A stretch of DNA of 64,000 bases. Source: an uncultured Clostridia bacterium. GTDB lineage: Bacteria > Bacillota > Clostridia > Lutisporales > Lutisporaceae. Positions 1 to 64,000 of this stretch are shown here, one piece after another. The notes under the pieces are model-generated. The model had not been told where the DNA came from and did not search any database. It saw only the letters and a list, made by a program, of their open reading frames with translations. Position 1 is the stretch's first letter. Each line of letters begins with the position of its first letter. Location: positions 1 through 64,000 of the forward strand of contig CALGKJ010000039.1 of assembly GCA_937930535.1 (NCBI GenBank). The letters run 5' to 3'. The translations under genes were made by a program, and so were the position numbers.

Positions 1-68
1 ACTTGACGCAATTATTCCTCCGCTGCGTTAAGAATTTCTAAGTCTCTACACAAGGTTCATTACATAAT
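1..68. repeat. Interspersed repeat D, copy 1
   Basis: This stretch lies just downstream of the CoA-transferase stop (that gene is on the minus strand). It aligns by eye with 1499-1567, sharing TTCCT.CG, GAATT.TAAGTCT and CACAAGGT in the same order and spacing. Both copies are in the 3' flank of minus-strand genes. The function is unknown. It could be a decayed mobile repeat or a shared 3'-UTR element. Confidence 0.5.
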
Positions 69-101
69 ATCTATACTTTCTTTATTTGTATCGAACTCAT
101 G

Positions 102-1298
102 TTATTTTATTATATTTTTATTTTTAAAACTATCAATTTCATCCTTTGATAACCCAAGCAAATCCTTTAATATCTGTTCTGTATGCTCTCCTATATCTGG
201 AGCTGGGTCATCTGATATTTCTTTTTCCATGCCTGAAAGCTTTACTGGGTTTCCAGCTATTTTCAGCTTGCCTGCTCCCGGCTGTTCAACCTCTACAAGC
301 ATTTTTCTTGCTTCTACCTGTGGATCTGTAAACAGCTTATCTACTGTATTTATGGGACTGCATGGAACTCCCTTTTTATTAAGGTACTCATTCCATTCAG
401 CAGTAGTTTTATTCACTAAGATTTCGTCAATGTGGTTTTTCAGCATATCAACATTTTTAGTTCTTAATGCATTGGTTTTGAACTCTTCCATTTCCAATAG
501 GTCTGGTCTTTCAACCACCTTGCAGAAGGTTTCCCATAGGGAGTCGTTGCCGCATGCCATTATAAGATAGCCGTCTGAGGTTTTGAAAGCACCAAAGGGA
601 GCTATAGAAGGATGTCTTGCACCTAGCGGCTTTGGTATTTCATTAAGTGCTGTATATCTTGCAATTGCATTTTCCAGTATTGCTACCTGACCGTCAAACA
701 TAGCTACGTCAACCATTCTGCCTTCACCTGTAATGGTTCTGTCCAGCAGGGCTGTAACTATTCCATAAGCTCCGAACATACCGGCGGTTATGTCGCCTAT
801 TGAGGTTCCCACTCTTACAGGCTCGCCGTCAGGATTGCCGGTAATACTCATTATACCGCCCATGCCCTGTACTATCATATCATAAGCTGGTCGTTTTGAA
901 TATGGTCCAGATTGCCCGAAGCCGGACATTGTGGCGTATATTACTGCTGGATTTATTTGTTTGAGAACTTCATAGCCTAGTCCAAGCTTTTCCATTGTCC
1001 CTGGTCTGAAGTTTTCAGCTACTACGTCTACTTGTTTAACCAGCTCTTTTATTATTTCTATTCCTTCTTTTGACTTTAAATCTACAGCGATACTTTTCTT
1101 ACCCCTGTTTATACTTATAAAGTATGCACTCTGTCCATTTATAAAAGGCCCGAAGTCTCTTGAATCATCACCTGTATCTGGTCTTTCCACCTTGATTATC
1201 TCTGCGCCCATGTTGGCAAGCATCATTGTACAATATGGACCTGCCAATACTCTGGTGAAATCTAAAACCTTTATGTGCTCCAGAGGTTTTCTTCCCAT
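102..1298 (-). CDS. CaiB/BaiF class III CoA-transferase
   Basis: A 398-residue cytoplasmic protein of the formyl-CoA transferase family, which moves CoA between carboxylic acids through aspartyl-CoA intermediates. The N-terminus has the family signature VLDFTRVLAGPYCTMML followed by GAEIIKVE. The PAYDMIVQGMGG segment carries the conserved Asp region, and GEGRMVDVAMFD is also typical. Length matches the family norm of about 400. The ATG at 1298 has an AAAGGATG ribosome site. It lies downstream of the FdrA/AllG/AllH genes and is probably cotranscribed or regulated with them. The acid substrate cannot be told from sequence. Its place beside oxamate-pathway genes makes an oxalyl- or oxamyl-type acid attractive, but that is inference. 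Confidence 0.9.
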   Translation of the reverse strand: MGRKPLEHIKVLDFTRVLAGPYCTMMLANMGAEIIKVERPDTGDDSRDFGPFINGQSAYFISINRGKKSIAVDLKSKEGIEIIKELVKQVDVVAENFRPGTMEKLGLGYEVLKQINPAVIYATMSGFGQSGPYSKRPAYDMIVQGMGGIMSITGNPDGEPVRVGTSIGDITAGMFGAYGIVTALLDRTITGEGRMVDVAMFDGQVAILENAIARYTALNEIPKPLGARHPSIAPFGAFKTSDGYLIMACGNDSLWETFCKVVERPDLLEMEEFKTNALRTKNVDMLKNHIDEILVNKTTAEWNEYLNKKGVPCSPINTVDKLFTDPQVEARKMLVEVEQPGAGKLKIAGNPVKLSGMEKEISDDPAPDIGEHTEQILKDLLGLSKDEIDSFKNKNIIK

Positions 1299-1498
1299 AA
1301 TAACATCCTTTCATATGTGTTTATGTTCCATTATTTTGCTAATTTTTATATAATGATAACAAATACTGAATGTTACAAAACTAACAATTTGTAAATTCAC
1401 TACGGGTCGTATCAAAACTCGCCCAACTATTAGATACCATGCTGAAAGCTGTATACTGCTGTTAGTTTTACAGGTATGATTTTATAGTTAGCTCAAAC

Positions 1499-1567
1499 AG
1501 TTGATACAACTTTTCCTTCGTTTCATTAACGAATTGTAAGTCTTTCCACAAGGTATTCTTATATCAT
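1499..1567. repeat. Interspersed repeat D, copy 2
   Basis: Second copy of the element seen at 1-68, with roughly 70-75% identity judged by eye. It sits immediately downstream of the AllG-like gene on the minus strand. The rest of the 1299-1498 gap shows no gene. It is AT-rich and may carry the promoter for the CoA-transferase. Confidence 0.5.
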
Positions 1568-1579
1568 TATATAAAAATC

Positions 1580-2842
1580 TTAAATAACTCCTTCTTTTTC
1601 CATTTCCTGTACAAATGCTTCTAAAGCATCTTCGTAGCATTTTTGTGGAGGATGCACCAAGCCTGCGCCTACTTGACCTACTCCGGCTTCTTTGTGTGCT
1701 ATTCCTGTGTTTATTATTGGCAATATTCCTGTTTCTATTACTTTTCTTATATCTATTCCAGTGGGTGTACCTCTGAAATTAAGGAAGGGTATTACATAGG
1801 ACTTGTTTTCACCCTCTGTTATTTCATACATGCTTGTTGTATAGTTTACTGCATCCTTTGGCGTGCCGCCTACAAACTGCACTATTGCAGGAGCTCCTGC
1901 CATTGCAAAGCCGCCTATTCCGGCAGTTTCTGTTATAACGCTGTCACCGATATCTGGATTAGCGTCTTTTTCTGTGAAGCCGGGGAAATATAGTCCCTTT
2001 ACTGCATTGCAGGGAGCAGTAAACCAGCGTTCTCCCAAGCCGCTTACTCTTATACCAAATTCTGTGCCGTTTCTTGCCTGAGTAACAACTATAGTGCTGT
2101 ATTTTACTCCCATAGCTGCATCAAGTGTACATTTACATGCAGGCATTGTCAGGTTTAGGAAGAAATGGTCGTTGCTATGCATAAACTTAAGCACTGCCGC
2201 CTTATCATCCTCATGGAATGAAGTTTTTACTATAAATGGGGCTAGTTCTCTGATTAGAAGGGAAGTTCCTGCTTTGTTTCTGTTATGTCCTTCATCTCCC
2301 ATTTGTATAGCCTGAGCTAACATTGTTTTTAAATCTATAGGTCCATGCAGCTCCAATGCTTCTTTAAGTACAGGAGCTAATGTATTTTCCATCCATTTGA
2401 GTCTGTCAATAACCTCGCTGCTGTATGCTCCGTATCTGAGCACCTTTCCCAAGCCTTCATTTAAGGTACAGTATGCTTTATTGCCGTAGCTTTTGTTTTC
2501 CAATATCCATACTGGCATGGTGGCTGAGGTTACTCCTGCCATGGGTCCTACTGCATTATGGTGATGACATGGATCAAACTTTATTTCCCCTGATGCAGCA
2601 AGCTTTTCTGCTTCCTCTGCATTGGCAGCCAGTCCTTCATATATAAGAGCACCCATAACTGCGCCCTTTAGGGGGCCGCTCATGTTTTCCCACTTTATTG
2701 GAGGTCCTGCGTGAAGTATGGTTGTTTTTGTCATTCCGGGCACTACATCCAAGGCTGTGCCTATGCCTGTTATTACTGGCTGTGTGTTTTGTATTATTTC
2801 CAATACCTGCTCATTGGCCTTTTGTATTAACTGCTCGATCAA
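1580..2842 (-). CDS. allG: DUF1116 protein, YlbE/AllG-like subunit
   Basis: A 420-residue protein of the DUF1116 family. In E. coli the related ylbE product (AllG) is one of three proteins (AllFGH, formerly FdrA/YlbE/YlbF) that make oxamate carbamoyltransferase, releasing carbamoyl phosphate from oxalurate-type ureides. Family motifs visible are LHAGPPIKWENMSGPLKGA near residue 43, PCHHHNAVGPMAGVTSATMP near residue 92, and CKCTLDAAMG in the C-terminal half. The start is TTG at 2842, preceded by AGGGAGGTAG at a good distance. It follows the small FdrA-like ORF by 42 nt in the operon allH-fdrA-small ORF-allG. Assignment to the family is firm. The exact reaction here is inferred from the E. coli counterpart. 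Confidence 0.88.
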   Translation of the reverse strand: MIEQLIQKANEQVLEIIQNTQPVITGIGTALDVVPGMTKTTILHAGPPIKWENMSGPLKGAVMGALIYEGLAANAEEAEKLAASGEIKFDPCHHHNAVGPMAGVTSATMPVWILENKSYGNKAYCTLNEGLGKVLRYGAYSSEVIDRLKWMENTLAPVLKEALELHGPIDLKTMLAQAIQMGDEGHNRNKAGTSLLIRELAPFIVKTSFHEDDKAAVLKFMHSNDHFFLNLTMPACKCTLDAAMGVKYSTIVVTQARNGTEFGIRVSGLGERWFTAPCNAVKGLYFPGFTEKDANPDIGDSVITETAGIGGFAMAGAPAIVQFVGGTPKDAVNYTTSMYEITEGENKSYVIPFLNFRGTPTGIDIRKVIETGILPIINTGIAHKEAGVGQVGAGLVHPPQKCYEDALEAFVQEMEKEGVI

Positions 2843-2884
2843 ATTCTCTACCTCCCTATGTATATTATGGCAATAAGAAGTGAA

Positions 2885-3064
2885 TCATTTCTTATTTTTC
2901 AACCTGTTCAAAAGCTCTATCATTCTGGGGTTGCCGCCTGCCGGTGGTCTCCAGTCTACTTGCAGAACTTCTGTATTTTGTTTTTTAAGGTCTTGGGAGA
3001 AGGATTTCAGTCCCATATTTATTACCTTTAAATCCTGTCTGAAAAGCTCATTTACCTTTGACAA
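2885..3064 (-). CDS. Small FdrA C-terminal-domain-like protein, 59 aa
   Basis: A short ORF starting with TTG at 3064, preceded by GGAGGTG with 6-nt spacing. It overlaps the 3' end of the fdrA-like gene by 13 nt in the -1 frame. The product reads VNELFRQDLKVINMG... and includes VDWRPPAGG and a leucine-rich C-terminus. From memory, this motif set belongs to the C-terminal part of long FdrA/AllF proteins or to small proteins annotated as FdrA domain protein. It therefore looks like a detached FdrA domain made as its own polypeptide by translational coupling. The strong ribosome site argues for a genuine separate gene, but a sequencing or programmed -1 frameshift cannot be excluded. Confidence 0.75.
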   Translation of the reverse strand: MSKVNELFRQDLKVINMGLKSFSQDLKKQNTEVLQVDWRPPAGGNPRMIELLNRLKNKK

Positions 3065-4632
3065 GCTGCCACCTCCTTTAATACCTTGATTGCAAATCTT
3101 ACTGCCTGTGCATTGCTTGACATTACTATAACGCCTGCTTCCTTAAGCTTTCGCACCTGCTCGGCATAGTCTTGGGGATCATTTTCTGTTCCGCATATTC
3201 CTGCAACCACACATAGGTATTGACCTCTGGCTTCAAACTCTGATTTTGCTCGCTTTATCTCATTGAATAAGCTTCCTGCTGGATCGTCATTTGAGCCGTA
3301 GCCCAGTACTATGTCCATTAGCAGAACTGCCATTTCCTGATCCTCAGCCTGCTTTAGTATCATCTGCTGTCTTGCGTAGGAATCAATCATGGGGTGAGGT
3401 CTTCCAACGGTATATTCATCATCACCCAAATCTATTGCACAGTTTTTATAGCCTGTTGTGTTTTCTGGAAGCTTATATTCCGGCTCTAAAGGGATATTTG
3501 AATATATCTCGCCTATTTCCTTTGTAAAAAGCTTTAAGGCTTCATCGCAGAGTGTACCTCCTGAGTATAAGCCTCTTAGATATTTTTGATTAGGCTTAAG
3601 CTTTTGTGCTTCTGCTTTAGCCATATTGTCTACAAGCTCTATACTATCTGTAAAATCTGGAGCTGTGGAATTTAAAACTTCTTCATAGGTTTTGCTGCAA
3701 AGCTGAACTGCTTTATATGCCGCTTCCTCCAGAGTAGCAGCAGGTAAAAAGCCATACTTTAGTACAAGCTGCTCGTCTCCTCCGATAAAGTCTACTACTG
3801 CTTTTTTTCCTGTTTCCTTTAGTACCTTTAGTACTTTTTCAGCTACCTCTAATGCTGGAGGCTTGGAAACCAACACTATTACCTTGGTATTTTCGTCCTG
3901 TGCCAAGGCTTTTATAGCTTGTATCATCATCAGCCCGCCTATTTCTGCTTTTAAGTCTCTCCCGCCAGTACCTATTGCTTGTGATATACCGCCGTTAAAC
4001 TTGTCTATCTGCACCATGATTTCCTGTGTACCTGTACCTGATGCGCCAACTACTGCTATACAGCCGCTTTTTACTGCATTGGCAAAGGCTAAGGGTACGT
4101 TGTTGATGCAGGCAGTACCGCAGTCAGGTCCCATCATAAGAAGACCCCTCTCTACAGCCAGCTCCTTAAGCTCCTTTTCCTGCTCTATAGATACGTTATC
4201 ACTAAAAAGCAGTACGTGCTTATCCTTAAGCAGTGCCTTTTTTGCTTCTGCTGCTGCATACTGACCGGGCAGCGAGATAATGACTAAATTTGAATCCGGC
4301 ATAAACTTTACTGCACTGTCAAGAGTCGGCGGACAATAGTCCTCTCCTGCCTCTGTTTTCTTTTTATTTAAAAGCTCATCAACTTTTTGAACGATCTGTT
4401 CAAATATGTTGTCATTTTTCATTTTTACTGCAATAATCAAATCATTAGGGGAAGCCGCTGTAGTTTCTTCATTGAGCAAGCCCACATTGTCCAAAAGCTC
4501 TTTATTATGCTCCGTACCCATAACAACTACTGCATTTTCAACTCCTGCTACTGCTTCAACTTCCTTGGTTATTATCATAAGTGTTACAGAATCGTAGTAG
4601 GAATTCTTTTTTATTAAGCATTTTGAGCTCAT
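3052..4632 (-). CDS. allF: FdrA/AllF-like acyl-CoA synthetase-related protein
   Basis: A 526-residue FdrA-family protein related to the succinyl-CoA synthetase alpha subunit. In E. coli FdrA (AllF) works with YlbE and YlbF as oxamate carbamoyltransferase. Visible features are MGPDCGTACINNVPLAFAN near residue 160 and VVGASGTGTQEIMVQID near 195 (CoA-ligase-like phosphate/nucleotide region), IGTGGRDLKAEIGG, VDFIGG, and a C-terminal Rossmann-like half with LLMDIVLGYGSNDDPAGSL. The ATG at 4632 has AAGGAGG, which lies inside the last codons of the upstream allH-like gene. The two genes are separated by one base, so translation is probably coupled. The usual C-terminal VDWRPPAGG region is missing from this ORF and appears as the overlapping 59-residue ORF. 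Confidence 0.88.
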   Translation of the reverse strand: MSSKCLIKKNSYYDSVTLMIITKEVEAVAGVENAVVVMGTEHNKELLDNVGLLNEETTAASPNDLIIAVKMKNDNIFEQIVQKVDELLNKKKTEAGEDYCPPTLDSAVKFMPDSNLVIISLPGQYAAAEAKKALLKDKHVLLFSDNVSIEQEKELKELAVERGLLMMGPDCGTACINNVPLAFANAVKSGCIAVVGASGTGTQEIMVQIDKFNGGISQAIGTGGRDLKAEIGGLMMIQAIKALAQDENTKVIVLVSKPPALEVAEKVLKVLKETGKKAVVDFIGGDEQLVLKYGFLPAATLEEAAYKAVQLCSKTYEEVLNSTAPDFTDSIELVDNMAKAEAQKLKPNQKYLRGLYSGGTLCDEALKLFTKEIGEIYSNIPLEPEYKLPENTTGYKNCAIDLGDDEYTVGRPHPMIDSYARQQMILKQAEDQEMAVLLMDIVLGYGSNDDPAGSLFNEIKRAKSEFEARGQYLCVVAGICGTENDPQDYAEQVRKLKEAGVIVMSSNAQAVRFAIKVLKEVAACQR

Positions 4633-4633
4633 T

Positions 4634-5503
4634 CTATTCCTCCTTTATCATTAAGATTTTTAAGCAATATAATATTCCGGCTGCAATATCCGCACCTGAG
4701 CTGCTGCCTATCTGTAAAACCTTTTTAAGCAGCGGCTCTACGTTATTGCCGTATAGTATTCCTATTAAAAGATTTTTGATATATTCGCTAAACTCGCCAT
4801 TTATACAGGAGCGAAGCATATTATAGCTTATGACTGTGGTTAGGTTTCTGGCTGCGTTGGAAATCCTCGCTGCTGCTAGTGACAGCCAATCACTGGATTT
4901 GCCTGAAAGCCTATTATAGTAAAAAAGAACAGATAAAACTCCATATATAAAATCATCACCTGAGGGAGTCAGCCCAGGTCCCAACCCTAGTATACTGCAC
5001 AGCTTATCTGACAGCTTGCTTTCATCCTGCTCTATAATATGTAAATCTATTTGTGACAGCTTAGTACTCAACAGCTTAGTATAAATATTCTCTCTGCCAA
5101 AAAGACAAGAGGCTAATCCATCCTGATTGGAGCTGCATTTCATTTCATCAAGACAACATTTTATGTTATTTGTTATACTAAGCTCATTATTAAGATACAG
5201 CTTATCAGGAATTGTCAGATCTATGACATAATCCTCTTTTGCCCACTCTTTTAAATCCATTTCGAAGCTTTCGCCAGCTTGAAGCCTGCTGCTCCTCAAG
5301 ATTTTAAAGGTGGCTTCTGATAAAATTATAGTTTGAGTTCCGCAGCTATGATTTTGAGGAAGTATTGTAATAATATAGTCCTCTTGATATTTTAAATTTA
5401 TGGCATTTGTAAATACTGAATGTACGGTTGGCGGCTCTTTTGCTCCACATATCAAATCATAAGCTGCCTTTCCAAGCTTTTCTACAGTTATATTGTAATC
5501 CAT
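4634..5503 (-). CDS. allH: DUF2877 protein, YlbF/AllH-like subunit
   Basis: A 289-residue DUF2877 protein and the first gene of the FdrA-like operon. The hallmark GLGPGLTPSGDDFIYG lies near residue 174 and is followed by a region predicted to be mainly helical. DUF2877 proteins are the third component (YlbF/AllH) of the E. coli oxamate carbamoyltransferase complex. The ATG at 5503 has only a modest ribosome site (AGTAGGT). The 195-nt gap to pucR probably holds the operon promoter and the regulator's binding site, but I see no clear box. The family is firm; the biochemical role is by analogy. Confidence 0.85.
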   Translation of the reverse strand: MDYNITVEKLGKAAYDLICGAKEPPTVHSVFTNAINLKYQEDYIITILPQNHSCGTQTIILSEATFKILRSSRLQAGESFEMDLKEWAKEDYVIDLTIPDKLYLNNELSITNNIKCCLDEMKCSSNQDGLASCLFGRENIYTKLLSTKLSQIDLHIIEQDESKLSDKLCSILGLGPGLTPSGDDFIYGVLSVLFYYNRLSGKSSDWLSLAAARISNAARNLTTVISYNMLRSCINGEFSEYIKNLLIGILYGNNVEPLLKKVLQIGSSSGADIAAGILYCLKILMIKEE

Positions 5504-5698
5504 AATATTAATACCTACTTATAGCTATATAAATGGTGTCAAAGATTTTACATTATTAGAATTTCGCAGCGCCATTTATCTTTGAAGTTGTTTCTCTTTA
5601 TAATATATAATTCTATTCTAAATATATTAACCCTTTGTTAATTTATTACAAAGATAACGTTTTATTTGGATATTATTTTGTATATGTTTAACATATCC

Positions 5699-7402
5699 TT
5701 AGTTGTCTACTACGTTTCCAATCATGCTCATGATTTTGAGGCTTATCTCAAGATTCAGTCTGCTGTTGGAATCCGACAAATCCATGTTAGTTATCTGCTG
5801 GATCTTTTGTATTCTATACAAAATCGTATTATAGTGTATATACATCTTTTTACACACCTGTTTCAGATTTCCTCCGCACTCAAAGTAAGTTCTGAGGGTC
5901 TTAACCAGCTCACCATCCTTGTTTTTGTCGTATTCCAAAAGGGGCATTACGGTTTCGTGACAGAATTTCTTTATTTCATTTTCCTGATGCTCCATACACA
6001 GCAGTCTGAAAATGCCTAAATCATCATAGTGTATTACTCTGTTATTCTGGAATATCTTACTAAAGGATAACGCCTTTTTTGCTTCCTCATTGCTTTTATA
6101 AAGCTCTGATATATTTTTAGTACATCTGCTTATTCCCATAAAGCAGGATGCACCGTTGCTGCTTCTTTCCACTATATTAAATACTCTTTCTGCCATTTCA
6201 ATGCTTTTCTTTTTAAGCTCCTGTTCCTCATCAGTGCTTGAAAAGCCAATAAGCAGGGTTATGTTATCTCCTTTGCTTGATATTAATGCCTTATGCCTTG
6301 CAGTCTTTAGCTCCCCTTCTATTGCTTGTATTATCTTATTGGCATACCATAGCTCCTTATTATCAGCCATATTATTATACCAGTTTTTTATATTTTCTAC
6401 AAACATTACCACAGCAATGTACTTTAAATTTTCCTCAAGCCCGAATATACCTACTCTTTGAACTGCGCCGGTACGAATGGAAGGGTCTATGGACAGCAGT
6501 TCTTCCATAAACTCGTTTTTATGCCGGCTTTCAACCTCAAATATAGTCATCTGCTTCATTATTTCAAGGGCAATTATGGCACAGGAATATTGAACAGACC
6601 TGATATCTACAGGTGTCATTTTCCGTTTAACACATAATACCTGTATTTCTCCGTAGGTTCTTTGTCCCGCAGCTATGGGAAATATATATCTGTCCCAGCC
6701 ACCTGTTTCACTTAGGGGATGCATTCTTTCATTTATATGCATATACTGCTCGTCACACTTAAACGCTGTCTCTTCAAAGGTGTTCTTTGCACTGATTATG
6801 CTATTAATTACGGTTCTTACCTTGTTATCAAGGTTAGCAGAGGTTATTTTCATATTCCTCCCAAAAACATAGTCTTTTACTATCAGAGGATTATCAATTA
6901 TTCCAAAAAGGGCATCACAAATATCCTTGAGTCCTCCCCCTGATAAAACAACCCCCATAAGCTTATTATGTATCTCCTCCAGCTTTAGAAGTATCCCTGT
7001 TTGTTTGTCAAAGACTTCCCTTAGTATGGCACTTGTAATATCAGAAAACGCAATATCGAAAGGCAGCTCAATAATAGGGAACCCCAGCTTATTGCCTGTA
7101 TCTATTACTTCTTGTGGAATACTTTCTATGTACCTTTTAGTTTTTATTGCTATACATGCCAAACCTTTTTTGTGCAAATCTGATATCAGGCTGATTAAAG
7201 CCTTTTTATTATCCTTTAATGAATATGCTGTTGTCAAAAGCAGCTCTCCGCTTTTAACCCAATTAGCTATATCCGGGACCTCCATTATATTTACCCCTGT
7301 AATAATGTTTTCCAAGCCATTTATGCCAGCAATAACCTTTGCATTTTTTAATGTCTCTATATTCAAGGCTTGACTTACTGTAATTCCACTGGAAGCTAAC
7401 AT
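5699..7402 (-). CDS. pucR: PucR family purine catabolism regulator
   Basis: A 567-residue transcription factor. The N-terminal PucR ligand-responsive domain (residues about 10-130) contains GLENIITGVNIMEVPDI, LLLTTAYSLKD and FPIIELPFDIAFSDI. A GGDEF-like/CdaR middle region follows (about 290-430). The C-terminal PucR helix-turn-helix (about 500-560) reads TLRTYFECGGNLKQVCKKM then HYNTILYRIQKI. The family responds to purine breakdown intermediates such as allantoin or to nitrogen status. Its place between the AllFGH-like genes and the molybdenum-hydroxylase maturation genes makes it the likely local activator. The ATG at 7402 is preceded by GGGGG. Confidence 0.92.
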   Translation of the reverse strand: MLASSGITVSQALNIETLKNAKVIAGINGLENIITGVNIMEVPDIANWVKSGELLLTTAYSLKDNKKALISLISDLHKKGLACIAIKTKRYIESIPQEVIDTGNKLGFPIIELPFDIAFSDITSAILREVFDKQTGILLKLEEIHNKLMGVVLSGGGLKDICDALFGIIDNPLIVKDYVFGRNMKITSANLDNKVRTVINSIISAKNTFEETAFKCDEQYMHINERMHPLSETGGWDRYIFPIAAGQRTYGEIQVLCVKRKMTPVDIRSVQYSCAIIALEIMKQMTIFEVESRHKNEFMEELLSIDPSIRTGAVQRVGIFGLEENLKYIAVVMFVENIKNWYNNMADNKELWYANKIIQAIEGELKTARHKALISSKGDNITLLIGFSSTDEEQELKKKSIEMAERVFNIVERSSNGASCFMGISRCTKNISELYKSNEEAKKALSFSKIFQNNRVIHYDDLGIFRLLCMEHQENEIKKFCHETVMPLLEYDKNKDGELVKTLRTYFECGGNLKQVCKKMYIHYNTILYRIQKIQQITNMDLSDSNSRLNLEISLKIMSMIGNVVDN

Positions 7403-7423
7403 TTCGATTCCCCCATTCTTAAT

Positions 7424-7493
7424 GCTAACGCATTTTGGCTAACGCATTTTGGCTAACGCATTCTGGCTAACGCATTTTGGCTAACGCATTTTG
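7424..7493. repeat. Five tandem copies of a 14-bp unit
   Basis: The unit GCTAACGCATTTTG is repeated five times head to tail (7424-7437, 7438-7451, 7452-7465, 7466-7479, 7480-7493), with a single T-to-C change in copy 3. The last copy supplies the final codons and TAG stop of yqeB, so the array arose by slippage from the gene's own 3' end. It fills most of the yqeB-pucR gap. The copy number may vary between strains. Confidence 0.95.
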
Positions 7494-8278
7494 GACTCCA
7501 AGCTCAATGCAGCCTCCAAAACTCCGCCAGCTATTGCTCTGGCTTTGTCTGATATACTGCTGCAATAGTCCACCTCTCCTCTTGGATCCACATCACCTAT
7601 CTTCATACCCTTGTATACATCACTTCCGTTTTGTATAAGTCCCCTTAAAACGCCGTTAATCTGTGCTGTCACATCATTACCATTAATAGTGCCTATAACA
7701 TCTCCAGCCAGCACCAGCTCACCTATATGCCTTTGGTTTAACATGATGCCGCTGTCACATGCCCTTATGATTCTCTGCTCTGAATATCCTTTTATTTCAC
7801 CAGGGATGCCTGTATCCGCAAAGGCTCTGCCTGAGTATATTACGCTGCCTAGATAGTGCCCTCTCTTGCTTTCCACTACAGCATGCACATCAACACCTGC
7901 TGTAAAACCCGGCCCGACTGCTATGACTATAGGAGCCATGTTTTTGGTGGTGCCTGTGTTTTTCTTAGCCAATATACTATCTACTAAGATTCTGGGTTTA
8001 AGTCTGCTTATGGTCTCACCCTCGGGATCTATTACTACTGGTATCTGTCCGCTGCTTATTATCTGCTTTATCTCGTCAAGGCTGCCTGCCAAGCGTGCTG
8101 TTATGTTTTCTACGGTCATTTTGCCTTCAAAAACTGCATTTGCAAAAGCAACAGTCCGCCTGATTACTGTGGGCTTTAATACTTCCAATATGATGACGTC
8201 GAATCCAGAGCTTTTAAGTCTATGGGCTATGCCGCTGGCAATATCCCCTCCGCCTCTTATGACAATAGTTTTTTTCAT
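7481..8278 (-). CDS. yqeB: YqeB/EF2563-type selenium-dependent molybdenum hydroxylase protein
   Basis: A 265-residue protein of the EF2563/YqeB family, found with selenium-dependent molybdenum hydroxylases such as purine hydroxylase and xanthine dehydrogenase and thought to help install or mature the labile selenium/molybdenum centre. It begins with a nucleotide-binding-like VIRGGGDIASG, followed by LEVLKPTVIRRTV, IVIAVGPGFTAGVDVHAVVESKRGH and GIPGEIKGY, all family landmarks. The ATG at 8278 has GAGGTGATAAAATG, 4 nt after the xdhC stop, so the pair is translationally linked. The C-terminus is encoded by the first unit of a 14-bp tandem repeat. Confidence 0.9.
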   Translation of the reverse strand: MKKTIVIRGGGDIASGIAHRLKSSGFDVIILEVLKPTVIRRTVAFANAVFEGKMTVENITARLAGSLDEIKQIISSGQIPVVIDPEGETISRLKPRILVDSILAKKNTGTTKNMAPIVIAVGPGFTAGVDVHAVVESKRGHYLGSVIYSGRAFADTGIPGEIKGYSEQRIIRACDSGIMLNQRHIGELVLAGDVIGTINGNDVTAQINGVLRGLIQNGSDVYKGMKIGDVDPRGEVDYCSSISDKARAIAGGVLEAALSLESKMR

Positions 8279-8282
8279 TTTA

Positions 8283-9104
8283 TCACCTCAAATCACTTAA
8301 GCTTTTGCCTGTCTTTGCATTTTTTATTTTAATCATTTCAGAAACAATACTTATAGCTATTTCCTCCGGGGTTTCCGCCCCTATATCAAGTCCAACGGGT
8401 GCATACACCTTGTTTAGCAGTTCACTAGGTATGCCCTCGGCAGCTAAGGCATCAAATACAATTTTTACCTTTCTTCTGCTGCCAATCATTCCTATATACG
8501 CTGGAATAAAATGCTCCTGAATACTATGTTGCTGACTCTTTTGAATGATGCGTTTTAAAGACTCCTTGTCATGATCCTTGGTAACAATGACTATATATGT
8601 GTTTTCATCAAACTCTATATTAGAAAGGACTTCTAAATCTCCGCTTCTGTAAATATTTCTTGCTGACTCAAAACGCTGATCACTGCTGTAGTCTTCTCTT
8701 TCCTCTATGACCGAATATTCCCAGCCCAGCAGTATAACTGCTTTGGCTAATGCATATCCTACGTGACCGCCGCCTACAATAACAACATGAGGGTTTGCAT
8801 TGTACACATCAATAAAAACATCCAAATCGCCGCCGCACAGCATATCAAGTCCGCCCTGAACCTTATTGTTAAGCCTGTACTCAAGCTTTCTGGGTTTTCC
8901 CTCCGCTATTGCCGCTGCCGCTTCATCTATAACCTTTGCCTCAACTATACCTCCGCCTATGGTATCAAATATTGTTTTATCCTTTAGGACAATCATCTTG
9001 GCAGCGGTAGAACGAGGTGTAGAGCCTCTTGAAGCTGTAACAGTAGCAAGGGCAAAGGGTATCCTTTTTTCTATAAGCTCTGCCGCCTTTTGCATTATGT
9101 TCAT
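8283..9104 (-). CDS. xdhC: XdhC/CoxF-type molybdenum hydroxylase maturation factor
   Basis: A 273-residue protein. Residues 1-90 form the XdhC/CoxI domain (ATVTASRGSTPR, TIGGGIVEAKV, LDMLCGGDLDVFID). Residues 100-260 form a Rossmann-like domain with VIVGGGHVGYALA, YIGMIGSRRK and APVGLDIGAETPEEIAISI. XdhC binds molybdenum cofactor, promotes its sulfuration and inserts it into xanthine dehydrogenase. The ATG at 9104 has AGGAGG inside the boundary of the interspersed element at 9111-9225. It is in an operon with yqeB and probably serves the enzyme encoded at 39.7-43.4 kb. Confidence 0.92.
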   Translation of the reverse strand: MNIMQKAAELIEKRIPFALATVTASRGSTPRSTAAKMIVLKDKTIFDTIGGGIVEAKVIDEAAAAIAEGKPRKLEYRLNNKVQGGLDMLCGGDLDVFIDVYNANPHVVIVGGGHVGYALAKAVILLGWEYSVIEEREDYSSDQRFESARNIYRSGDLEVLSNIEFDENTYIVIVTKDHDKESLKRIIQKSQQHSIQEHFIPAYIGMIGSRRKVKIVFDALAAEGIPSELLNKVYAPVGLDIGAETPEEIAISIVSEMIKIKNAKTGKSLSDLR

Positions 9105-9110
9105 TATTTG

Positions 9111-9225
9111 TTCCTCCTAACCTGAATGAAAAGTTGGTCTACCCGACTTTTCAGCAGCAATCAATGAAAATAGAGCAAGTCTCAGGCAACGACCCTAGAC
9201 AGACGCAGCTCTATTTTCATATTAA
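9111..9225. repeat. Structured interspersed element, full copy A1
   Basis: A 115-bp element also present at 34661-34775. It starts at the complement of the AGGAGG site of the downstream minus-strand gene and contains three hairpins. The first is AAGTTGG/CCGACTT. The second is GAAAATAGAGC/GCTCTATTTTC. Nested in the second is GTCTCAGG/CCTAGAC. Between copies the stems vary compensatorily (T-G to T-A in hairpin 1; G-C to A-T in hairpin 2), which suggests selection on RNA or on single-stranded DNA structure. Confidence 0.8.
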
Positions 9226-9277
9226 CCTGAATGAAAAGTTGGTCTACCCGACTTTTCAACAGCAATCAATGAAAATA
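9226..9277. repeat. Structured interspersed element, partial copy A2
   Basis: A head-to-tail partial duplication of the first half of the 9111-9225 element (first hairpin and the AGCAATCAATGAAAAT tail). It ends exactly at the stop codon of the molybdopterin-binding gene. The partial tandem copy favours a mobile or recombining repeat over a simple riboswitch. Confidence 0.75.
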
Positions 9278-10300
9278 TTATGCTTTCCCGAAGGAGCATT
9301 TAGGATAATTGCAGGGCTTGCAATGAGTACAAAATCCGCCGTATCCCAGCTCAGATATATCTTCTTTTTTCACTTTCTCGCCTGTAAGTACTCGTATAAA
9401 TATAAGGTCAAAAACTGTAGTCCGATGGTACATTCCACATGCTGGTATGCCCATTATTGGTATGTGATTGAGATATGCGAGCATGAACATTGCCCCCGGA
9501 AGTACCGGTGCGCCATAGCTGACTACATCAGCTCCTGTTGAACGTATACCCTCTGGGGTTACATCATCTGGGTCTACTGACATTCCTCCAGCAGTGACTA
9601 TTGTGTCTGCACCCTGTGAAATAAGCTCTAATATGGATTGCTTAATAATTTCCGCATCGTCCGGCGCATATAGGATATCAACTATATCACAGTCATAATA
9701 CTCCATTTTTTCTTTTATGACAGGGGCAAATTTATCCTGTATTCTGCCGTAATACACCTCATTGCCTGTTATTACTACTCCCACCTTAAGTCTCTTAAAA
9801 GGCTCTACATAGATTATTTTGCCTTCCTGCTGACATATTTTTTGCACTTCCTCCACTCTGGCTCGCTGAGTGACCAGCGGTATTATCCTTGTTCCTGCTA
9901 CTATCTGCCCCTTTTTTACTTCTGTATTGTTGTGCATTACTGCCATGCTTACATGCTCTATTGAATTTACCTTGTTTAATATATTTCGATTGATTTTGAG
10001 CAGTCCATTATAAGCTGCCACAAAGCTAACCTTGCCTTCTGAGGGCTCAGTCAGTGTAATACCCTTGCCGGAAGCAGACTCAGCCATTGTGACCGCCGCT
10101 TCATCCTCGTGTATCTGTCCTTCTCCAAGCTCAAATATATATATGTGGTCTTTTCCCATTTTTTTCAGAGTATCAATATCCGTTTGCGTTATTATGTGAC
10201 CTTTTTTAAATGCTGCCCCCTTAAACTCTCCGGGCACTATTTTTGTTAAATCATGACCGAGTACCATTCCAATACTATCTTCTGTTTTAATTTTTTTCAT
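9278..10300 (-). CDS. Molybdopterin-binding protein with cysteine-rich tail
   Basis: A 340-residue MoeA/MogA-like protein of the kind found in clostridial xdh and selenium-hydroxylase clusters. Residues 180-310 form the molybdopterin-binding fold (VGVVITGNEVYYG, ADTIVTAGGMSVDPDDVTPEGI, GAPVLPGAMFMLAY, PIMGIPACGMYHRTTVFD). The last 25 residues carry C-x2-C-x2-C-x4-C, which could bind a metal or Fe-S cluster. The ATG at 10300 follows TTGGAGG. It is probably the first gene of the operon with xdhC and yqeB and works in late molybdenum cofactor handling. It is not a canonical MoeA, since the length and domain order differ. Confidence 0.85.
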   Translation of the reverse strand: MKKIKTEDSIGMVLGHDLTKIVPGEFKGAAFKKGHIITQTDIDTLKKMGKDHIYIFELGEGQIHEDEAAVTMAESASGKGITLTEPSEGKVSFVAAYNGLLKINRNILNKVNSIEHVSMAVMHNNTEVKKGQIVAGTRIIPLVTQRARVEEVQKICQQEGKIIYVEPFKRLKVGVVITGNEVYYGRIQDKFAPVIKEKMEYYDCDIVDILYAPDDAEIIKQSILELISQGADTIVTAGGMSVDPDDVTPEGIRSTGADVVSYGAPVLPGAMFMLAYLNHIPIMGIPACGMYHRTTVFDLIFIRVLTGEKVKKEDISELGYGGFCTHCKPCNYPKCSFGKA

Positions 10301-10481
10301 GATTTACCTCCAAGGTTTTGTGAAATAAACACAAATATTATTTATAATTTTCTATGTAATTATAAATATTCTCTAAGAAGCTTAAATTTCCTTCTTATAA
10401 CTGGGGATTAATTGGTTATTTAGAACCAAAAAATGCTTTAGGTTTTGATGGAAAAGCTGCTATAGCTTATGTCTTAATAAT

Positions 10482-10526
10482 AAAAACAGCTTCCTTGATA
10501 TTTTTATCTTGGAAGCTGTTTTTTTA
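10482..10526. terminator. Bidirectional rho-independent terminator
   Basis: The stem AAAAACAGCTTCC/GGAAGCTGTTTTT has a 16-nt loop and T-runs on both sides. It ends the small-peptide unit on the minus strand. Confidence 0.85.
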
Positions 10527-10544
10527 TACTTGCTTAACTTTTTA

Positions 10545-10664
10545 TTAATACACTATATAATGCGTTTCGTCGTAATCCTCATCCGAAATAGGTTGTATCT
10601 CAGATTCTTCCGGTTCAGGAGGCATTTCAATGTCCGAATAAATTAAAGAACGAAAATTAATCAT
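10545..10664 (-). CDS. Acidic small protein, 39 aa
   Basis: The ORF starts at ATG 10664, with GGAGGG 8 nt upstream, and ends in TAA before a strong terminator. The peptide starts MINFRSLIYSDIEMPPEPEE and ends in YDETHYIVY. It is very acidic and has no membrane segment or Cys, and I recognise no family. It lies behind its own TTGCAC-N17-TATAAT promoter and a structured leader, next to the RRNPP-like regulator/peptide pair, so it may be an output or a signal of that system. A longer in-frame upstream start exists but lacks a ribosome site. Confidence 0.6.
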   Translation of the reverse strand: MINFRSLIYSDIEMPPEPEESEIQPISDEDYDETHYIVY

Positions 10665-10799
10665 AATATTATCCCTCCAGCTAATAAATTTAATAGTTTT
10701 TAAGTGGAATGTATTGTAATATTCTGAAAAAAGTGATAATATTATTAGCATATACATAAGGATAACTTTGCATGGTGTACCTTATGGTATATGCTGGGG

Positions 10800-10817
10800 G
10801 GCTGGAGAAATCCAGCC
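10800..10817 (-). promoter_or_regulatory. Leader hairpin between two micro-ORFs
   Basis: The perfect 7-bp stem GGCTGGA/TCCAGCC has a 4-nt loop and sits 3 nt beyond the stop of the 10-codon ORF. A second imperfect stem pairs 10751-10762 with 10785-10796 (ATAC.ATAAGG with CCTTAT.GTAT). Together they would form a folded leader ahead of the 39-residue ORF. Confidence 0.5.
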
Positions 10818-10819
10818 TA

Positions 10820-10852
10820 TCACTTTTTTTGAAGATATCTTGCTGCTAACAT
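10820..10852 (-). CDS. 10-codon micro-ORF with strong ribosome site
   Basis: ATG at 10852 is preceded by AGGAGGTGAGC and encodes MLAARYLQKK before TGA. It is the first ORF after the promoter at 10898-10926. The last codons lie on a run of seven A residues. One extra A would extend the peptide through VIGWISPAPQHIP, so slippage or a base error could give a 23-residue product. Alternatives are a translated leader peptide or a spurious ORF. Confidence 0.4.
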   Translation of the reverse strand: MLAARYLQKK

Positions 10853-10897
10853 GCTCACCTCCTAGTTTGTAATCGTCAATATCGTCCACTTAATTGG

Positions 10898-10926
10898 ATT
10901 ATACACTCTTGTAGAAAAATGTGCAA
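10898..10926 (-). promoter_or_regulatory. Sigma-A-type promoter for the micro-ORF unit
   Basis: On the minus strand TTGCAC (10921-10926) and TATAAT (10898-10903) are separated by 17 nt, close to consensus. The 10927-11299 stretch upstream shows no gene. It is AT-rich and lies between this promoter and the end of the peptide gene. Confidence 0.65.
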
Positions 10927-11299
10927 TAACTCGAACAAGAATTTTGTTCCATATATTTACACATACTTCCCATCAGTGCTTCTCTTAATGAGAGTTTATC
11001 TATTTCCTTGAATTATGCAATCATAACACATTGAAATTACTAGCTTTTCTTAGCAGACTAAGAAAAAGAAATAGTGTAAATCGCTTACAAAGTAAATTAC
11101 CATTATCTTATTGCTGGAATATGTCTTATGTATTGTTTTTAGAAAGTTATACTGTATCATCTGCTTACTATACTTTTAAAGGGATAGAATTTTTTTAATG
11201 TAAATAATGCTATATACAGCTTGAAGCATGCTCCAAAAATGCAAAGAGAAGCACCACTAATCAATATAGTGTGCTTCCTCAATAATCTGGTTGAAGTTT

Positions 11300-11440
11300 T
11301 TACCGCTGCACTATAGGAATATATATGCATTTATGTCCTCCCGGGTCCCCATCGTCACCTGCAAAGGATACAATAGCAGCAGAAAGCACCAGACTAACAA
11401 CTAATAATATTGCAACTATGGGTTTACTTAGCTTTTTCAT
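11300..11440 (-). CDS. Secreted Phr-like signalling peptide precursor, 46 aa
   Basis: It starts at ATG 11440 with GGGAGG upstream, inside the last 17 nt of the TPR regulator gene. The product has a basic N-terminus (MKKLSKP), a hydrophobic export segment (IVAILLVVSLVLSAAIVSFA) and a short polar tail, GDDGDPGGHKCIYIPIVQR. A small exported peptide encoded by overlap with a TPR protein is the classic layout of Rap-Phr and other RRNPP systems. The mature signal would come from the C-terminus. The function is inferred from architecture. Confidence 0.75.
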   Translation of the reverse strand: MKKLSKPIVAILLVVSLVLSAAIVSFAGDDGDPGGHKCIYIPIVQR

Positions 11441-12698
11441 GGCAGCCTCCCTCAGTCTTTTTTCTGATTTTATAATACACATTCCCCAGACATTCAAACA
11501 AGCCATTTATATAGCCTTCACTGGTGGCAGCATCTCTAAGCTCAATTATAACATCAGACAGCTCATACAGGCAATGTATATCATCCATAACTTCTATAAA
11601 GGATAGTATATCATTTAGAACATATGGTTTACTATATATATGCTTGCCCTTTGTGCTTAACAGCAGACTAAGGAACTCTTTATATGCTTCATGATTTCCC
11701 ATATCCATTTCTATCTCAATTTTTGTTGATACATATATTAGATGCTTACCTAAACTATATTCTTTCTCGGATATTTCTAAGGCTTTATGCACATTTGCAA
11801 TTGCATTAGGATAGTTCTTGATAGATTTATAAACCATTGCTATATTGTTATAAACTGAGGCTGTAGTTAATATATCTTCCTCGTCATAATAATTTAAAGC
11901 CTCATTGTATTTCTTAAGTGCTTCATCATAGTTCTTATGCTTTTTATATGTAAGCCCTATGTTTGAAATAGCCTTTGCTTTTTCATAGTTTTTTACGGCG
12001 TACTCTAAAGCTTTTTCAAAATATCCTCTGGCAACGATATTCTTCTTGATATTTGCATACGTTATACCTCGCCAGTAGTTATAGTAAAATAGTGTATTCT
12101 TATCCAGCTTTTCTTTATGTTCCTCTACCAAATCCTGTATATCTCTGAACTTCTTTTCTCCCGTCTGGGGCATATTTTCTCTTACGTAGTCATATGCAAG
12201 CTCGCAGTAGAAAAATATCTTCCTGTTTATTTCGTAGGGAGGCAGAGTGTCCATAGCGTACTCATAGTATTCTACCCCGCGTTTCATTCTATTTGTATAA
12301 TAGTAGTTTTTTGCCTTAGCTCTGTACATCATACCCTCTTGGGTAGGCAGCTCATGGAGCTTGCACTGGTCAACCAGATAGTTCATCATTTTCTGGTCTT
12401 CTTCCTCATCATACATCCATATGTTGTCATATATGATTTGGGCATACTTTTGAATCTGCTGAGGCTTGGTCAGCACTATATCGTTATAATCTACGTCCAA
12501 CAGCTTAACTATAATATATTTAAAGGTAGAGGAGTTTATAAAATCTCTATGTACATAGGAACGAAAGGAATCATAAGGCATCTCAACGTTATACTCCTCA
12601 TGAAATGCCTTTATGCTCTTGCTTTTTTCTAATATAGCTTTTTTAATCTGGGGACCTTCGCCAAGTATTTTTACGTCTTTAAGTGTCAGCTTTTTCAT
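11424..12698 (-). CDS. RRNPP-like TPR regulator
   Basis: A 424-residue cytoplasmic protein. The N-terminal about 75 residues (MKKLTLKDVKILGEG...) are of unclear fold and could be a divergent helix-turn-helix. Residues about 85-420 are helical TPR repeats, clearest at KAISNIGLTYKKHKNYDEAL, ASVYNNIAMVYKSIKNYPNA and the preceding FYYNYWRGITYANIKKN. This resembles Rap, NprR or PlcR-type peptide receptors and clostridial Qss regulators. The ATG at 12698 has GAGGG, behind a good promoter (12731-12759). The downstream peptide gene overlaps its stop and suggests it binds a re-imported peptide. Whether it controls transcription or a phosphorelay cannot be decided from sequence. Confidence 0.8.
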   Translation of the reverse strand: MKKLTLKDVKILGEGPQIKKAILEKSKSIKAFHEEYNVEMPYDSFRSYVHRDFINSSTFKYIIVKLLDVDYNDIVLTKPQQIQKYAQIIYDNIWMYDEEEDQKMMNYLVDQCKLHELPTQEGMMYRAKAKNYYYTNRMKRGVEYYEYAMDTLPPYEINRKIFFYCELAYDYVRENMPQTGEKKFRDIQDLVEEHKEKLDKNTLFYYNYWRGITYANIKKNIVARGYFEKALEYAVKNYEKAKAISNIGLTYKKHKNYDEALKKYNEALNYYDEEDILTTASVYNNIAMVYKSIKNYPNAIANVHKALEISEKEYSLGKHLIYVSTKIEIEMDMGNHEAYKEFLSLLLSTKGKHIYSKPYVLNDILSFIEVMDDIHCLYELSDVIIELRDAATSEGYINGLFECLGNVYYKIRKKTEGGCHEKAK

Positions 12699-12730
12699 AT
12701 GTTATCCCTCTTATGCAAAATTATATGAGT

Positions 12731-12759
12731 ATTATAACATTTTATGGGATGTATTACAA
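12731..12759 (-). promoter_or_regulatory. Promoter of the TPR regulator/peptide pair
   Basis: On the minus strand TTGTAA (12754-12759), 17 nt, TATAAT (12731-12736), 33 nt before the ATG. Confidence 0.6.
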
Positions 12760-12925
12760 TTGTTACTTGGGGATCGTCAGATAAGTTTTTGACTAGGTTC
12801 ATTAAAAATTTTACGGCTGTTTCACTATACTTTATAATTAACGCTATAAATAAAAATGAGTATGCTGCCGTATACTATGTTTATTAATATATACTATTTA
12901 TTTGATAAGAAGGAAGGGATTATTA

Positions 12926-14710
12926 TTGCATAAAAAACTGAAAATAGCTTTGTCTATTTCATCAATTCTTCTAATAGCTGCTTTTTCATTTTTTGTAGTA
13001 AGCAGGGTCATAAATAATAATGTACCAGAAGCTGTTAAAGGGAAGGATGTAGATTTCGTTTTAGACTCATCAGCTTATAATAATATTTTGTCGGGAAACT
13101 TTCGGAATAGCTTAGACTTAACGACTATAAAAAATAGTAGAAAGCTAAACCTTAAAGAATCAGATGAATTAAATATGTCCGACAGACAACTAAATATTCA
13201 TTCCGATTATAAAAAGAATCCAATAATCCCAAAGTCTTTATATGTTGTGTCTCAAGATTCTATGACCCCTAGCGAGAGAACCATGATCGCAAGCCTACAG
13301 GGGCTGGTTAATGACAAAAGCTCTTATCAGATATATACACTTAGTACTGCTCATCCTGATTATAAAATATGGCTGGAGGATTTAAAAAATAATTATAATG
13401 TTTCTTATAAAGTACTCTCAGAGCCTTGGCAATTGTTAGATATATACAAGGATTATATAGATGGGTATGTACTTTACAGCAGTAAAATATCAGATGACCC
13501 CTCAATAAATAATGCCTGTTCTCTTGCTGCCTTAAATAAAGCCATAGTTGTTGATGAAGCCATAGAAGCTAAAGTATTGGATAAAGGTATAACAAAGCTT
13601 AAAGGAGATTGCAGAAATACGGACGAGAGCTGGGCATATGATAATTTGTGGAATAAGGGGTTGAATCACTCGGTAGTAATCCAGCTTTCTCCTCAAATAG
13701 ATGCTCCTTTGAGAGATTATGCTATAATGAGTAAATCTCTGGTTTTTTATGAGAACAGCAAAGACAAAACAATTCTTAGAGATAGAGTATTTTCTTCCAT
13801 GGAATATAATTCTATTTGCTTAGGCTGGGGGCCCGATGAATTTATTAATGTAAGTACTGCTTCAAAGCATGGGGTAAGCGTGGTTGCAGCAGACTGGTCA
13901 TATAATTTATCTACCTTAAGTGCTTTCCCCTCAATGCCTGTGGATAAAAAGCCTTTATTAGAAGTTCCCAAAGGAGAAAATTATCACTATGTAACATTTA
14001 TGATGTCTGATGGAGACAATCAGCAATGGAATCTTGGAAGCAACTATAGTAATAGTAAATGGTATGGGCATCCAAATAGAGATAAACTAAATTTATGTTG
14101 GACTATGAGCCCATCTTTATATTACTTAGCACCTACAGTTCTTAACTTGTATCATAAATCTATGAATAGCGGAAGTGCTAACAACAGCTTTATTGTATCC
14201 CCCTCTGGAAATGGGTATATGTATCCAAGTAAGTTTAAGAGAAGCAAGCTAAATATGTATATAGATACATTAAGTGATTATATGGAAAAAGTGAATGAAA
14301 GGTATATAGCCATAATAGATGATGGGGCATTCAATAATATTAAGCTTTGGAATAAATTTACTGAAAAATCTAGTATCAAGGGGCTATTTTATCTGGACTT
14401 TAATAGACATGATGAGTACCAAGGCAAAATTTTGTGGTCTAATAATAAACCCATAGTGTCTTGCAGAGACTTACTCTGGGATAATCTTCAAAATGAAGAG
14501 GAGTTAATAGAAAAAATTAATAACAGGGTTAAAATGGGGCAGGTAAATGCATCTAGTCCCGACGCATATACATTTGTTTATGTTCATGTTTGGACTAAAA
14601 GTGTCAGCAATGTGGAGGAGGTTATAAATAGACTGAAACAAAATCCCAGAGTGAAAATAGTTGCTCCTGAAATGTTTATGGAGTTGATTGAGAAAAATGT
14701 TGATAGGTAA
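12926..14710 (+). CDS. GxGYxYP domain protein, membrane-anchored or secreted
   Basis: A protein of about 594 residues. I place the start at TTG 12926 (MHKKLKIALS), because AAGGAAGGG sits 7 nt upstream, rather than at the in-frame TTG 12902. Residues about 7-27 are a hydrophobic anchor or signal. The eponymous motif GNGYMYP lies near residue 435, preceded by TFMMSDGDNQQWNLGSNYSN (family-typical) and PSLYYLAP. GxGYxYP proteins are putative extracellular carbohydrate-active proteins; no reaction is established to my knowledge. It is a single-gene unit ending in a clear terminator and divergent from the TPR regulator. Confidence 0.85.
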   Translation: MHKKLKIALSISSILLIAAFSFFVVSRVINNNVPEAVKGKDVDFVLDSSAYNNILSGNFRNSLDLTTIKNSRKLNLKESDELNMSDRQLNIHSDYKKNPIIPKSLYVVSQDSMTPSERTMIASLQGLVNDKSSYQIYTLSTAHPDYKIWLEDLKNNYNVSYKVLSEPWQLLDIYKDYIDGYVLYSSKISDDPSINNACSLAALNKAIVVDEAIEAKVLDKGITKLKGDCRNTDESWAYDNLWNKGLNHSVVIQLSPQIDAPLRDYAIMSKSLVFYENSKDKTILRDRVFSSMEYNSICLGWGPDEFINVSTASKHGVSVVAADWSYNLSTLSAFPSMPVDKKPLLEVPKGENYHYVTFMMSDGDNQQWNLGSNYSNSKWYGHPNRDKLNLCWTMSPSLYYLAPTVLNLYHKSMNSGSANNSFIVSPSGNGYMYPSKFKRSKLNMYIDTLSDYMEKVNERYIAIIDDGAFNNIKLWNKFTEKSSIKGLFYLDFNRHDEYQGKILWSNNKPIVSCRDLLWDNLQNEEELIEKINNRVKMGQVNASSPDAYTFVYVHVWTKSVSNVEEVINRLKQNPRVKIVAPEMFMELIEKNVDR

Positions 14711-14785
14711 TGTGGGATGTGGATAAATAGGCAATGTTAGTCTATAATATTCAAAATTTAGTTGTATTTGTGAAGTAAAATTTAC

Positions 14786-14828
14786 AAGCTTTCGCACAAT
14801 AGAGGTAAGTTCTATTGTAAGAAAGCTT
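14786..14828 (+). terminator. Terminator of the GxGYxYP gene
   Basis: Long hairpin AAGCTTTC..ACAATAGA/TCTATTGT..GAAAGCTT followed by ATTGTTTT. Confidence 0.75.
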
Positions 14829-14868
14829 ATTGTTTTAATATACTGCATAATTATCGAATTAGTATCAG

Positions 14869-15087
14869 CTAAATACCATTCTTTTCTCTGTATACATCAT
14901 ACAATGCTTTTAAGTTTGCATCCTCAATCTTCGCTGCATACACCTCAGCACCGCATTCAGCACATGTTGCTTTTTTTCCATTATAACTGTATTGTTCGCC
15001 TTTCAATGTACCTTTCATTAAAACGTATTCTACGGAGTAGGTGACATCTTTTCTACAATCTTCGCAAAATGTCATTTTCTCATCCAT
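14869..15087 (-). CDS. Lone zinc-ribbon protein, antitoxin-type N-terminal domain
   Basis: 72 residues from ATG 15087, preceded by GGAGGAGGT. Two CxxC pairs (FCEDC, TCAECG) are separated by a beta-rich stretch, followed by IEDANLKALYDVYREKNGI. This is the pattern of the N-terminal zinc domain found in MqsA/SocA-like antitoxins and in DUF4065-linked proteins, where a DNA-binding or Panacea domain normally follows. Here nothing follows, so it is either a stand-alone ribbon or a remnant of a longer antitoxin. No toxin gene is adjacent. Confidence 0.6.
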   Translation of the reverse strand: MDEKMTFCEDCRKDVTYSVEYVLMKGTLKGEQYSYNGKKATCAECGAEVYAAKIEDANLKALYDVYREKNGI

Positions 15088-15242
15088 AAAGCAACCTCCT
15101 CCACTGCCAGTCTTATCGAAAAATTTATCAAGGTTTATGTATAATATTATGCTGGAGTCTATAGGCATCCGTATAAATTAGTGTTATGTTCTTTGATTTT
15201 ACTTCAATCTGATTTAATCCGCATGTATATGTATATTGCAAC

Positions 15243-15752
15243 TTACAGCTTAAATTCTACAAGATTTTTTGAATTAAGTACAAATCCATATGCATAAATA
15301 CTATCTTCTTCACCATTCTGGAATCTCTTCATAACCTTATGAACTGGCAAAATAATTGAACTATCTTCCAGCTTTACTTGAATATCTATCTCGCCGTTGG
15401 GCTCATTATCGTTAGTTATCCACTCTCCACCATAGTTACGTTTGATTACTTCACCAACATAGCAGCCTAATGCAAACATACGCTGTCCCAAATTTTTTGA
15501 TAATAAACCATCTGGTGTTGCTTTTCCGTTTTTGCTGTTCTCGTCAAAGAACCTGTCAATCTCTTTGAGACTTTCGACCGAAAAGTCAGCTTTATACCCA
15601 GAGCTATTTAACGCTTGTGATATCCACTCGGAAGCAGTGCCAATATCCTCAAGTAGGGTTGGTTTGCTTTTCTTCTGTTGGTTGCCGAAGAAGAATGCTG
15701 CTACTACAATAACTATAGATATAATGGCGATTGGTATTAATAATTTGTTCAT
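15243..15752 (-). CDS. Membrane-anchored hypothetical protein, DUF3806-like
   Basis: 169 residues from ATG 15752 (GGAGGT upstream). One N-terminal transmembrane helix (residues about 3-22) is followed by a soluble domain with LGQRMFALGCYVGEVIKRNYGGEW. This recalls the DUF3806 pattern in which a conserved glycine-rich helix precedes a Trp and beta strands. The function is unknown. Neighbours are unrelated accessory genes. Confidence 0.6.
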   Translation of the reverse strand: MNKLLIPIAIISIVIVVAAFFFGNQQKKSKPTLLEDIGTASEWISQALNSSGYKADFSVESLKEIDRFFDENSKNGKATPDGLLSKNLGQRMFALGCYVGEVIKRNYGGEWITNDNEPNGEIDIQVKLEDSSIILPVHKVMKRFQNGEEDSIYAYGFVLNSKNLVEFKL

Positions 15753-15939
15753 ATGTACCTCCATATATTTTGTATTTCATAAAGCTACTGAATTATTAAT
15801 GCTTTTTAAAATTATAAGATGAATTAAAAAAATAGAAATTCTTTATATGCTGGTATTGGGAAGCAACCATAAAACTTAACTTATTCATTTCGTACTTTCT
15901 AAACATTGCTTATTTAAGTTTATAGTTGTTTTCGATATA

Positions 15940-16491
15940 TTATAACTCAAATCGTTCTTTTATCATCTGTGCAACAATTTCCGCTGAAAGATTGGAATTA
16001 TCTATTTTTATATAGTTATCAAATGTAATTTCACCGTCATTGCTAACACAACGATAATTGTTATCATCATTTAAAAGTCTTTGATTTGACATTTCGATCT
16101 TTCGTTTAGATGCTTTATTTTTTAGACGATTTTCAGTAATATTCCTTTGTAACCTAATTTCTTGATGGGCTACAAGTTCTACATAATATATCTCAGCATT
16201 ATGTTTTCTAAAAATATCACAGACATGGTCTACATAATCCCAGTCAGATTGCTGGTCAAATGCCCACATATATGTGAAGATCAATCCATATTGTTGGGAT
16301 TTAGCAAATTCCTCAAAAACAGTTTCTCTTATGCGAGAAATTATTTTTCCATCGAAATACCCGAATACCTCCAGTACAGGTTCAATAGCCATATGATTAT
16401 GGAATAATCTTAAATCCGTAATTTTAGTGAGTTCTTGTCCAACGGTCATTTTACCAACAGCGGTATTTCCAATTATAAACACTAACTTCAA
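15940..16491 (-). CDS. P-loop AAA/kinase-like ATPase
   Basis: 183 residues. I favour TTG 16491 (LKLVFIIGN), because AGAGGTG lies at the right distance and relatives start there. The longer ATG 16533 lacks a site. Walker A is GNTAVGKMTVG near residue 8. Further on are LFHNHMAIEPVLEVFGYFDG and an RLQRNITENRLKNK lid-like stretch, so it resembles small nucleotide or shikimate-kinase-like proteins. The substrate is unknown. It is monocistronic in appearance. Confidence 0.65.
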   Translation of the reverse strand: MKLVFIIGNTAVGKMTVGQELTKITDLRLFHNHMAIEPVLEVFGYFDGKIISRIRETVFEEFAKSQQYGLIFTYMWAFDQQSDWDYVDHVCDIFRKHNAEIYYVELVAHQEIRLQRNITENRLKNKASKRKIEMSNQRLLNDDNNYRCVSNDGEITFDNYIKIDNSNLSAEIVAQMIKERFEL

Positions 16492-16597
16492 AGTAACACC
16501 TCTTTTATCAAATACGAATAATGTCAGATTCACAATATTTCATAGTTACAAGCAAGTAAAGTCCATCTATACTACTATATAAGTAAAAGCGACATAT

Positions 16598-17617
16598 CTA
16601 ATTCACAACCACATACCCCATCAAAGCCTTTTCAATAAGATTTGAGCTATACAGCTTATAAATGCCTTTTAAAATCTCATCATCAGTATATCTGCTTGCC
16701 TTATCCTCCGACCACTGCTTAAAATACTTTAATATTTCTTCTTGCGTCAGTATTTTTTGTTCATCAACCAGATACACAATAGTAGCCAAGCATTCCAGCT
16801 CATGGTTTGTTTTAATAGCATTTACATAGCTTGATGCTTTTTCTATAGCCGGAAGCAGTTGTGCTAGTTTGGTTTCTACACTTCCGCTTACTATCTTGTT
16901 GTACAAAATTTTATATGCTTCCTCGGTATTTTGTACGTTATGGTACTTCTGAAATTCCTTAATGCTTTTGCAGACTATGGCTATGGAATTGTCATAAGGT
17001 CCATACTTATGTCTTTTGAAATTAAAGTAGCTTTGAGTTGAAAATATGTTTACAAAATAGGCTGTTTTTTGCAGTCTCAAGGAGTCAAACTTATCTAACC
17101 GTTTCTTTATTTCCATAAGAATGAGTGCCGACATACTTAGCTTTGGCTCTGCCGATGGTTGTGAAACATAATTTTTAGACGGCTCATAAATATATATCTG
17201 TATATCATCATTCAATACCGAAAGCTTCTGCTCAATTAAAGCTTTTACTTCAGCCCATATAAGACCGCCATTTCCGCTTCCTAGGGGCGGAATGGCAATG
17301 GATTTGATATTCAGCTTGTTAATCAGCATAATTAAATCATCAAGTCCATGTTCAATGTATTCAATTTTGGAGTTTGCTCTCCATTTATCCTTTGTGGGAA
17401 AGTTTATTATGAGTTTTCCTTTTTCTTCAAAGTAATGGAGCTTTCCAATCTTGACGTTGCCTTTTTTGCATTCTTTTACATAGTCTATATTGTTTTCGGA
17501 ATATTGAAGTTTGAATTGGTACGCTATGCCTTTACCCATATATCCTTCGCAGTTTACAGTATTGACTAATGCTTCTGCTGATGATTTTAGTAAATCGCCT
17601 GTTGTATATTGAATCAT
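16598..17617 (-). CDS. darG: DarG-like DNA ADP-ribosyl glycohydrolase antitoxin, orphan
   Basis: 339 residues from ATG 17617 (GAGGG upstream). The N-terminal macro domain (1-155) has the DarG signatures ALVNTVNCEGYMGKGIAYQF, IINFPTKDKWR and IAIPPLGSGNGGLIWAEV. These proteins remove ADP-ribose from thymidine in DNA and neutralise DarT. The C-terminal domain (about 170-339) has LRLQKTAYFVN and KYGPYDNSI, as in full-length DarG. The toxin gene darT normally lies immediately upstream, but the 290 nt upstream contain no ORF and the next gene is an RCC1 protein. It may be an anti-toxin or anti-defence orphan, or the toxin has been lost. Confidence 0.85.
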   Translation of the reverse strand: MIQYTTGDLLKSSAEALVNTVNCEGYMGKGIAYQFKLQYSENNIDYVKECKKGNVKIGKLHYFEEKGKLIINFPTKDKWRANSKIEYIEHGLDDLIMLINKLNIKSIAIPPLGSGNGGLIWAEVKALIEQKLSVLNDDIQIYIYEPSKNYVSQPSAEPKLSMSALILMEIKKRLDKFDSLRLQKTAYFVNIFSTQSYFNFKRHKYGPYDNSIAIVCKSIKEFQKYHNVQNTEEAYKILYNKIVSGSVETKLAQLLPAIEKASSYVNAIKTNHELECLATIVYLVDEQKILTQEEILKYFKQWSEDKASRYTDDEILKGIYKLYSSNLIEKALMGYVVVN

Positions 17618-17910
17618 ATTTTCCCTCGCTAAAAAAGTATTCACATCTGCTGTAACCCATATAAACCCAGAAAACTGAGGCATTAAATCGCTTAACTTAA
17701 CACCTCAGTTCTTAATTGTAATTTCAGTCATTTTCAAAATATAAAATTTTAATTTTTAGGTTGTAATAACGTAATATCACTTATCCTTTAAGTTGTTGTA
17801 GAGCTTTTTAACTTCAATAAAGACTATCTCATATATATGATAGAGCACAAAAACTTACAAAAAACTGAAGTTTACCATGGTGGTAACGCTTTATGTTTAA
17901 CCTATTATTT

Positions 17911-20139
17911 TTACTTTAGTATTAAATTTCCGAAACTATCCCAAAGCTTTCTCATCTGTATTCCATCCCATTGGTTAACAGATCCATCATCATTAATTAC
18001 AATTATGAATCCATTTAATCCAGTAAGCCTTGTACTCAAAGGATACGACCAGTTCTTAACAGTTTTTGTTGTTGTATATACTTTCCCATCTGGCCCGACA
18101 TATGCACCTGTAACTATTTGATTGCTTAACTCTATAGGATCAAATAGAAAATGGGAAATATATCCCCCTATACTTATATTTACTGCCTTATTAAATTCTT
18201 TTATTTCCACTGGAGCGGCTATCTTAGAGGAGTAATCTCCAATCTTACAATCACTTCCTCCACCCCAAGCCCATACCGAACCATTACTTTTTAGTGCAAA
18301 GGAAAAAAAACTACCAAGTGCCAAATCCTCAACCTGTGTAAGCTCAGTTAATCTAATTGCTCTTGTTATTATTCTGGCTCCAGACTTCTCCAATTGGTAA
18401 TATATGTTATGACCCCAGCCCCATATAGTACCATCATCTTTTATTGCTATAGAGTGATAATAACCCGTACGTATAAACTTTACATCTTCTAAACCTGCTA
18501 CCTGAGTAGGTTTGGTTTTGCTGTCTGTAGTACCATCCCCAAGTTGACCACTTTTATTATATCCCCATGCCCACACTGTTCCGTCATTTTTCAAAGCTAA
18601 TGTAAAGAACACACCAGCTTCTACATCTTTCACATCACTCAACTCTTCAACTTGTATAGGAGTGGTACTATACATATTTGTTCCATTACCTAGCTGTCCA
18701 GCAAAGTTTTCACCCCAAGTCCAGACCGTTCCATCCTCTTTTAATGCCACAGTATGAGCTTTTCCGACAGCTATTTTTTTTACTTTATCCAGCCCAATAA
18801 CCTGTACTGGTGTTTTCTTACTTATTGAGGTACCATCACCTAACTGACCAATTTTATTATCTCCCCATGTCCACACAGTTCCATTATTCTTAAGAGCAAC
18901 AGTATAAAATTCACCACATGCTACCATCTTAATATCGCTTAAACTCTTTACTCTTACAGGTATACTTTGCTCACTAAAGCTTACAATGCCATTTCCTAAC
19001 TGTCCATTATGGTCTTTACCCCAAGTCCATAATGTGCCATCATCCTTAATCGCAGCCGAATGGTCTGATCCTGAACTTATAAAAACTACTTTTTCGATTC
19101 TCGGATCTGATAAAAACACTATTTCAATTCCAAAGTCCTGTAACTTATTAAATTTAACTTTTGTCTGCCCAAACCTATAATACTTATCAAAGTTTATAAT
19201 TTTTCCATTCCTTAATATATCATCTGTATAACTCCATATAGCTTTTGCATCTAAAAGGCTTTTTGAATAATATCTCATTATTTCAGCAGCTACATTCATT
19301 ATGGCAATAATATGCTTTGATTGATATTGTTCTTGACTAATACCCCAGCTTCTAATAGAAATGGACGGATATCCTTTAGTCCTTTGTATGCAAACTAAGG
19401 ATTCTGCGTTAGATCCATCTTCTTTTCCTAAAGTATAATCACCATAATCGGTAAAGCTTGTACCTGTTCCTTTACATATTGTCTCATTGAACTGGTCTAT
19501 ATCATTAATCAATGAACTGCTTATAGGTCTTGAGCCTACATTTGAATACTTATTAAAACCTACAAAAACATCTTCAACATTAATTATACCCTTTTTACCA
19601 ATAAGCTTATATTCAGGAGCATTTTGATTTGATGAGTCTAATATTACTATATCTTCATCTGGAAGTGTAAGCGATGAAACCTTGTTTATTGCATCCCAGC
19701 TAATATCTCCAAAAGTTTTTAAATCTCTAAAATATATTACTGTATTTCCATTTACACTAAATGAAGCAATGAGCATATCATTTACATAAGTTTTAATATC
19801 TGTTTGTAGAACATCTCCTAAAACTTCACCTATTCTTTTACTAGACTTAGGAAGTCTGTTTAATGGCTTTATTTTTGCACTCAAATTTCTGCTTATTCTA
19901 GTTTCTCTTTTTTCTGTGTCCCATATTACATCAAAGCCATAGTTTTTTAAATCCTTAGTATATATAACTATGCTATTATCAATATTATATGAAGGTATCA
20001 CGTTGCCATTAATTTTCGCTACTATATCTGTTGCAAGCATTTTCCCGATTTGTGTACCAATAATAGTATCAGCTTTTACAGTAGTAGATAAAATCATTGA
20101 TAATATAATCATAAAAGTGAGCAAATGTTTATTTTTCAT
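17911..20139 (-). CDS. Secreted RCC1-repeat protein with copper-amine-oxidase-N-like domains
   Basis: 742 residues with signal peptide (MKNKHLLTFMIILSMILSTTVKA). Residues 25-160 hold two stalk-type domains (VAKINGNVIPSYNIDNSIVIYTKDL and a second NGNTVIYFRDL), common in clostridial surface proteins. The middle region is without recognised family. Residues about 350-680 contain six RCC1-type blades built on the motif HTVALKEDGTVWTWG..GQLGDGT. These form a beta propeller, likely for extracellular binding. The ATG at 20139 follows AAAGGAATC. Codon use matches its neighbours. The role is unknown. Confidence 0.85.
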   Translation of the reverse strand: MKNKHLLTFMIILSMILSTTVKADTIIGTQIGKMLATDIVAKINGNVIPSYNIDNSIVIYTKDLKNYGFDVIWDTEKRETRISRNLSAKIKPLNRLPKSSKRIGEVLGDVLQTDIKTYVNDMLIASFSVNGNTVIYFRDLKTFGDISWDAINKVSSLTLPDEDIVILDSSNQNAPEYKLIGKKGIINVEDVFVGFNKYSNVGSRPISSSLINDIDQFNETICKGTGTSFTDYGDYTLGKEDGSNAESLVCIQRTKGYPSISIRSWGISQEQYQSKHIIAIMNVAAEIMRYYSKSLLDAKAIWSYTDDILRNGKIINFDKYYRFGQTKVKFNKLQDFGIEIVFLSDPRIEKVVFISSGSDHSAAIKDDGTLWTWGKDHNGQLGNGIVSFSEQSIPVRVKSLSDIKMVACGEFYTVALKNNGTVWTWGDNKIGQLGDGTSISKKTPVQVIGLDKVKKIAVGKAHTVALKEDGTVWTWGENFAGQLGNGTNMYSTTPIQVEELSDVKDVEAGVFFTLALKNDGTVWAWGYNKSGQLGDGTTDSKTKPTQVAGLEDVKFIRTGYYHSIAIKDDGTIWGWGHNIYYQLEKSGARIITRAIRLTELTQVEDLALGSFFSFALKSNGSVWAWGGGSDCKIGDYSSKIAAPVEIKEFNKAVNISIGGYISHFLFDPIELSNQIVTGAYVGPDGKVYTTTKTVKNWSYPLSTRLTGLNGFIIVINDDGSVNQWDGIQMRKLWDSFGNLILK

Positions 20140-20265
20140 ATATTAGATTCCTTTCTTAAATGGTATATGAATACTTCTATCAATAGTTTTCCATGTATTT
20201 TAAGAATATGATACTACCTGTATGCCTGTGCTGTCAAATAGTCTTATTATATTTGAATCGTATTG

Positions 20266-20440
20266 GCTCAGGCGGACAGTATAACCGAGTAATTTCTCCT
20301 AATTTCTTGCTCCAGTGGCAAAATGCCACCTAAGGCACTATGCCTTCCTCTGGTTATGTAATAGCTAAACCAACCATTCTCTTATACGTAACTCCACTTC
20401 TTTAAGTGTTGAAAAATGTCGTTTATTTAAAGTTCTACTT
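20266..20440 (-). pseudogene. Transposase C-terminal remnant (IS3/IS481-like)
   Basis: On the minus strand two frames joined by a stop and shift read STLKEVELRIREWLV then YYITRGRHSALGGILPLEQE. This matches the C-terminal pattern of DDE transposases (F.TLK.EE ... W...YN..R.HSALGG..P). Only this tail remains. The rest of the 20140-20459 gap holds nothing else recognisable. Confidence 0.6.
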
Positions 20441-20459
20441 TAAGTATCTGAAAAATTTA

Positions 20460-20906
20460 TTACTTTGCCCGTGTATCACATTTTCTTAGTAAATCGTAAA
20501 CCATTAAATATAAAACAAAGAAGAACAAAATTATTGCAAGAGCAAAACCAAACTTAACATTAGTTGAATTTGGATGAAAAACTACAGTATATAATGAAAT
20601 AAATAAAATACAAATAAGTGGTAAAAACTTAATAACTTTAGTGCGACATCCTGGTTTTCGTTTAAGTAGAAAGTCTACGCAAAATGCAGTTATAAGAGGA
20701 ATAGGAACAGTAATTACTAAGTGAAGAAACTTCAGACTCTCATCTTTTGTTGCCCATGGAAAAATATCATAATCATCTGAATAAACGTATAGAGTGAATA
20801 CTATAGCTGAAAGAATAAATAGATAGAATAATAACTTTATAAATTGTACTACTAAGTAATTTTTCAAACTGTGCCACTTCCTTTGTTTTAATTTATTAAC
20901 TAGCAT
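20460..20906 (-). CDS. Small integral membrane protein, unknown
   Basis: 148 residues with four predicted transmembrane stretches (about 22-42, 62-82, 93-108 and 117-137) and short basic loops. No motif is recognised. The ATG at 20906 lacks a convincing ribosome site; a TTG further in (LKNYLVV) after AAAGGAAG is an alternative start. It is flanked by a transposase remnant, so it may be acquired. Confidence 0.5.
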   Translation of the reverse strand: MLVNKLKQRKWHSLKNYLVVQFIKLLFYLFILSAIVFTLYVYSDDYDIFPWATKDESLKFLHLVITVPIPLITAFCVDFLLKRKPGCRTKVIKFLPLICILFISLYTVVFHPNSTNVKFGFALAIILFFFVLYLMVYDLLRKCDTRAK

Positions 20907-21297
20907 TATATAACTTGACTAAAAACCCTCTGTATCAGGCCAATAATACCCATTCCTGCAGCATATGGCTCCATACTATTGCATTACCAATACAAGTTCA
21001 TATATGAACCTAATTTAGCATCATATACGAATTATTTAATAATACTGACGAGCATATATCGCAATACTTTGCAGTTATAAGATGCCCATAATAAATTATA
21101 GCATATTTCACATAAATCTGTTTATAGATATTTACTTTAAATACTTGTTACATATTTTGTTCAACTAACACCTCACCTTCCAATACATCAAAGCTCAACA
21201 ACTCATATATCAGCGCAAACCTGCAATTGCCAAAACCTATATTACACCTCACATAAACCATTTCCAATATATAAATCCCTACTCAATCCTCATTATA
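20907..21297. other. Intergenic region without recognisable gene
   Basis: About 390 nt of AT-rich sequence between the membrane protein and the amylase terminator. No ORF with a ribosome site, no repeat and no RNA motif recognised. Confidence 0.6.
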
Positions 21298-21336
21298 AAA
21301 ATAATTCCCTCGAATCCGAGGGAATTATTTTTATAC
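21298..21336. terminator. Terminator downstream of the amylase gene
   Basis: Stem AATAATTCCCTCG/CGAGGGAATTATT with tetraloop AATC and T-runs on both sides, so it can act bidirectionally. Confidence 0.85.
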
Positions 21337-21375
21337 CATAGTTTCCTCCCTATCATCCATAGGTAAGGATACTTC

Positions 21376-24357
21376 CTACTTCAAATAACTACCATTCACC
21401 CCAATCTTCCCCGGTGCAGGATTGCCAGCCAAGCTCAGCACATATATACGCATGTTGCCCTTGCCTGAGCAGCTTGCTGTTAGTGTTCCGTTGGTTACTG
21501 TTTTGGTGTCGCCGGTTACTGCATCTACGTATGTTCCGTTTGGTATATTGTTGAAGGTTGCGTTTCCTGAGATTGTAACCAGTGCAAAGCTGTCAATGTT
21601 ATTTGCTGTGTCGGTGAATCTTCTCTTGAATGCCATTCCGCCTTGTATATTATCTAGGGAGTACTGTCCTTTTTGCAGTGCTGGGATTTTATGTCTTATA
21701 AGGTTCAGTCTTCTTATATGCTGTGCTAGTGGGTGGTTCAGGGTGTTTGCCATTTCGCCTGTGGCATTGGTGTATACTCCGAAGTCCTGTACGTTTACGT
21801 TTCCTGTGATATGGTCTCCAAAATATGCTCTGCCTGTGGTGCTTAGGGGTGCATTTGGACCTACGTCTATTGGTGCGCCCTTTTTGAATTCTATTTCTGA
21901 GCCATAGTATATACATGGTATTCCTCTAAAGGAGTACATAAGACTCAGGTTTTCCGCCCATGTGCTTTGATCCATTGCGAATCTTTGATTTTCGGGTGCG
22001 CCGTCTGGTGCATAGTCATGGGAGTCTACGTATGTTACATTCCAGGTGGCATCGCTGTAGTATTTGTCTCCGTAGTTCATGGCAAAGGCTTCTGCCGCTG
22101 TCTTGAATGCCCAGTGCATTGGAAAGTCTATAACGTTTAATGGTGATCTTTTGCTATAGTCCAGTTGACGATAGTTATTGCCGGATAGATAGTGGTTGCT
22201 GGATTCCGACTGTCCTGCTGTTGTTGAGTTGTCTGCCCAGTTTTGCTCTACGGATGCTTTGTTTGCGGCATAGGTAAACTGTGTGTCGCCGGGGTATGCT
22301 TTTGATTCTTTCCATGTGTAGAAGGGGGCGGATATTGCTGGTATGCCTGAGTTCCAGACATTTCTGTATCTTGAGCATACCTCTCCGAACAAGAAGAAGT
22401 CTGAGCCGCCTTTTTGCATAAATGCAGGTACGAAATATCTATTAAATACATATCGGCTGATATGCTTTACAGTGTCTATACGGAAGCCGTCTACGCCCAT
22501 ATCAATGTACTTGTTGTATGCATCTATAAGATAATTTATTACGGCTGGTTCCTCTGTATTAAGGTCTACGCAGTCTCCTGCGATCTGACCTGTTTGTACG
22601 GTGTAGCTTTCCCAGCTTAGGGATTTTTCAGTGTGATATATGTTATTATTGGTGGTTTCTGTTTTCATAAGTCCGATTCTAGCTCCATACTGAGCTGCCG
22701 GAGTCATGGTGTCGTAATTTGATGGAAGCTTGTCTGTTATTTTTATCAGGTTGTTAACGGTGTCTGGCTTTGTGGGGTCTTTTTTAAACATTGGGAATAT
22801 GTTTTCTTCGCCGAAGTTTGATGTATGATTTAATACTATATCTTGTATAACCTTAAGTCCCTTTGCATGTGCGGCATTTATCAAGTCCTGATATGTTGCA
22901 CCGGGGGACTCGTATCTTGGGTCAACTTCTTTGAAATTGATGGCGTGATATCCGTGATAGTCATAGCCGCTGGCGTTTTTGACCACTGGTGTAATCCATA
23001 TGGCGGTAAAGCCTAGTGCCTTGATGTAGTCCAGCTTTTCTATTAGTCCTTTAAAGTCTCCCCTCCATGCAGGGTCGCTGGCAGGGTTTCCAGCTTGGGC
23101 ATCATCCCAGCAGTGTACGTTGTTACTCGGGTCTCCGTCATAGAATCGGGTTGTCATTACAAAGTATATGGTTTCTTCTCTGAAATCTTTTTTGTTAGTT
23201 CCGCTGTTTGGGTCTATAGTGTATTGAAAGGATGCTGTTTGTCCTGTTTCGTTCAGCTTGTTTATACCAAATGCTTTTATTGTTTTTGAGGAGGATATAT
23301 TGATTGGTGTGCTGTATAGGGTGGAAGCTGTTGTGGGGGTTGTCCCGTCTGTTGTGTAGTAAATCCTGTCGTCACTGTTGCTGCCGCTTAGTACTACGCT
23401 TATACTGCTGGCAAATGTCCCCGAGGCTGGGGATGCTGTGATAACTGGAATCTGTGGTCTTTCAGGGTTGCTGCTGTGCCATGTGCCATTATAGTACCAT
23501 GCTTCGGGCTGGTTTACAAACAAATCTGCTGTCTGCTTGCCGTTGCTGTCATTAAATACTATGGAGGTGCTTGATGCTCCTGCAATAGTATAAGCATACC
23601 AGTTGTTTCCTTCCTGAGTCATCAGCTTTCCGGGCCATGAGCCGCTTGTTGGCACACTGCTTGGAGTAAGATTCCAGTAGTGTATTCTTACGTTGGTATT
23701 CCAGTCGGAAGGCTTTTTAAGGTGTACTGTCAAGCCCGCAGGTGCTATATTGTCTACGGTAATGCTTACTGCACTTGATACTCCAATATTATTGGCGGCA
23801 TCATAGGCTTTTGCTGTCAGATTATATGCACCATTGGCTGTACTGCTTGAGTTCCACGATATGGAGTAGGGGGATGTGGTGTCCTCTCCTATTTTTTCGC
23901 TGCCTTTATAAAATTCTACCTTGGTTACACCTACATTGTCTGTTGCATTGGCAGTGATATTTATTGTACCTGTTATGGTGGTATTATTGGCAGGTGATGT
24001 TAGGCTTACTGTAGGGGCAATGCCTTGTACTACTGTGTGCCAATCCTTTCCGCCGTTGTTGTCCCAATAGTCTGATGGTGATGTAATATGGTAGCAGTAG
24101 TCAATGGTAGTGCCCTCTGCTACATTGACTACCGCTTCAAAGACTCCTCCGCCCTTGGCTGTCATCTGGGTATCCTTGACGCTCTGCCAGCCGTTTATAC
24201 CCCAGTGAAGTATGACAGATGCTGCACTGGCATTTGTATATGTTATTTTGTGGTCTATGCCTGCCGCATATACTATGGTTGTTTGTACACTCATACTGAG
24301 GATTAAGGCTAGAACTAGAACAAGGGGCAATACTCTACGTGCAAGTTCTTTTTTCAT
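21376..24357 (-). CDS. Secreted multidomain GH13 alpha-amylase
   Basis: 993 residues. Order: signal peptide (1-31), CBM25-like starch-binding module (about 35-110), Ig-like bacterial domain (115-205, SLTSPANNTTITGTINITAN), CBM26-like module (207-300), a chitobiase-C-like beta domain (302-385, RIYYTTDGTTPT), then the GH13 catalytic barrel (about 395-900). Catalytic residues lie in GFRIDTVKH (nucleophile Asp near 627), FLFGEV (acid/base Glu near 657) and YVDSHDY (third Asp near 778, with Ser where most have Asn). It hydrolyses alpha-1,4-glucans outside the cell. The ATG follows AAAGGAGG. It is monocistronic, with a terminator downstream. Confidence 0.95.
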   Translation of the reverse strand: MKKELARRVLPLVLVLALILSMSVQTTIVYAAGIDHKITYTNASAASVILHWGINGWQSVKDTQMTAKGGGVFEAVVNVAEGTTIDYCYHITSPSDYWDNNGGKDWHTVVQGIAPTVSLTSPANNTTITGTINITANATDNVGVTKVEFYKGSEKIGEDTTSPYSISWNSSSTANGAYNLTAKAYDAANNIGVSSAVSITVDNIAPAGLTVHLKKPSDWNTNVRIHYWNLTPSSVPTSGSWPGKLMTQEGNNWYAYTIAGASSTSIVFNDSNGKQTADLFVNQPEAWYYNGTWHSSNPERPQIPVITASPASGTFASSISVVLSGSNSDDRIYYTTDGTTPTTASTLYSTPINISSSKTIKAFGINKLNETGQTASFQYTIDPNSGTNKKDFREETIYFVMTTRFYDGDPSNNVHCWDDAQAGNPASDPAWRGDFKGLIEKLDYIKALGFTAIWITPVVKNASGYDYHGYHAINFKEVDPRYESPGATYQDLINAAHAKGLKVIQDIVLNHTSNFGEENIFPMFKKDPTKPDTVNNLIKITDKLPSNYDTMTPAAQYGARIGLMKTETTNNNIYHTEKSLSWESYTVQTGQIAGDCVDLNTEEPAVINYLIDAYNKYIDMGVDGFRIDTVKHISRYVFNRYFVPAFMQKGGSDFFLFGEVCSRYRNVWNSGIPAISAPFYTWKESKAYPGDTQFTYAANKASVEQNWADNSTTAGQSESSNHYLSGNNYRQLDYSKRSPLNVIDFPMHWAFKTAAEAFAMNYGDKYYSDATWNVTYVDSHDYAPDGAPENQRFAMDQSTWAENLSLMYSFRGIPCIYYGSEIEFKKGAPIDVGPNAPLSTTGRAYFGDHITGNVNVQDFGVYTNATGEMANTLNHPLAQHIRRLNLIRHKIPALQKGQYSLDNIQGGMAFKRRFTDTANNIDSFALVTISGNATFNNIPNGTYVDAVTGDTKTVTNGTLTASCSGKGNMRIYVLSLAGNPAPGKIGVNGSYLK

Positions 24358-24584
24358 AAAAAATAGACCTCCTTTAATACTTATTTAGGATTTTCTCATA
24401 CATACTGCATGTCCAATATGGACATTGTATACAGATCCACCTCCCTTTATGGTATTGGCATATCAGTGTTGGAACCACATTATGATATATAGTTATGCCT
24501 TTTTCCATATAGTGTATTATTCAACAAGTATTGTTGCTTTCCTCTAAATATGTTGCAATTTTCAAATTTCAGGGTAAAGTAAAA

Positions 24585-24603
24585 GCTCTCACCTAGTGAG
24601 AGC
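24585..24603 (-). terminator. Terminator of the DUF234 ATPase gene
   Basis: Stem GCTCTCAC/GTGAGAGC with a 3-nt loop, followed on the minus strand by TTTTACTTT. Confidence 0.7.
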
Positions 24604-24617
24604 CATAAAGGGTTTTA

Positions 24618-26042
24618 TTAATTTTTTGACGGCATATGAATTATTTGAGGTTCATGTCCAGAATAATCTACAAGTATTACCTCGCTGCTATTTGAAGCAT
24701 ATCTTATTAGGTCTTCCGTGAATCCAGATTTTGAAAAAAGTATATAGTATGAGCTGTTAACTGGAACTCCTATATTACAGCTTTTTGTCTTTAGTTGTTC
24801 CAATATCTTCATGCCTATTTTTTCGTTTCTCCATTTACATTCGCCAAACAGAAAGTTGTTTTTAATGTCAAAGGCTGTTATATCTATTTCTTTATCTTTA
24901 TCCCACCATCTTCCTATTTTTATAGGGCGGATAGGTATGATTTTGTCTTTTCCAAGCTCTCTTACCTTATCAATAGCTATTTTCTCAAATTCATTGGAAA
25001 CAAACATTGGAAGCCGTTCCAATATGACATCTTCAAGGATAATATCCACACTGCCTTCTAATAGTTCTGACATGTATGGATAAACATATGCATAATAGAA
25101 TTTGAAATAGCTGTTGTCAATTTTATAGATACCTGATCGTGTTTTTCCTTGCTCCTTTATTTTAATTGTTGCTGGATATTCCTTTTTTACAATTCCAAGA
25201 TCTATTAAATTGTTAATATAGAAAGGCAGTTTAGTTTTTTCAATTCCTGTTTTTTGATATATCTCATTTATTTTTGTATCGCCAAGGGCAATAGATTCTA
25301 TAATTGCATTATATTGATTTACTTCTCTAAGCTCCTGCTTTAGCAGAAATTCAACTTCATTGAACAAAACTGAATTATTGCTTAAAATGTTTTTTCTTAG
25401 ATTATCTTCAAAGGAAGCATTTGGATTAATCATACTTAGATAATAAGGTACACCGCTGAAAACACTATAGTAATTCAGATGGTCTTCAAGGCTGCCTTTT
25501 CCCATAAATCCTCGTGCTGATTCAAAGTCCAGCTCTCTCATCTTTAACATTCCTGTGGTTCTGCCATAAAGAGGATTTTTTTCGCTTAATATTTTCTTCT
25601 CCATAAAGCTCATAGATGAACCGCATATTATGATCATTATATTTTGATTGTAAAAATGATTATCCCAACATTTTTGCAAAATTGACGGAATACTATTATT
25701 TCCTTGAACCATATAAGGAAACTCATCCATAACCAAAATCAGCTTTTCGTCTTTATTTATGTGATTTGATATAAATCTAAATAGTGCTTCCCAATCTGAG
25801 AACCTATCATTATATATTTCGTTTTTATAATACTGGCTTACTATACTAGACATCTTCGCAAGCTGTACGCTGTCTGTAATTTGTACTGCTGAGTAAAATA
25901 TATGTGATTTATTTTTTATAAACTCCCTTATAAGTGCAGTCTTTCCTATTCTTCGTCTTCCATATAATACAATAAATTCAGCTTTGCTGCTTGTATATTT
26001 TTCTTCAAGAAATTTTAACTCTTCTTTTCTTCCTATAAACAT
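24618..26042 (-). CDS. AAA ATPase with DUF234 nuclease-like C-terminus
   Basis: 474 residues of the archaeal-ATPase/DUF234 class. FIGRKEELKFLEEKY starts the protein. Walker A is YGRRRIGKTALI (near 29) and Walker B-like is KLILVMDEFPYM (near 100). A winged-helix region follows, then a C-terminal segment KEIDITAFD...FGECKW that fits a PD-(D/E)XK nuclease core. Such proteins are widespread in mobile and defence contexts. The ATG at 26042 has GAGGTG. It lies 135 nt downstream of the SIR2-STAND gene with a strong hairpin between, so it is probably a separate transcript of the same accessory island. Confidence 0.85.
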   Translation of the reverse strand: MFIGRKEELKFLEEKYTSSKAEFIVLYGRRRIGKTALIREFIKNKSHIFYSAVQITDSVQLAKMSSIVSQYYKNEIYNDRFSDWEALFRFISNHINKDEKLILVMDEFPYMVQGNNSIPSILQKCWDNHFYNQNIMIIICGSSMSFMEKKILSEKNPLYGRTTGMLKMRELDFESARGFMGKGSLEDHLNYYSVFSGVPYYLSMINPNASFEDNLRKNILSNNSVLFNEVEFLLKQELREVNQYNAIIESIALGDTKINEIYQKTGIEKTKLPFYINNLIDLGIVKKEYPATIKIKEQGKTRSGIYKIDNSYFKFYYAYVYPYMSELLEGSVDIILEDVILERLPMFVSNEFEKIAIDKVRELGKDKIIPIRPIKIGRWWDKDKEIDITAFDIKNNFLFGECKWRNEKIGMKILEQLKTKSCNIGVPVNSSYYILFSKSGFTEDLIRYASNSSEVILVDYSGHEPQIIHMPSKN

Positions 26043-26076
26043 AATTTCACCTCAACTTGATAATACTATTTATATG

Positions 26077-26128
26077 TTTTATAGTCAAGACTATTATAGT
26101 CATAACTATAATAGTCTTGACTATAAAA
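26077..26128. terminator. Perfect 24-bp inverted repeat
   Basis: The arms 26077-26100 and 26105-26128 are perfectly complementary around a CATA loop and are flanked by T and A runs. It most simply terminates the SIR2-STAND gene. The length and perfection are unusual, and it could also act as an operator for the following ATPase gene. Confidence 0.65.
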
Positions 26129-26177
26129 ATAAAAATACCACGAACTTATATAAATAAATCCATGGTACTTCGTATAT

Positions 26178-29108
26178 TTAATATTTTATCCTTTGCAAAT
26201 ATGAGTAGCAAATCTCTTCTGCTTGTCTATGTCCAATTTTTTTGCTTAGGATTCGAGCCTCTTCAAAGTATTCAATAGCTTTTGGCTTATTACTCGTATG
26301 GTAGTAATATCTTCCAATATTAAGCAAAGTATTCGCCTCTGCCCACTTATCACCATTAGTTATACATATTCTTAACGCTTCTGCATAATATTTAAGAGCT
26401 TCTTTTATTATTCTAACATCGTTTTTTTCTAATCCTAACGAAATATAAGTACTCCCAATATGGTCCAATGTTTTGGCTGTGGATGCTTCATCATGTAAGT
26501 TTTTAAAAAGCTCCAATACTTTGTTGAAATATTTTAGAGCATCTTCATTTTTCCCTAACTGTCTTTTTAGAAATCCCCTATTTCCATATAGCTTAGCTTT
26601 TAATACTGGCTCATCATGGTCATTTAAAATTTCCTCGGCTTTATCGTATATTAAGTCAGCATTAGGATAATCACCAGCATTCTTATAGACAATTCCGATA
26701 TTTAATAACTGACTAACCAGCAGACTTGTATCCTTCAAGCTAACTGCTAATTCCAATGCTCTTTGGTGGTATTTTAGCGCAAGATCGTTTCTGCCTTTAT
26801 CCTTATATATTATGCCTATGCTTCTCAATATAACAGCCAGACTATATATGCTATTTGTATTCTGAATGTTATTTTCAGCCTCAAATAATACCTCTAACGC
26901 TTTTTCTGATTCTCCAACGCGGTGATATGTAAGCCCCAGCCTTTCAGAGACAATACCGTACACTCCAATTTTATCTGCTTTATTATTTCTATAGCACTCA
27001 ACATAAGCTTGCAAGTATGGCAAGGAGCTCTTGTATTGTCCAAAATCATATAGTCTCATACCTATTCTCATTGCTATTTCTGCTTTTAAGTCTCCACTAT
27101 TTTCTATTATATTCAGATATCCGTATACTGTTATAGCATGACCAATAATTTGAGCTGCTGTGTCAATATTCTCTTGGGTTGCAGCAACATCTGGCAACAC
27201 ATCAAGTATCGCTTTTGCTGCTCTATCTACATACTGCTGTGTTTGTTGGTTTTGCTCCAGCTCATTCCTCATCATTTCCTGAATGATTCCATGAGTATAA
27301 GCGAATTCATTTTTTATTTCTAGCAGTGAATAGCTCATTAAGCTGTCAATTACATTATCCAGCTCTATTAAGTCAAACTGTTTGCTGTCTAAAAATAATT
27401 TGTATATTGGAATATTATCATGATTCAAAAAAGCACATAATGCCAGCAGTTCAATACTCCTATTATCTTTTTCTCTGAGTTTGTCAAAGGATATTTTAAA
27501 CGTTGTCAGCACTGTATGGCTGTAATCTAGTGCTTTTTTTCCCATAAGCTTAAACCTGTATTCTTTAAACAAGCTTATGTAATCTGCAAATGAAATCTTC
27601 TTATTGTTAATATAGGCTCTGGCTTGTTCCAAGGCTAGAGGGTAATACATTAATTCCTTGGCTAAGCTGGTGCAATGCTCTTCTTCCCCTGTTTCTCTGC
27701 GTCTGGCATTTGAATTACTGAATAGAAATTCCCTAGCTTCGCACTCAGTAAAATAGTCTATGTTTTTGCTGTTGATTTTTTCCAAATCCCAGCTTAGATT
27801 TTTAGTTGTTACAATAATTTCAGCACCTTTTCTGGGAAAAAACATCCTTAATTCATCCAAGTCGATTTCATCGGCATTATCATATATAATCAAATTTTTC
27901 TCTTTATCTTCAAAAAACTTTTTTATGTTCTCTATTACTACAGCTTCATCATTAGATAGATTTAGTTTTAAATATGAAGCTAATGCTCTGTACTCTCTAA
28001 ATAGCCTTGCTTTACTCTCCGCATTAATCCAGTAAATATCAGTATATTCACCTTCATAGCAGTAGGCGTATTGTTTAGCTATCTGAGTTTTTCCTATTCC
28101 TGCTATACCATTTATTATGAAAACCGAGGATTCCTTCAGCTTATTTTGAATAGTCTTTAGTATATCATTTCTTCCTGTAAAAAGAAGATTCTTAGGCGGC
28201 AGGTTGTAGAGGGAATTTATCTCACTACTGTTATTTTTATTTGGTTTTATGCTTTGCAACTCTGCTGATTTATTTTCGCATATATCATTTAATATTTTTC
28301 TAATTTCATTGGAATGAGAGGAATTTGCTTCATTATAGGATATTGTCTCCAGATTATATTGTTCTTTCAGCCACCTGATATTTTCATCGGTAGGACTGGA
28401 TAAAACAATATAATGTTTGGAGTTAAAAACCACGTTATTGTCCTTAATAATCTTTTGAATGAAAATATCATTAAAGGAAAAACCAATGAACAAAAACGTT
28501 TTAACGCCTGTAAACAAAGAAAAAAGTTTATTATACTTATCATTGCTGTATAATTCCATATATTTTTCTTCGCTAATAACAATACTGCTTTCATCTGTTA
28601 TATTTCCGTGCAGATGCAGTATCTTTTTATTTTCCGTCTGAGTAAATAGGGTTTGTGTATTGTCATTAAAATCCTTTAAGTTCTTTGGAATAACATTTGA
28701 TTCTAAATATTTATACAAAATGTGGTCATAGTTCGTTGTAAGGTATATATCAAAATCATACATAGCTAAATCCTTATAATTGTGCAGCTTATCATCTATA
28801 TTATATTTAACATTTTTCTTTATTAAATCTGATATATAGCTTTGTATATCTGCATCGGAGCGATTCAGATGATTTTTGATTACCCTAACGGCTTCCCAAT
28901 ACTCATATTTTTCCAGATGCTTATCTACCATTTCAAACAGGGATTTTTCATTAATATTTCCTGCGGCAAAGTCCAATGCACAGTCTCTTATTAATTTTCC
29001 CCAGTCGGGTATGCTAAATGGATTTGATAGTCCTGCACCTATAAATGGTACTAGACTCCGGCTACTGTAATGCTTTTGCAGTTGTTCTATAAAATACTTA
29101 TTGCTCAT
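26178..29108 (-). CDS. SIR2-STAND-TPR protein, probable anti-phage NADase
   Basis: About 976 residues from ATG 29108 (GGAG upstream). The N-terminal SIR2-like domain (about 1-280) has LVPFIGAGLSNPFSIPDWG, IYLTTNYDHILY, ILHLHGNI and FLFIGFSFND. The central STAND/NB-ARC NTPase (about 300-560) has Walker A GIAGIGKTQIAK and Walker B-like NLIIYDNAD. The C-terminal about 330 residues are TPR repeats (AVILRSIGIIYKDKGRNDLA, LGKNEDALKYFNKVLELF and others). By analogy with Avs/SIR2-STAND systems the TPRs would sense an invader and the SIR2 domain would deplete NAD+. Domain calls are firm; defence is inferred. Confidence 0.88.
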   Translation of the reverse strand: MSNKYFIEQLQKHYSSRSLVPFIGAGLSNPFSIPDWGKLIRDCALDFAAGNINEKSLFEMVDKHLEKYEYWEAVRVIKNHLNRSDADIQSYISDLIKKNVKYNIDDKLHNYKDLAMYDFDIYLTTNYDHILYKYLESNVIPKNLKDFNDNTQTLFTQTENKKILHLHGNITDESSIVISEEKYMELYSNDKYNKLFSLFTGVKTFLFIGFSFNDIFIQKIIKDNNVVFNSKHYIVLSSPTDENIRWLKEQYNLETISYNEANSSHSNEIRKILNDICENKSAELQSIKPNKNNSSEINSLYNLPPKNLLFTGRNDILKTIQNKLKESSVFIINGIAGIGKTQIAKQYAYCYEGEYTDIYWINAESKARLFREYRALASYLKLNLSNDEAVVIENIKKFFEDKEKNLIIYDNADEIDLDELRMFFPRKGAEIIVTTKNLSWDLEKINSKNIDYFTECEAREFLFSNSNARRRETGEEEHCTSLAKELMYYPLALEQARAYINNKKISFADYISLFKEYRFKLMGKKALDYSHTVLTTFKISFDKLREKDNRSIELLALCAFLNHDNIPIYKLFLDSKQFDLIELDNVIDSLMSYSLLEIKNEFAYTHGIIQEMMRNELEQNQQTQQYVDRAAKAILDVLPDVAATQENIDTAAQIIGHAITVYGYLNIIENSGDLKAEIAMRIGMRLYDFGQYKSSLPYLQAYVECYRNNKADKIGVYGIVSERLGLTYHRVGESEKALEVLFEAENNIQNTNSIYSLAVILRSIGIIYKDKGRNDLALKYHQRALELAVSLKDTSLLVSQLLNIGIVYKNAGDYPNADLIYDKAEEILNDHDEPVLKAKLYGNRGFLKRQLGKNEDALKYFNKVLELFKNLHDEASTAKTLDHIGSTYISLGLEKNDVRIIKEALKYYAEALRICITNGDKWAEANTLLNIGRYYYHTSNKPKAIEYFEEARILSKKIGHRQAEEICYSYLQRIKY

Positions 29109-29222
29109 AAATTTCATCTCCACAGCTTATTATAAAAAAATTATATCAGTTACATACTTGTTTATCAATTTGTGTCTATAATAATATAAAGCTGCGAATG
29201 TAAATCCATCCACAGCCTTTTC

Positions 29223-30194
29223 TTATTCTGCATCAAAACCTCTCCCATACAATCTGCAAGCTGCAAAGTGCTCATCTCCTGCCTTTATCAGCTCAATATC
29301 CCTTACCATACATTCCTCTGTTGCATGTGGGCATCTGGGGGCAAATCTGCATCCGGGCGGTGGATTTATTGGGGAGGTTACTTCACCCTTTATTATGTCT
29401 CTTTTATTCCCTTTGTTTTTTAAGCTGGGCAGTGGTATTGAGCTTAGCAGTGCCTTTGTATAGGGGTGCAGAGGGTTTTGAAACAGCTGGTCGCTTGGTG
29501 CTTTTTCAACGCATTGTCCAAGGTACATTACTGCTATTTCGTCGGATATATGCTTTACTACTGATAGGTCATGAGTAATAAACATGTATGTAAGTCCCAT
29601 TTCCTCCTGCAAATCCATCATAAGGTTGAGTATCTGGGCTTGTATGGATACATCCAATGCTGATACTGGCTCGTCGCATACTATAAACTTGGGCTCTACC
29701 GCCAATGCTCTGGCTATACCTATTCTCTGCTTTCTTCCGCCGTCCAGCTCATGGGGGTATGAGTTTATTAGCCGCTGCGCCAAGCCTACTGTATCCATAA
29801 GCTTGGTTACTCTTTTTTCTATTTCTGCTCTGTTTTTTAAAAGCTTGTTTACCTTTATGGGCTCTGCTATTATTTCACTTAAGGTCATTCGGGGGTTAAG
29901 GGATGCATATGGGTCTTGAAATATTATCTGCATTTCTTTTCTCATGTTTCTCATTTGGTTTCTGTTGTATTTTAGTATGTTTTTACCTTCAAACAGCACT
30001 TCTCCGGCTGTTGCTTCAAGGAGTCTTATTATGACCCTTCCTAAAGTTGATTTTCCGCAGCCGGATTCCCCTACTATTCCCAGTGTCTGACCTTTATCTA
30101 TTTTCAGGCTTACTCCATCTACTGCGTGCAAGCTTCCCGAGGGGCTTTTAAAGTATTTTTTTAAAGCCTTGGTTTCTATTAATGGTTGTGCCAT
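29223..30194 (-). CDS. dppF: Dipeptide/oligopeptide ABC transporter ATP-binding protein F
   Basis: 323 residues. Walker A GESGCGKSTLG, Walker B FIVCDEPVSALDVS, and the C-terminal oligopeptide-type segment PPGCRFAPRCPHATEEC. The signature motif is ELDGGRKQRIGIARAL rather than LSGGQ, as in many clostridial DppF proteins. It energises peptide import. It is the last gene of a five-gene operon (binding protein, two permeases, two ATPases), 20 nt after dppD. Confidence 0.93.
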   Translation of the reverse strand: MAQPLIETKALKKYFKSPSGSLHAVDGVSLKIDKGQTLGIVGESGCGKSTLGRVIIRLLEATAGEVLFEGKNILKYNRNQMRNMRKEMQIIFQDPYASLNPRMTLSEIIAEPIKVNKLLKNRAEIEKRVTKLMDTVGLAQRLINSYPHELDGGRKQRIGIARALAVEPKFIVCDEPVSALDVSIQAQILNLMMDLQEEMGLTYMFITHDLSVVKHISDEIAVMYLGQCVEKAPSDQLFQNPLHPYTKALLSSIPLPSLKNKGNKRDIIKGEVTSPINPPPGCRFAPRCPHATEECMVRDIELIKAGDEHFAACRLYGRGFDAE

Positions 30195-30214
30195 ATGCGC
30201 CTCCGTTAATTACA

Positions 30215-31177
30215 CTATTTGTAGAGATGACATTTTATTGTATGTGTTTCTGTTTGTCTGTCATCAGGGTGGACTTTTCTGCATATTTCCATGCATTGGG
30301 GGCATCTTGGGTGAAATTTACATCCCTGTGGTAAATCTGTAGGGTCAGGCATAAGTCCCAGTATTGGCTTAAGCCTGTTTGTTTTTTCTATCAGGTTTGG
30401 TATGGAGCCGAACAATCCCACTGTATATGGATGATGCTCCTTGGCTTCAAATATGTCCTCTGCTGTACCTGATTCTATTATTTCTCCGGCATACATTATT
30501 GCTACCTTGTCACAGATTTGTGCTACAACTCCCAAGTCATGGGTTATTAGCAGCATTGCGGTATTAAGCTTGTGTTTTAGCTCCTCCATCATGTTTAGCA
30601 CCTGTGCTTGTATGGTAACGTCCAGTGCAGTTGTTGGCTCGTCCGCTATTAAAAGCTCTGGATCACATGATAGTGCCATTGCTATTATTACCCTCTGTTT
30701 CATTCCTCCGCTGAATTGGTGAGGAAACTCTTTTTTTCTTTTGGCTGGTATTCCTACTAATTCCAGCATTTCATTTACTTTGGACTCTATTTGTTTTTTG
30801 TCCAGAGTTTTATGAAGCTCAATTACTTCTGCTATTTGTTCTCCTACTGTAAGCACTGGGTTTAGGCTGGTCATGGGGTCTTGAAATATCATGGATATCC
30901 TTTCTCCTCTGATATTTCTCAGCTCTGCTTCTTTCAGCTTTGTCAAATCTTTTCCGTCAAATTCTATTTGTCCGTTGGTTATTATACCGATATCCTTTGG
31001 CAGCAGCTTTAGAATGCTTAGTGCTGTTGTTGTTTTGCCTGCCCCTGTCTCTCCTACCAGTCCCAGCATTTCACCCTTGTTTAATTTCAGGTTTACGCCG
31101 TTTAATGCCCGAACTGTTTCTTCATCTGTTTCATAATTGACATACAAATTCTTTATATTTAAAAGTGTTTGGCTCAT
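30215..31177 (-). CDS. dppD: Dipeptide/oligopeptide ABC transporter ATP-binding protein D
   Basis: 320 residues. Walker A GETGAGKTTTALS, signature QFSGGMKQRVIIAMAL, Walker B LLIADEPTTALDVT, and C-terminal LPQGCKFHPRCPQCMEIC. It pairs with DppF as the heterodimeric ATPase of the importer. The ATG at 31177 follows AAAGGAG. Confidence 0.94.
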   Translation of the reverse strand: MSQTLLNIKNLYVNYETDEETVRALNGVNLKLNKGEMLGLVGETGAGKTTTALSILKLLPKDIGIITNGQIEFDGKDLTKLKEAELRNIRGERISMIFQDPMTSLNPVLTVGEQIAEVIELHKTLDKKQIESKVNEMLELVGIPAKRKKEFPHQFSGGMKQRVIIAMALSCDPELLIADEPTTALDVTIQAQVLNMMEELKHKLNTAMLLITHDLGVVAQICDKVAIMYAGEIIESGTAEDIFEAKEHHPYTVGLFGSIPNLIEKTNRLKPILGLMPDPTDLPQGCKFHPRCPQCMEICRKVHPDDRQTETHTIKCHLYK

Positions 31178-31230
31178 AATGATAAACTCCTTTTACAACT
31201 CTTGTACTGGATATTTTATAGAGATTCTTA

Positions 31231-32097
31231 CTAATCCTTTAATCGTGGATCCAGCGCATCTCTTAGCCCATCACCTATAAGGTTTAAGGACAAGACTGTT
31301 AAAACAATAGCTATGCCGGTAAAGGTTATTAAATGGGGTGCCTGTCTTATGTATTCCCTTCCTTCTGACAGCATGGAGCCCCATTCGGGCTTGGGTGGCT
31401 GTATTCCTAGTCCTATAAAGCTTAATGCGGCTGCGTTTATTATTGTAGATGCGATTCCCAGAGTTGCTTGTACAATTACTGGTCCTAGTATATTGGGCAG
31501 AATATGTCTGATTAGTATACGGGTTGTTCCGGCTCCTATGGCTTCTGCCGCTTCAACAAATTCCAAATCCTTTATTGTAATTACCGAGGATTTCACTATT
31601 CTTGCGTACCCCGGGATACCTGCAATACTAAGGGCTATCAAAAGGTTTATCATCCCTGGTCCCAATGCTGCTACTATGGCTATTGCCAATAGTATGGCTG
31701 GTATTGCAAGCAGCATATCCATAAGCCGCATTAGTATATTGTCAAGCAAGCCTCCAAAGTATCCTGCAATTGCTCCAATAAGCCCTCCTATTACCAAGGG
31801 TATGGATACTGCAAATATGCCGATTATTAAGGATATTCTGCTTCCATGTACGATACGTGCAAAAATATCTCTCCCATAGGAGTCAGTGCCGAACCAATGT
31901 TCTTTGCTGACCCCCTCCAGCCTTATGTTAATATTTTGCTTAATTGCCAGCGTATCATAGTCGGCAATTATATCAGCAAATACTGCAATAGTAAGCATAA
32001 TTATTAAAATGCTTAAGCCTATCATAGCCAGCTTATTCTTTTTTAATCTTTTCCAAACAGCTATATAGAATGATTTTTTCTTGGTTTTTTCTGCCAT
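31231..32097 (-). CDS. dppC: Dipeptide/oligopeptide ABC transporter permease C
   Basis: 288 residues from ATG 32097 (GAGGTG 6 nt upstream; a GTG 9 nt earlier overlaps that site). OppC-type N-terminal helix, then GTDSYGRDIFARIVHG, five further transmembrane helices, EAA loop EFVEAAEAIGAGTTRILIRH and the C-terminal NLIGDGLRDALDPRLKD. Confidence 0.93.
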   Translation of the reverse strand: MAEKTKKKSFYIAVWKRLKKNKLAMIGLSILIIMLTIAVFADIIADYDTLAIKQNINIRLEGVSKEHWFGTDSYGRDIFARIVHGSRISLIIGIFAVSIPLVIGGLIGAIAGYFGGLLDNILMRLMDMLLAIPAILLAIAIVAALGPGMINLLIALSIAGIPGYARIVKSSVITIKDLEFVEAAEAIGAGTTRILIRHILPNILGPVIVQATLGIASTIINAAALSFIGLGIQPPKPEWGSMLSEGREYIRQAPHLITFTGIAIVLTVLSLNLIGDGLRDALDPRLKD

Positions 32098-32113
32098 TGC
32101 TTTCACCTCAAAT

Positions 32114-33043
32114 TTATCTGCTGTATTGTGCCTTTACTCTGGGATCTATTACTGCATATATCAAGTCCACCAATAGATTTATAATGCTGAAGGCAATTGC
32201 AAGGAATATAACTGCCCCCATAACGATAGGCATATCCTTCATTCTTATGGCTGAAACCAGCAGTGTTCCCAGCCCCGGCAGTGCAAATACAGTTTCTGTT
32301 ATAACTGTTCCTCCCAGCAGTATGCCAAAATTAATACCAATTACTGTTACTACTGGTATTAATGCGTTTCTTATACAGTGCTTGAATATTATTCTTTTGG
32401 TTGATGCTCCTTTGGCTCTGGCTGTTCTGACGTAGTCCTGCCTTATTACCTCCAGCATGGTTGAGCGGGTCATTCTTGTTATTATTGCCATTGAAAAGGA
32501 GGCTAGCGTTATTGTGGGAAGTACATATCCTTTTATGTTCTCAACTCCTGTAACAGGAAAGATATCCAGCTTTATAGAAAAAATCAGTATAAGCATAAGT
32601 CCAATCCAAAAAGAAGGCATAGAGGTCATCAAAAGTGCAAATATCATGCTTGCTCCGTCGATTATTGAGTACCTTTTTACTGCCGAAATGATTCCTATGG
32701 GTATCCCCAGAGCTGTTGCCAAAAGCATACTAAATAGAGCCAGCTTAAGGGTCAAGGGAAACTTTCCAAAGATGTCCTCAAATACCGGCTTGCCTGTCCT
32801 GTAGGAGCTGCCAAAATCCCCTTTTATTGAGCTGCCTACATAGCTTATATATCTTTTTATAAAAGGCTCATTTAGTCCCAGCTCCTGCCTTAGATTTTCC
32901 ACGGCTTCCTCGGAAGCGTGATTGCCTAGTATTATTCTGGCAGGATCACCCGGTGTCAGGGATATTATAGAAAATACAATAAAGCTAATTCCCAATATAA
33001 CTGGTATTAACATCATCAGTCTTTTTATGATGTATTTGTACAT
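32114..33043 (-). CDS. dppB: Dipeptide/oligopeptide ABC transporter permease B
   Basis: 309 residues. The typical DppB start MYKYIIKRLMMLIPVILGISF is followed by SLTPGDPARIILG and the EAA loop DYVRTARAKGASTKRIIFKH. It forms the translocation channel with DppC. The ATG follows AGAGAGGG. Confidence 0.94.
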   Translation of the reverse strand: MYKYIIKRLMMLIPVILGISFIVFSIISLTPGDPARIILGNHASEEAVENLRQELGLNEPFIKRYISYVGSSIKGDFGSSYRTGKPVFEDIFGKFPLTLKLALFSMLLATALGIPIGIISAVKRYSIIDGASMIFALLMTSMPSFWIGLMLILIFSIKLDIFPVTGVENIKGYVLPTITLASFSMAIITRMTRSTMLEVIRQDYVRTARAKGASTKRIIFKHCIRNALIPVVTVIGINFGILLGGTVITETVFALPGLGTLLVSAIRMKDMPIVMGAVIFLAIAFSIINLLVDLIYAVIDPRVKAQYSR

Positions 33044-33125
33044 TTTATCCCTCTCTTTTCCTTTATTAAATATCAGAGGTATGTATATTGGCGGTATCTG
33101 ATACCACCAATATACCAGCCATTAA

Positions 33126-34655
33126 TTAATCCCAGTAGAAGTCGTATATATAGTGAATACAGTTTGCCTTTGGAGTCACACCCTTTAAGCTTACTGGGTA
33201 TGTAGCCGCATCTTCTCTGTATAAATATGGCAGTATTGTAGCGTCCTCCATAACTATATCCATAATTTGTTTTATATACTCTTTTCGTTTTTGTTCATTT
33301 ACTTCTTTTCTTTGCAGATCAAGGAGTTTGTCTACCTCTGGGTTATTATATTTGGGCATATTCATCATTTCTGTAGAGTAGAAAAGCTGATACAGCAGTG
33401 TATCGGGATCGTTTTGTGCTAATGTGGCACAGCAGGATATAACAAAGTCGCTTCCAGTAATTTTTTGTGCATATACTCCAAACTCATTTGTTTCTATTTC
33501 CATAGTTATTCCCAAATCAGCCAGATATCCCTGCATTACTTGGGGTGCTTTCCTGCCTGCAACTGTATCTACAGATACAAATTTAAGATTAAAGCCATTG
33601 GCGTATCCTGCTTCCTTTAGCAGCTCTTTTGCTTTTTCCGGGTTATAGGTATACCTTGGTATATTATCACTATAGCCAAACATATCAGATCGCAGTATGG
33701 TGTAGTTTACTTCTCCTGCTCCGTCATAAACAACTTTTTTGGCGGCTTCTAGGTCTATGGCGTATCCTATTGCTTGTCTTACTCTTTTGTCCTTTAGGGG
33801 CTCTATATTTGGATTCAGCATAAAGTAGTGAAGATAATTGGTAGGATATTCTAAAACCTCAAATCTTTTGTCTTTTTTAAATCTCTCTCTTTCAGCACCC
33901 GGCAGCTCCTCCAAAAAGTCTATTTCTCCCTTTTCCAGTGCCATGGTCATGGTTGTTTGATCAATGATTATTTTAAACTTTACGTCCTTTATTTTGGCTG
34001 GTGTTTTAAAGTAGTCATCATTTCTTGTCATTGACAAATATTCCCCATCCTTGTATTCAACAAACTTAAATGGGCCTGTGCCTACTGGATTGGCGAATTT
34101 GTCTCCATTGGCTGCGGTTACTGCTTCTTTATTTAATATTGCATAAAAGGGCAGAACAAGATATTCCATAAATGGAGCATATGGCTCTTTTAGGGTAACC
34201 TTTACTGTATGCTCGTTAATAATATCTGTTCTGTTTATCATAAAGGCATAGGTGCTGCCCATAGGAACTGTCAAGGCTCTGTCCAAGGTAAACTTTACAT
34301 CCTCTGCTGTCAATTTCTTGTTATTGTGAAACTTAACGTTTTCCTCAATAAAAAAGGTATATGTTAATCCGTCGTCACTGATTTCCCAGCTCTTAGCCAG
34401 ACATGGCAGTATATTATTTTTTGAATCCGAAATAACCAGTGTATTATACATATTTAAAATTGCGTTTGATGAATAGTCATTAGAGCTTAGCTGAGGATCC
34501 AGAGAGTCTACATTGGTTTTTAACCTGATATTGATATCTTCTCTTGTTTTGTTTTTTTCTGTTGAAACATCAGCGGTTTTGTTAGCACACCCAGCTAATG
34601 CCAGTGTTATCATTAATACAAATGTCAATGCTAAAGTACCTAATTTTTTTATCAT
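33126..34655 (-). CDS. dppE: Peptide-binding lipoprotein (SBP family 5)
   Basis: 509 residues. Lipoprotein signal with lipobox LAGC at about 19-22. The family 5 solute-binding signature region includes WEISDDGLTYTFFIEENVKFHNNKKLTAEDV and FNLKFVSVDT. It captures peptides at the outer face of the membrane for DppBCDF. The ATG has TAGGAGG, the first bases of the interspersed element at 34661-34775. It is the first gene of the transporter operon. Confidence 0.93.
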   Translation of the reverse strand: MIKKLGTLALTFVLMITLALAGCANKTADVSTEKNKTREDINIRLKTNVDSLDPQLSSNDYSSNAILNMYNTLVISDSKNNILPCLAKSWEISDDGLTYTFFIEENVKFHNNKKLTAEDVKFTLDRALTVPMGSTYAFMINRTDIINEHTVKVTLKEPYAPFMEYLVLPFYAILNKEAVTAANGDKFANPVGTGPFKFVEYKDGEYLSMTRNDDYFKTPAKIKDVKFKIIIDQTTMTMALEKGEIDFLEELPGAERERFKKDKRFEVLEYPTNYLHYFMLNPNIEPLKDKRVRQAIGYAIDLEAAKKVVYDGAGEVNYTILRSDMFGYSDNIPRYTYNPEKAKELLKEAGYANGFNLKFVSVDTVAGRKAPQVMQGYLADLGITMEIETNEFGVYAQKITGSDFVISCCATLAQNDPDTLLYQLFYSTEMMNMPKYNNPEVDKLLDLQRKEVNEQKRKEYIKQIMDIVMEDATILPYLYREDAATYPVSLKGVTPKANCIHYIYDFYWD

Positions 34656-34660
34656 TGTTT

Positions 34661-34775
34661 TTCCTCCTAACCTGTATTTAAAGTTGGTCTACCCAACTTT
34701 ACATCAGCAATCAATGAAAAGAAAGCAAGTCTCAGGAAATGACCCTAGACAGACGCAGCTTTATTTTCATATTAA
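34661..34775. repeat. Structured interspersed element, copy B
   Basis: About 85-90% identical by eye to 9111-9225, in the same orientation and again abutting the ribosome site of a minus-strand gene. The hairpin arms are AAGTTGG/CCAACTT and GAAAAGAAAGC/GCTTTATTTTC. Substitutions relative to copy A1 mostly preserve pairing. Confidence 0.8.
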
Positions 34776-34871
34776 ATCTGTTGTTTGACATATTTACCTT
34801 ACTCATATAAATAGAAGTACTTTTAAGCAATAGACTTTGGTATGAATATTTGATGAATATTTGTTAATTTT

Positions 34872-34886
34872 ATTTCAGTACGAAAC
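34872..34886. promoter_or_regulatory. Putative operator, GTTTC-N5-GAAA type
   Basis: ATTTCAGTACGAAAC lies between the MarR gene and the dpp transporter operon. It resembles two perfect GTTTC-N5-GAAAC sites upstream of dppA. Confidence 0.4.
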
Positions 34887-34921
34887 AATAAATCCGATGA
34901 TTATTTTGTATACAGCCTGTG

Positions 34922-35374
34922 TTAGTCTATGTACTTTTCCAAAAGCTCAGAATATCTCTGCACAAACTTTAATATAAATTCTTTTTCTTGTTGACTATAG
35001 TTGTCAAATTCATCATAGATGTCTATATTTTTTAGCTGGTGAAATTTATTGTGTCCTTCATAAGCTCTTTCACCTAGGTCTGTCAGCTTGAAATATATCT
35101 CTTTTTTGTTGTCCATATATTGAAATTTCTTTATAAAACCTTTTTTTTCAAGTCGTTTGGTGGTTTTTGATACAGTTCCCTTGGTCAGCCCTAAAATCTC
35201 TGCCAATAGTGTTGTGTTTACGTCTTTTTTCTGCCCTATAGCTTCAATCATATGAATATCCGCAGGATATATTTGAACGCCGCTGCCGTAGTCTCTAGGG
35301 GTTTTTGACATAGTAATGTACAGCCCAAACATTTTTTCCATTATTTTATCTAATTTAATATTAAAGTTTTCCAT
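34922..35374 (-). CDS. MarR family transcriptional regulator
   Basis: 150 residues with a winged helix at about 45-110: TTLLAEILGLTKGTVSKTTKRLEKKGFI, wing KEIYFKLTDLGERAYEGH. It sits between dppA and the peptide transporter operon, in the same orientation, so it is the likely local regulator. The palindromic sites at 34872, 36337 and 36414 are candidate targets. The ligand is unknown. Confidence 0.9.
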   Translation of the reverse strand: MENFNIKLDKIMEKMFGLYITMSKTPRDYGSGVQIYPADIHMIEAIGQKKDVNTTLLAEILGLTKGTVSKTTKRLEKKGFIKKFQYMDNKKEIYFKLTDLGERAYEGHNKFHQLKNIDIYDEFDNYSQQEKEFILKFVQRYSELLEKYID

Positions 35375-35437
35375 ATATATACTCCTTTTGCTGCTGTTAA
35401 AATATTTTCGTATAATGCACTTATTGGAAATATTTTG

Positions 35438-36235
35438 CTATAGTACAAATCCAAACATCCGTAAAACCTCAAAATAGTTATCTGACTCAAATTTCAACGT
35501 ATTGGAGTTAACCAGCTTCATTCCGGGGTAGTATGATTTTCTACAGGCTGTTTTGTGTTCCTTATATGCAATTTCTACTTCAAAATGCGCTGGCAGGCTG
35601 GCTTTTGCGTTTTTCAGTTCTTGTCTTAATGCACTTTCAGATACTTTTTTAATTTGTCTCAGCATTTCTTGATATGGGTTATTAATTGTGCAGCCTCCTT
35701 TTCCATCCTTTACTGCTACAGTCATTAGTTTGGGGTGCAGTGCTTTGCTGTACTCACAAAGCATTTGATCTCCTGATAAAAATACAGTAGGTACGCCTTC
35801 GTAAGCGGCAGCATAGCTGTAAATCAGAAATTCGCTGGCATACATATTATTCAGCTTTATATACAGGGGCTGTGATGTCATAGTATGTGAGAGGGGATTG
35901 CCTGCTTGTCCTGCGGCTGAGTGATAGCCGATAAACATTGCTGCATCGTAGCTGCTGTCAATACCCTCCACCATAGAGTATGGGTGTCCGCTCCAGCCTC
36001 TTATGAGCTTGACGTTTTCAGGCAGCTTGGAAATATCTATATTAGTTCCTGTAGCATGAGAATCCTTAATTGTTATTTCCGTAGCTCCTGCCAAAAAAGC
36101 TCCTTCGCAAGCGGCTATAACCTCTTTGGTCATCTGCTCTGCAAAGAAAGCATAGTGGGGGCTTTTATTATCTACCTCATCCCATATGGTTGTTCCTGTT
36201 AAGCCTTCCATATCTGCACTAATAAACACCTTCAT
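35438..36235 (-). CDS. dppA: M55 family D-aminopeptidase DppA
   Basis: 265 residues with the M55 zinc peptidase core: MKVFISADMEGLTGTTIWDE (metal-binding DxE), TIKDSHATG (near 63), LIRGWSGHPYSM, AAMFIGYHSAAG (near 104) and DQMLCEY. B. subtilis DppA forms a decamer and cleaves D-Ala-D-Ala and D-Ala-Gly peptides, feeding on cell-wall or diet peptides. It lies in front of the marR and peptide ABC genes as in the dpp operon. Its promoter (36350-36377) overlaps a palindrome. Confidence 0.93.
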   Translation of the reverse strand: MKVFISADMEGLTGTTIWDEVDNKSPHYAFFAEQMTKEVIAACEGAFLAGATEITIKDSHATGTNIDISKLPENVKLIRGWSGHPYSMVEGIDSSYDAAMFIGYHSAAGQAGNPLSHTMTSQPLYIKLNNMYASEFLIYSYAAAYEGVPTVFLSGDQMLCEYSKALHPKLMTVAVKDGKGGCTINNPYQEMLRQIKKVSESALRQELKNAKASLPAHFEVEIAYKEHKTACRKSYYPGMKLVNSNTLKFESDNYFEVLRMFGFVL

Positions 36236-36336
36236 ATAATAAACCTCCCAATAATAATAGTCTTGGCATATTTAGAAGTTTTGCGTAAATATGCATAATG
36301 CTATCTTGCTATCGTTCTTATAAGCAAATACATGTT

Positions 36337-36428
36337 GTTTCAATAAGAAACTATAACTCGCATATAATTTATGTCAATTTTAGAAATCCTTCATTATGCT
36401 GATATTGTTGTTTGTTTCATAATGAAAC
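36337..36428 (-). promoter_or_regulatory. dppA promoter with two palindromic operators
   Basis: Minus-strand TTGACA (36372-36377), 16 nt, TATAGT (36350-36355). The palindrome GTTTCAATAAGAAAC (36337-36351) touches the -10 and GTTTCATAATGAAAC (36414-36428) lies upstream of the -35. The shape is typical for a dimeric MarR-type regulator. The remaining 36429-36562 shows no gene. Confidence 0.6.
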
Positions 36429-36562
36429 TATTTATTGTATTTTACTATATGTCATATATATGTGTCAAATTAGTATTTCAATAATATTCACCATATTACA
36501 AGCTTTGCAAAGCTGTTTTTGGAGGAATATTTACAGTTCAAGGTTTGAAGCAGCATAATAAA

Positions 36563-36610
36563 AGTATCCTATAGAATATGCTTTTGATTTTGCATATTCT
36601 ATAGGATACT
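36563..36610. terminator. Perfect 19-bp stem, probable terminator of the GGDEF gene
   Basis: AGTATCCTATAGAATATGC (36563-36581) pairs perfectly with 36592-36610. The loop is T-rich. There is no long T-run, so an operator or other role is possible. Confidence 0.55.
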
Positions 36611-36654
36611 CCTGTTATCGTTGATGTAATCTTAATTCGCATATATATTAGTGT

Positions 36655-37902
36655 TCAAAAGCTATAGGTGTTTCCTGATTCTTTTTTAGCCTCATACATA
36701 GCTGTATCTGCATATTTTATCAGGCTTTCCTTATCTAAAGCATCGTCTGGATATATACCTATACCAACACTGATATGTACATACAAATTTACATTATTAA
36801 AAATTATCGGCTCATTTAGTGTCTCAAACATTCGGTTTATAATTGTCAATATTTCGGATTTGTCTTTAAACATAGGCAGTATAATTATAAATTCATCCCC
36901 TCCAAGGCGTGCCACAGTATCAACGCTCCTGATAACAGCTTTAATCCTGGCTGCTACTGTTTTTAGCACCACATCCCCTGCCTGATGTCCGTATACGTCA
37001 TTAACCTGCTTAAACTTATCAATATCAAACAAAAGCAGTGAAAGCTTATATTGCCCTCTATCCGCCAAGTCCAGTGCTCTAGTCAGTTCCTGCATAAGAA
37101 AAGCTCTGTTTGGAATCCCTGTTAGAGAATCATGGTTTGCAAGATAAATAATTTTTTCTTCTGCAAGCTTTCTTTCTGCAATATCTCTTATTATATGAAT
37201 CCTTACCTTTTCACTGCCGATTATGGTTCCCTTAGCACTTACTTCCACAGCAAAATCCGTACCATCCTTTCTGACATGTACGCTCTCGAATACAGTTCCA
37301 CCCTCATCTGCTTGCAGCATTTGGTGCTCAAAGTAAGGCTTCATCGAAAAATGTCTTATATCATGAATATTTAATCGTAATAGTTCTTCATAGGTATATC
37401 CATATAGCTTACATGCCGAGTCATTGGCATCTATAACCATGCCATCATCTCTGACATATAATACTGCATCTTGTGCACACTCAAAGAGAAGCTTATGCTT
37501 TTTCATTATCTCCTCTGTTTTTTTCAGCTCAGTAATCTCCATAAACAGTGTAATAAATTTTCCTTTTTGGGGGGTAAAAACACTTACCCTAAAATATTTA
37601 TCAAGCAGTTCAAAGTAGTTCTCAAAATATACTGGTTCACCTGTCAAAGCAACCCTTCCATAAATCTCTATCCATGAAGATGTAATGTTTGGATAAATAT
37701 CCTTTACTGTCTTGCCTAATATTTCATCTCTGTTAAGACCGGTGATTTCCTCAAAAGCACAGTTTACTTCGAGAAATCTGAAGTTTGATGGAATTCCATC
37801 ATCATCACAAATTATTTCATGTATAGCATAACCTTCACACATAGCATTAATAACATTACGCAAGCTTTCTTCACATCTTGGACACATTAATTCTTTGAAC
37901 AT
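36655..37902 (-). CDS. PAS-PAS-GGDEF diguanylate cyclase
   Basis: 415 residues from ATG 37902 (GGGGGT upstream, better than the longer in-frame ATG). The N-terminal segment contains MCPRCEESL, a possible metal site. PAS 1 covers about 20-115 (VNCAFEEITGLNRDEILGKTV), PAS 2 about 125-240 (VIDANDSACKLYGYTYEELL) and GGDEF about 250-413 with HDSLTGIPNRAFL and active site RLGGDEFIIIL. An inhibitory-site-like RSVD stretch precedes GGDEF (RxxD four to five residues upstream). It makes c-di-GMP. No transmembrane region, so it is a soluble sensor. Confidence 0.92.
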   Translation of the reverse strand: MFKELMCPRCEESLRNVINAMCEGYAIHEIICDDDGIPSNFRFLEVNCAFEEITGLNRDEILGKTVKDIYPNITSSWIEIYGRVALTGEPVYFENYFELLDKYFRVSVFTPQKGKFITLFMEITELKKTEEIMKKHKLLFECAQDAVLYVRDDGMVIDANDSACKLYGYTYEELLRLNIHDIRHFSMKPYFEHQMLQADEGGTVFESVHVRKDGTDFAVEVSAKGTIIGSEKVRIHIIRDIAERKLAEEKIIYLANHDSLTGIPNRAFLMQELTRALDLADRGQYKLSLLLFDIDKFKQVNDVYGHQAGDVVLKTVAARIKAVIRSVDTVARLGGDEFIIILPMFKDKSEILTIINRMFETLNEPIIFNNVNLYVHISVGIGIYPDDALDKESLIKYADTAMYEAKKESGNTYSF

Positions 37903-38120
37903 GCAATGACCCCCTATATAAATACCATACTCCAACAACCTTCTTATGCTTCTTTTTAATATGCTTGAATTCTACATTTTGTATTAATCACCATCTTAAA
38001 CTCAATTTTCGGAATTATAAAATCCTATATATTAAAGACAGGTGTTACAAGAAATGTGGGCTTTAGGAGCATCAGAAATACTTGTGGTATAGGGTTTTAG
38101 CTTAAAACTTAAATTATTCC

Positions 38121-38153
38121 AAGCTAAAAACCTAGAAGGGAAGCAATAACTAG
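38121..38153. repeat. Short dispersed repeat E, copy 1
   Basis: AAGCTAAAAACCT..AAGGGAAGCAATAAC.AG occurs here and at 62481-62513 with one gap and few changes. The function is unknown. The 37939-38250 gap has no other recognisable content apart from promoter-like AT stretches. Confidence 0.45.
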
Positions 38154-38250
38154 CTTATGAATAAGTTAAGATTTATGGTTGATTCCCTATATTATAATTA
38201 TACCACAAGTTACAGAATGCTTCATTATTTTACAAATTGTTTTGTTTATT

Positions 38251-38321
38251 ATAGATAACCAACTCTAAGACTCACAATACTTTTCGTTAAGAGTTGCTAA
38301 TCTCTTTGTGAGAAAAAACTG
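38251..38321. repeat. Dispersed hairpin repeat F, copy 1 (inverted)
   Basis: Reverse complement of the element at 43746-43818. The core CAACTCTTAACGAAAAGTAT and AGAGTTGGTTA is shared with 57684-57770. It is located just beyond the permease terminator. Confidence 0.75.
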
Positions 38322-38357
38322 CCTCCAAACAGAAGTTTATTTCTGCTTAGAGGCAGT
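38312..38357 (-). terminator. Terminator of the xdh/permease operon
   Basis: Minus-strand stem ACTGCCTC/GAGGCAGT with a long partly paired loop (AGCAGAAAT..TTCTG), followed by TTTTTT. Confidence 0.8.
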
Positions 38358-38378
38358 CTTAATATTAATTATTTATGC

Positions 38379-39632
38379 TTATATATCCTGAGGCAAAATC
38401 TTATTAAGTATAATACCTATTATGGCTCCTAGTGCCATACCTGAAAACTTCATTGAACCGAATACAAATACCGGCTGTCCCCAGAAGTCGAATACTCCTC
38501 CGCCTATGCCTAGTACAAGTATAACCGCTCCTATTATAAGGTTTCTTGACAGGTTGAAGTCTACCTTGTTTTCAACTACAGTACGAACACCTATGCTTGC
38601 TATCATACCAAACAGTATAATAGAAATGCCGCCTATAACAGGACCTGGTACCGCTCTTATAATTTCTCCGAACTTTGGACTCATGGAAAGTACTACTGCA
38701 AATATACCTGCTATTCTCATTACCCAAGGATCAAATACTTTAGTAAGTGCCAAAACTCCTGTATTTTCGGAGTATGTAGTATTAGCAGGACCACCTAAAA
38801 ATGCCGCAAAGGCAGTTGCTACACCATCTCCTAAAAGTGTTCTGTGCAAGCCCGGATCTTTTACGAAGTTGTCTCCAGTTGTTGAGCCAACCGCCAGTAC
38901 GTCTCCTATATGCTCAACCATTGTTACTATAGCAATGGGGGCAACTAAGAGGATTGCATCCAGACTGAACTTAGGAAAGGTAAAAGCAGGCAGTCCAAAC
39001 AAATCAGCATTAGCTACTCCGCTAAAGTCTAATACATTAGGAGCGAAGCCAGTTACCTTGAAAATAACGGCACATGCATACCCAACTAAAAGTCCTGTTA
39101 GTATTGGTAATACTCTAAAGAAGCCTTTACCAAATATACTTACAAGCATAACTGTCAATACGCATATTCCTGCCAGCAGCCAGTTTTCGCTTGCGCTGCG
39201 TATGGCTACAGGTGCCAGATTAAGACCAATAACCATAATGATTGGACCTGTAACTATAGGAGGGAATACTGAACGTACTTTGTCTACTCCTACAAAATAT
39301 ACTAAAGCCGATAAAGCGATATATGACAAACCAGCAACCACTATGCCTCCTAGTGCATATTCCAAGCCATATAGTTCTCCTACTGCTCCTATTATGGGAA
39401 TATATGCAAAGGAAGAGCCCAAAAACACGGGAACCTTAAATTTTGTTATAAAGTGGAAAATCCATGTTCCAATACCAGCGGTAAATAATGCTACAGATAT
39501 ATCCAGTCCCGTCAGTATAGGAACCAATACAGTTGCTCCGAACATGGTAAAAGTATGCTGCATGCCTAGTATGATTAGTTTGTATAGAGGGAGTTCGCCG
39601 GATCTTATACCCTTTGGTTTGCTTGTGCTCAT
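38379..39632 (-). CDS. uraA: NCS2 uracil/xanthine permease, UraA-type
   Basis: 417 residues from ATG 39632 (GGAGGT). About 12-14 membrane helices. Family motifs include LILGMQHTFTMFGATVLVPILTGLD split over helix 1, GSSFAYIP and TYSENTGVLALTKV. The last resembles the UraA substrate site (GENIGVMAITRV) more than the QNxGxxxxT motif of xanthine/urate carriers, so the substrate may be uracil. Its place as last gene of the xanthine dehydrogenase operon instead suggests a purine. The conflict cannot be solved from sequence. Confidence 0.88.
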   Translation of the reverse strand: MSTSKPKGIRSGELPLYKLIILGMQHTFTMFGATVLVPILTGLDISVALFTAGIGTWIFHFITKFKVPVFLGSSFAYIPIIGAVGELYGLEYALGGIVVAGLSYIALSALVYFVGVDKVRSVFPPIVTGPIIMVIGLNLAPVAIRSASENWLLAGICVLTVMLVSIFGKGFFRVLPILTGLLVGYACAVIFKVTGFAPNVLDFSGVANADLFGLPAFTFPKFSLDAILLVAPIAIVTMVEHIGDVLAVGSTTGDNFVKDPGLHRTLLGDGVATAFAAFLGGPANTTYSENTGVLALTKVFDPWVMRIAGIFAVVLSMSPKFGEIIRAVPGPVIGGISIILFGMIASIGVRTVVENKVDFNLSRNLIIGAVILVLGIGGGVFDFWGQPVFVFGSMKFSGMALGAIIGIILNKILPQDI

Positions 39633-39702
39633 CAATGTACCTCCATATCTTTATTTGAATTTTATTATCACTTTCCTTTTATCATTAGTTTCTGCACTAT
39701 CT

Positions 39703-42021
39703 TTATATTTGGCTTTTCTTATTTTTTATTGCTTCAAGTACCTTTTCTGCTGTTATTGGAAGTGTATTTATTCTTACGCCTAAGGCATTGTATATGGCAT
39801 TGGCTATGGCCGGCGCAGTGGGAACCATGGCAGGCTCGCCAACTCCTCTTGCTCCGAAGGGACCTGTTTCCTCTGGAACCTCTATAACCTTTATTACCAT
39901 TTCGGGAACATCCGAAACCGCAGGGATTTTGTAATCAACAAAGTTTGGATTCACCACTCTGCCTTTATCCATTATTAAGTGTTCCAATAGTGCAGAGCCC
40001 AAACCTTGGACTATTCCGCCCTCTATCTGTCCAATAGTAAGCTGAGGATTTATGGCCTTTCCTACATCATACGCAGCCGCTACCTTTAATACCTTTATGT
40101 CACCTGTTTCGGTATCGATCTCAATCTCAACGCCTTGACAGCCAAAGGTCCAGAAGGCTACAGGCTTTTCACCCTGTCCTGTCTCTTTATCAGTGTTTCG
40201 TACATTTGGCGGTATAAAGGAGCCTCTGCCGATAATAGGTCCATGAACTCCTGAGCCGTCAGGCATTGTTAGTCCCAGAGCCAGAGAAGCTATTGACAGC
40301 TTGCGATCCTTGTATATTTTGGAGCATACATGACCATCCTTAAGCTCTACGTCTTCCTGAGGCAGTCCCAAGCCTACAGCTCCCAGCTTAAGCATTTGTG
40401 CCTTGGCATCCTCCGCAGCATTTAATACTGCATTTCCTGTACAATAAGTTATACGGCTTGCTACTGTCTGCCATTCATAGGGTGTATTATCAGTATCTCC
40501 AGCTATTACACTAATATTCTCAACTGGTATTGTTAGTACCTCTGCTGCAATTTGAGCTAATGCTGTATATGCACCTTGACCAAGGTCAATTGCAGTAGTT
40601 GCAAGGTTTGCTGTACCATCCTCATTTATTTTTATAATTGCTGAGGATGCAACGTTATTTGGCTGGGATGGTGCTTTGTACATACATGCCAAGCCTTTGC
40701 CTCTTACTTTTTTAGGGTCGCTGCTTGAAGCAGGCACATTCCACTGGATATCCTTTTCAACTGCTTCTATGCATTTAACAAGACCGACATTATATATTTC
40801 CTGTCCTGTTACTGTATGTCCGCCGTCCTTTAATGCGTTTATTTTTCTAAATTCAACAGGGTCTATTTTCAGAGCCTCGGCTATCATATCAAGGTTTTGC
40901 TCTATTGCAAAATGGATCTCAGACATACCAAAGCCTCTATATGGCCCGCCTACTGGATGATTGGTATAAACGCATACGGAATCAGCCTTTACATTGGGTA
41001 CATCATATGGACCTGTTGAAGAGTAGCCTCCTGCTCTGGCAATATTTACACCATATTCAGTGTATGCTCCTCCGTCCCAGTAGAATGTATTTTCTACTGC
41101 AACAATTTTGCCGTCCTTTTTGACACCAGCCTTGATCTTCATGTAACAGCCCTGTCTTACGAAGCTGCACACCATATCTTCTTCTCTTGTAAAGGTCAGC
41201 TTTACTGGTCTTCCCATAAGCTTCTGAGCTAGCGGTATAGTTATGCCCTCAAGGGTAGTGCCTGCTTTACCTCCAAATCCACCTCCTACAGTAGCTGCTA
41301 TAACTCTTATTTTATTAAGCGGTAACTTGAACGCTACCGATAGTGCTTTTCTTACTGCATATGGCGACTGACAAGAGGACCATACTGTTGTTTTTCCTCC
41401 CGGTTCAACTAACGCAATAGCACTGTGATTTTCTATTGGTGCGTGCTGTATATGGGGTACATAAAACTCGTTTTCCATTATATAATCTGCTTCTGCAAAG
41501 CCTTTTTCCACATCGCCCTTACGTATCTTGTAGTGATTGCTTATGTTGGTGCCTGGTTTGGGGAAAAATATTGAACCATAGTTGTACTTTTCTAAGTCTT
41601 CATGTATTAACGGTGCATCTTCTTTTATGCCGTCCAAAACATGAAATACTCCGGGCAGCTCTTCATATTCAACCTCAATAAGCTCTACAGCGGCTTCTGC
41701 AATTTCAGGAGTAACGGCTGCAACGGCTGCAACCGGCTCACCTACAAAGCGAACCTTGTCTACAGCTAAAAATGTCTTGTCTTCTAGGTATAAGCCTACT
41801 CTATTGGGTACATCCTTGCCGGTTATGATTGCTTTTACTCCTTCCAGCTTCTCTGCCTTGGAAGTATCTATACTTAGTATCCTTGCATGAGCGTATGGGC
41901 TTTTCTTTATTTTTGCATGAAGCATACCGGCAAATTTAAAGTCATCAGTATATTTTGCATAGCCTGTAACCTTTTCTATACCGTCAACTCTTTTAATATC
42001 CTTACCAATATAGTTGTGCAT
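39703..42021 (-). CDS. xdhA: Xanthine dehydrogenase molybdenum-binding subunit
   Basis: 772 residues of the aldehyde oxidase/xanthine dehydrogenase large-subunit family. The N-terminal a/b hammerhead includes KYTDDFKFAGMLHAKI and FVGEPVAAVAA. Molybdopterin-binding stretches include GGGFGGKAG (near 245), PYRGFGMSE (near 365), DLGQGAYTALAQIAAE and the C-terminal GPFGARGVGEPAMVPTAPAI with the conserved catalytic Glu. With the 2Fe-2S and FAD subunits it hydroxylates purines, and the nearby YqeB suggests a selenium-dependent form. The ATG follows AAGGAGGTGG. Confidence 0.95.
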   Translation of the reverse strand: MHNYIGKDIKRVDGIEKVTGYAKYTDDFKFAGMLHAKIKKSPYAHARILSIDTSKAEKLEGVKAIITGKDVPNRVGLYLEDKTFLAVDKVRFVGEPVAAVAAVTPEIAEAAVELIEVEYEELPGVFHVLDGIKEDAPLIHEDLEKYNYGSIFFPKPGTNISNHYKIRKGDVEKGFAEADYIMENEFYVPHIQHAPIENHSAIALVEPGGKTTVWSSCQSPYAVRKALSVAFKLPLNKIRVIAATVGGGFGGKAGTTLEGITIPLAQKLMGRPVKLTFTREEDMVCSFVRQGCYMKIKAGVKKDGKIVAVENTFYWDGGAYTEYGVNIARAGGYSSTGPYDVPNVKADSVCVYTNHPVGGPYRGFGMSEIHFAIEQNLDMIAEALKIDPVEFRKINALKDGGHTVTGQEIYNVGLVKCIEAVEKDIQWNVPASSSDPKKVRGKGLACMYKAPSQPNNVASSAIIKINEDGTANLATTAIDLGQGAYTALAQIAAEVLTIPVENISVIAGDTDNTPYEWQTVASRITYCTGNAVLNAAEDAKAQMLKLGAVGLGLPQEDVELKDGHVCSKIYKDRKLSIASLALGLTMPDGSGVHGPIIGRGSFIPPNVRNTDKETGQGEKPVAFWTFGCQGVEIEIDTETGDIKVLKVAAAYDVGKAINPQLTIGQIEGGIVQGLGSALLEHLIMDKGRVVNPNFVDYKIPAVSDVPEMVIKVIEVPEETGPFGARGVGEPAMVPTAPAIANAIYNALGVRINTLPITAEKVLEAIKNKKSQI

Positions 42022-42035
42022 TTATTCCCACCTCC

Positions 42036-42503
42036 TTATTTTGTATTTTCCGCCGCTTCTTTAACCGCATCTACTATAGCTTTATAGCCTGTGCATCTGC
42101 ATAAATTGCCGCTTATTGCCTCTTTTATTTCTGCTTCTGTAGGGTTTGGATTTCTCATAAGCAGTGCTTTTGCAGACATCAGCATCCCTGGTGTACAGTA
42201 TCCGCACTGCAATGCTGCGTTATTGATAAATGCTTGCTGCAATTCGTCAAGGACTCCATTTTTCGCCAGACCCTCTACAGTTAGTATTTCCTTGCCGTCT
42301 GCTTCTACTGCCAGCATCATGCAGGAGTTTATAGCCTTATTATCTATTATTATGGTACAAGAGCCGCATTCACCTGCGCCGCAGCCTTCCTTTGTACCTG
42401 TCAGATTCAAGTCCTCTCTAATAAGATTGAGAAGTGTCTTATTAGCTTCTACTTCTACAGTGTATTTTTCTCCATTTACCGAAAAAGATATCTTATGACT
42501 CAT
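42036..42503 (-). CDS. Xanthine dehydrogenase 2Fe-2S subunit
   Basis: 155 residues. Plant-type ferredoxin cluster in the N-terminal half (GCGAGECGSCTIIIDNKAINSC) and a second cluster domain (QCGYCTPGMLMSAKALL, GNLCRCTGYKAIVDAV). It transfers electrons from the molybdenum site to FAD. It is 14 nt upstream of the Mo subunit, with GGAGGG before its ATG. Confidence 0.96.
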   Translation of the reverse strand: MSHKISFSVNGEKYTVEVEANKTLLNLIREDLNLTGTKEGCGAGECGSCTIIIDNKAINSCMMLAVEADGKEILTVEGLAKNGVLDELQQAFINNAALQCGYCTPGMLMSAKALLMRNPNPTEAEIKEAISGNLCRCTGYKAIVDAVKEAAENTK

Positions 42504-42539
42504 TAATTACCCTCCAATCAATGTTATCTATTGGGCTTA

Positions 42540-43394
42540 CTATTGCTTTGCTTCCTCCCACACCTTGAGAACAGCTCTTTTTAAGGATACCTTAATCATT
42601 TCTATTCTGTATTCACGGCTTCCTCTAACATCAGTTATGGGCATTACTTCCTTAGCGGCTGCTTCAAGTACAGGTTCAAGCTCTGCTTCAGAAATGTTGT
42701 TAAGAGCATTTAGCACTTTTTCAGTGGAGATTCCTCTTAGGGGCTTTGGTGCTACGGCTGCAAAGCATACCTTCCACGTATTGTTATGGTAGGCTACCGC
42801 AGTACCTACAGTAGCAAGGTCTACGTCCTTTCGCCTTGATTGCTTGTAGTATGTGCCCAAAATCCTTTCTTCTGTCTTTGGCAGTATTATTCCTGTTACC
42901 AATTCACCTTTATTAAGCACAGTTTTTCTCACACCTAATATAAAGTCTTCAACAGGTATGCTCCTATATCCATCTGGTCCAAATATTTTAACCTTTGCTC
43001 CCAGTACATGCAGAGCAGGGATGGTGTCTCCTAAAGGAGATGCATTACATAGATTACCTGCCAGTGTAGCTCTGTTTCTTAACTGATGAGAAGCTACTGT
43101 ATGTGCACTCTCAGCTAATACGTAGTATTTATTAACTATTTCCGTGCTGTCAACCAACTGATTCATGGTAACTGCCGCACCTATAAACAATCCTTCGCCC
43201 TCTAAATATTTGATATCATGCATACTCGGTATCGCTTTAATATCAACTAGGTATTCAGGCTTCAAAAGGTTTTCTCTCATCCTTACCAGCAGATCTGTTC
43301 CACCATTGAAAATTTTAGCTTTTTCTTCATACTTCACCAGTAATTCACTAGCTTCTTCAACAGTATTTGGTTTTAAGTATTCGAACTTCGTCAA
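42540..43394 (-). CDS. Xanthine dehydrogenase FAD-binding subunit
   Basis: 284 residues. FAD-binding motifs KIFNGGTDLLVRMR (near 31), GLFIGAAVTMNQL and RNRATLAGNLCNASPLGDTIPAL, then a CO-dehydrogenase flavoprotein C-terminal domain. The start is TTG at 43394 behind GGGGGTG. It is the first gene of the FAD, 2Fe-2S, Mo, permease operon. Confidence 0.95.
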   Translation of the reverse strand: MTKFEYLKPNTVEEASELLVKYEEKAKIFNGGTDLLVRMRENLLKPEYLVDIKAIPSMHDIKYLEGEGLFIGAAVTMNQLVDSTEIVNKYYVLAESAHTVASHQLRNRATLAGNLCNASPLGDTIPALHVLGAKVKIFGPDGYRSIPVEDFILGVRKTVLNKGELVTGIILPKTEERILGTYYKQSRRKDVDLATVGTAVAYHNNTWKVCFAAVAPKPLRGISTEKVLNALNNISEAELEPVLEAAAKEVMPITDVRGSREYRIEMIKVSLKRAVLKVWEEAKQ

Positions 43395-43501
43395 ATAAAT
43401 ACACCCCCATCTTATTTACCAATTACGCAAATTTTATATATATTGCTGCCACTGATAGCAGCAGGCTTGTATTAAAAACTTCATGCTATATAGAGACTTT
43501 T

Positions 43502-43522
43502 AGTTGAAAGTATTTTTCAACT
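43502..43522. promoter_or_regulatory. Palindrome in the xdh operon leader
   Basis: AGTTGAAA/TTTCAACT around a 5-nt spacer, about 20 nt downstream of the -10. It is a candidate operator (for example for PucR) or leader hairpin. Confidence 0.4.
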
Positions 43523-43541
43523 TTAAAGTGTCTTAGCTACA

Positions 43542-43570
43542 ATTATACAGCAATATTAAAAGTTTTTAAA
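43542..43570 (-). promoter_or_regulatory. Candidate xdh operon promoter
   Basis: Minus-strand TTTAAA (43565-43570), 17 nt, TATAAT (43542-43547). The -35 is weak, compatible with an activator-dependent promoter. Confidence 0.45.
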
Positions 43571-43745
43571 TATTAAAAAAACTTTAATAAATGTGTGAAG
43601 ATTCTTTTATAAATAGAAGAGCTTTCATGAATATTTATTTGCGTTTTGTATGTTGTAGTTTTTCTATAGACATTCTTCGTTCCCTTTGTAAACAATATAT
43701 AAAAAAAAATAACTTATAGAGAAACAACTACAAAATTGAATTTTT

Positions 43746-43818
43746 CCAGTTGTTTCTCACAAAGAGATTAGCAACTCTTAACGAAAAGTATTTTAAGTTT
43801 TAGAGTTGGTTATCTATA
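43746..43818. repeat. Dispersed hairpin repeat F, copy 2
   Basis: CCAGTTGTTTCTCACAAAG through AGAGTTGGTTATCTATA. It is nearly identical to the reverse complement of 38251-38321. The arms CAACTCT/AGAGTTG bracket a 23-nt conserved loop. Copies 1 and 2 bracket the xdh operon in inverted orientation. Confidence 0.8.
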
Positions 43819-43854
43819 CATTACAATTATATTATATATACAAGTTTTTTAAAA

Positions 43855-43884
43855 CCAAAAGCCCCCAAGTGTGGGGGCTTTTGG
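43855..43884. terminator. Terminator of the M6 protease gene
   Basis: Stem CCAAAAGCCCCC/GGGGGCTTTTGG with a 6-nt loop, suitable for both strands. Confidence 0.88.
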
Positions 43885-43898
43885 ATATAGGTATTTTT

Positions 43899-46244
43899 TT
43901 ATTTAAAAACAAGTACTTTAGCAGTGCTTCTATCGCTGCTTTCTGCTGTAACACGGATCTTTATACCATAGTTTGGTACGTTTCTGCCTGCATCTGGTAA
44001 ATTTCTATTGACATAATTTTCTTTATCACTGAATAATGCATTAACATTTGTATTGTTGTCCTTTAGGCTGATTCCATAAAGCTTGCTGTAGTCTATATAC
44101 ATTTTCTCTGTCTTCTTCAAGCTAAAGGCTGCATCATGAACCTGATAGCTTGTGGAAGCTATTGCGTTGTCACTCCACTTGTTTAAGTGTTGATCAGCGT
44201 CTACAACTCCTAAGAAGCCGTCTCCTGGATGTAAGCCAACCCAGTTGTTATCATATTTATTGTCTACATACCATATAACCATACCAGGCTCAAAGGACAT
44301 TAAGCTTGCGCCTCTTCTTATATGAGCAAGGCCCTTATCAACTCCTGAATGATTTCTCCACTCTACAAGATAGTAGTGCTCAGTAGCTCTTGTTCCGTTG
44401 GACTTTTCAAAGCCATCTAATATAAACACAGTATTATTGTCTGCGTTATCAGAAAGCACTACATTACCATCAGCTACTACTTGTATATCATCAGCATAGA
44501 AACCTGCTTCAACTACGTAGGAGTCTGTCCAATAGTTGAATAATAGGTATACGTTTTTACCTGCATATGCGCTTAAATCAAACTCTGCTTTTACCCATCC
44601 CTTTGAGTCACCTGTTATACCATTGCCTGGGTTATTTTCATTTGGATTATATGCAGTAGTTATGTTTCCTGCCAACGAATCCCATTTTCTGCCATCCACA
44701 CTTACGAATATTCCTGCATAGTCCCAGTCCTCTTCTATTTGATACCACGCATTAAAGGTAAGCTTAGCATTTGATGCATTAGTTAAATCTACAGAAGTAT
44801 ACATTGCGTTGTCTAAGTCCATACCCATTCCACCGTAATATTCATATTGTCCGCTGGTTGGGGTATTTACATTTGTTACTTTGTCAGGAAGATTTATTCT
44901 TACGACATCATTATTTACACCCTTAGTGCTTGCTTGGTCAAGTGTCAGCTCTATACCTGATGTAGTGATTTCATCATACTCGATTGTTGTTCCTGTTAAC
45001 CAGTTGCCGCCTATAGTTTGTTGGAAGAACTGCTTTGCCCATGGACTGAAGCCCGTTGGCTCTGTTCCGCCTATTACTCCTGCCCAGCTTCCGCTAGACA
45101 TTATTGACCAGTATGATACTGGTTCTCCTCTGCCGCTGTATATTGTGTCATACTCATCAGGAAGTCCAAGATCATGTCCATATTCATGAGCACATACGCC
45201 TGTTGCAGCGTCTTCTGGCTGTATTGTATAATCATATGCACCCATCATTCCATTCCAGTATCCTACTTGTGCTGTAGTACCAGGTATTGTTGCAACTCCG
45301 CCAAGATTCCATCTGTGTGACCATATTGCATCTGTTCCAAGAGCACCGCCGCCAGCTTCTTCGCCAACGCCGGCATGCATAATCATCAGGTGGTCTATTA
45401 TTCCGTCCGGCTCTCTCAAATTTCCGTCGCCATCTAAGTCATATCTGTCTTCCTGGTCAAAATCTGCAAGGTTAATGCTAGGATCATTAGCAGCCGCTAA
45501 TAATGCTTCATACACAAGACTTCTTGGACGAGCATCGTTTCCATCTGCGTCAGGATAGTTTCCGCCATAAACTGCCGCTGGATATTTTGCTGTATACCAG
45601 CCTGCAACCGCACCTTCAACTGTATAGCTTCCGCCGGACTGCTGCTCGTAGTACTGCTTCATTGAAATAAAGTTTTCACCGTTAGGTCCTGTATAACCGT
45701 TTTTACCAAATATCATTTGCTGATAATGTTCTTTAGTATAGTCAGTGTAATACATATCTGTTTCATTAGGTCTTATGCTGTTGTGGGGATAATCTGGGAA
45801 GTCAATCAGCAAAACAAGAACCTTGTCCTTTGTAACCTCTCCGTTCCAAGTCTCAGCTTGTACACCATCAAGGTTTCCTTTAGTGTGTCCCAGCTTGTTG
45901 CCTTTACCATTAAATATGCCGTTATTTTTTATGCTGTTTTTCAGTGCATTAGTAATTACGCTATTGTCCCTAACCAGCTCACCTGGATCCTTCTTAGCCT
46001 TTTCTGCTTTCGTTTTTAAAAAGCTTGCCAGAGCCTTCTCAGCCTCTGATGCTGATGCATTTTGAGGAATTCTGCCTTGATCCTTTAACATTTGGATCAG
46101 CTTCTCGTCGTTGGCTATTCCCAAGTCAAATGGGCTGCCTGAACCTATGAATTTTTCTGCATAAGCTACAGGTGCCTCTGGTATGTACAGTGTTAAGCCG
46201 AAAACCATAACAACTGCCACCAGTAAACTAACTACCTTTTTCAT
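43899..46244 (-). CDS. Secreted M6 (immune inhibitor A-like) metalloprotease
   Basis: 781 residues. Signal peptide (about 1-29), prosegment, then the M6 catalytic domain with CAHEYGHDLGLPDEYD near residue 350 (HExxH zinc site and downstream Asp). A MAM-like beta region follows at about 470-600 (LTFNAWYQIEEDWDYAGIFVSVDG, YLLFNYWTDS). EF-hand-like DLDGDGNLREPDGIIDH near 275 suggests Ca2+ binding. It degrades extracellular proteins. It has a single-gene layout with AAAGGGAGG before the ATG. Confidence 0.93.
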   Translation of the reverse strand: MKKVVSLLVAVVMVFGLTLYIPEAPVAYAEKFIGSGSPFDLGIANDEKLIQMLKDQGRIPQNASASEAEKALASFLKTKAEKAKKDPGELVRDNSVITNALKNSIKNNGIFNGKGNKLGHTKGNLDGVQAETWNGEVTKDKVLVLLIDFPDYPHNSIRPNETDMYYTDYTKEHYQQMIFGKNGYTGPNGENFISMKQYYEQQSGGSYTVEGAVAGWYTAKYPAAVYGGNYPDADGNDARPRSLVYEALLAAANDPSINLADFDQEDRYDLDGDGNLREPDGIIDHLMIMHAGVGEEAGGGALGTDAIWSHRWNLGGVATIPGTTAQVGYWNGMMGAYDYTIQPEDAATGVCAHEYGHDLGLPDEYDTIYSGRGEPVSYWSIMSSGSWAGVIGGTEPTGFSPWAKQFFQQTIGGNWLTGTTIEYDEITTSGIELTLDQASTKGVNNDVVRINLPDKVTNVNTPTSGQYEYYGGMGMDLDNAMYTSVDLTNASNAKLTFNAWYQIEEDWDYAGIFVSVDGRKWDSLAGNITTAYNPNENNPGNGITGDSKGWVKAEFDLSAYAGKNVYLLFNYWTDSYVVEAGFYADDIQVVADGNVVLSDNADNNTVFILDGFEKSNGTRATEHYYLVEWRNHSGVDKGLAHIRRGASLMSFEPGMVIWYVDNKYDNNWVGLHPGDGFLGVVDADQHLNKWSDNAIASTSYQVHDAAFSLKKTEKMYIDYSKLYGISLKDNNTNVNALFSDKENYVNRNLPDAGRNVPNYGIKIRVTAESSDRSTAKVLVFK

Positions 46245-46746
46245 TGAAACGCCTCCCTTTAATTTTATTTATTGCTGCAATAGCATTTAAGTAAGATATA
46301 ATCACAAAGGCTATTGCTTATGTGCATATTATAACATTGCATAAAATTTCATGTCACCTTTCGACATTTTATTTCCATTATAACATGTCATCCATATATT
46401 AGAATACATTATAGTTTAATTTTTTCATATTTGCAAATACTTTTTTACGACATACATTTCCTGTTTAATACTATTTCTTTGTTTAACTACATATATGTAA
46501 TTTTGTATTTCTATATGGTACATAAAGCTTATATCATACAGTTTACTTTTAGTTTGAGTATTACCCCAATGCAGCCAATAAGAAAACTTGGCTTATACCT
46601 GAATTTTTAATTATTTTACTATTTATAAAGCAGATTTCAGTAACTAGAGTTATATATATTAGATGGCAAATTGTTGTTCAAACCATATTTACCTATACAC
46701 GCCGACAATATTCATCAAATCCCTCCGCATATTTTAACACAAAAAA
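46245..46746. other. Intergenic region upstream of the M6 gene
   Basis: About 500 nt of AT-rich sequence that must carry the protease promoter. No ORF with a ribosome site is seen. The last 40 nt resemble 54876-54920 next to the tmRNA remnant. Confidence 0.5.
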
Positions 46747-46782
46747 ACATTAAAACCCTTTGAAATCAAAGGATTTTAATGT
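46747..46782 (-). terminator. Terminator of the kinase/regulator operon, within a larger repeat
   Basis: Hairpin ACATTAAAACCCTTTGA/TCAAAGGATTTTAATGT with one mismatch, followed on the minus strand by TTTTTTTG. The surrounding 46708-46808 is about 75% similar to 54876-54977, the 3' flank of the tmRNA remnant. Confidence 0.75.
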
Positions 46783-46877
46783 ATCAATATATAACTTCTT
46801 ATTTGGCACGTGGGGACAAAAATGATGCCGCTTTCACAGCCAACGCAATCTGACCTCGCTGTATAACGGATCCAACC

Positions 46878-48173
46878 TTAAAGCGGTAGTACAATTCTCA
46901 GGGTAAATATCTCGTCCTTTGCCACAAAGGAGCAGTAGCCCTTATATTTTTCAGCAATCATGGCGATGCTTTTAACCCCAAATCCATGCCCCTCTCGGCA
47001 GCTTTGCGGTAAACCATTCTCCATTGCTATCTTACCCCTAAAGCTATTCTCTATAAAAATCAGCAAATTACCCTTATGGATTTGGCAGCTGATTCTTGCT
47101 TTTCTAAATTGTTCATCTGCAACCTGTGCCGCTGCTGCTATAGCATTTTCTAAGCCGTTTGACAGCAAGGCGCAAAGCTCAGTTTCCGAAATGGAAAGAG
47201 ACTGCGGCAGGTCTGCCTCCACAGCAAGAACAACGCCCCTGTTTTTCGCTTTTGTCACAAAGTAGGACAAAATCAGATTGACGGTGTCATTCTCACAATA
47301 ACGATTTGGAGTGATATCCTGGATATCCTCCTGAGCCATCCTTACATATTTTCTCGCCTTTTCAATATCTCCATCCGCAAGATACCCGCCAATCAGAGCT
47401 AGATGATGCCTCATGTCATGGCGATATATAGTGGCTTGCTCCTGTGTAGCTTGCAGGGCAGACAGCTGATGATTGGCACTATCAAGCAGCAAGGATAAAG
47501 CAATCTTTACTCCCTGCAAGGCTTCCTTTTCACGAGCTGATTTTGCGATATCCAAAATCAGAGCATAAGCAGTAAGAATTATTATAAAAATAAGCGTACG
47601 CAGGGAAAAAACTTCTCTAGACGCGGTAATAGCAAAGTTATATAATCCCAGCCAATAGTTAGCGATATAATATGCTAATGGAAGAAAACAAAGTTTTATA
47701 AAGCTAAATTCGCTATAGTTCTTAATTAAATAGTTAAAGCTACTCTTAAAAAAGCGATAAATAACTAGCAGTGTAAGTGTGCATACGGCAATATATGAAA
47801 TACAAAAGCTTACTGGATAAACCACTTTAGCAGCTTGTGAAATGATAGTCAGTACCATATTAGCCGGGTAAATCAGAAAAACTGCAGTAAACAGAGCAAA
47901 AATAACTTTTATAGCAGAAATCTGAGTTGTAATCCAAAAAATAAAAAAGATAGGAACGTGAACGACTAGTATATAGAGCTTCATGTACTGTTCCATCGGC
48001 AAAGCCAAGGAAAGTGATGTATTCACAGCCAGAACCAGCAGATTTCCAACCACAAAAAATATGCCTCGAGTACCTTTGAGGTTTTTAAAGCGGATATCTA
48101 AAAGAAGCATCTGGGCACTAATACCAAACAGAATGGTCATATTTACTAAAAAGCTTGAAAAAGCAGCCATCAC
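46878..48173 (-). CDS. GHKL sensor histidine kinase, AgrC-like
   Basis: 431 residues. Six or so N-terminal membrane helices (1-215), then YRHDMRHHLALIGGYLADGDI with the phosphoacceptor His (near 247), an N-box segment ALLSNGLENAIAAAA and the GHKL G-box GHGFGVKSIAMIAEKYKG. This architecture belongs to peptide-sensing kinases such as AgrC. The start overlaps the stop of the regulator gene by 4 nt. No AgrB or AgrD gene is nearby, so the ligand is unknown. Confidence 0.9.
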   Translation of the reverse strand: MMAAFSSFLVNMTILFGISAQMLLLDIRFKNLKGTRGIFFVVGNLLVLAVNTSLSLALPMEQYMKLYILVVHVPIFFIFWITTQISAIKVIFALFTAVFLIYPANMVLTIISQAAKVVYPVSFCISYIAVCTLTLLVIYRFFKSSFNYLIKNYSEFSFIKLCFLPLAYYIANYWLGLYNFAITASREVFSLRTLIFIIILTAYALILDIAKSAREKEALQGVKIALSLLLDSANHQLSALQATQEQATIYRHDMRHHLALIGGYLADGDIEKARKYVRMAQEDIQDITPNRYCENDTVNLILSYFVTKAKNRGVVLAVEADLPQSLSISETELCALLSNGLENAIAAAAQVADEQFRKARISCQIHKGNLLIFIENSFRGKIAMENGLPQSCREGHGFGVKSIAMIAEKYKGYCSFVAKDEIFTLRIVLPL

Positions 48174-48892
48174 TCCACCCCTTTTTCCAGAAACAAATGC
48201 TTCATATATGACTCTCGAACCTTCCCGTAAAGCAGACGGGAAATAGGCACAATTTTTCCAGCATGAGTAATAAGCTCCTTTGAACCAAACTCACCCACCT
48301 GCCAAAGGTTGACAATATAAGAACGATGCACCTTGACAAACTCAGGTCGGGTGAGTAATGCTTCCTCAAATGCGACCAAAGAAGAAGTCACTTCCTGCAC
48401 CCCACCATCTGCCAGATGAAAATACAGCTTTTTATTCATGATCTCCACAAAAGCCAGCCTAGAGAACAAAATGCGTGCCATACCAGACTGGGTTTTGACA
48501 GTCAACCCCTCCAGCGGTGTTTTTTCCACAGCAATAACTGAATCCAGAATAGAAAAAAACTTGTCCTTGAAAACAGGCTTTAGGATATAGTCATAAGCCT
48601 TGACTGCATAGCTCTCCACGGCAAATTCCGGGGAAGAGGTAAGAAAGACAAGCTTTACTCCAGCATCAAAGTCCCGAATCTCATGAGCGGCCTGCATCCC
48701 GTTTATCCCCGGCATCAAGATATCTAAAAATAAAATGCTGTAATCTCCGCTGCTCACATTGGAAATAAGCTCTGTAGCGCTTTGAAAGGCCTTGTAGGTA
48801 ATCGATACTTTACTTTCTCTCCTATATGTGTCTATAAAAGATAAAATTCGATCAAGCTCTCTAGAATCATCGTCACAAATTGCAATTTTCAA
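48170..48892 (-). CDS. LytTR response regulator, AgrA/VirR-like
   Basis: 240 residues. Receiver domain 1-120 with acidic CDDD, phosphoacceptor in LFLDILMPGING (near 56) and Lys in LKPVFKD. LytTR DNA-binding domain from about 130 to 235 (SRLAFVEIMNKKLYFHL, FVKVHRSYIVNL). It is cotranscribed with the kinase. Direct repeats at 48967-49004 in the divergent promoter region are its likely target. Confidence 0.93.
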   Translation of the reverse strand: MKIAICDDDSRELDRILSFIDTYRRESKVSITYKAFQSATELISNVSSGDYSILFLDILMPGINGMQAAHEIRDFDAGVKLVFLTSSPEFAVESYAVKAYDYILKPVFKDKFFSILDSVIAVEKTPLEGLTVKTQSGMARILFSRLAFVEIMNKKLYFHLADGGVQEVTSSLVAFEEALLTRPEFVKVHRSYIVNLWQVGEFGSKELITHAGKIVPISRLLYGKVRESYMKHLFLEKGVE

Positions 48893-48966
48893 GTCTACTC
48901 AACTCCCATTATTTAAAAGCTTAATACTAATTTATCATAAAATATCTTCTATTCCCAGTCCTCTTT

Positions 48967-49004
48967 TACATTTCAGGACAAAATCCTATACATCTCAGGC
49001 AAAA
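48967..49004 (+). promoter_or_regulatory. Direct-repeat LytTR-type operator and dependent promoter
   Basis: TACATTTCAGGACAAAA (48967-48983) and TACATCTCAGGCAAAA (48989-49004) repeat with a 22-bp period. A TATTAT -10 lies at 49031-49036, with no good -35. This is the normal layout for an activated promoter reading into the LemA-like and SLH genes. Confidence 0.6.
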
Positions 49005-49099
49005 GGAAACCTTTTAATAGAATTTTTATCTATTATAAAGATAAGACAAGCTGTAAAAATCCGACCAACATACCCATGGGAGAAAAGGAGGAATGAAGC

Positions 49100-49423
49100 C
49101 TGACTACAATTATTACCTGTGTGATTGCCATCATAAGTACCTCATCGTTTTTAGTGTTGTGGTTTTGGATGGTACACCGTGAGCTGCGATCCAAAATAGA
49201 TACCGTAAACAGTGCCAACAGCCAGCTTACTGCCTGTCGTAAAAATCACATGCAGACAATGGGCAGTTTTGAGGGGCAAGATACAAAATTCATTCTCTCC
49301 CGCAGTATAGATATCTACCATCAGTCGGTAATGCTTTACAACCAGACACTGCTGAAGCCACAGAACCGTATTCCCGCACTTTTGATGGGCTTTCGGCAAA
49401 TAAAGGAGGGGAAGAACATCTAG
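49100..49423 (+). CDS. LemA-like small membrane protein
   Basis: 107 residues if CTG 49100 is the start. It has AAGGAGG 8 nt upstream, whereas the in-frame GTG 49121 has none. One N-terminal membrane helix (TTIITCVIAIISTSSFLVLWFW), a helical region and a C-terminus SIDIYHQSVMLYNQTLLKPQNRIP..LMGF. The last recalls the end of LemA proteins (YN..V..YN......P......FGF). It lies 54 nt before the SLH gene and is probably cotranscribed. A rare CTG start is unusual. Confidence 0.55.
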   Translation: MTTIITCVIAIISTSSFLVLWFWMVHRELRSKIDTVNSANSQLTACRKNHMQTMGSFEGQDTKFILSRSIDIYHQSVMLYNQTLLKPQNRIPALLMGFRQIKEGKNI

Positions 49424-49477
49424 TTTATACTTGTGAAAAATGTGTATTCATATTTACTAAAAGGAGGAATAAAAGAC

Positions 49478-52400
49478 ATGAAAAAACGAATTCTCAGTAT
49501 TTTGTTAATAATATGTATCCTGCTAACCATGCTACCGATGACGGCTTTAGCCGCCCCCGGCGATACCTTTACGGCTAATATTACCGTGGGAGGCAACTCC
49601 GTTCCTTGCACCTTTAGGGTGCTGACCGAACCGGATGGAGCGACGCCAGGGACGGTGCAGCTTGGCAATGGTTCAAATGCAGTGGCAGTTTCCACCGGTG
49701 CGCTTACCATTCCCTCCAGTGTGAGCGACAACGGTAATAATTATACCGTTACTGCCATCGGAGATTATGCTTTCGAAGGCAAAAGCGGCTTAACCGGTAC
49801 TTTGACCATACCTGCCGGAGTTACGACGATTGGAATTCGTGCTTTCTCTTACTGCAGCGGCTTTACCGGTACTTTGACCTTACCTGCCGGGGTGACCACG
49901 ATTGGGGATTATGCTTTCATTAATTGCAGCAACTTTACTGCTTTAGAATTACAACAAAATTCACTGACGACTACCATGGGAACTGATGTGTTCAAAAACT
50001 GCACTAATTTAGCCAAGCTCGTTGTTCCAGCTGTCTGGATCGGCGGTAATTCTGTCACTCTGAGCGGAAAATCCACTCCCTTCTCAACAGCCGGCGGTAG
50101 CTTGGTCAAAGCTGGCGGACTAACCAGTGTGCTTGGGCAAGCAATCGAAACACCGACAGGAGGAAACGGCACTACAGCCGGAACAGCGATTAATTGGTCG
50201 ATTAACGTAGCAAATGTAAGTGAAGTTACTTTGTTAAGCGTCATGCCGGTAGCAGGTGCGACGGCAGAATTGTACTCTAATACAGACTTTAATGCGAATA
50301 AAGACCAGGCAATAGCACTTACAGGAGGTGGTGCAACAACAGCCTATATTAAAGTAACCTCAAATGACACAGGAACAATAAGATACCATGCAGTAACGAT
50401 TAACCGATCAGATTCAGACACAACTAGTCCTACAATTACATCAGGTTCATGTACACTTGCAGCAAGTAATGAATATATAGATGTAGTGTTCAGCGAGGGA
50501 GTATATGGTGCTGCAGATGGTACAACAGCGCTGACAGCAGCCAATCTGGCATTGACGTTTACGCAGAATGGCGGGACTGCTACCAATGCAGTAATCAGCT
50601 CAGTCAAGAAGAATGACAGCATAACTGAGGGCTCGGCATCAGCTTTAACAGGCGGAGAGAGCACTGTAAGGGTATTCCTCACAGTAACAGGTACTCCAAA
50701 TGGACTGGAGACAATAGAAATAAAACCTGCAACTGCTACTTCGGTATATGATTTAGCAGGTAATGCAGCTACAGCATTACAAACCTCGGGAGCTAAGACG
50801 TTGAATGATAAGACAAGACCGACGCTTGTAAGTGCAACAAGAACAGACGATACGCATATAACTGTAGCTTTGAGTGAAAACTCAGTGAACATAGCAAAAG
50901 CTAATGATGGAGGTTTTACAGTAACAGAAACCGGAACACCGATCATAACATATTCAGTTACTTCAATAGCACAGGGTGCAGATGCAAGCCATGTTGTTTT
51001 GACAGTAGCAAACATGGGTATATCGGCTAAAGAAGGTGTAACGGTAATATATACTGCAGGCGCTAACGGAACAGTAGAGGATACTTTTGGAAATCCAATG
51101 GATACAGATACAACAGGTGTAGCAATTGCAGCATGGGATACAACTAGTCCTACAATTACATCAGGTTCATGTACACTTGCAGCAAGTAATGCCTATATAG
51201 ATGTAGTGTTCAGCGAGGGAGTATATGGTGCTGCAGATGGTACAACAGCGCTGACAGCAGCCAAGCTGGCATTGACGTTTACGCAGAATGGCGGGACTGC
51301 TACCAATGCAGTAATCAGCTCGATCAAGAAGAATGACAGCATAACTGAGGGCTCGGCATCAGCTTTAACAGGCGGAGAGAGCACTGTAAGGATATTCCTC
51401 ACAGTAACAGGTACTCCAAATGGACTGGAGACAATAGAAATAAAACCTGCAACTGCTACTTCGGTATATGATTTAGCAGGTAATGCAGTATTAAATACAC
51501 AGACAACAGGCTCAAAGACTTTAAACGATAAGAGGCCTCCAGCACCGACCCCTGTACCTACTCCTGTACCTACTCCTATACCTACTCCTGTACCTACTCC
51601 TGACCCAGTTATAGTTATCATAAATGGAGTTGAGCAGGAGGCTGCAACGGCAGAAACAAAAAAAGTAGATGACAAGACTGTTACCACAGTAATCATAAAT
51701 GATAAGAAAATAGAAGAAAGGTTGAAAACAGAGGGTAATAATGCAAAAGTAGTTATACCTGTTAAAAGCGATTCTGATATAAAGATTGCTCAGCTAAGCG
51801 GTCAGTCAGTTAAAGATATGGAGGCAAAGAATTCAATCCTTGAAATCAAAACGGATAATGTAACCTACACACTGCCTGCATCCCAGATCAATATCGACAA
51901 AGTATCTGATAGTATAGGTAAGCAGATAGATCTGAAGGATATTAAAGTAAATGTACAGATTTCCTCACCATCTCAAGATACGATAAAGATTGTTGAAAAC
52001 ACAGCTAACAAGAACAGTTATCAGATTGTAGTAAAACCTTTAGAGTTTAACATAATCTGCACAAGCGGCAGTAAAACAGTAGAAGTATCCAAATTTAACG
52101 GCTATGTGGAGAGAACGGTGGCAATACCAGATGGTATCGACCCAAGCAAAATAATAACAGGCGTAGTGCTAAACAACGACGGAACCTTCTCACATGTACC
52201 TACAACAATAATTGTAATTGACGGCAAATACTATGCAAAAATAAGCAGTCTGACAAACAGTACATATTTAATTATATCAGGTCCAAAAACCTTCACGGAT
52301 GTAGAAAAACACTGGGCGAAGAATGATGTGAATACTATGGTTTCAAGGCTTATTATGGATGGAATCGATAACGATAAATTCGATCCAAATGCAAACATTA

Positions 52401-52852
52401 CCCGTGGAGAACTAGCTGATGCCATAGTAAGAGGCTTGGGCTTGCTGAGATCCGGAGCAACTACTGACAAGTTTACGGATGTAAAGCCTGGGCATAAATA
52501 TATGGCAGCAATAACGATTGCGACAGAATATGGACTGATAAGAGGTTATGGGGATAATACCTACAGGCCTGACAATACTATCACTAGGGAAAATGCAATG
52601 ATCATTCTTGCAAGAGCAATGAAGATAGCTGGAATGGACGTAAATATTACGAACGCGGAGGCGAAAGAGATTTTATCTGTATACAAAGATGCTTCAAAAG
52701 TGAGCAAGACAGCAGTAAATGGAGCAGCACTATGTACAAAGTACGGAGTTTTTGCAGGTAGCAATAATATGCTCTCCCCAAAAGGCAATATAACCAAAGC
52801 CGAAACAGCGGCTGTAATAAAGAGACTGCTGGAGAAGGCGAAATTGATATAG
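49478..52852 (+). CDS. Large SLH-anchored surface protein with LRR and duplicated Ig-like modules
   Basis: 1124 residues from ATG 49478 (AAGGAGG; an upstream in-frame GTG has no site). Signal peptide 1-25. BspA-like LRR_5 repeats follow at about 80-190 (GVTTIGDYAFINCSNFTAL). A cadherin-like region is followed by two near-identical modules encoded at 50420-50768 and 51140-51488. A Pro-Thr-Pro-Val linker begins near residue 687. A region of unknown fold precedes three C-terminal SLH domains (FTDVEKHWAKNDVNTM, FTDVKPGHKYMAAI, YKDASKVSKTA). It is attached to the cell wall via SLH. Regulation by the adjacent LytTR pair is likely. Confidence 0.92.
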   Translation: MKKRILSILLIICILLTMLPMTALAAPGDTFTANITVGGNSVPCTFRVLTEPDGATPGTVQLGNGSNAVAVSTGALTIPSSVSDNGNNYTVTAIGDYAFEGKSGLTGTLTIPAGVTTIGIRAFSYCSGFTGTLTLPAGVTTIGDYAFINCSNFTALELQQNSLTTTMGTDVFKNCTNLAKLVVPAVWIGGNSVTLSGKSTPFSTAGGSLVKAGGLTSVLGQAIETPTGGNGTTAGTAINWSINVANVSEVTLLSVMPVAGATAELYSNTDFNANKDQAIALTGGGATTAYIKVTSNDTGTIRYHAVTINRSDSDTTSPTITSGSCTLAASNEYIDVVFSEGVYGAADGTTALTAANLALTFTQNGGTATNAVISSVKKNDSITEGSASALTGGESTVRVFLTVTGTPNGLETIEIKPATATSVYDLAGNAATALQTSGAKTLNDKTRPTLVSATRTDDTHITVALSENSVNIAKANDGGFTVTETGTPIITYSVTSIAQGADASHVVLTVANMGISAKEGVTVIYTAGANGTVEDTFGNPMDTDTTGVAIAAWDTTSPTITSGSCTLAASNAYIDVVFSEGVYGAADGTTALTAAKLALTFTQNGGTATNAVISSIKKNDSITEGSASALTGGESTVRIFLTVTGTPNGLETIEIKPATATSVYDLAGNAVLNTQTTGSKTLNDKRPPAPTPVPTPVPTPIPTPVPTPDPVIVIINGVEQEAATAETKKVDDKTVTTVIINDKKIEERLKTEGNNAKVVIPVKSDSDIKIAQLSGQSVKDMEAKNSILEIKTDNVTYTLPASQINIDKVSDSIGKQIDLKDIKVNVQISSPSQDTIKIVENTANKNSYQIVVKPLEFNIICTSGSKTVEVSKFNGYVERTVAIPDGIDPSKIITGVVLNNDGTFSHVPTTIIVIDGKYYAKISSLTNSTYLIISGPKTFTDVEKHWAKNDVNTMVSRLIMDGIDNDKFDPNANITRGELADAIVRGLGLLRSGATTDKFTDVKPGHKYMAAITIATEYGLIRGYGDNTYRPDNTITRENAMIILARAMKIAGMDVNITNAEAKEILSVYKDASKVSKTAVNGAALCTKYGVFAGSNNMLSPKGNITKAETAAVIKRLLEKAKLI
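50420..50768 (+). repeat. Internal module duplication, copy 1
   Basis: About 349 bp nearly identical (roughly five to eight differences) to 51140-51488, offset exactly 720 bp or 240 codons, keeping frame. Confidence 0.95.
51140..51488 (+). repeat. Internal module duplication, copy 2
   Basis: Second copy of the module at 50420-50768. High identity indicates recent duplication or gene conversion. Confidence 0.95.
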
Positions 52853-52886
52853 GATAGCATAATCCGAAAATGCTTTTGATTTGGAA

Positions 52887-52913
52887 ACCGCAGTGCATTA
52901 TCTGTACTGCGGT
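52887..52913 (+). terminator. Terminator of the SLH gene
   Basis: Stem ACCGCAGT/ACTGCGGT with an 11-nt loop and ATTTATCT tail. Confidence 0.65.
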
Positions 52914-53056
52914 ATTTATCTATTCTCCATAATACGTTAGCAGATGAAGATAATGCCACCTATGTGTTCATCTCCTTATCATTTTTTTATCTCCTGAAGG
53001 TTCACATTGTCACTGGTACCTAAAAGGCTAGAAGATCTAATTGTGATAGAAGGACG

Positions 53057-53328
53057 GTGGATAGATATATTAACGAATTGGGAAGTTCTTCTAGGAAACC
53101 AAGGGAGGTCAAAAGTAAACTTGATGGCTATAAAGAAATAGTAATAGATAAAGTTGATACCTTTGGGGCTAACTCAATGGCGATATTTAAGTTTATTCAG
53201 AAGAAAGGTTACACTGGAGGTTACCAAACAGTCAATAGTTTTGTAAATGCTCATAAAAAGGCTGAGGTAAAAAAAGCAACAATAAGATTTGATACAAACC
53301 CATGACTTCAAGTACAAGTTGATTTGTA
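53057..53328 (+). pseudogene. istA: IS21-family IstA transposase remnant
   Basis: It reads YKEIVIDKVDTFGANSMAIF..IQKKGYTGGYQTVNSFVNAH and KKATIRFDTNP. These are IstA landmarks before the DDE core (normally NPGLQAQVDWKE). Here the frame meets TGA at that point and TAA soon after (LQVQVDL then stop). The N-terminal helix-turn-helix and all of the catalytic core are lost. Confidence 0.8.
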
Positions 53329-53340
53329 AAAGAAATACCT

Positions 53341-53637
53341 TTTACTGATGCATTACTAGAATTAACTGAAAAAAAGCTAGATTTTATGAATGAACGTGCT
53401 TCAAAAACACAAATACTAGTATCTGCATTTCCATTTGAGAAAACTTTATTAGATTTTGATTTTCAGCCTTCAATGAATAAAACGCAGTTATTGGATTTAC
53501 AGAGTTTAAGGTTTATAGAAAATGAAGAAAATGTTTTATTCTTTGGCTCATATGGGGTTGGAAGCTAAGCTCAAGCATTTTACAAAGTACAAGCTATTAA
53601 TAATTGATGAAAAAGATCCATCTTATCTTATCGACTA
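53341..53637 (+). pseudogene. istB: IS21-family IstB helper remnant
   Basis: In one frame ALLELTEKKLDF..., FPFEKTLLDFDFQPSMN and LLDLQSLRFIENEENVLFFGSYGVG end inside Walker A (GxxGVGKT is cut). In another frame AKLKHFTKYKLLIIDE continues the family sequence. About 60-70 residues between the two parts are deleted. A non-functional companion of the istA fragment. Confidence 0.8.
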
Positions 53638-53656
53638 AACGAAAGATGGATCTTTT
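53611..53656. terminator. Hairpin at the end of the IS21 remnant
   Basis: AAAAGATCCATCTT/AAGATGGATCTTTT with an 18-nt loop, a terminator-like structure. Confidence 0.6.
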
Positions 53657-53789
53657 AGAAAGCAAGAAAAACAACAGTAACTAATTATATTAATTGTACA
53701 TTTTGAGATTTTAATTTTTGTATGTTTTTCTTTCTATTGACATTTACATACTTAAAATTGGAACGTAGAGTGCCTTGCTCTTAAGCATT

Positions 53790-54395
53790 TCAATTTACAG
53801 GACATCTGATGATTGTTCTTAATTTTTCAGGCAGAGTTTTTCTTTGATCTGATAAATAGATTGCATTCCACAATCCATTTTGGCTAAGCCCTTGCGCCTC
53901 CATAAAATCCTCGATTTTTACATATGTACTTTTGACACTGTTAAACGGACCAATGTGTAGACACTGGACACATTTTCCTTCATGAAGCGTTGTAAACTTC
54001 AGACTTTGGAGCAGTGGTAAATCCTTCCCTTTCTTTTCCACAATACTTATCGCAGTCTGGATTAAACCCTCATCAACAAACTCAGGCTGTAGGATAAATA
54101 GCTTCCATGCGAAGTTCTTGTCAGTATCAGTGAGCCATGATTGACATTGAAGCGGAGGAACGACAAAGTCATAAAAGTCTTTCAGAATAGGAGCATCTTT
54201 GATTTTAGGTATCATCTTGACGGTATATGCCACATTGTATAAGGCTTCCACCGCTTCCTTGAACATGGTGTCACTTGGATGACCCTCACCATCCACGGAT
54301 AAATAGTTGAATTTAGGAACATCAATAACAGAAATGATATTCTCTTTTGAAGAGAACACATCTTTGTATACTTTTTTCAAGTCTATTGCACCCAT
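53790..54395 (-). CDS. GyrI-like small-molecule-binding protein
   Basis: 201 residues from ATG 54395 (AAGGAGG; the longer upstream frame has no site and is not protein-like). Two GyrI-like/SHS2 halves with FNYLSVDGEGHPSD..FKEAVEALYNVAYTVK, FVVPPLQCQSWL and a C-terminal YLSDQRKTLPEKLRTIIRCPV. Such proteins bind drugs or other hydrophobic cations, or act as gyrase-inhibitor-like domains. A truncated paralogue lies directly upstream. Confidence 0.85.
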   Translation of the reverse strand: MGAIDLKKVYKDVFSSKENIISVIDVPKFNYLSVDGEGHPSDTMFKEAVEALYNVAYTVKMIPKIKDAPILKDFYDFVVPPLQCQSWLTDTDKNFAWKLFILQPEFVDEGLIQTAISIVEKKGKDLPLLQSLKFTTLHEGKCVQCLHIGPFNSVKSTYVKIEDFMEAQGLSQNGLWNAIYLSDQRKTLPEKLRTIIRCPVN

Positions 54396-54399
54396 ACAT

Positions 54400-54675
54400 T
54401 TAACCCTCCTTAATCTGATACCGCAAAGAGTATGTCCAAACTCCTTCAAGCGGAAAGACCGTATAATCGCTATAATCAACTTGCTTGCACTGCTCCAAAT
54501 CAGTACAGAATGCCTTGTGCATGATTTTGATTGAATAAGCAAGTGAGTAAAGAACGGCAACTCTTTCAGAGAAATCAGCACCATTAGGATTACCTTTTCC
54601 GCGTTTAAAATGAGAATCTACAATCAACTGCTCTAGCTCCTGAAGTTCTGAATCATTCATAAAATACCTTTGCAT
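54400..54675 (-). pseudogene. Truncated GyrI-like paralogue
   Basis: 91 residues from ATG 54675 (AGAAGG). ADFSERVAVLYSLAYSIKI and YTVFPLEGVWTYSLRY match the first half of the neighbouring GyrI-like protein (VEALYNVAYTVK, YDFVVPPLQCQSWL). The second half is absent and a stop follows at RYQIKEG. The next gene begins 5 nt later. It is either a deleted duplicate or a half-domain protein. Confidence 0.65.
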
Positions 54676-54800
54676 CTTTTTTCCTTCTCTTTCTGTTTTT
54701 GGGGCATAAAAATGAGGCAATGCTCATTGGTCGTTCTAATTCCACATGTCCAGTCTGGACAAACATATCAAAAATCCGTCTTAAATTCATTACTGCTAAA

Positions 54801-54855
54801 AAGTGCACACCCCTTGTCCAAAATGCACCCAAATGCACACCCCCGGTGCATTTTA
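54801..54855. repeat. Short direct repeats near degraded IS material
   Basis: On the minus strand GGTGCATTT and GTGTGCA(C/T)TT recur several times within about 50 nt. IS21-type ends carry multiple terminal direct repeats, so this may be an IS end remnant. Weak evidence. Confidence 0.3.
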
Positions 54856-54923
54856 CCCTAATCCTACCACAAATACCGACATAATCCAACAAATAACTAC
54901 ATATATTTTAACACAAAAAATAC

Positions 54924-54950
54924 TAAAAGCCTTTGAAATCAAAGGCTTTA
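54924..54950 (-). terminator. Terminator downstream of the tmRNA remnant
   Basis: Stem TAAAAGCCTTTGA/TCAAAGGCTTTA with a 2-nt gap, then TATTTTTT on the minus strand. Related in sequence to 46747-46782. Confidence 0.75.
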
Positions 54951-54976
54951 AAACGTATCAACGTATTATACTTATT

Positions 54977-55312
54977 TGGTGGAGGTGAGGGGACGCCGTA
55001 ATCCATTGTCTCCAATGGTGCTGACTATGAGTCGATACACAGCACTCCTCGGTATTGCCGTTGTAATGTTTATACATTACGGTTTCACCGATTAAGCCAG
55101 ATTTTCCATTGCAACTCACGTTGCACAGCGACCCTTTTGCAAATATGAAATTTGATCGAACCCCTGTCCGAAAGTGCTTCAACCAAAGCTTCTCCGAGCA
55201 CACGCTACTGCACGCCTTATCCTAAAGTGAGGTAACTAAAGGCAAGACGCTGCCATTAGGCAGCTAACGTGTAATTTTCGTTAGCGTTTAAATTTAGTTT
55301 CCAGATTTTTAA
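54977..55312 (-). pseudogene. ssrA: tmRNA (ssrA) 3' portion, 5'-truncated, intron-interrupted
   Basis: On the minus strand, GCTAACGAAAAT...GCTGCCTAA (55256-55285) encodes the tag ANENYTLAA and a stop, preceded by TCTGGAAACTAAATTTAAAC as in other tmRNA reading frames. The T-arm half AGGGGTTCGAT ends at 55155 and its partner TCCCCT lies at 54988-54993, next to CACCTCCACCA ending at 54977. Joining them gives a perfect 5-bp stem with loop TTCGATT. The canonical 5' end (GGGG...TTCGACAGGG) is missing. The sequence beyond 55312 is instead a plus-strand coding fragment. The space between tag and T-arm is only about 90 nt, so later pseudoknots seem lost. Confidence 0.75.
54994..55154 (-). ncRNA. Relic group I intron in the tmRNA T-loop
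   Basis: The 161-nt insertion splits the T-loop after the U of TTCGAU and ends in G. Exon CGAU can pair with intron GUCG, giving the U-G pair at the 5' splice site. AATCGGTGAAACCG..ACGGCAATACCGAG resembles the P4-P5 region of IC3 introns, and CCATTGGAGACAATGG (55003-55018) could be P9. P7-like GACT and AGTC are only 3 nt apart (55023-55033), so the P3'/P8 core appears deleted. It is shorter than the roughly 200-nt minimal self-splicing introns. Confidence 0.6.
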
Positions 55313-55483
55313 AGTGACGCTGGGACCACCGCTCGCTACCTCAATAACATTGTGGGACAAGGAATCGCCCATTTTGTCCCTCCTATCTTCAATCAGCCAA
55401 CAAGCATGCAACTCGTTCAGCATCCTGAGTTTCTTGAAGATTATTTTCCACTCAATTTAAGTAATCTTTGTTATGAGTGGTGA
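55313..55483 (+). pseudogene. C-terminal fragment of an unidentified plus-strand gene
   Basis: 56 codons open from a TAA at 55310 to TGA 55481. The product contains GTTARYLNNIVGQGIAHFVP, PTSMQLVQHPEFLEDYFPLN and ends CYEW. It reads as a genuine folded-protein tail with higher GC than its surroundings, but I do not recognise the family. The 5' part is missing exactly where the tmRNA loses its 5' end, so 55310-55315 is a recombination junction. It may be the end of a lost first gene of the downstream operon. Confidence 0.5.
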
Positions 55484-55542
55484 ATATACTAATATATGGT
55501 GCGACCACATATAATCTAGTATCTAATTGAGAGGTAATTGCA

Positions 55543-56505
55543 ATGATCAAGCTTGCTTTGATAGGCTGTGGAAAATGGGGAAAGAATTATCTGAAAACCG
55601 TAACTGCAATAGAGGGCTGTGAATTGAAGTGGGTCTGCGACCTTGACCATCAAAAGCTAAATCAGACCGCTCCTGTTTACCCTCAGACGAGGTTCACTGA
55701 AAACAAAGCAGATACATTGAATGACAGTGAGGTACAGGGGGTTATTATAGCTACAACACCTGAAAGCCATTACATACTGGCGAAGGAAGCAATAAACAAA
55801 GGCAAAGCTGTTCTCGTAGAAAAGCCTGTGACAATTAACAGGAAAGACAGTAATGATCTGATTGAATTGGCTGCTGCTAAAAATACCATATTGATGGCCG
55901 GCTACACATTGATTTACCATCCTGCTGTCAAAACGATAAAGGGGCTCCTAAAAGAAAAAGATATTAATGATCAGCTATATTACTTGAACATGTCCAGAAC
56001 CAGTTCGACCTCTCAGGCTCCTAACGTAGATGTTCTTCATGATCTGGCAGTTCATGATATTTATCTTTCCCGCCACTTGATAGGAGTCGACCCTATCTGG
56101 GTAATTGCCCATGGGAAAAGTTATATTCAAAATCCTTATAACAATGTTATTAATATATTGATAGGTTTCCCGGATGGTAAAATAGCTTCTATATTTGCAA
56201 GCTTAATTCATACCGAAAAAACCAGGAAAATTACACTGGTCTCATCCAAAACAAAATTAGTATTCGATGATGTGCAGACCACCGACAGAAAAATCCAACT
56301 CTTCGATAAGGTGGAGGGGGAGCATTTCTTGGCAGTTGAAGAGAATTTGGAACCTCTGACACAGGAGTGTCTTCATTTTATCGAATGCATTAGAGAAAAC
56401 AAGGAACCCCTTAGCGGCAGAAAAAATATTGATTTTGTGGCAAAAATAACTGATTGCATTTCCGATTCTCTCGCAAAAGGCGGAGAAAAAATCATCATCC
56501 GCTGA
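55543..56505 (+). CDS. Gfo/Idh/MocA family sugar oxidoreductase
   Basis: 320 residues. NAD(P)-binding Rossmann domain with ALIGCGKWGKNYLKTV at the N-terminus, VIIATTPESHY and VLVEKPVTIN (near 95, the EKP motif), and the C-terminal alpha/beta domain with DLAVHDIYLSRHL. It oxidises or reduces a nucleotide-sugar hydroxyl, typically C3. With a DegT aminotransferase in the same operon it could make a 3-amino sugar, as GnnA does with GnnB. It is the first gene of the operon, with GAGAGG before the ATG. Confidence 0.9.
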   Translation: MIKLALIGCGKWGKNYLKTVTAIEGCELKWVCDLDHQKLNQTAPVYPQTRFTENKADTLNDSEVQGVIIATTPESHYILAKEAINKGKAVLVEKPVTINRKDSNDLIELAAAKNTILMAGYTLIYHPAVKTIKGLLKEKDINDQLYYLNMSRTSSTSQAPNVDVLHDLAVHDIYLSRHLIGVDPIWVIAHGKSYIQNPYNNVINILIGFPDGKIASIFASLIHTEKTRKITLVSSKTKLVFDDVQTTDRKIQLFDKVEGEHFLAVEENLEPLTQECLHFIECIRENKEPLSGRKNIDFVAKITDCISDSLAKGGEKIIIR

Positions 56506-56546
56506 TAAAGACGGTAACCTTTTAATCAGGTAAGTGTGGTGAAATT

Positions 56547-57539
56547 ATGTTGGTTGTAAAGAACTATTCAAAAGAACTTGAGAATGAATGGGAGGGATTT
56601 GTCGGTTCCTCCGTTAACGGCACTTTTATGCAGGAGAGAAAATTCCTGGGTTATCATCCTTCAGACAAGTTTTCAGATCATTCCCTGATATTTATGGAGG
56701 ATAATAGAATCATTGCCGTTCTTCCTGCTGCCGCAGTACAACAAAAGGATAAACGCATCCTATATTCTCACCCCGGTGCTTCCCATGGAGGGCTGATTAT
56801 CAAGTCCAGTCTAAGCACTAAAAAATGCTTGGAGTTAGTAAATGCCCTTGTTGAATATTGTGTCATGACCGGTTTTGACTATATCCGGCTAAAACCTGTT
56901 CCGAAGGTTTACCATAGTGGGCTTTCGGACCAACTTGACTTTGCATTAAGGTTCTCGGGGTTTGCAATTGAGTATACAGAGCTGGCTACAGCCCTTGAGC
57001 TTAAGAAAGGCGAGGAAGATTATTTAAAGCAGGTGATGAATTCCACTGCTTTTCGAAACTATCAAAAGGCATTGAAAAGCGGACTTACGGTTATTGAGGA
57101 TGCAGATATAAATGATTATTGGGCTGTATTAGAGAATAAGCTTGAACTTAGCCATAATGCAAAGCCTACACATACATTTGAGGAAATCAAATACTTGAAA
57201 GAACTTTACCCTGATAGGATCAAGCTCTTTGCTGCTTTTAAAGGGGCAATCCTTACTGCGGGTGTTCTGGTTTTTTTACTGAACGAAAGAGTAATAAACT
57301 GTTTTTATATTGCCCACGACGACCGATACCAGCACATGCGGCCGCTAAACCTGATTTTTGGTTATATGATGGAGTGGGGAGGTCAAAACAGTTTTTCTTA
57401 TTTGGATTGGGGCATTTCCACTGAGGGAAAAGGAAGCAGCGTCAATGCTGGGCTATTCCGTTTCAAAGAAGGCTTTGGAGGGCATGGGGTATTGCGGGAG
57501 TGCTATTTGTATGATGTTAGAAACAACTTCAAATTTTAA
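56547..57539 (+). CDS. FemAB/GNAT-fold acyl- or aminoacyltransferase
   Basis: 330 residues of the FemAB-like acetyltransferase family. The N-terminal half has FMQERKFLGYHPSDKFSDHS and HPGASHGGLI. The C-terminal GNAT half has AAFKGAILTAGVLVFLLNERVINCFYIAHDD and LNLIFGYMMEWG..YLDWGIST. Such proteins transfer acyl or aminoacyl groups to amines, for example in cell-wall bridges or on aminosugars. It lies 41 nt after the oxidoreductase. It could N-acylate an aminosugar made by the operon. Confidence 0.85.
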   Translation: MLVVKNYSKELENEWEGFVGSSVNGTFMQERKFLGYHPSDKFSDHSLIFMEDNRIIAVLPAAAVQQKDKRILYSHPGASHGGLIIKSSLSTKKCLELVNALVEYCVMTGFDYIRLKPVPKVYHSGLSDQLDFALRFSGFAIEYTELATALELKKGEEDYLKQVMNSTAFRNYQKALKSGLTVIEDADINDYWAVLENKLELSHNAKPTHTFEEIKYLKELYPDRIKLFAAFKGAILTAGVLVFLLNERVINCFYIAHDDRYQHMRPLNLIFGYMMEWGGQNSFSYLDWGISTEGKGSSVNAGLFRFKEGFGGHGVLRECYLYDVRNNFKF

Positions 57540-57683
57540 CGAATGGTCAGAAGGAAAGTCCGCCACTTCTATAAGTGGGGGTGAATATACTAAAGAAAAT
57601 AAGTTTCAGTGGGGGTATAAATCCCCTTCTGAACTCGTTAAAATCACGATAGTGCAACGTAGTTGTAATATCGTCTTAATCTA

Positions 57684-57770
57684 TCCAGTTGTTTCTTATG
57701 AATAACCAAAATGCTTTAGCATTACAACTCTTAACGAAAAGTATTTTGAGTTTTAGAGTTGGTTAGTTAT
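57684..57770. repeat. Dispersed hairpin repeat F, copy 3
   Basis: CCAGTTGTTTCTTATG, a divergent middle, then CAACTCTTAACGAAAAGTAT, TTTTAGAGTTGGTTA. It shares the core and flanks with 38251-38321 and 43746-43818. It sits inside the sugar operon between the FemAB-like and wbqC genes. The rest of 57540-57796 has no gene. Confidence 0.75.
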
Positions 57771-57796
57771 AGTAAACAGTTTAGTGGGGTAGGGAA

Positions 57797-58486
57797 ATGA
57801 AATTAGCAGGGCATCAACCGAATTATATTCCCTGGCCGGGATACTTTGTTAAGATGGCACAGTGTGATATTTTTTTTATTTTAGATACTGCCCAGTTTCA
57901 AAGAGGCAGTTCATTGGATAATAGGAATCTTATCAAAACTTCCCAAGGCACTCAGATGCTCACTGTGCCGGTCAAACGTAAAGGCATGGGCTTGCAGCGA
58001 TTTGATGAAGTTATTGTTATACCGGGGTGGAAAAGGAATCATCTTATGGCACTTAAAGTAAACTACGCAAAGGCACCTTATTTCGAAGAAATTTTCCCGA
58101 TGCTGGAGCAGGTATTGCAAGATACCGGATATCTTATAGATACCAACATAGCTTTTATCACGCTTATACATGACCTGCTGGGACTTAAAACAAAGCTTGT
58201 TTTTTTATCAGCTTTACCTCAATTTGCTGATCTTAGAAAAAATGAACTGATATCTGCAATCTGCCGCCACTTTTCTGCTGACTGTTACCTGTCCGGCATT
58301 GGAGGGAGGGCATATAATCAACCCGAGATTTTTGAAAAACAAGGCATTAAGTTGGAATATCTGGACTATCAGCCTATAACATATCCGCAGCTTTGGGGTA
58401 GCTTTATCCCCAATCTGTCTATAGTTGATATGTTATTTAACTGTGGGGCAGAAGGCACACGCAAGCTTTTGTTGAAAGAGGTGTAG
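57797..58486 (+). CDS. WbqC family protein
   Basis: 229 residues. The WbqC-like start LAGHQPNYIPWPGYFVKMAQCDIFFILD, QFQRGSSLDNRNLIK and LTVPVKRKG are typical; the C-terminal half has CHFSADCYLSGIGGRAYNQPEIFEKQGI. WbqC proteins occur in O-antigen and surface-glycan clusters, often beside aminotransferases. Their chemistry is not settled. The gene is followed immediately (1 nt) by the CgeB-like gene. Confidence 0.9.
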   Translation: MKLAGHQPNYIPWPGYFVKMAQCDIFFILDTAQFQRGSSLDNRNLIKTSQGTQMLTVPVKRKGMGLQRFDEVIVIPGWKRNHLMALKVNYAKAPYFEEIFPMLEQVLQDTGYLIDTNIAFITLIHDLLGLKTKLVFLSALPQFADLRKNELISAICRHFSADCYLSGIGGRAYNQPEIFEKQGIKLEYLDYQPITYPQLWGSFIPNLSIVDMLFNCGAEGTRKLLLKEV

Positions 58487-58487
58487 T

Positions 58488-59462
58488 ATGATCAGGGTAC
58501 TGTTTTTTTCACATAGTTCGAAATATACTCTTGGGCTGCCCCAAGGCTTTAGGGAACTGAATTGCCCTGTTTTTGTCCTGAGGGATTTAAGTAGAAATTC
58601 TATAAAAGAGGCAGTTGACCACTTTAGACCTGACCTTATGATAACAACGGGATGGGCTTACCGAGGGCATAAACGTGAGCATGTAGATGAGCTGGTCAAA
58701 AGAACTGCTAAATATAAGGTGAAACATATCTATTGGGCAACTGAAGATCCAAGATGGATGGTCGAGTGCTCTTTCAAGTGTATTGAAATCTATAAACCTG
58801 ATGCAGTTATGACCATACATACTGATAGTGTAAATAAATACAGAGAGTTAGGGCTTCCTGCCGGACAACTGGATTTTGGCTGCAATCCTCAATTTAATAA
58901 GCATGAACCCCCATGCAGTAAATATGATTATGATGTGGCTTTAGTGGGAAACGGCGGCAAAGCTTGGAAATCCCATCGAAAGGATAGCGTTCAGATACTT
59001 TTAAAGCCTTTGGTCGAAAGGGGCTTTAACCTTGCGATCTGGGGTAAGCGATGGGATCGTTTCAACGAGAAGCTGATGGGTTTTAAGCTTCCGAAGCATA
59101 TGCTCAAAGGGGAGCTTCCCTATGAGGAAACAAACAAGGTTTATAATTCAGCCAAAATAATAATAGGTTTGCAAAACGACCAGACAATGCTGACTTCTCG
59201 GACTTTTGAAGTACTGGGTTCAGGCGGGTTTTTGCTGACAGTACCTACGCAGTCGGTCAATAATTTGTTTACAAACAATTTTCATCTGACATGTTCATCT
59301 TCCCCCGAACATACAGTCAGACTTGTTGATTATTTTTTGAAACATGAGGCTGAGCGTCAGGCAATAGCGCAAAACGGGCAGCGGGAGGTCTACTTAAAGC
59401 ATACGTATAAGGAACGTGCCAATCAGATTTTGAAATTCATGCAGCTATATGAAAGGAATTGA
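58488..59462 (+). CDS. CgeB-like glycosyltransferase
   Basis: 324 residues. GT-B-like fold with MITTGWAYRG and HIYWATEDPRW in the first half and YDYDVALVGNGG, LPYEETNKVYNSAKIIIGLQND, SRTFEVLGSGGFLLTV and LVDYFLKHEAERQAIAQNGQ in the second, all features of the CgeB/spore-protein glycosyltransferase family. CgeB in Bacillus is linked to the outermost spore layer. It may transfer the sugar made by this operon. The ribosome site AGAGGTG lies in the end of wbqC. Confidence 0.88.
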   Translation: MIRVLFFSHSSKYTLGLPQGFRELNCPVFVLRDLSRNSIKEAVDHFRPDLMITTGWAYRGHKREHVDELVKRTAKYKVKHIYWATEDPRWMVECSFKCIEIYKPDAVMTIHTDSVNKYRELGLPAGQLDFGCNPQFNKHEPPCSKYDYDVALVGNGGKAWKSHRKDSVQILLKPLVERGFNLAIWGKRWDRFNEKLMGFKLPKHMLKGELPYEETNKVYNSAKIIIGLQNDQTMLTSRTFEVLGSGGFLLTVPTQSVNNLFTNNFHLTCSSSPEHTVRLVDYFLKHEAERQAIAQNGQREVYLKHTYKERANQILKFMQLYERN

Positions 59463-59463
59463 A

Positions 59464-60324
59464 ATGTGTAATCAGACAACAATCAATCATAAGGTTTCCG
59501 TAATAGGCACCAGTATAGCCGGTGAAACAGATGCAAAGGTTACTTTTTGTCCGGCACCAACCGATACAGGAATAGTATTTGTCCGTAATGACCTGACCGG
59601 CTGCCCTAAAGTAAAATGCTCAGTTGAAAAAGCAAATATTGAATACAGATGGACTTCTCTTGCTGACGGAGATGTTCGCATTGAACACACGGAGCATGCT
59701 TTGGCAGCCATATCAGGATTAGGTTTGGACAACGTATTTATTGAGTTGGAACAAGCCAGCCTGCCCGTGACAACCGATTACAGCAGTAAAGAGTTCACAC
59801 GGGTGCTCACGGAAGCTGGGATAGTGGAACAATCCTCTAAGAAAGGAAGTATGAAAATACATAAGCCAATTATTGTATATAATCGTGAAAGTTCAGAGGA
59901 TATGGAATATGAAAAGCTGCTGATAGCTCTTCCTTACGATGGGTTTAAACTAACCTATGTGCTTGACTATCCCAAGCTGCCACAATTATATCAAGTCGCT
60001 GAAATGGACATAACTCCCGAAACCTTTGCCAAAGAGTTGGCGGATGCCCGTTCTTATATAATTGAGTCGGAGCTTGAAGAGGTTGTAAACCTGACCGGAA
60101 AAGTCAGCTTAAATGTATTGGTGGTCAAATCTGGGGCTGAGAAAATGGAGTGGAAATGGTCCAATGAACCTGCCCGGCATAAAGTGCTGGATCTTCTCGG
60201 TGACCTTGGCTTGCTTGGGAAAAAGGTACTGGGACATGTGATAGGCTTCCGATCCGGTCACCGGTTGAATCTAGAGCTGTGCAAAAAAATTTATGAGGAG
60301 TGTAATGATGATTGCTTTAGCTAA
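59464..60324 (+). CDS. LpxC-like UDP-sugar N-deacetylase
   Basis: 286 residues from ATG 59464 (AAAGGA), just behind the CgeB stop. It aligns with E. coli LpxC at nearly the same numbering: E77-H78 in VRIEHTEHALAAISGLGLDN (zinc His and general base Glu), D105 in TTDYSS, H239/K240/D243 in NEPARHKVLDLLGDL (zinc His and Asp), and H266 in GFRSGHRLN. ARSYII replaces the ARTFGF loop. LpxC removes the N-acetyl of UDP-3-O-acyl-GlcNAc in lipid A synthesis. No other lipid A gene is seen here, so a different N-acetylated nucleotide-sugar is likely the substrate. Confidence 0.9.
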   Translation: MCNQTTINHKVSVIGTSIAGETDAKVTFCPAPTDTGIVFVRNDLTGCPKVKCSVEKANIEYRWTSLADGDVRIEHTEHALAAISGLGLDNVFIELEQASLPVTTDYSSKEFTRVLTEAGIVEQSSKKGSMKIHKPIIVYNRESSEDMEYEKLLIALPYDGFKLTYVLDYPKLPQLYQVAEMDITPETFAKELADARSYIIESELEEVVNLTGKVSLNVLVVKSGAEKMEWKWSNEPARHKVLDLLGDLGLLGKKVLGHVIGFRSGHRLNLELCKKIYEECNDDCFS

Positions 60325-61387
60325 ACCCATGATTGGTATAGAGGAAAAAATACTGGTCAATGAAGTTCTTTCCAGTGGAAAATTAGCCCAGGGAGAATAT
60401 GTAGAAAGGTTTGAACAGGACTTTGCTGCATTTCAGGATAGTAAGCATTGTGTCGCCGCCTCTTCAGGAACCTCGGCCCTTCATGCGGCACTGCTGTCTT
60501 TGGATATTAAACCGGGGGACAAAGTGATAACCACACCTTTCTCATTTATTGCAACTACAAATGCCATTCTTTATGTGCAAGCTGTTCCTGTCTTTTGTGA
60601 CATTGATCTGCAGGATTACAACATTTCGCCTCAAGAGCTTCTGAATACCATCAAAAACCATCCTGATTCAAAAGCAATCATAGTAGTCCATCTTTATGGG
60701 TATCCCGCTCGTATGGCAGAGCTAATGGCAATAGCCGATAAATACAATCTGGCAGTGATAGAGGATTGTGCACAAGCTCACGGTGCATCAATTAATGGCA
60801 AGAAGGTTGGAACTTTTGGGCACTTTGGGTTTTTTAGCTTTTATCCTACAAAAAATATGACCTGCGGAGAAGGCGGCATGCTTACGACTTGGGACAAAGA
60901 GCTGGCAGGTAATGCTAGGACGTTGATAAATCATGGACAGACAGCTAAATACCAGCATGATGTGCTTGGGTATAATTACAGGATGACCAATATACATGCG
61001 GCAATAGGCATAGAACAGCTGCGCAAGCTGACTGGCTTTAATGAAAGACGCAAAACTATTGCGGCCCGATATTCGAGGGAGATAACCAACCCCGCTTTTA
61101 TTAAGCCCGTATGCTTACCGGGCTTTCAGCATGTATATCACCAATATACCCTTGGGATTAATAACCGGAGCAGTTTCATAGAGTTTATGGAAACACAGGG
61201 TATTGGATATGGCATCCATTATCCCACAGCTATCCCTGACCAACCCCTGTATCAGCAGGGAGCAATCCTCGGATCTTTCTCAAATGCCCGCATAGCTTCT
61301 AAAAGGGTAGTTTCAATACCTGTTCACCCGGGATTAACAGAACAGGAGGTTGATTATATTGTCAGCAGCTTACAAAAGTATGCATGA
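60305..61387 (+). CDS. DegT/DnrJ/EryC1/StrS sugar aminotransferase
   Basis: 360 residues from ATG 60305 (GAGGAG), overlapping the LpxC-like gene by 20 nt. PLP enzyme with SSGTSALHAALL, TPFSFIATTNAI, EDCAQAHGA (Asp154 and Gln157 contact PLP) and the Schiff-base Lys183 in FYPTKNMTCGEGG. RTLINHGQ and YRMTNIHAAIG are typical. It transfers an amino group to a keto-sugar made by the oxidoreductase, yielding an amino sugar nucleotide. Overlaps on both sides indicate tight coupling. Confidence 0.94.
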   Translation: MMIALAKPMIGIEEKILVNEVLSSGKLAQGEYVERFEQDFAAFQDSKHCVAASSGTSALHAALLSLDIKPGDKVITTPFSFIATTNAILYVQAVPVFCDIDLQDYNISPQELLNTIKNHPDSKAIIVVHLYGYPARMAELMAIADKYNLAVIEDCAQAHGASINGKKVGTFGHFGFFSFYPTKNMTCGEGGMLTTWDKELAGNARTLINHGQTAKYQHDVLGYNYRMTNIHAAIGIEQLRKLTGFNERRKTIAARYSREITNPAFIKPVCLPGFQHVYHQYTLGINNRSSFIEFMETQGIGYGIHYPTAIPDQPLYQQGAILGSFSNARIASKRVVSIPVHPGLTEQEVDYIVSSLQKYA

Positions 61388-62411
61388 AATCAATGATCCT
61401 CTGAGTGTATTGGTTACAGGTGCTGGTTCCGTATACGGTCTGGGCATTATCAGGGCACTTAAAGCATCAGTGCTACCTATTGAAATAACAGCAATTGACA
61501 TTAACCCATATTCCCTAGGTTTATTTTTTGCCGACAAAGGCTTTATCGCTCCCTTGGCAGCAGCTGAAGAAAGCTATTATATGTTTATTGAAAACCTTTG
61601 TAAAGATCATCAGATTGAAGCGATATTTATCGGCTCTACAGCGGAGCTTTCATTTTATGCAAAAAATAGAGAATCTCTTGAAAGGTCTACAGGAGCAAAG
61701 GTGTTTGTAAATTCCCCTGCAGTTATAGAGATTTGCACCGATAAGTGGCTGACCATGTGCCATTTGTCACGCTTGGGTTTTCAAATACCTGCAAGTATCA
61801 GGTATCCTGAAGATACTGGTATGCTCTCCTCATTTGTTAAAAGCGCAGGTTTTCCCTTGATAGTTAAGCCTCGTATGGGACGTGGCTCAGAAGGTGTCGT
61901 TCTGGTTAAGGATAAGCAGCAGCTGCATGGAAATGTAAAGGGTAAGAAAAGCTTAATTATTCAGGAATACCTCACAGATGAGGAGCAAGAGTTTACTGTG
62001 GGGATTTGTATTAATCAAAAGGGAAAGGTTATTTCCAAAATCGCTTTAAGGCGGTATTTGCAGGAAGGAGTTTCTATTACTGCAGTTTCTGATGGTTATC
62101 AACATATTGCAGATTATTGTGCGGTCGTTGCAAGTACACTGAGAGCGTATGGGGCTATAAATATTCAATTGCGCCTCAAAGATGGAATGCCAATAATTTT
62201 TGAAATAAATCCTAGATTCAGCAGTTCCACAGGTATGCGGTTACTATTTGGAATAAATGAGCCGGAAAGCTTAATACGCTCAGAAGTGCTTTGCCAAGAG
62301 GTAATACCCGGCAGCGCAGCAACTGGCGTTGTATTGAGGCAATACAACGATTATTACTTTCCGCTAGATAAGCTTAACTCGCTTTCTACAGCCAGGCTTC
62401 ACCATATATAA
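61359..62411 (+). CDS. ATP-grasp ligase, CarB/PylC-like
   Basis: 350 residues from TTG 61359 (AGGAGG 9 nt upstream), overlapping the aminotransferase end. Preceding Rossmann-like domain: VLVTGAGSVYGLGIIRAL. ATP-grasp: FPLIVKPRMGRGSEGVVLV (near 168), IIQEYL, and metal-binding IIFEINPRFSSSTGMR (near 280). It would join a carboxylate to an amine, for example an amino acid to the amino sugar, or carbamoylate or phosphorylate a small acid. It is the last gene before a terminator. The substrate is unknown. Confidence 0.88.
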   Translation: MSAAYKSMHEINDPLSVLVTGAGSVYGLGIIRALKASVLPIEITAIDINPYSLGLFFADKGFIAPLAAAEESYYMFIENLCKDHQIEAIFIGSTAELSFYAKNRESLERSTGAKVFVNSPAVIEICTDKWLTMCHLSRLGFQIPASIRYPEDTGMLSSFVKSAGFPLIVKPRMGRGSEGVVLVKDKQQLHGNVKGKKSLIIQEYLTDEEQEFTVGICINQKGKVISKIALRRYLQEGVSITAVSDGYQHIADYCAVVASTLRAYGAINIQLRLKDGMPIIFEINPRFSSSTGMRLLFGINEPESLIRSEVLCQEVIPGSAATGVVLRQYNDYYFPLDKLNSLSTARLHHI

Positions 62412-62480
62412 AGTGCTAAATCTTTTTACAACGATGCTTGTTTAATAAATTATGACAGTATGTAGGTCCAACATCATACT

Positions 62481-62513
62481 AAGCTAAAAACCTTAAGGGA
62501 AGCAATAACCAGA
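62481..62513. repeat. Short dispersed repeat E, copy 2
   Basis: Related to 38121-38153 with one gap and few changes. It lies just before the operon terminator. Confidence 0.45.
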
Positions 62514-62521
62514 CAATAAAA

Positions 62522-62566
62522 AAGCTGATAACCAATTATACAATATCAATAATTAGTTATCAGCTT
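62522..62566. terminator. Bidirectional terminator between convergent units
   Basis: AAGCTGATAAC..AATTAT/ATAATTA.GTTATCAGCTT with T- and A-rich flanks. It separates the plus-strand sugar operon from minus-strand arcC. Confidence 0.8.
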
Positions 62567-62586
62567 ATATACTTTTATAGCACTGC

Positions 62587-63531
62587 TTACAGTGTTATTA
62601 CTGTGCCTGCTTTACCTTCCAATGCTTCTACTGCATTGTAAAGGGATGTTATTATAGCTTTTTTGCCTGGGTTTGCCTTAGCAAATGCTACAGCAGCCTG
62701 AACCTTTGGAAGCATGCTTCCTGGTGCAAAGTGTCCTTCTGCTATATATCTTTCAGCTTCTGCAACCGTCATGCCGGCTAAATCCTGCTGCTCTGGCTTT
62801 TTGTAGTTGATTGATACCTTTTCAACTTCTGTAAGTATCATCAGTACATCTGCGCCTAAATCCTCAGCCAGTCTTTCTGCCGCAAGATCCTTGTCTATTA
62901 CCGCAGCAACTCCCTCTAATGAACCATCTTCTTTTTCTATTACAGGGATTCCGCCTCCGCCAACAGTAATTACTATTGTTGACTTGAAAAGCTCCTTAAC
63001 TGCTGAAAGCTCTACTATTTTTTTCGGCATTGGGGAAGCAACTACTCTTCTCCAGCCTCTTCCAGCATCTTCCTTCATTATATAGCCTTTTTCAGCTTCC
63101 AGTTTTCTTGCTTCTTCTTCACTATAGAATGCACCAATAGGCTTGGTAGGACTTTGGAATGCTGGGTCGTTTTTATCTACTACAACTTGTGTAACAAGTG
63201 ATACAACTGGTGTATTTTTTCCTCTTTGCTGCAAAGCAAATCTTAAGCCTTGCTGTATATGATAACCTATATAGCCCTGACTCATAGCTCCGCAGACATC
63301 AAAAGGCATAACAGGTGTTACATTGGCTGCTGCTTCTGAAGCTAATACTATTCTTCCAACCTGCGGTCCGTTTCCATGAGCTATTGCAAGCTCATAGCCT
63401 TTAACGCTCAGCTCAGCAAGATATTCAACAGTTTTATTTACAACCTCTAATTGCGCCTCGGCAGTAGCAGGCTTTCCTGATTCCTGGAGCGCGTTTCCGC
63501 CCAACGCTACAACGACTTTTGTTGCTGACAT
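62587..63531 (-). CDS. arcC: Carbamate kinase
   Basis: 314 residues. VVALGGNALQESGKP at the N-terminus, GNGPQVGRI, QGYIGYHIQQGL, RRVVASPMPKKI, TVGGGGIPVIE and the C-terminal GSMLPKVQAAVAFA are all carbamate kinase signatures. It converts carbamoyl phosphate and ADP to ATP plus carbamate. It is downstream of ornithine carbamoyltransferase, as in arginine deiminase operons, and could equally use carbamoyl phosphate released by the AllFGH-like proteins. AAGGAGG before the ATG. Confidence 0.96.
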   Translation of the reverse strand: MSATKVVVALGGNALQESGKPATAEAQLEVVNKTVEYLAELSVKGYELAIAHGNGPQVGRIVLASEAAANVTPVMPFDVCGAMSQGYIGYHIQQGLRFALQQRGKNTPVVSLVTQVVVDKNDPAFQSPTKPIGAFYSEEEARKLEAEKGYIMKEDAGRGWRRVVASPMPKKIVELSAVKELFKSTIVITVGGGGIPVIEKEDGSLEGVAAVIDKDLAAERLAEDLGADVLMILTEVEKVSINYKKPEQQDLAGMTVAEAERYIAEGHFAPGSMLPKVQAAVAFAKANPGKKAIITSLYNAVEALEGKAGTVITL

Positions 63532-63594
63532 TTTATTATTCCTCCTTAGATATAGTCTGTAAAAACTTAGCCGGCTAATCTCCGATAATAGTTT

Positions 63595-64000
63595 TTACAG
63601 TGTTGCTACCAATACTGCCTTTATAGTATGCATTCTGTTTTCTGCTTCATCAAATACTACAGAGTGTCTGCTTCTGAATACTTCATCAGTAACCTCTCTG
63701 ATATCATGTCCTTGCTCCTTCATTTCCTTAGCAAGCTTTGTTTCAAAGTCATGGAATGCTGGTAAGCAGTGCATGAATATTACATCAGGATTACCTGTTT
63801 TTTGAAGTAATTCCATAGTAACCTTATATGGAGTCAGAAGTCTTACTCTTTCTGGGATTTGATCTTCTTCGCCCATTGAAGCCCAAACGTCTGTGTATAT
63901 AACATCAGCGCCTTTAACTGCTTCTGCATCGTGTGCTACTTCTATTATTGCACCGGTTTCTTTTGCAACTTCTCTTACTTTGTCAAGGACTTCCTGGCTT
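63595..64000 (-). CDS. arcB: Ornithine carbamoyltransferase, C-terminal part
   Basis: The frame is open to the right edge, so the 5' end of the gene lies outside. The visible 134 residues include [31 protein letters not shown], the ornithine-binding [10 protein letters not shown] and the C-terminal [15 protein letters not shown], all typical of ornithine rather than aspartate carbamoyltransferase. With arcC it fits a catabolic (citrulline phosphorolysis) pair. The internal Met at 63876 is not the start, because homology continues upstream of it. Confidence 0.95.

Follow-up and report, generated by a model that had tools for sequence, protein, structure and literature searches.

Seven open reading frames occupy positions 55543-62411 on the plus strand of the window, that is, the whole 64,000-nt stretch of DNA from an uncultured Clostridia bacterium that was analyzed. 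They encode a Gfo/Idh/MocA oxidoreductase, a FemAB-like transferase, a WbqC protein, a CgeB-like glycosyltransferase, an LpxC homolog, a DegT aminotransferase, and an ATP-grasp ligase, labeled below, in 5' to 3' window order, GFO, FEM, WBQ, CGE, LPX, DEG, and ATP (Table 1). All the ORFs listed in an earlier, sequence-only reading of this DNA are present, and each family is confirmed by a profile match. That reading also described the genes as packed with overlaps, which holds for CGE/LPX, LPX/DEG, and DEG/ATP, but not for GFO and FEM, which are 41 nt apart, or for FEM and WBQ, separated by 257 nt. This last gap is due to an insertion of about 230 nt that is unique to the window copy among cassettes. 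It takes the place of the final few codons of FEM and has a second copy (95%) in the same genome (G000:C146:45968-46118).

Table 1. Features of the seven-gene locus and its left flank (window coordinates).
Feature	Position	Strand	Basis
tmRNA (ssrA), adjoining the left end of the cassette	54977..55370	-	RF00023, 33.6 bits, under gathering score 47, E 1e-11
Left boundary and promoter region	55451..55542	+	homology among 16 loci begins near 55451
AATATACTA, with AATC/AACA position 16 nt ahead; second element CATATAAT; ribosome site GAGAGG	55483-55491 (AATATACTA); 55508-55515 (second element)	+	sigma-K-like pattern test
GFO, Gfo/Idh/MocA NAD-dependent sugar oxidoreductase	55543..56505	+	PF01408, 71 bits
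FEM, FemAB/GNAT-type acyl or aminoacyl transferase	56547..57539	+	PF02388, 25.5 bits, barely above cut-off 24
Insertion between FEM and WBQ, ~230 nt	57515..57769	+	alignment gap versus all loci
WBQ, WbqC family protein	57797..58486	+	PF08889, 225 bits
CGE, CgeB-like GT-B glycosyltransferase	58488..59462	+	Glyco_trans_1_2 PF13524, 104 bits; DUF3880 PF12996, 33 bits
LPX, LpxC-family zinc deacetylase paralog	59464..60324	+	PF03331, 208 bits (cut-off 27)
DEG, DegT/DnrJ/EryC1 PLP sugar aminotransferase, optional cassette member	60293..61387	+	PF01041, 391 bits
ATP, ATP-grasp ligase, carbamoyl-phosphate-synthase-like	61350..62411 (start approximate)	+	NF009402, 310 bits, cut-off 218

The LPX reading frame opens at 59449, and the conserved start is probably the ATG at 59464. 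FEM scores 42.9 bits against TIGR03019, under the cut-off of that model. A PDB search with WBQ and CGE returned no relative, and the AlphaFold models of LPX (4 sequences, mean pLDDT 30) and WBQ (14 sequences, pLDDT 37) were unusable. On the right, homology among loci ends at the ATP stop codon, which is taken as the boundary of the cassette.

The combination of seven families that the sequence-only reading had singled out is real and recurrent: it was recovered in 27 genomes from two Bacillota classes, with 16 loci in the first class and 11 in the second, plus one remnant (L142). Gene order is fixed among the first-class loci, whose identity ranges from 67 to 92%, although DEG is missing in six of them (Clostridium) and three are damaged; in the second class the order is slightly permuted and LPX identity is 42-46%. 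Flanks are mostly unrelated among the first-class loci, and carriers are sporadic (9/208 species in a Clostridiaceae set, 4/391 in a class sample). The seven genes form a discrete cassette, and their gene-for-gene recurrence is far beyond chance. Neither its mobility nor its spread over two classes was visible from the window alone. No earlier description of such a cassette was found in the literature searched. Nothing relevant turned up on LpxC in combination with the spore coat or with FemAB/DegT, and a search on WbqC gave no functional study as judged by titles and abstracts.

For most cassette genes, synonymous divergence (pS) between genera lies near 0.12-0.24, versus 0.80-0.98 for sigG/sigE, so the cassette moves horizontally; LPX and CGE alleles are mosaic. 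Cassette DNA matched no plasmid, and a phage search with LPX found ordinary LpxC only (27-32% identity), so neither was seen as the vehicle. Deletions affect 9 of the 16 first-class copies: DEG was lost at five distinct junctions in six Clostridium genomes, without damage to the body of either LPX or ATP, and WBQ and ATP were lost jointly in Anaerosolibacter (L028, L029), which gives the WbqC family a partner in the ATP-grasp ligase. No ortholog of DEG is found elsewhere in the DEG-less genomes, where relatives are only 31-39% identical. Taken with the L142 remnant, so many deletions could indicate decaying junk without function, but this is highly improbable given how the five separate DEG junctions spare LPX and ATP and given the dN/dS values, which are 0.07-0.4 across cassette genes and 0.1-0.3 in all six remaining genes when two loci sharing one DEG deletion (L019 and L022) are compared. 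The cassette genes are under purifying selection, also where DEG is deleted.

LpxC is a heavily studied antibiotic target, and its presence is taken to indicate lipid A and a diderm envelope. LPX, the single LpxC of the window genome, clearly belongs to this family, its PF03331 match (207.7 bits, cut-off 27) covering positions 1-267 of 268. It nonetheless scores 151 bits, under the cut-off of 187.25, against the lpxC equivalog TIGR00325, and is therefore not a standard LpxC. The active-site residues proposed from the window sequence (E77, H78, H239, D243, H266) are right if translation begins at ATG 59464. Along with K240 and D247, they do not vary within the cassette family (26/26 LPX compared); in E. 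coli numbering these are the zinc ligands H79/H238/D242 and the catalytic residues E78, K239, D246, and H265. By contrast, H19 is found in 0/26 LPX, the D105-G106 pair (DG of the DGS motif) is never intact in the sequences printed, and T191 is replaced by S. All 26 also lack some of the insert that lines the acyl tunnel: in insert II (LxLGGS, acyl site), G210/S211 are replaced and positions 206-207 deleted. H19, DGS, and LxLGGS are retained in nearly all of the 33 lipid-A LpxCs aligned. In a tree, LPX members form one clade (SH-aLRT 100, branch 1.39) apart from 35 lipid-A LpxCs.

The genomic setting of LPX also differs from that of lipid A enzymes. As the sequence-only reading had supposed, no lipid A pathway lies elsewhere in the genome: LpxB and KdtA/WaaA (PF04413) are absent from the window genome and three relatives (four carriers), and no LpxD match in the window genome exceeds the cut-off, the only ones seen being weak hexapeptide matches. 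These absences indicate that the cassette does not make lipid A. Other Bacillota are diderm and do have lipid A (PMC5007114); their lpxC-fabZ-lpxA-lpxI-lpxB clusters share a PF03331 gene with the cassette, but have other neighbors and an LpxC of a separate clade. From the LpxC homology and intact catalytic residues of LPX, one could still imagine that a diderm ancestor left behind a relict or reduced version of the lipid A pathway, in which LPX acts on UDP-3-acyl-GlcNAc. Given the missing genes, the placement of LPX outside all lipid-A LpxCs, its loss of H19 and of part of the acyl-tunnel insert, and the youth of the cassette in its hosts, we regard this as having next to no chance of being right. 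We lean, by a small margin over even, toward LpxC having an ancient second branch that serves no lipid A role and operates in endospore-forming monoderms. There it would belong to a mobile cassette supplying the spore surface with a deacetylated amino sugar, and the chemistry of this cassette would have been altered in nature whenever DegT (Clostridium) or WbqC together with ATP-grasp (Anaerosolibacter) was precisely lost, as has happened repeatedly.

The sequence-only reading had further likened GFO and DEG to GnnA/GnnB, which make UDP-GlcNAc3N for some lipid A molecules. The cassette does share a Gfo/Idh/MocA and DegT pair with GnnA/GnnB and WlbA/WbpE-type systems, and DEG indeed resembles 3-keto-sugar aminotransferases, QdtB and WbpE being among its nearest solved relatives in the PDB. 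However, the top NCBIfam model for GFO, NF040723 (UDP-GlcNAc 3-dehydrogenase), gives 118 bits, far under its cut-off of 450; C3 oxidation of UDP-GlcNAc is the probable, putative GFO reaction. Moreover, a 3-aminotransferase partner is not obligatory, DEG being absent from 6 of the 16 first-class cassettes while its neighbors are under selection, so that an obligatory GnnA/GnnB pairing is unsupported. DEG-less cassettes would fit a strict 3-amino-sugar route poorly, unless another aminotransferase substitutes.

As to where the sugar goes, surface or spore glycans had both been proposed, and the data favor spores. Two CotE genes flank the cassette at each of L137 and L139 (98, 106, 67, and 93 bits, cut-off 25), together with a CotS-family gene at L137 (226 bits, cut-off 172.7) and the same APH/CotS-type gene at L139. 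These neighbors occur in two genera of one family only and are absent at other loci, including the Clostridium and window flanks, and the CotE/CotS neighborhood may represent one event. Upstream of the cassette, a relaxed sigma-K-like motif is present at 14/27 loci (shuffles: mean 0.33, maximum 3), the pattern having been relaxed post hoc, after viewing the sequences; the strict form CATANNNTA occurs at 1/27. The -35 element reads AATC rather than AACA in the window and [AC]AC[AC] at other loci, and the AC-type -35 and CATA-type -10 match sigma-K promoters of C. difficile and B. thuringiensis (PMC3789822, PMC4750369). Consensus scans for sigma-E, sigma-G, and sigma-A gave 0-1 of 27 loci, the sigma-A pattern being found in 0/27 upstream regions versus 2.5 expected. 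sigK is full-length in three f1 carriers and present in both split and joined form in the window genome. A hairpin considered in the leader RNA was rejected, as changes in L020 and L024 break the pairing (by eye); the leader element is thus at most a DNA element.

The spore crust genes of B. subtilis (cgeAB-E, spsA-L) are a close parallel: they too include a CgeB-type glycosyltransferase, and an aminotransferase and an acyltransferase among sugar-modifying enzymes, and mother-cell expression has been proposed for them (PMC10502511), as for the cassette. The cassette differs in being compact and horizontally mobile. To our knowledge, sps/cge also lacks the LpxC, WbqC, and ATP-grasp set. CgeB is listed among the B. 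subtilis crust glycosyltransferases and rhamnose is a sugar of that crust (PMC10502511); rmlB/C/D adjoin the cassette in a second-class pair (L140/L141). The same rml neighbors would suit a vegetative surface glycan unrelated to spores, such as a capsule, S-layer, teichoic acid, or flagellin decoration moving as an antigenic or phage-receptor variant, and mobility, sporadic presence, mosaic alleles, and the DegT/Gfo/WbqC families are all typical of such variable loci. This explanation is unlikely, though to be taken seriously, as it is at odds with the CotE and CotS neighbors, with upstream elements that resemble sigma-K rather than sigma-A promoters, and with a gene content that includes no flagellin, S-layer, or polymerase/flippase gene.

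The best reading is that of a horizontally mobile, sporulation-linked cassette that probably decorates the spore surface with a diamino sugar, for which we infer the substrate, step order, acceptor, and sigma-K control. C3 of a UDP-GlcNAc-type sugar would be oxidized by GFO and, in cassettes that have DEG, would then receive an amino group from that enzyme. LPX would remove the N-acetyl group by LpxC-type zinc chemistry, its substrate carrying no long acyl chain. The amines exposed in this way could then be acylated or aminoacylated by FEM and by the ATP-grasp ligase together with WBQ. CGE would attach the sugar to a coat or exosporium acceptor, with the decoration being made by the mother cell at a late stage of sporulation. 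How the acyl and ligase steps are ordered is a guess, here as in the sequence-only reading. Mycothiol (MshA-D) and bacillithiol (BshA-C) synthesis follows a comparable logic of glycosyltransferase, zinc deacetylase, ATP-dependent ligase, and acyltransferase. A small-molecule conjugate of this kind, with CGE joining GlcNAc to a small acceptor, LPX deacetylating, ATP-grasp adding an amino acid, and FEM acylating, is very unlikely: every carrier examined retains GFO, for which such a scheme has no use, the deacetylases of both pathways belong to the PIG-L family rather than LpxC, and the coat-gene neighbors and promoter type favor spores.

A recurrent non-lipid-A LpxC branch in monoderm spore formers implies that an LpxC match alone is insufficient to call an outer membrane. 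LPX is also a naturally occurring LpxC variant whose acyl site is changed, useful for specificity studies. The cassette hints at an undescribed, horizontally moving spore-surface sugar chemistry and makes it testable which glycans lie outermost on the spores of many clostridia. Of note, the ssrA gene at its left end was found by Rfam and missed by ARAGORN, and ssrA-like pieces flank the cassette on either side in two relatives.

Seven plus-strand ORFs proposed from the sequence alone at 55543-62411 were borne out, hmmscan assigning every one to its named family: a Gfo/Idh/MocA oxidoreductase (GFO), a FemAB-like transferase (FEM), WbqC (WBQ), a CgeB-like glycosyltransferase (CGE), an LpxC-family paralogue (LPX), a DegT aminotransferase (DEG) and an ATP-grasp ligase (ATP). 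The LPX residues E77, H78, H239, D243 and H266 were also read correctly, with numbering from the ATG at 59464. The tight overlapping packing holds for CGE/LPX, LPX/DEG and DEG/ATP only, and fails between FEM and WBQ, where a gap of 257 nt corresponds to an insertion unique to the window genome, which has another copy of it (95%) at a different place. This short repeated insertion (see table) contains the palindrome CCACTTCTATAAGTGG, which is also present immediately 3' of the cassette at L027, a Clostridia locus.

The cassette is not a lipid A locus. As the sequence-only reading had anticipated, the window genome (252 contigs totalling 4.69 Mb, completeness 97%), which has a single LpxC, contains neither LpxB nor KdtA/WaaA, and a search for LpxD gave weak hexapeptide matches only. 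A PF03331 protein is found in four of the 391 sampled genomes of the class, all four in the window's family. One relative, G005, which likewise has no LpxB or WaaA, encodes in an aminosugar/polysaccharide locus a pair of LpxD-like proteins that score 210 and 141 bits, both below cut-off.

LPX can be aligned over its full length with LpxC proteins of known structure, P. aeruginosa-type chains scoring 137 bits. Cassette LPX (26 sequences) and lipid-A LpxC (35, mostly from Bacillota, plus Acinetobacter and E. coli) form two groups in a tree built by a quick method without bootstrap, separated by an internal branch of 1.39 with SH-aLRT 100. E78, H79, H238, K239, D242, D246 and H265 are kept in all cassette LPX, and T191 is replaced by S. 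None of them has H19 (present in 33 of 33 others compared), the intact DGS-motif pair D105-G106 or, within insert II, the LGGS stretch and residues 206-207. Because insert II lines the acyl tunnel in the LpxC structure, these sequence changes suggest that LPX would be a deacetylase acting on a substrate without a long acyl chain.

Co-occurrence of the seven families in clostridial genomes, a search proposed with the original observation, was found at 15 loci in addition to the window, some copies being incomplete. Used as query, the LPX alignment found these loci among 84,980 species genomes, and they belong to Clostridium (nine), Anaerosolibacter (two), Candidatus Formimonas warabiya and three relatives of the window, the last three being metagenome or oddly named assemblies. 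The locus L025 (JAJGRE010000005.1), titled 'Calditrichales bacterium MX18-03', apparently comes from the same assembly as G005, since both have a contig of 280,100 bases. The genome set assigns G005 to the family of the window, and the title of L025 looks wrong. In the 15 loci and the window, gene order is GFO-FEM-WBQ-CGE-LPX-(DEG)-ATP, the cassette ends sharply about 90 nt 5' of GFO and at the stop codon of ATP; its flanks are mostly unrelated from locus to locus, with neighbours common to a few pairs only. A second class within the phylum has LPX in 12 of 113 genomes: one carries a remnant, and 11 carry the full set of seven families, arranged as GFO-FEM-CGE-LPX-DEG-WBQ-ATP or, in L140 and L141, as a variant of this, with proteins at 30-53% identity.

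The cassette differs between the window and relatives in other genera by 12-24% at synonymous positions for most genes, versus 75-98% for sigG and the neighbouring sigma gene, a contrast that indicates horizontal movement; the cassette DNA is 83-88% identical to that of Clostridium sensu stricto. LPX and CGE are mosaic: between the window and its relative L030, synonymous divergence is 0.52 for LPX and 0.12-0.23 for the other cassette genes, and the L030 LPX clusters with Anaerosolibacter and Formimonas in the tree. No integrase was found within the cassette, and a plasmid search found no plasmid copy. Since ssrA (tmRNA) or its fragments adjoin the cassette in the window and flank it on either side in two relatives, ssrA may be the entry site. 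The window tmRNA departs from the Rfam model by an insertion of about 162 nt in the T-loop and by the loss of about 100 nt from the pseudoknot region, and is possibly a small intron-bearing or decayed copy; that of L030 is ordinary.

Across the cassette, dN/dS is 0.07-0.4. DEG is absent from six Clostridium copies via five distinct junctions (L018; L019/L022, in common; L021; L023; L026), each sparing the bodies of LPX and ATP; in L019/L022 the remaining genes are at dN/dS 0.11-0.32, and other DegT proteins in the DEG-less Clostridium genomes reach only 31-39% identity. Both Anaerosolibacter copies have WBQ and ATP disrupted, at differing junctions, and the rest intact. We infer a core of GFO, FEM, CGE and LPX, with an optional aminotransferase and WBQ-ATP as an optional pair acting jointly. 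The LPX copy of L027 (same gene in L007), with an internal deletion and frame change at residues 22-57, is probably inactive.

We consider it fairly likely that the cassette product decorates the spore surface. Next to the cassette in L137 and L139, second-class loci from two genera within a single family, are two CotE genes, scoring 98 and 106 bits in the first and 67 and 93 bits in the second against a cut-off of 25, together with a CotS-family gene, which in L137 scores 226 bits against 172.7; in L140/L141 the cassette adjoins rhamnose genes; no coat genes are among the neighbours at the other loci. CgeB is among the listed crust glycosyltransferases of B. subtilis, whose crust sugars include rhamnose and legionaminic acid (PMC10502511). 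Upstream of GFO, the sigma-K-like pattern [AC]AC[AC]-N15-17-HATANNNTA is present at 14 of 27 loci versus 0.33 in shuffles (maximum 3), the loci being related and the pattern relaxed after inspection; the strict form occurs at one of 27, the window copy deviates at -35, and sigma-A patterns are absent upstream of GFO at the 27 loci. In C. difficile, AC is found at -35 of sigma-K promoters, whose -10 is common to sigma-E (PMC3789822). The AC at -35 and CATA-type -10 at the cassette loci match sigma-K promoters of this species and of B. thuringiensis (PMC4750369). Full-length sigK is found in three carriers of the window's family; in the window assembly the gene is both interrupted and joined, as if a skin-like element had been excised from it in part of the population. 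In the relative G010 (L152), the two sigK halves are separated by about 1.6 kb and enclose the gene for a serine recombinase of 455 aa.

In the proposed pathway, GFO would probably oxidize C3 of a UDP-GlcNAc sugar, as its nearest NCBIfam model suggests at a score far below cut-off; DEG is close to 3-keto-sugar aminotransferases such as QdtB and WbpE; LPX would release the 2-amine, FEM and ATP/WBQ would add groups and CGE would transfer the sugar onto a spore-surface acceptor, both acceptor and step order being putative. DEG-less cassettes would make a different product or use a substitute enzyme. The paper library yielded no description of LpxC with spore coat or with FemAB/DegT, in keeping with the initial view that no described pathway with such a combination was known in Clostridia. 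Spore-surface glycan genes are already known as a kind; the novelty here lies in the cassette's mobility, its LpxC paralogue and its fixed content of seven genes.

Four genomes within a single family encode a Lys-rich protein divergently from GFO. In L098 and L099, the two examined over their whole length, VPxSCI motifs are repeated and each protein has a C-terminal hydrophobic stretch; the one scanned (L098) had no Pfam match. This protein is a candidate acceptor.

Coordinates of features in the window and at compared loci
Feature	Locus	Position
Repeated insertion with palindrome	window	57515-57769
Second copy of insertion	window genome	G000:C146:45968-46118
tmRNA	window	54977-55370 (-)
tmRNA-like fragments flanking cassette	L006	7851-8193, 15155-15258
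tmRNA-like fragments flanking cassette	L007	1-41, 7024-7311, 13228-13387
LPX with internal deletion	L027	9943-10702
LpxD-like pair	L104	G005:C8:943341-946357
sigK in window genome	L150	G000:C12:2573-2926
sigK in window genome	L151	end of contig G000:C13
Lys-rich protein	L098	9116-10144
Lys-rich protein	L099	9248-10315
Lys-rich protein	L135	10138-10854
Lys-rich protein	L136	10116-11192
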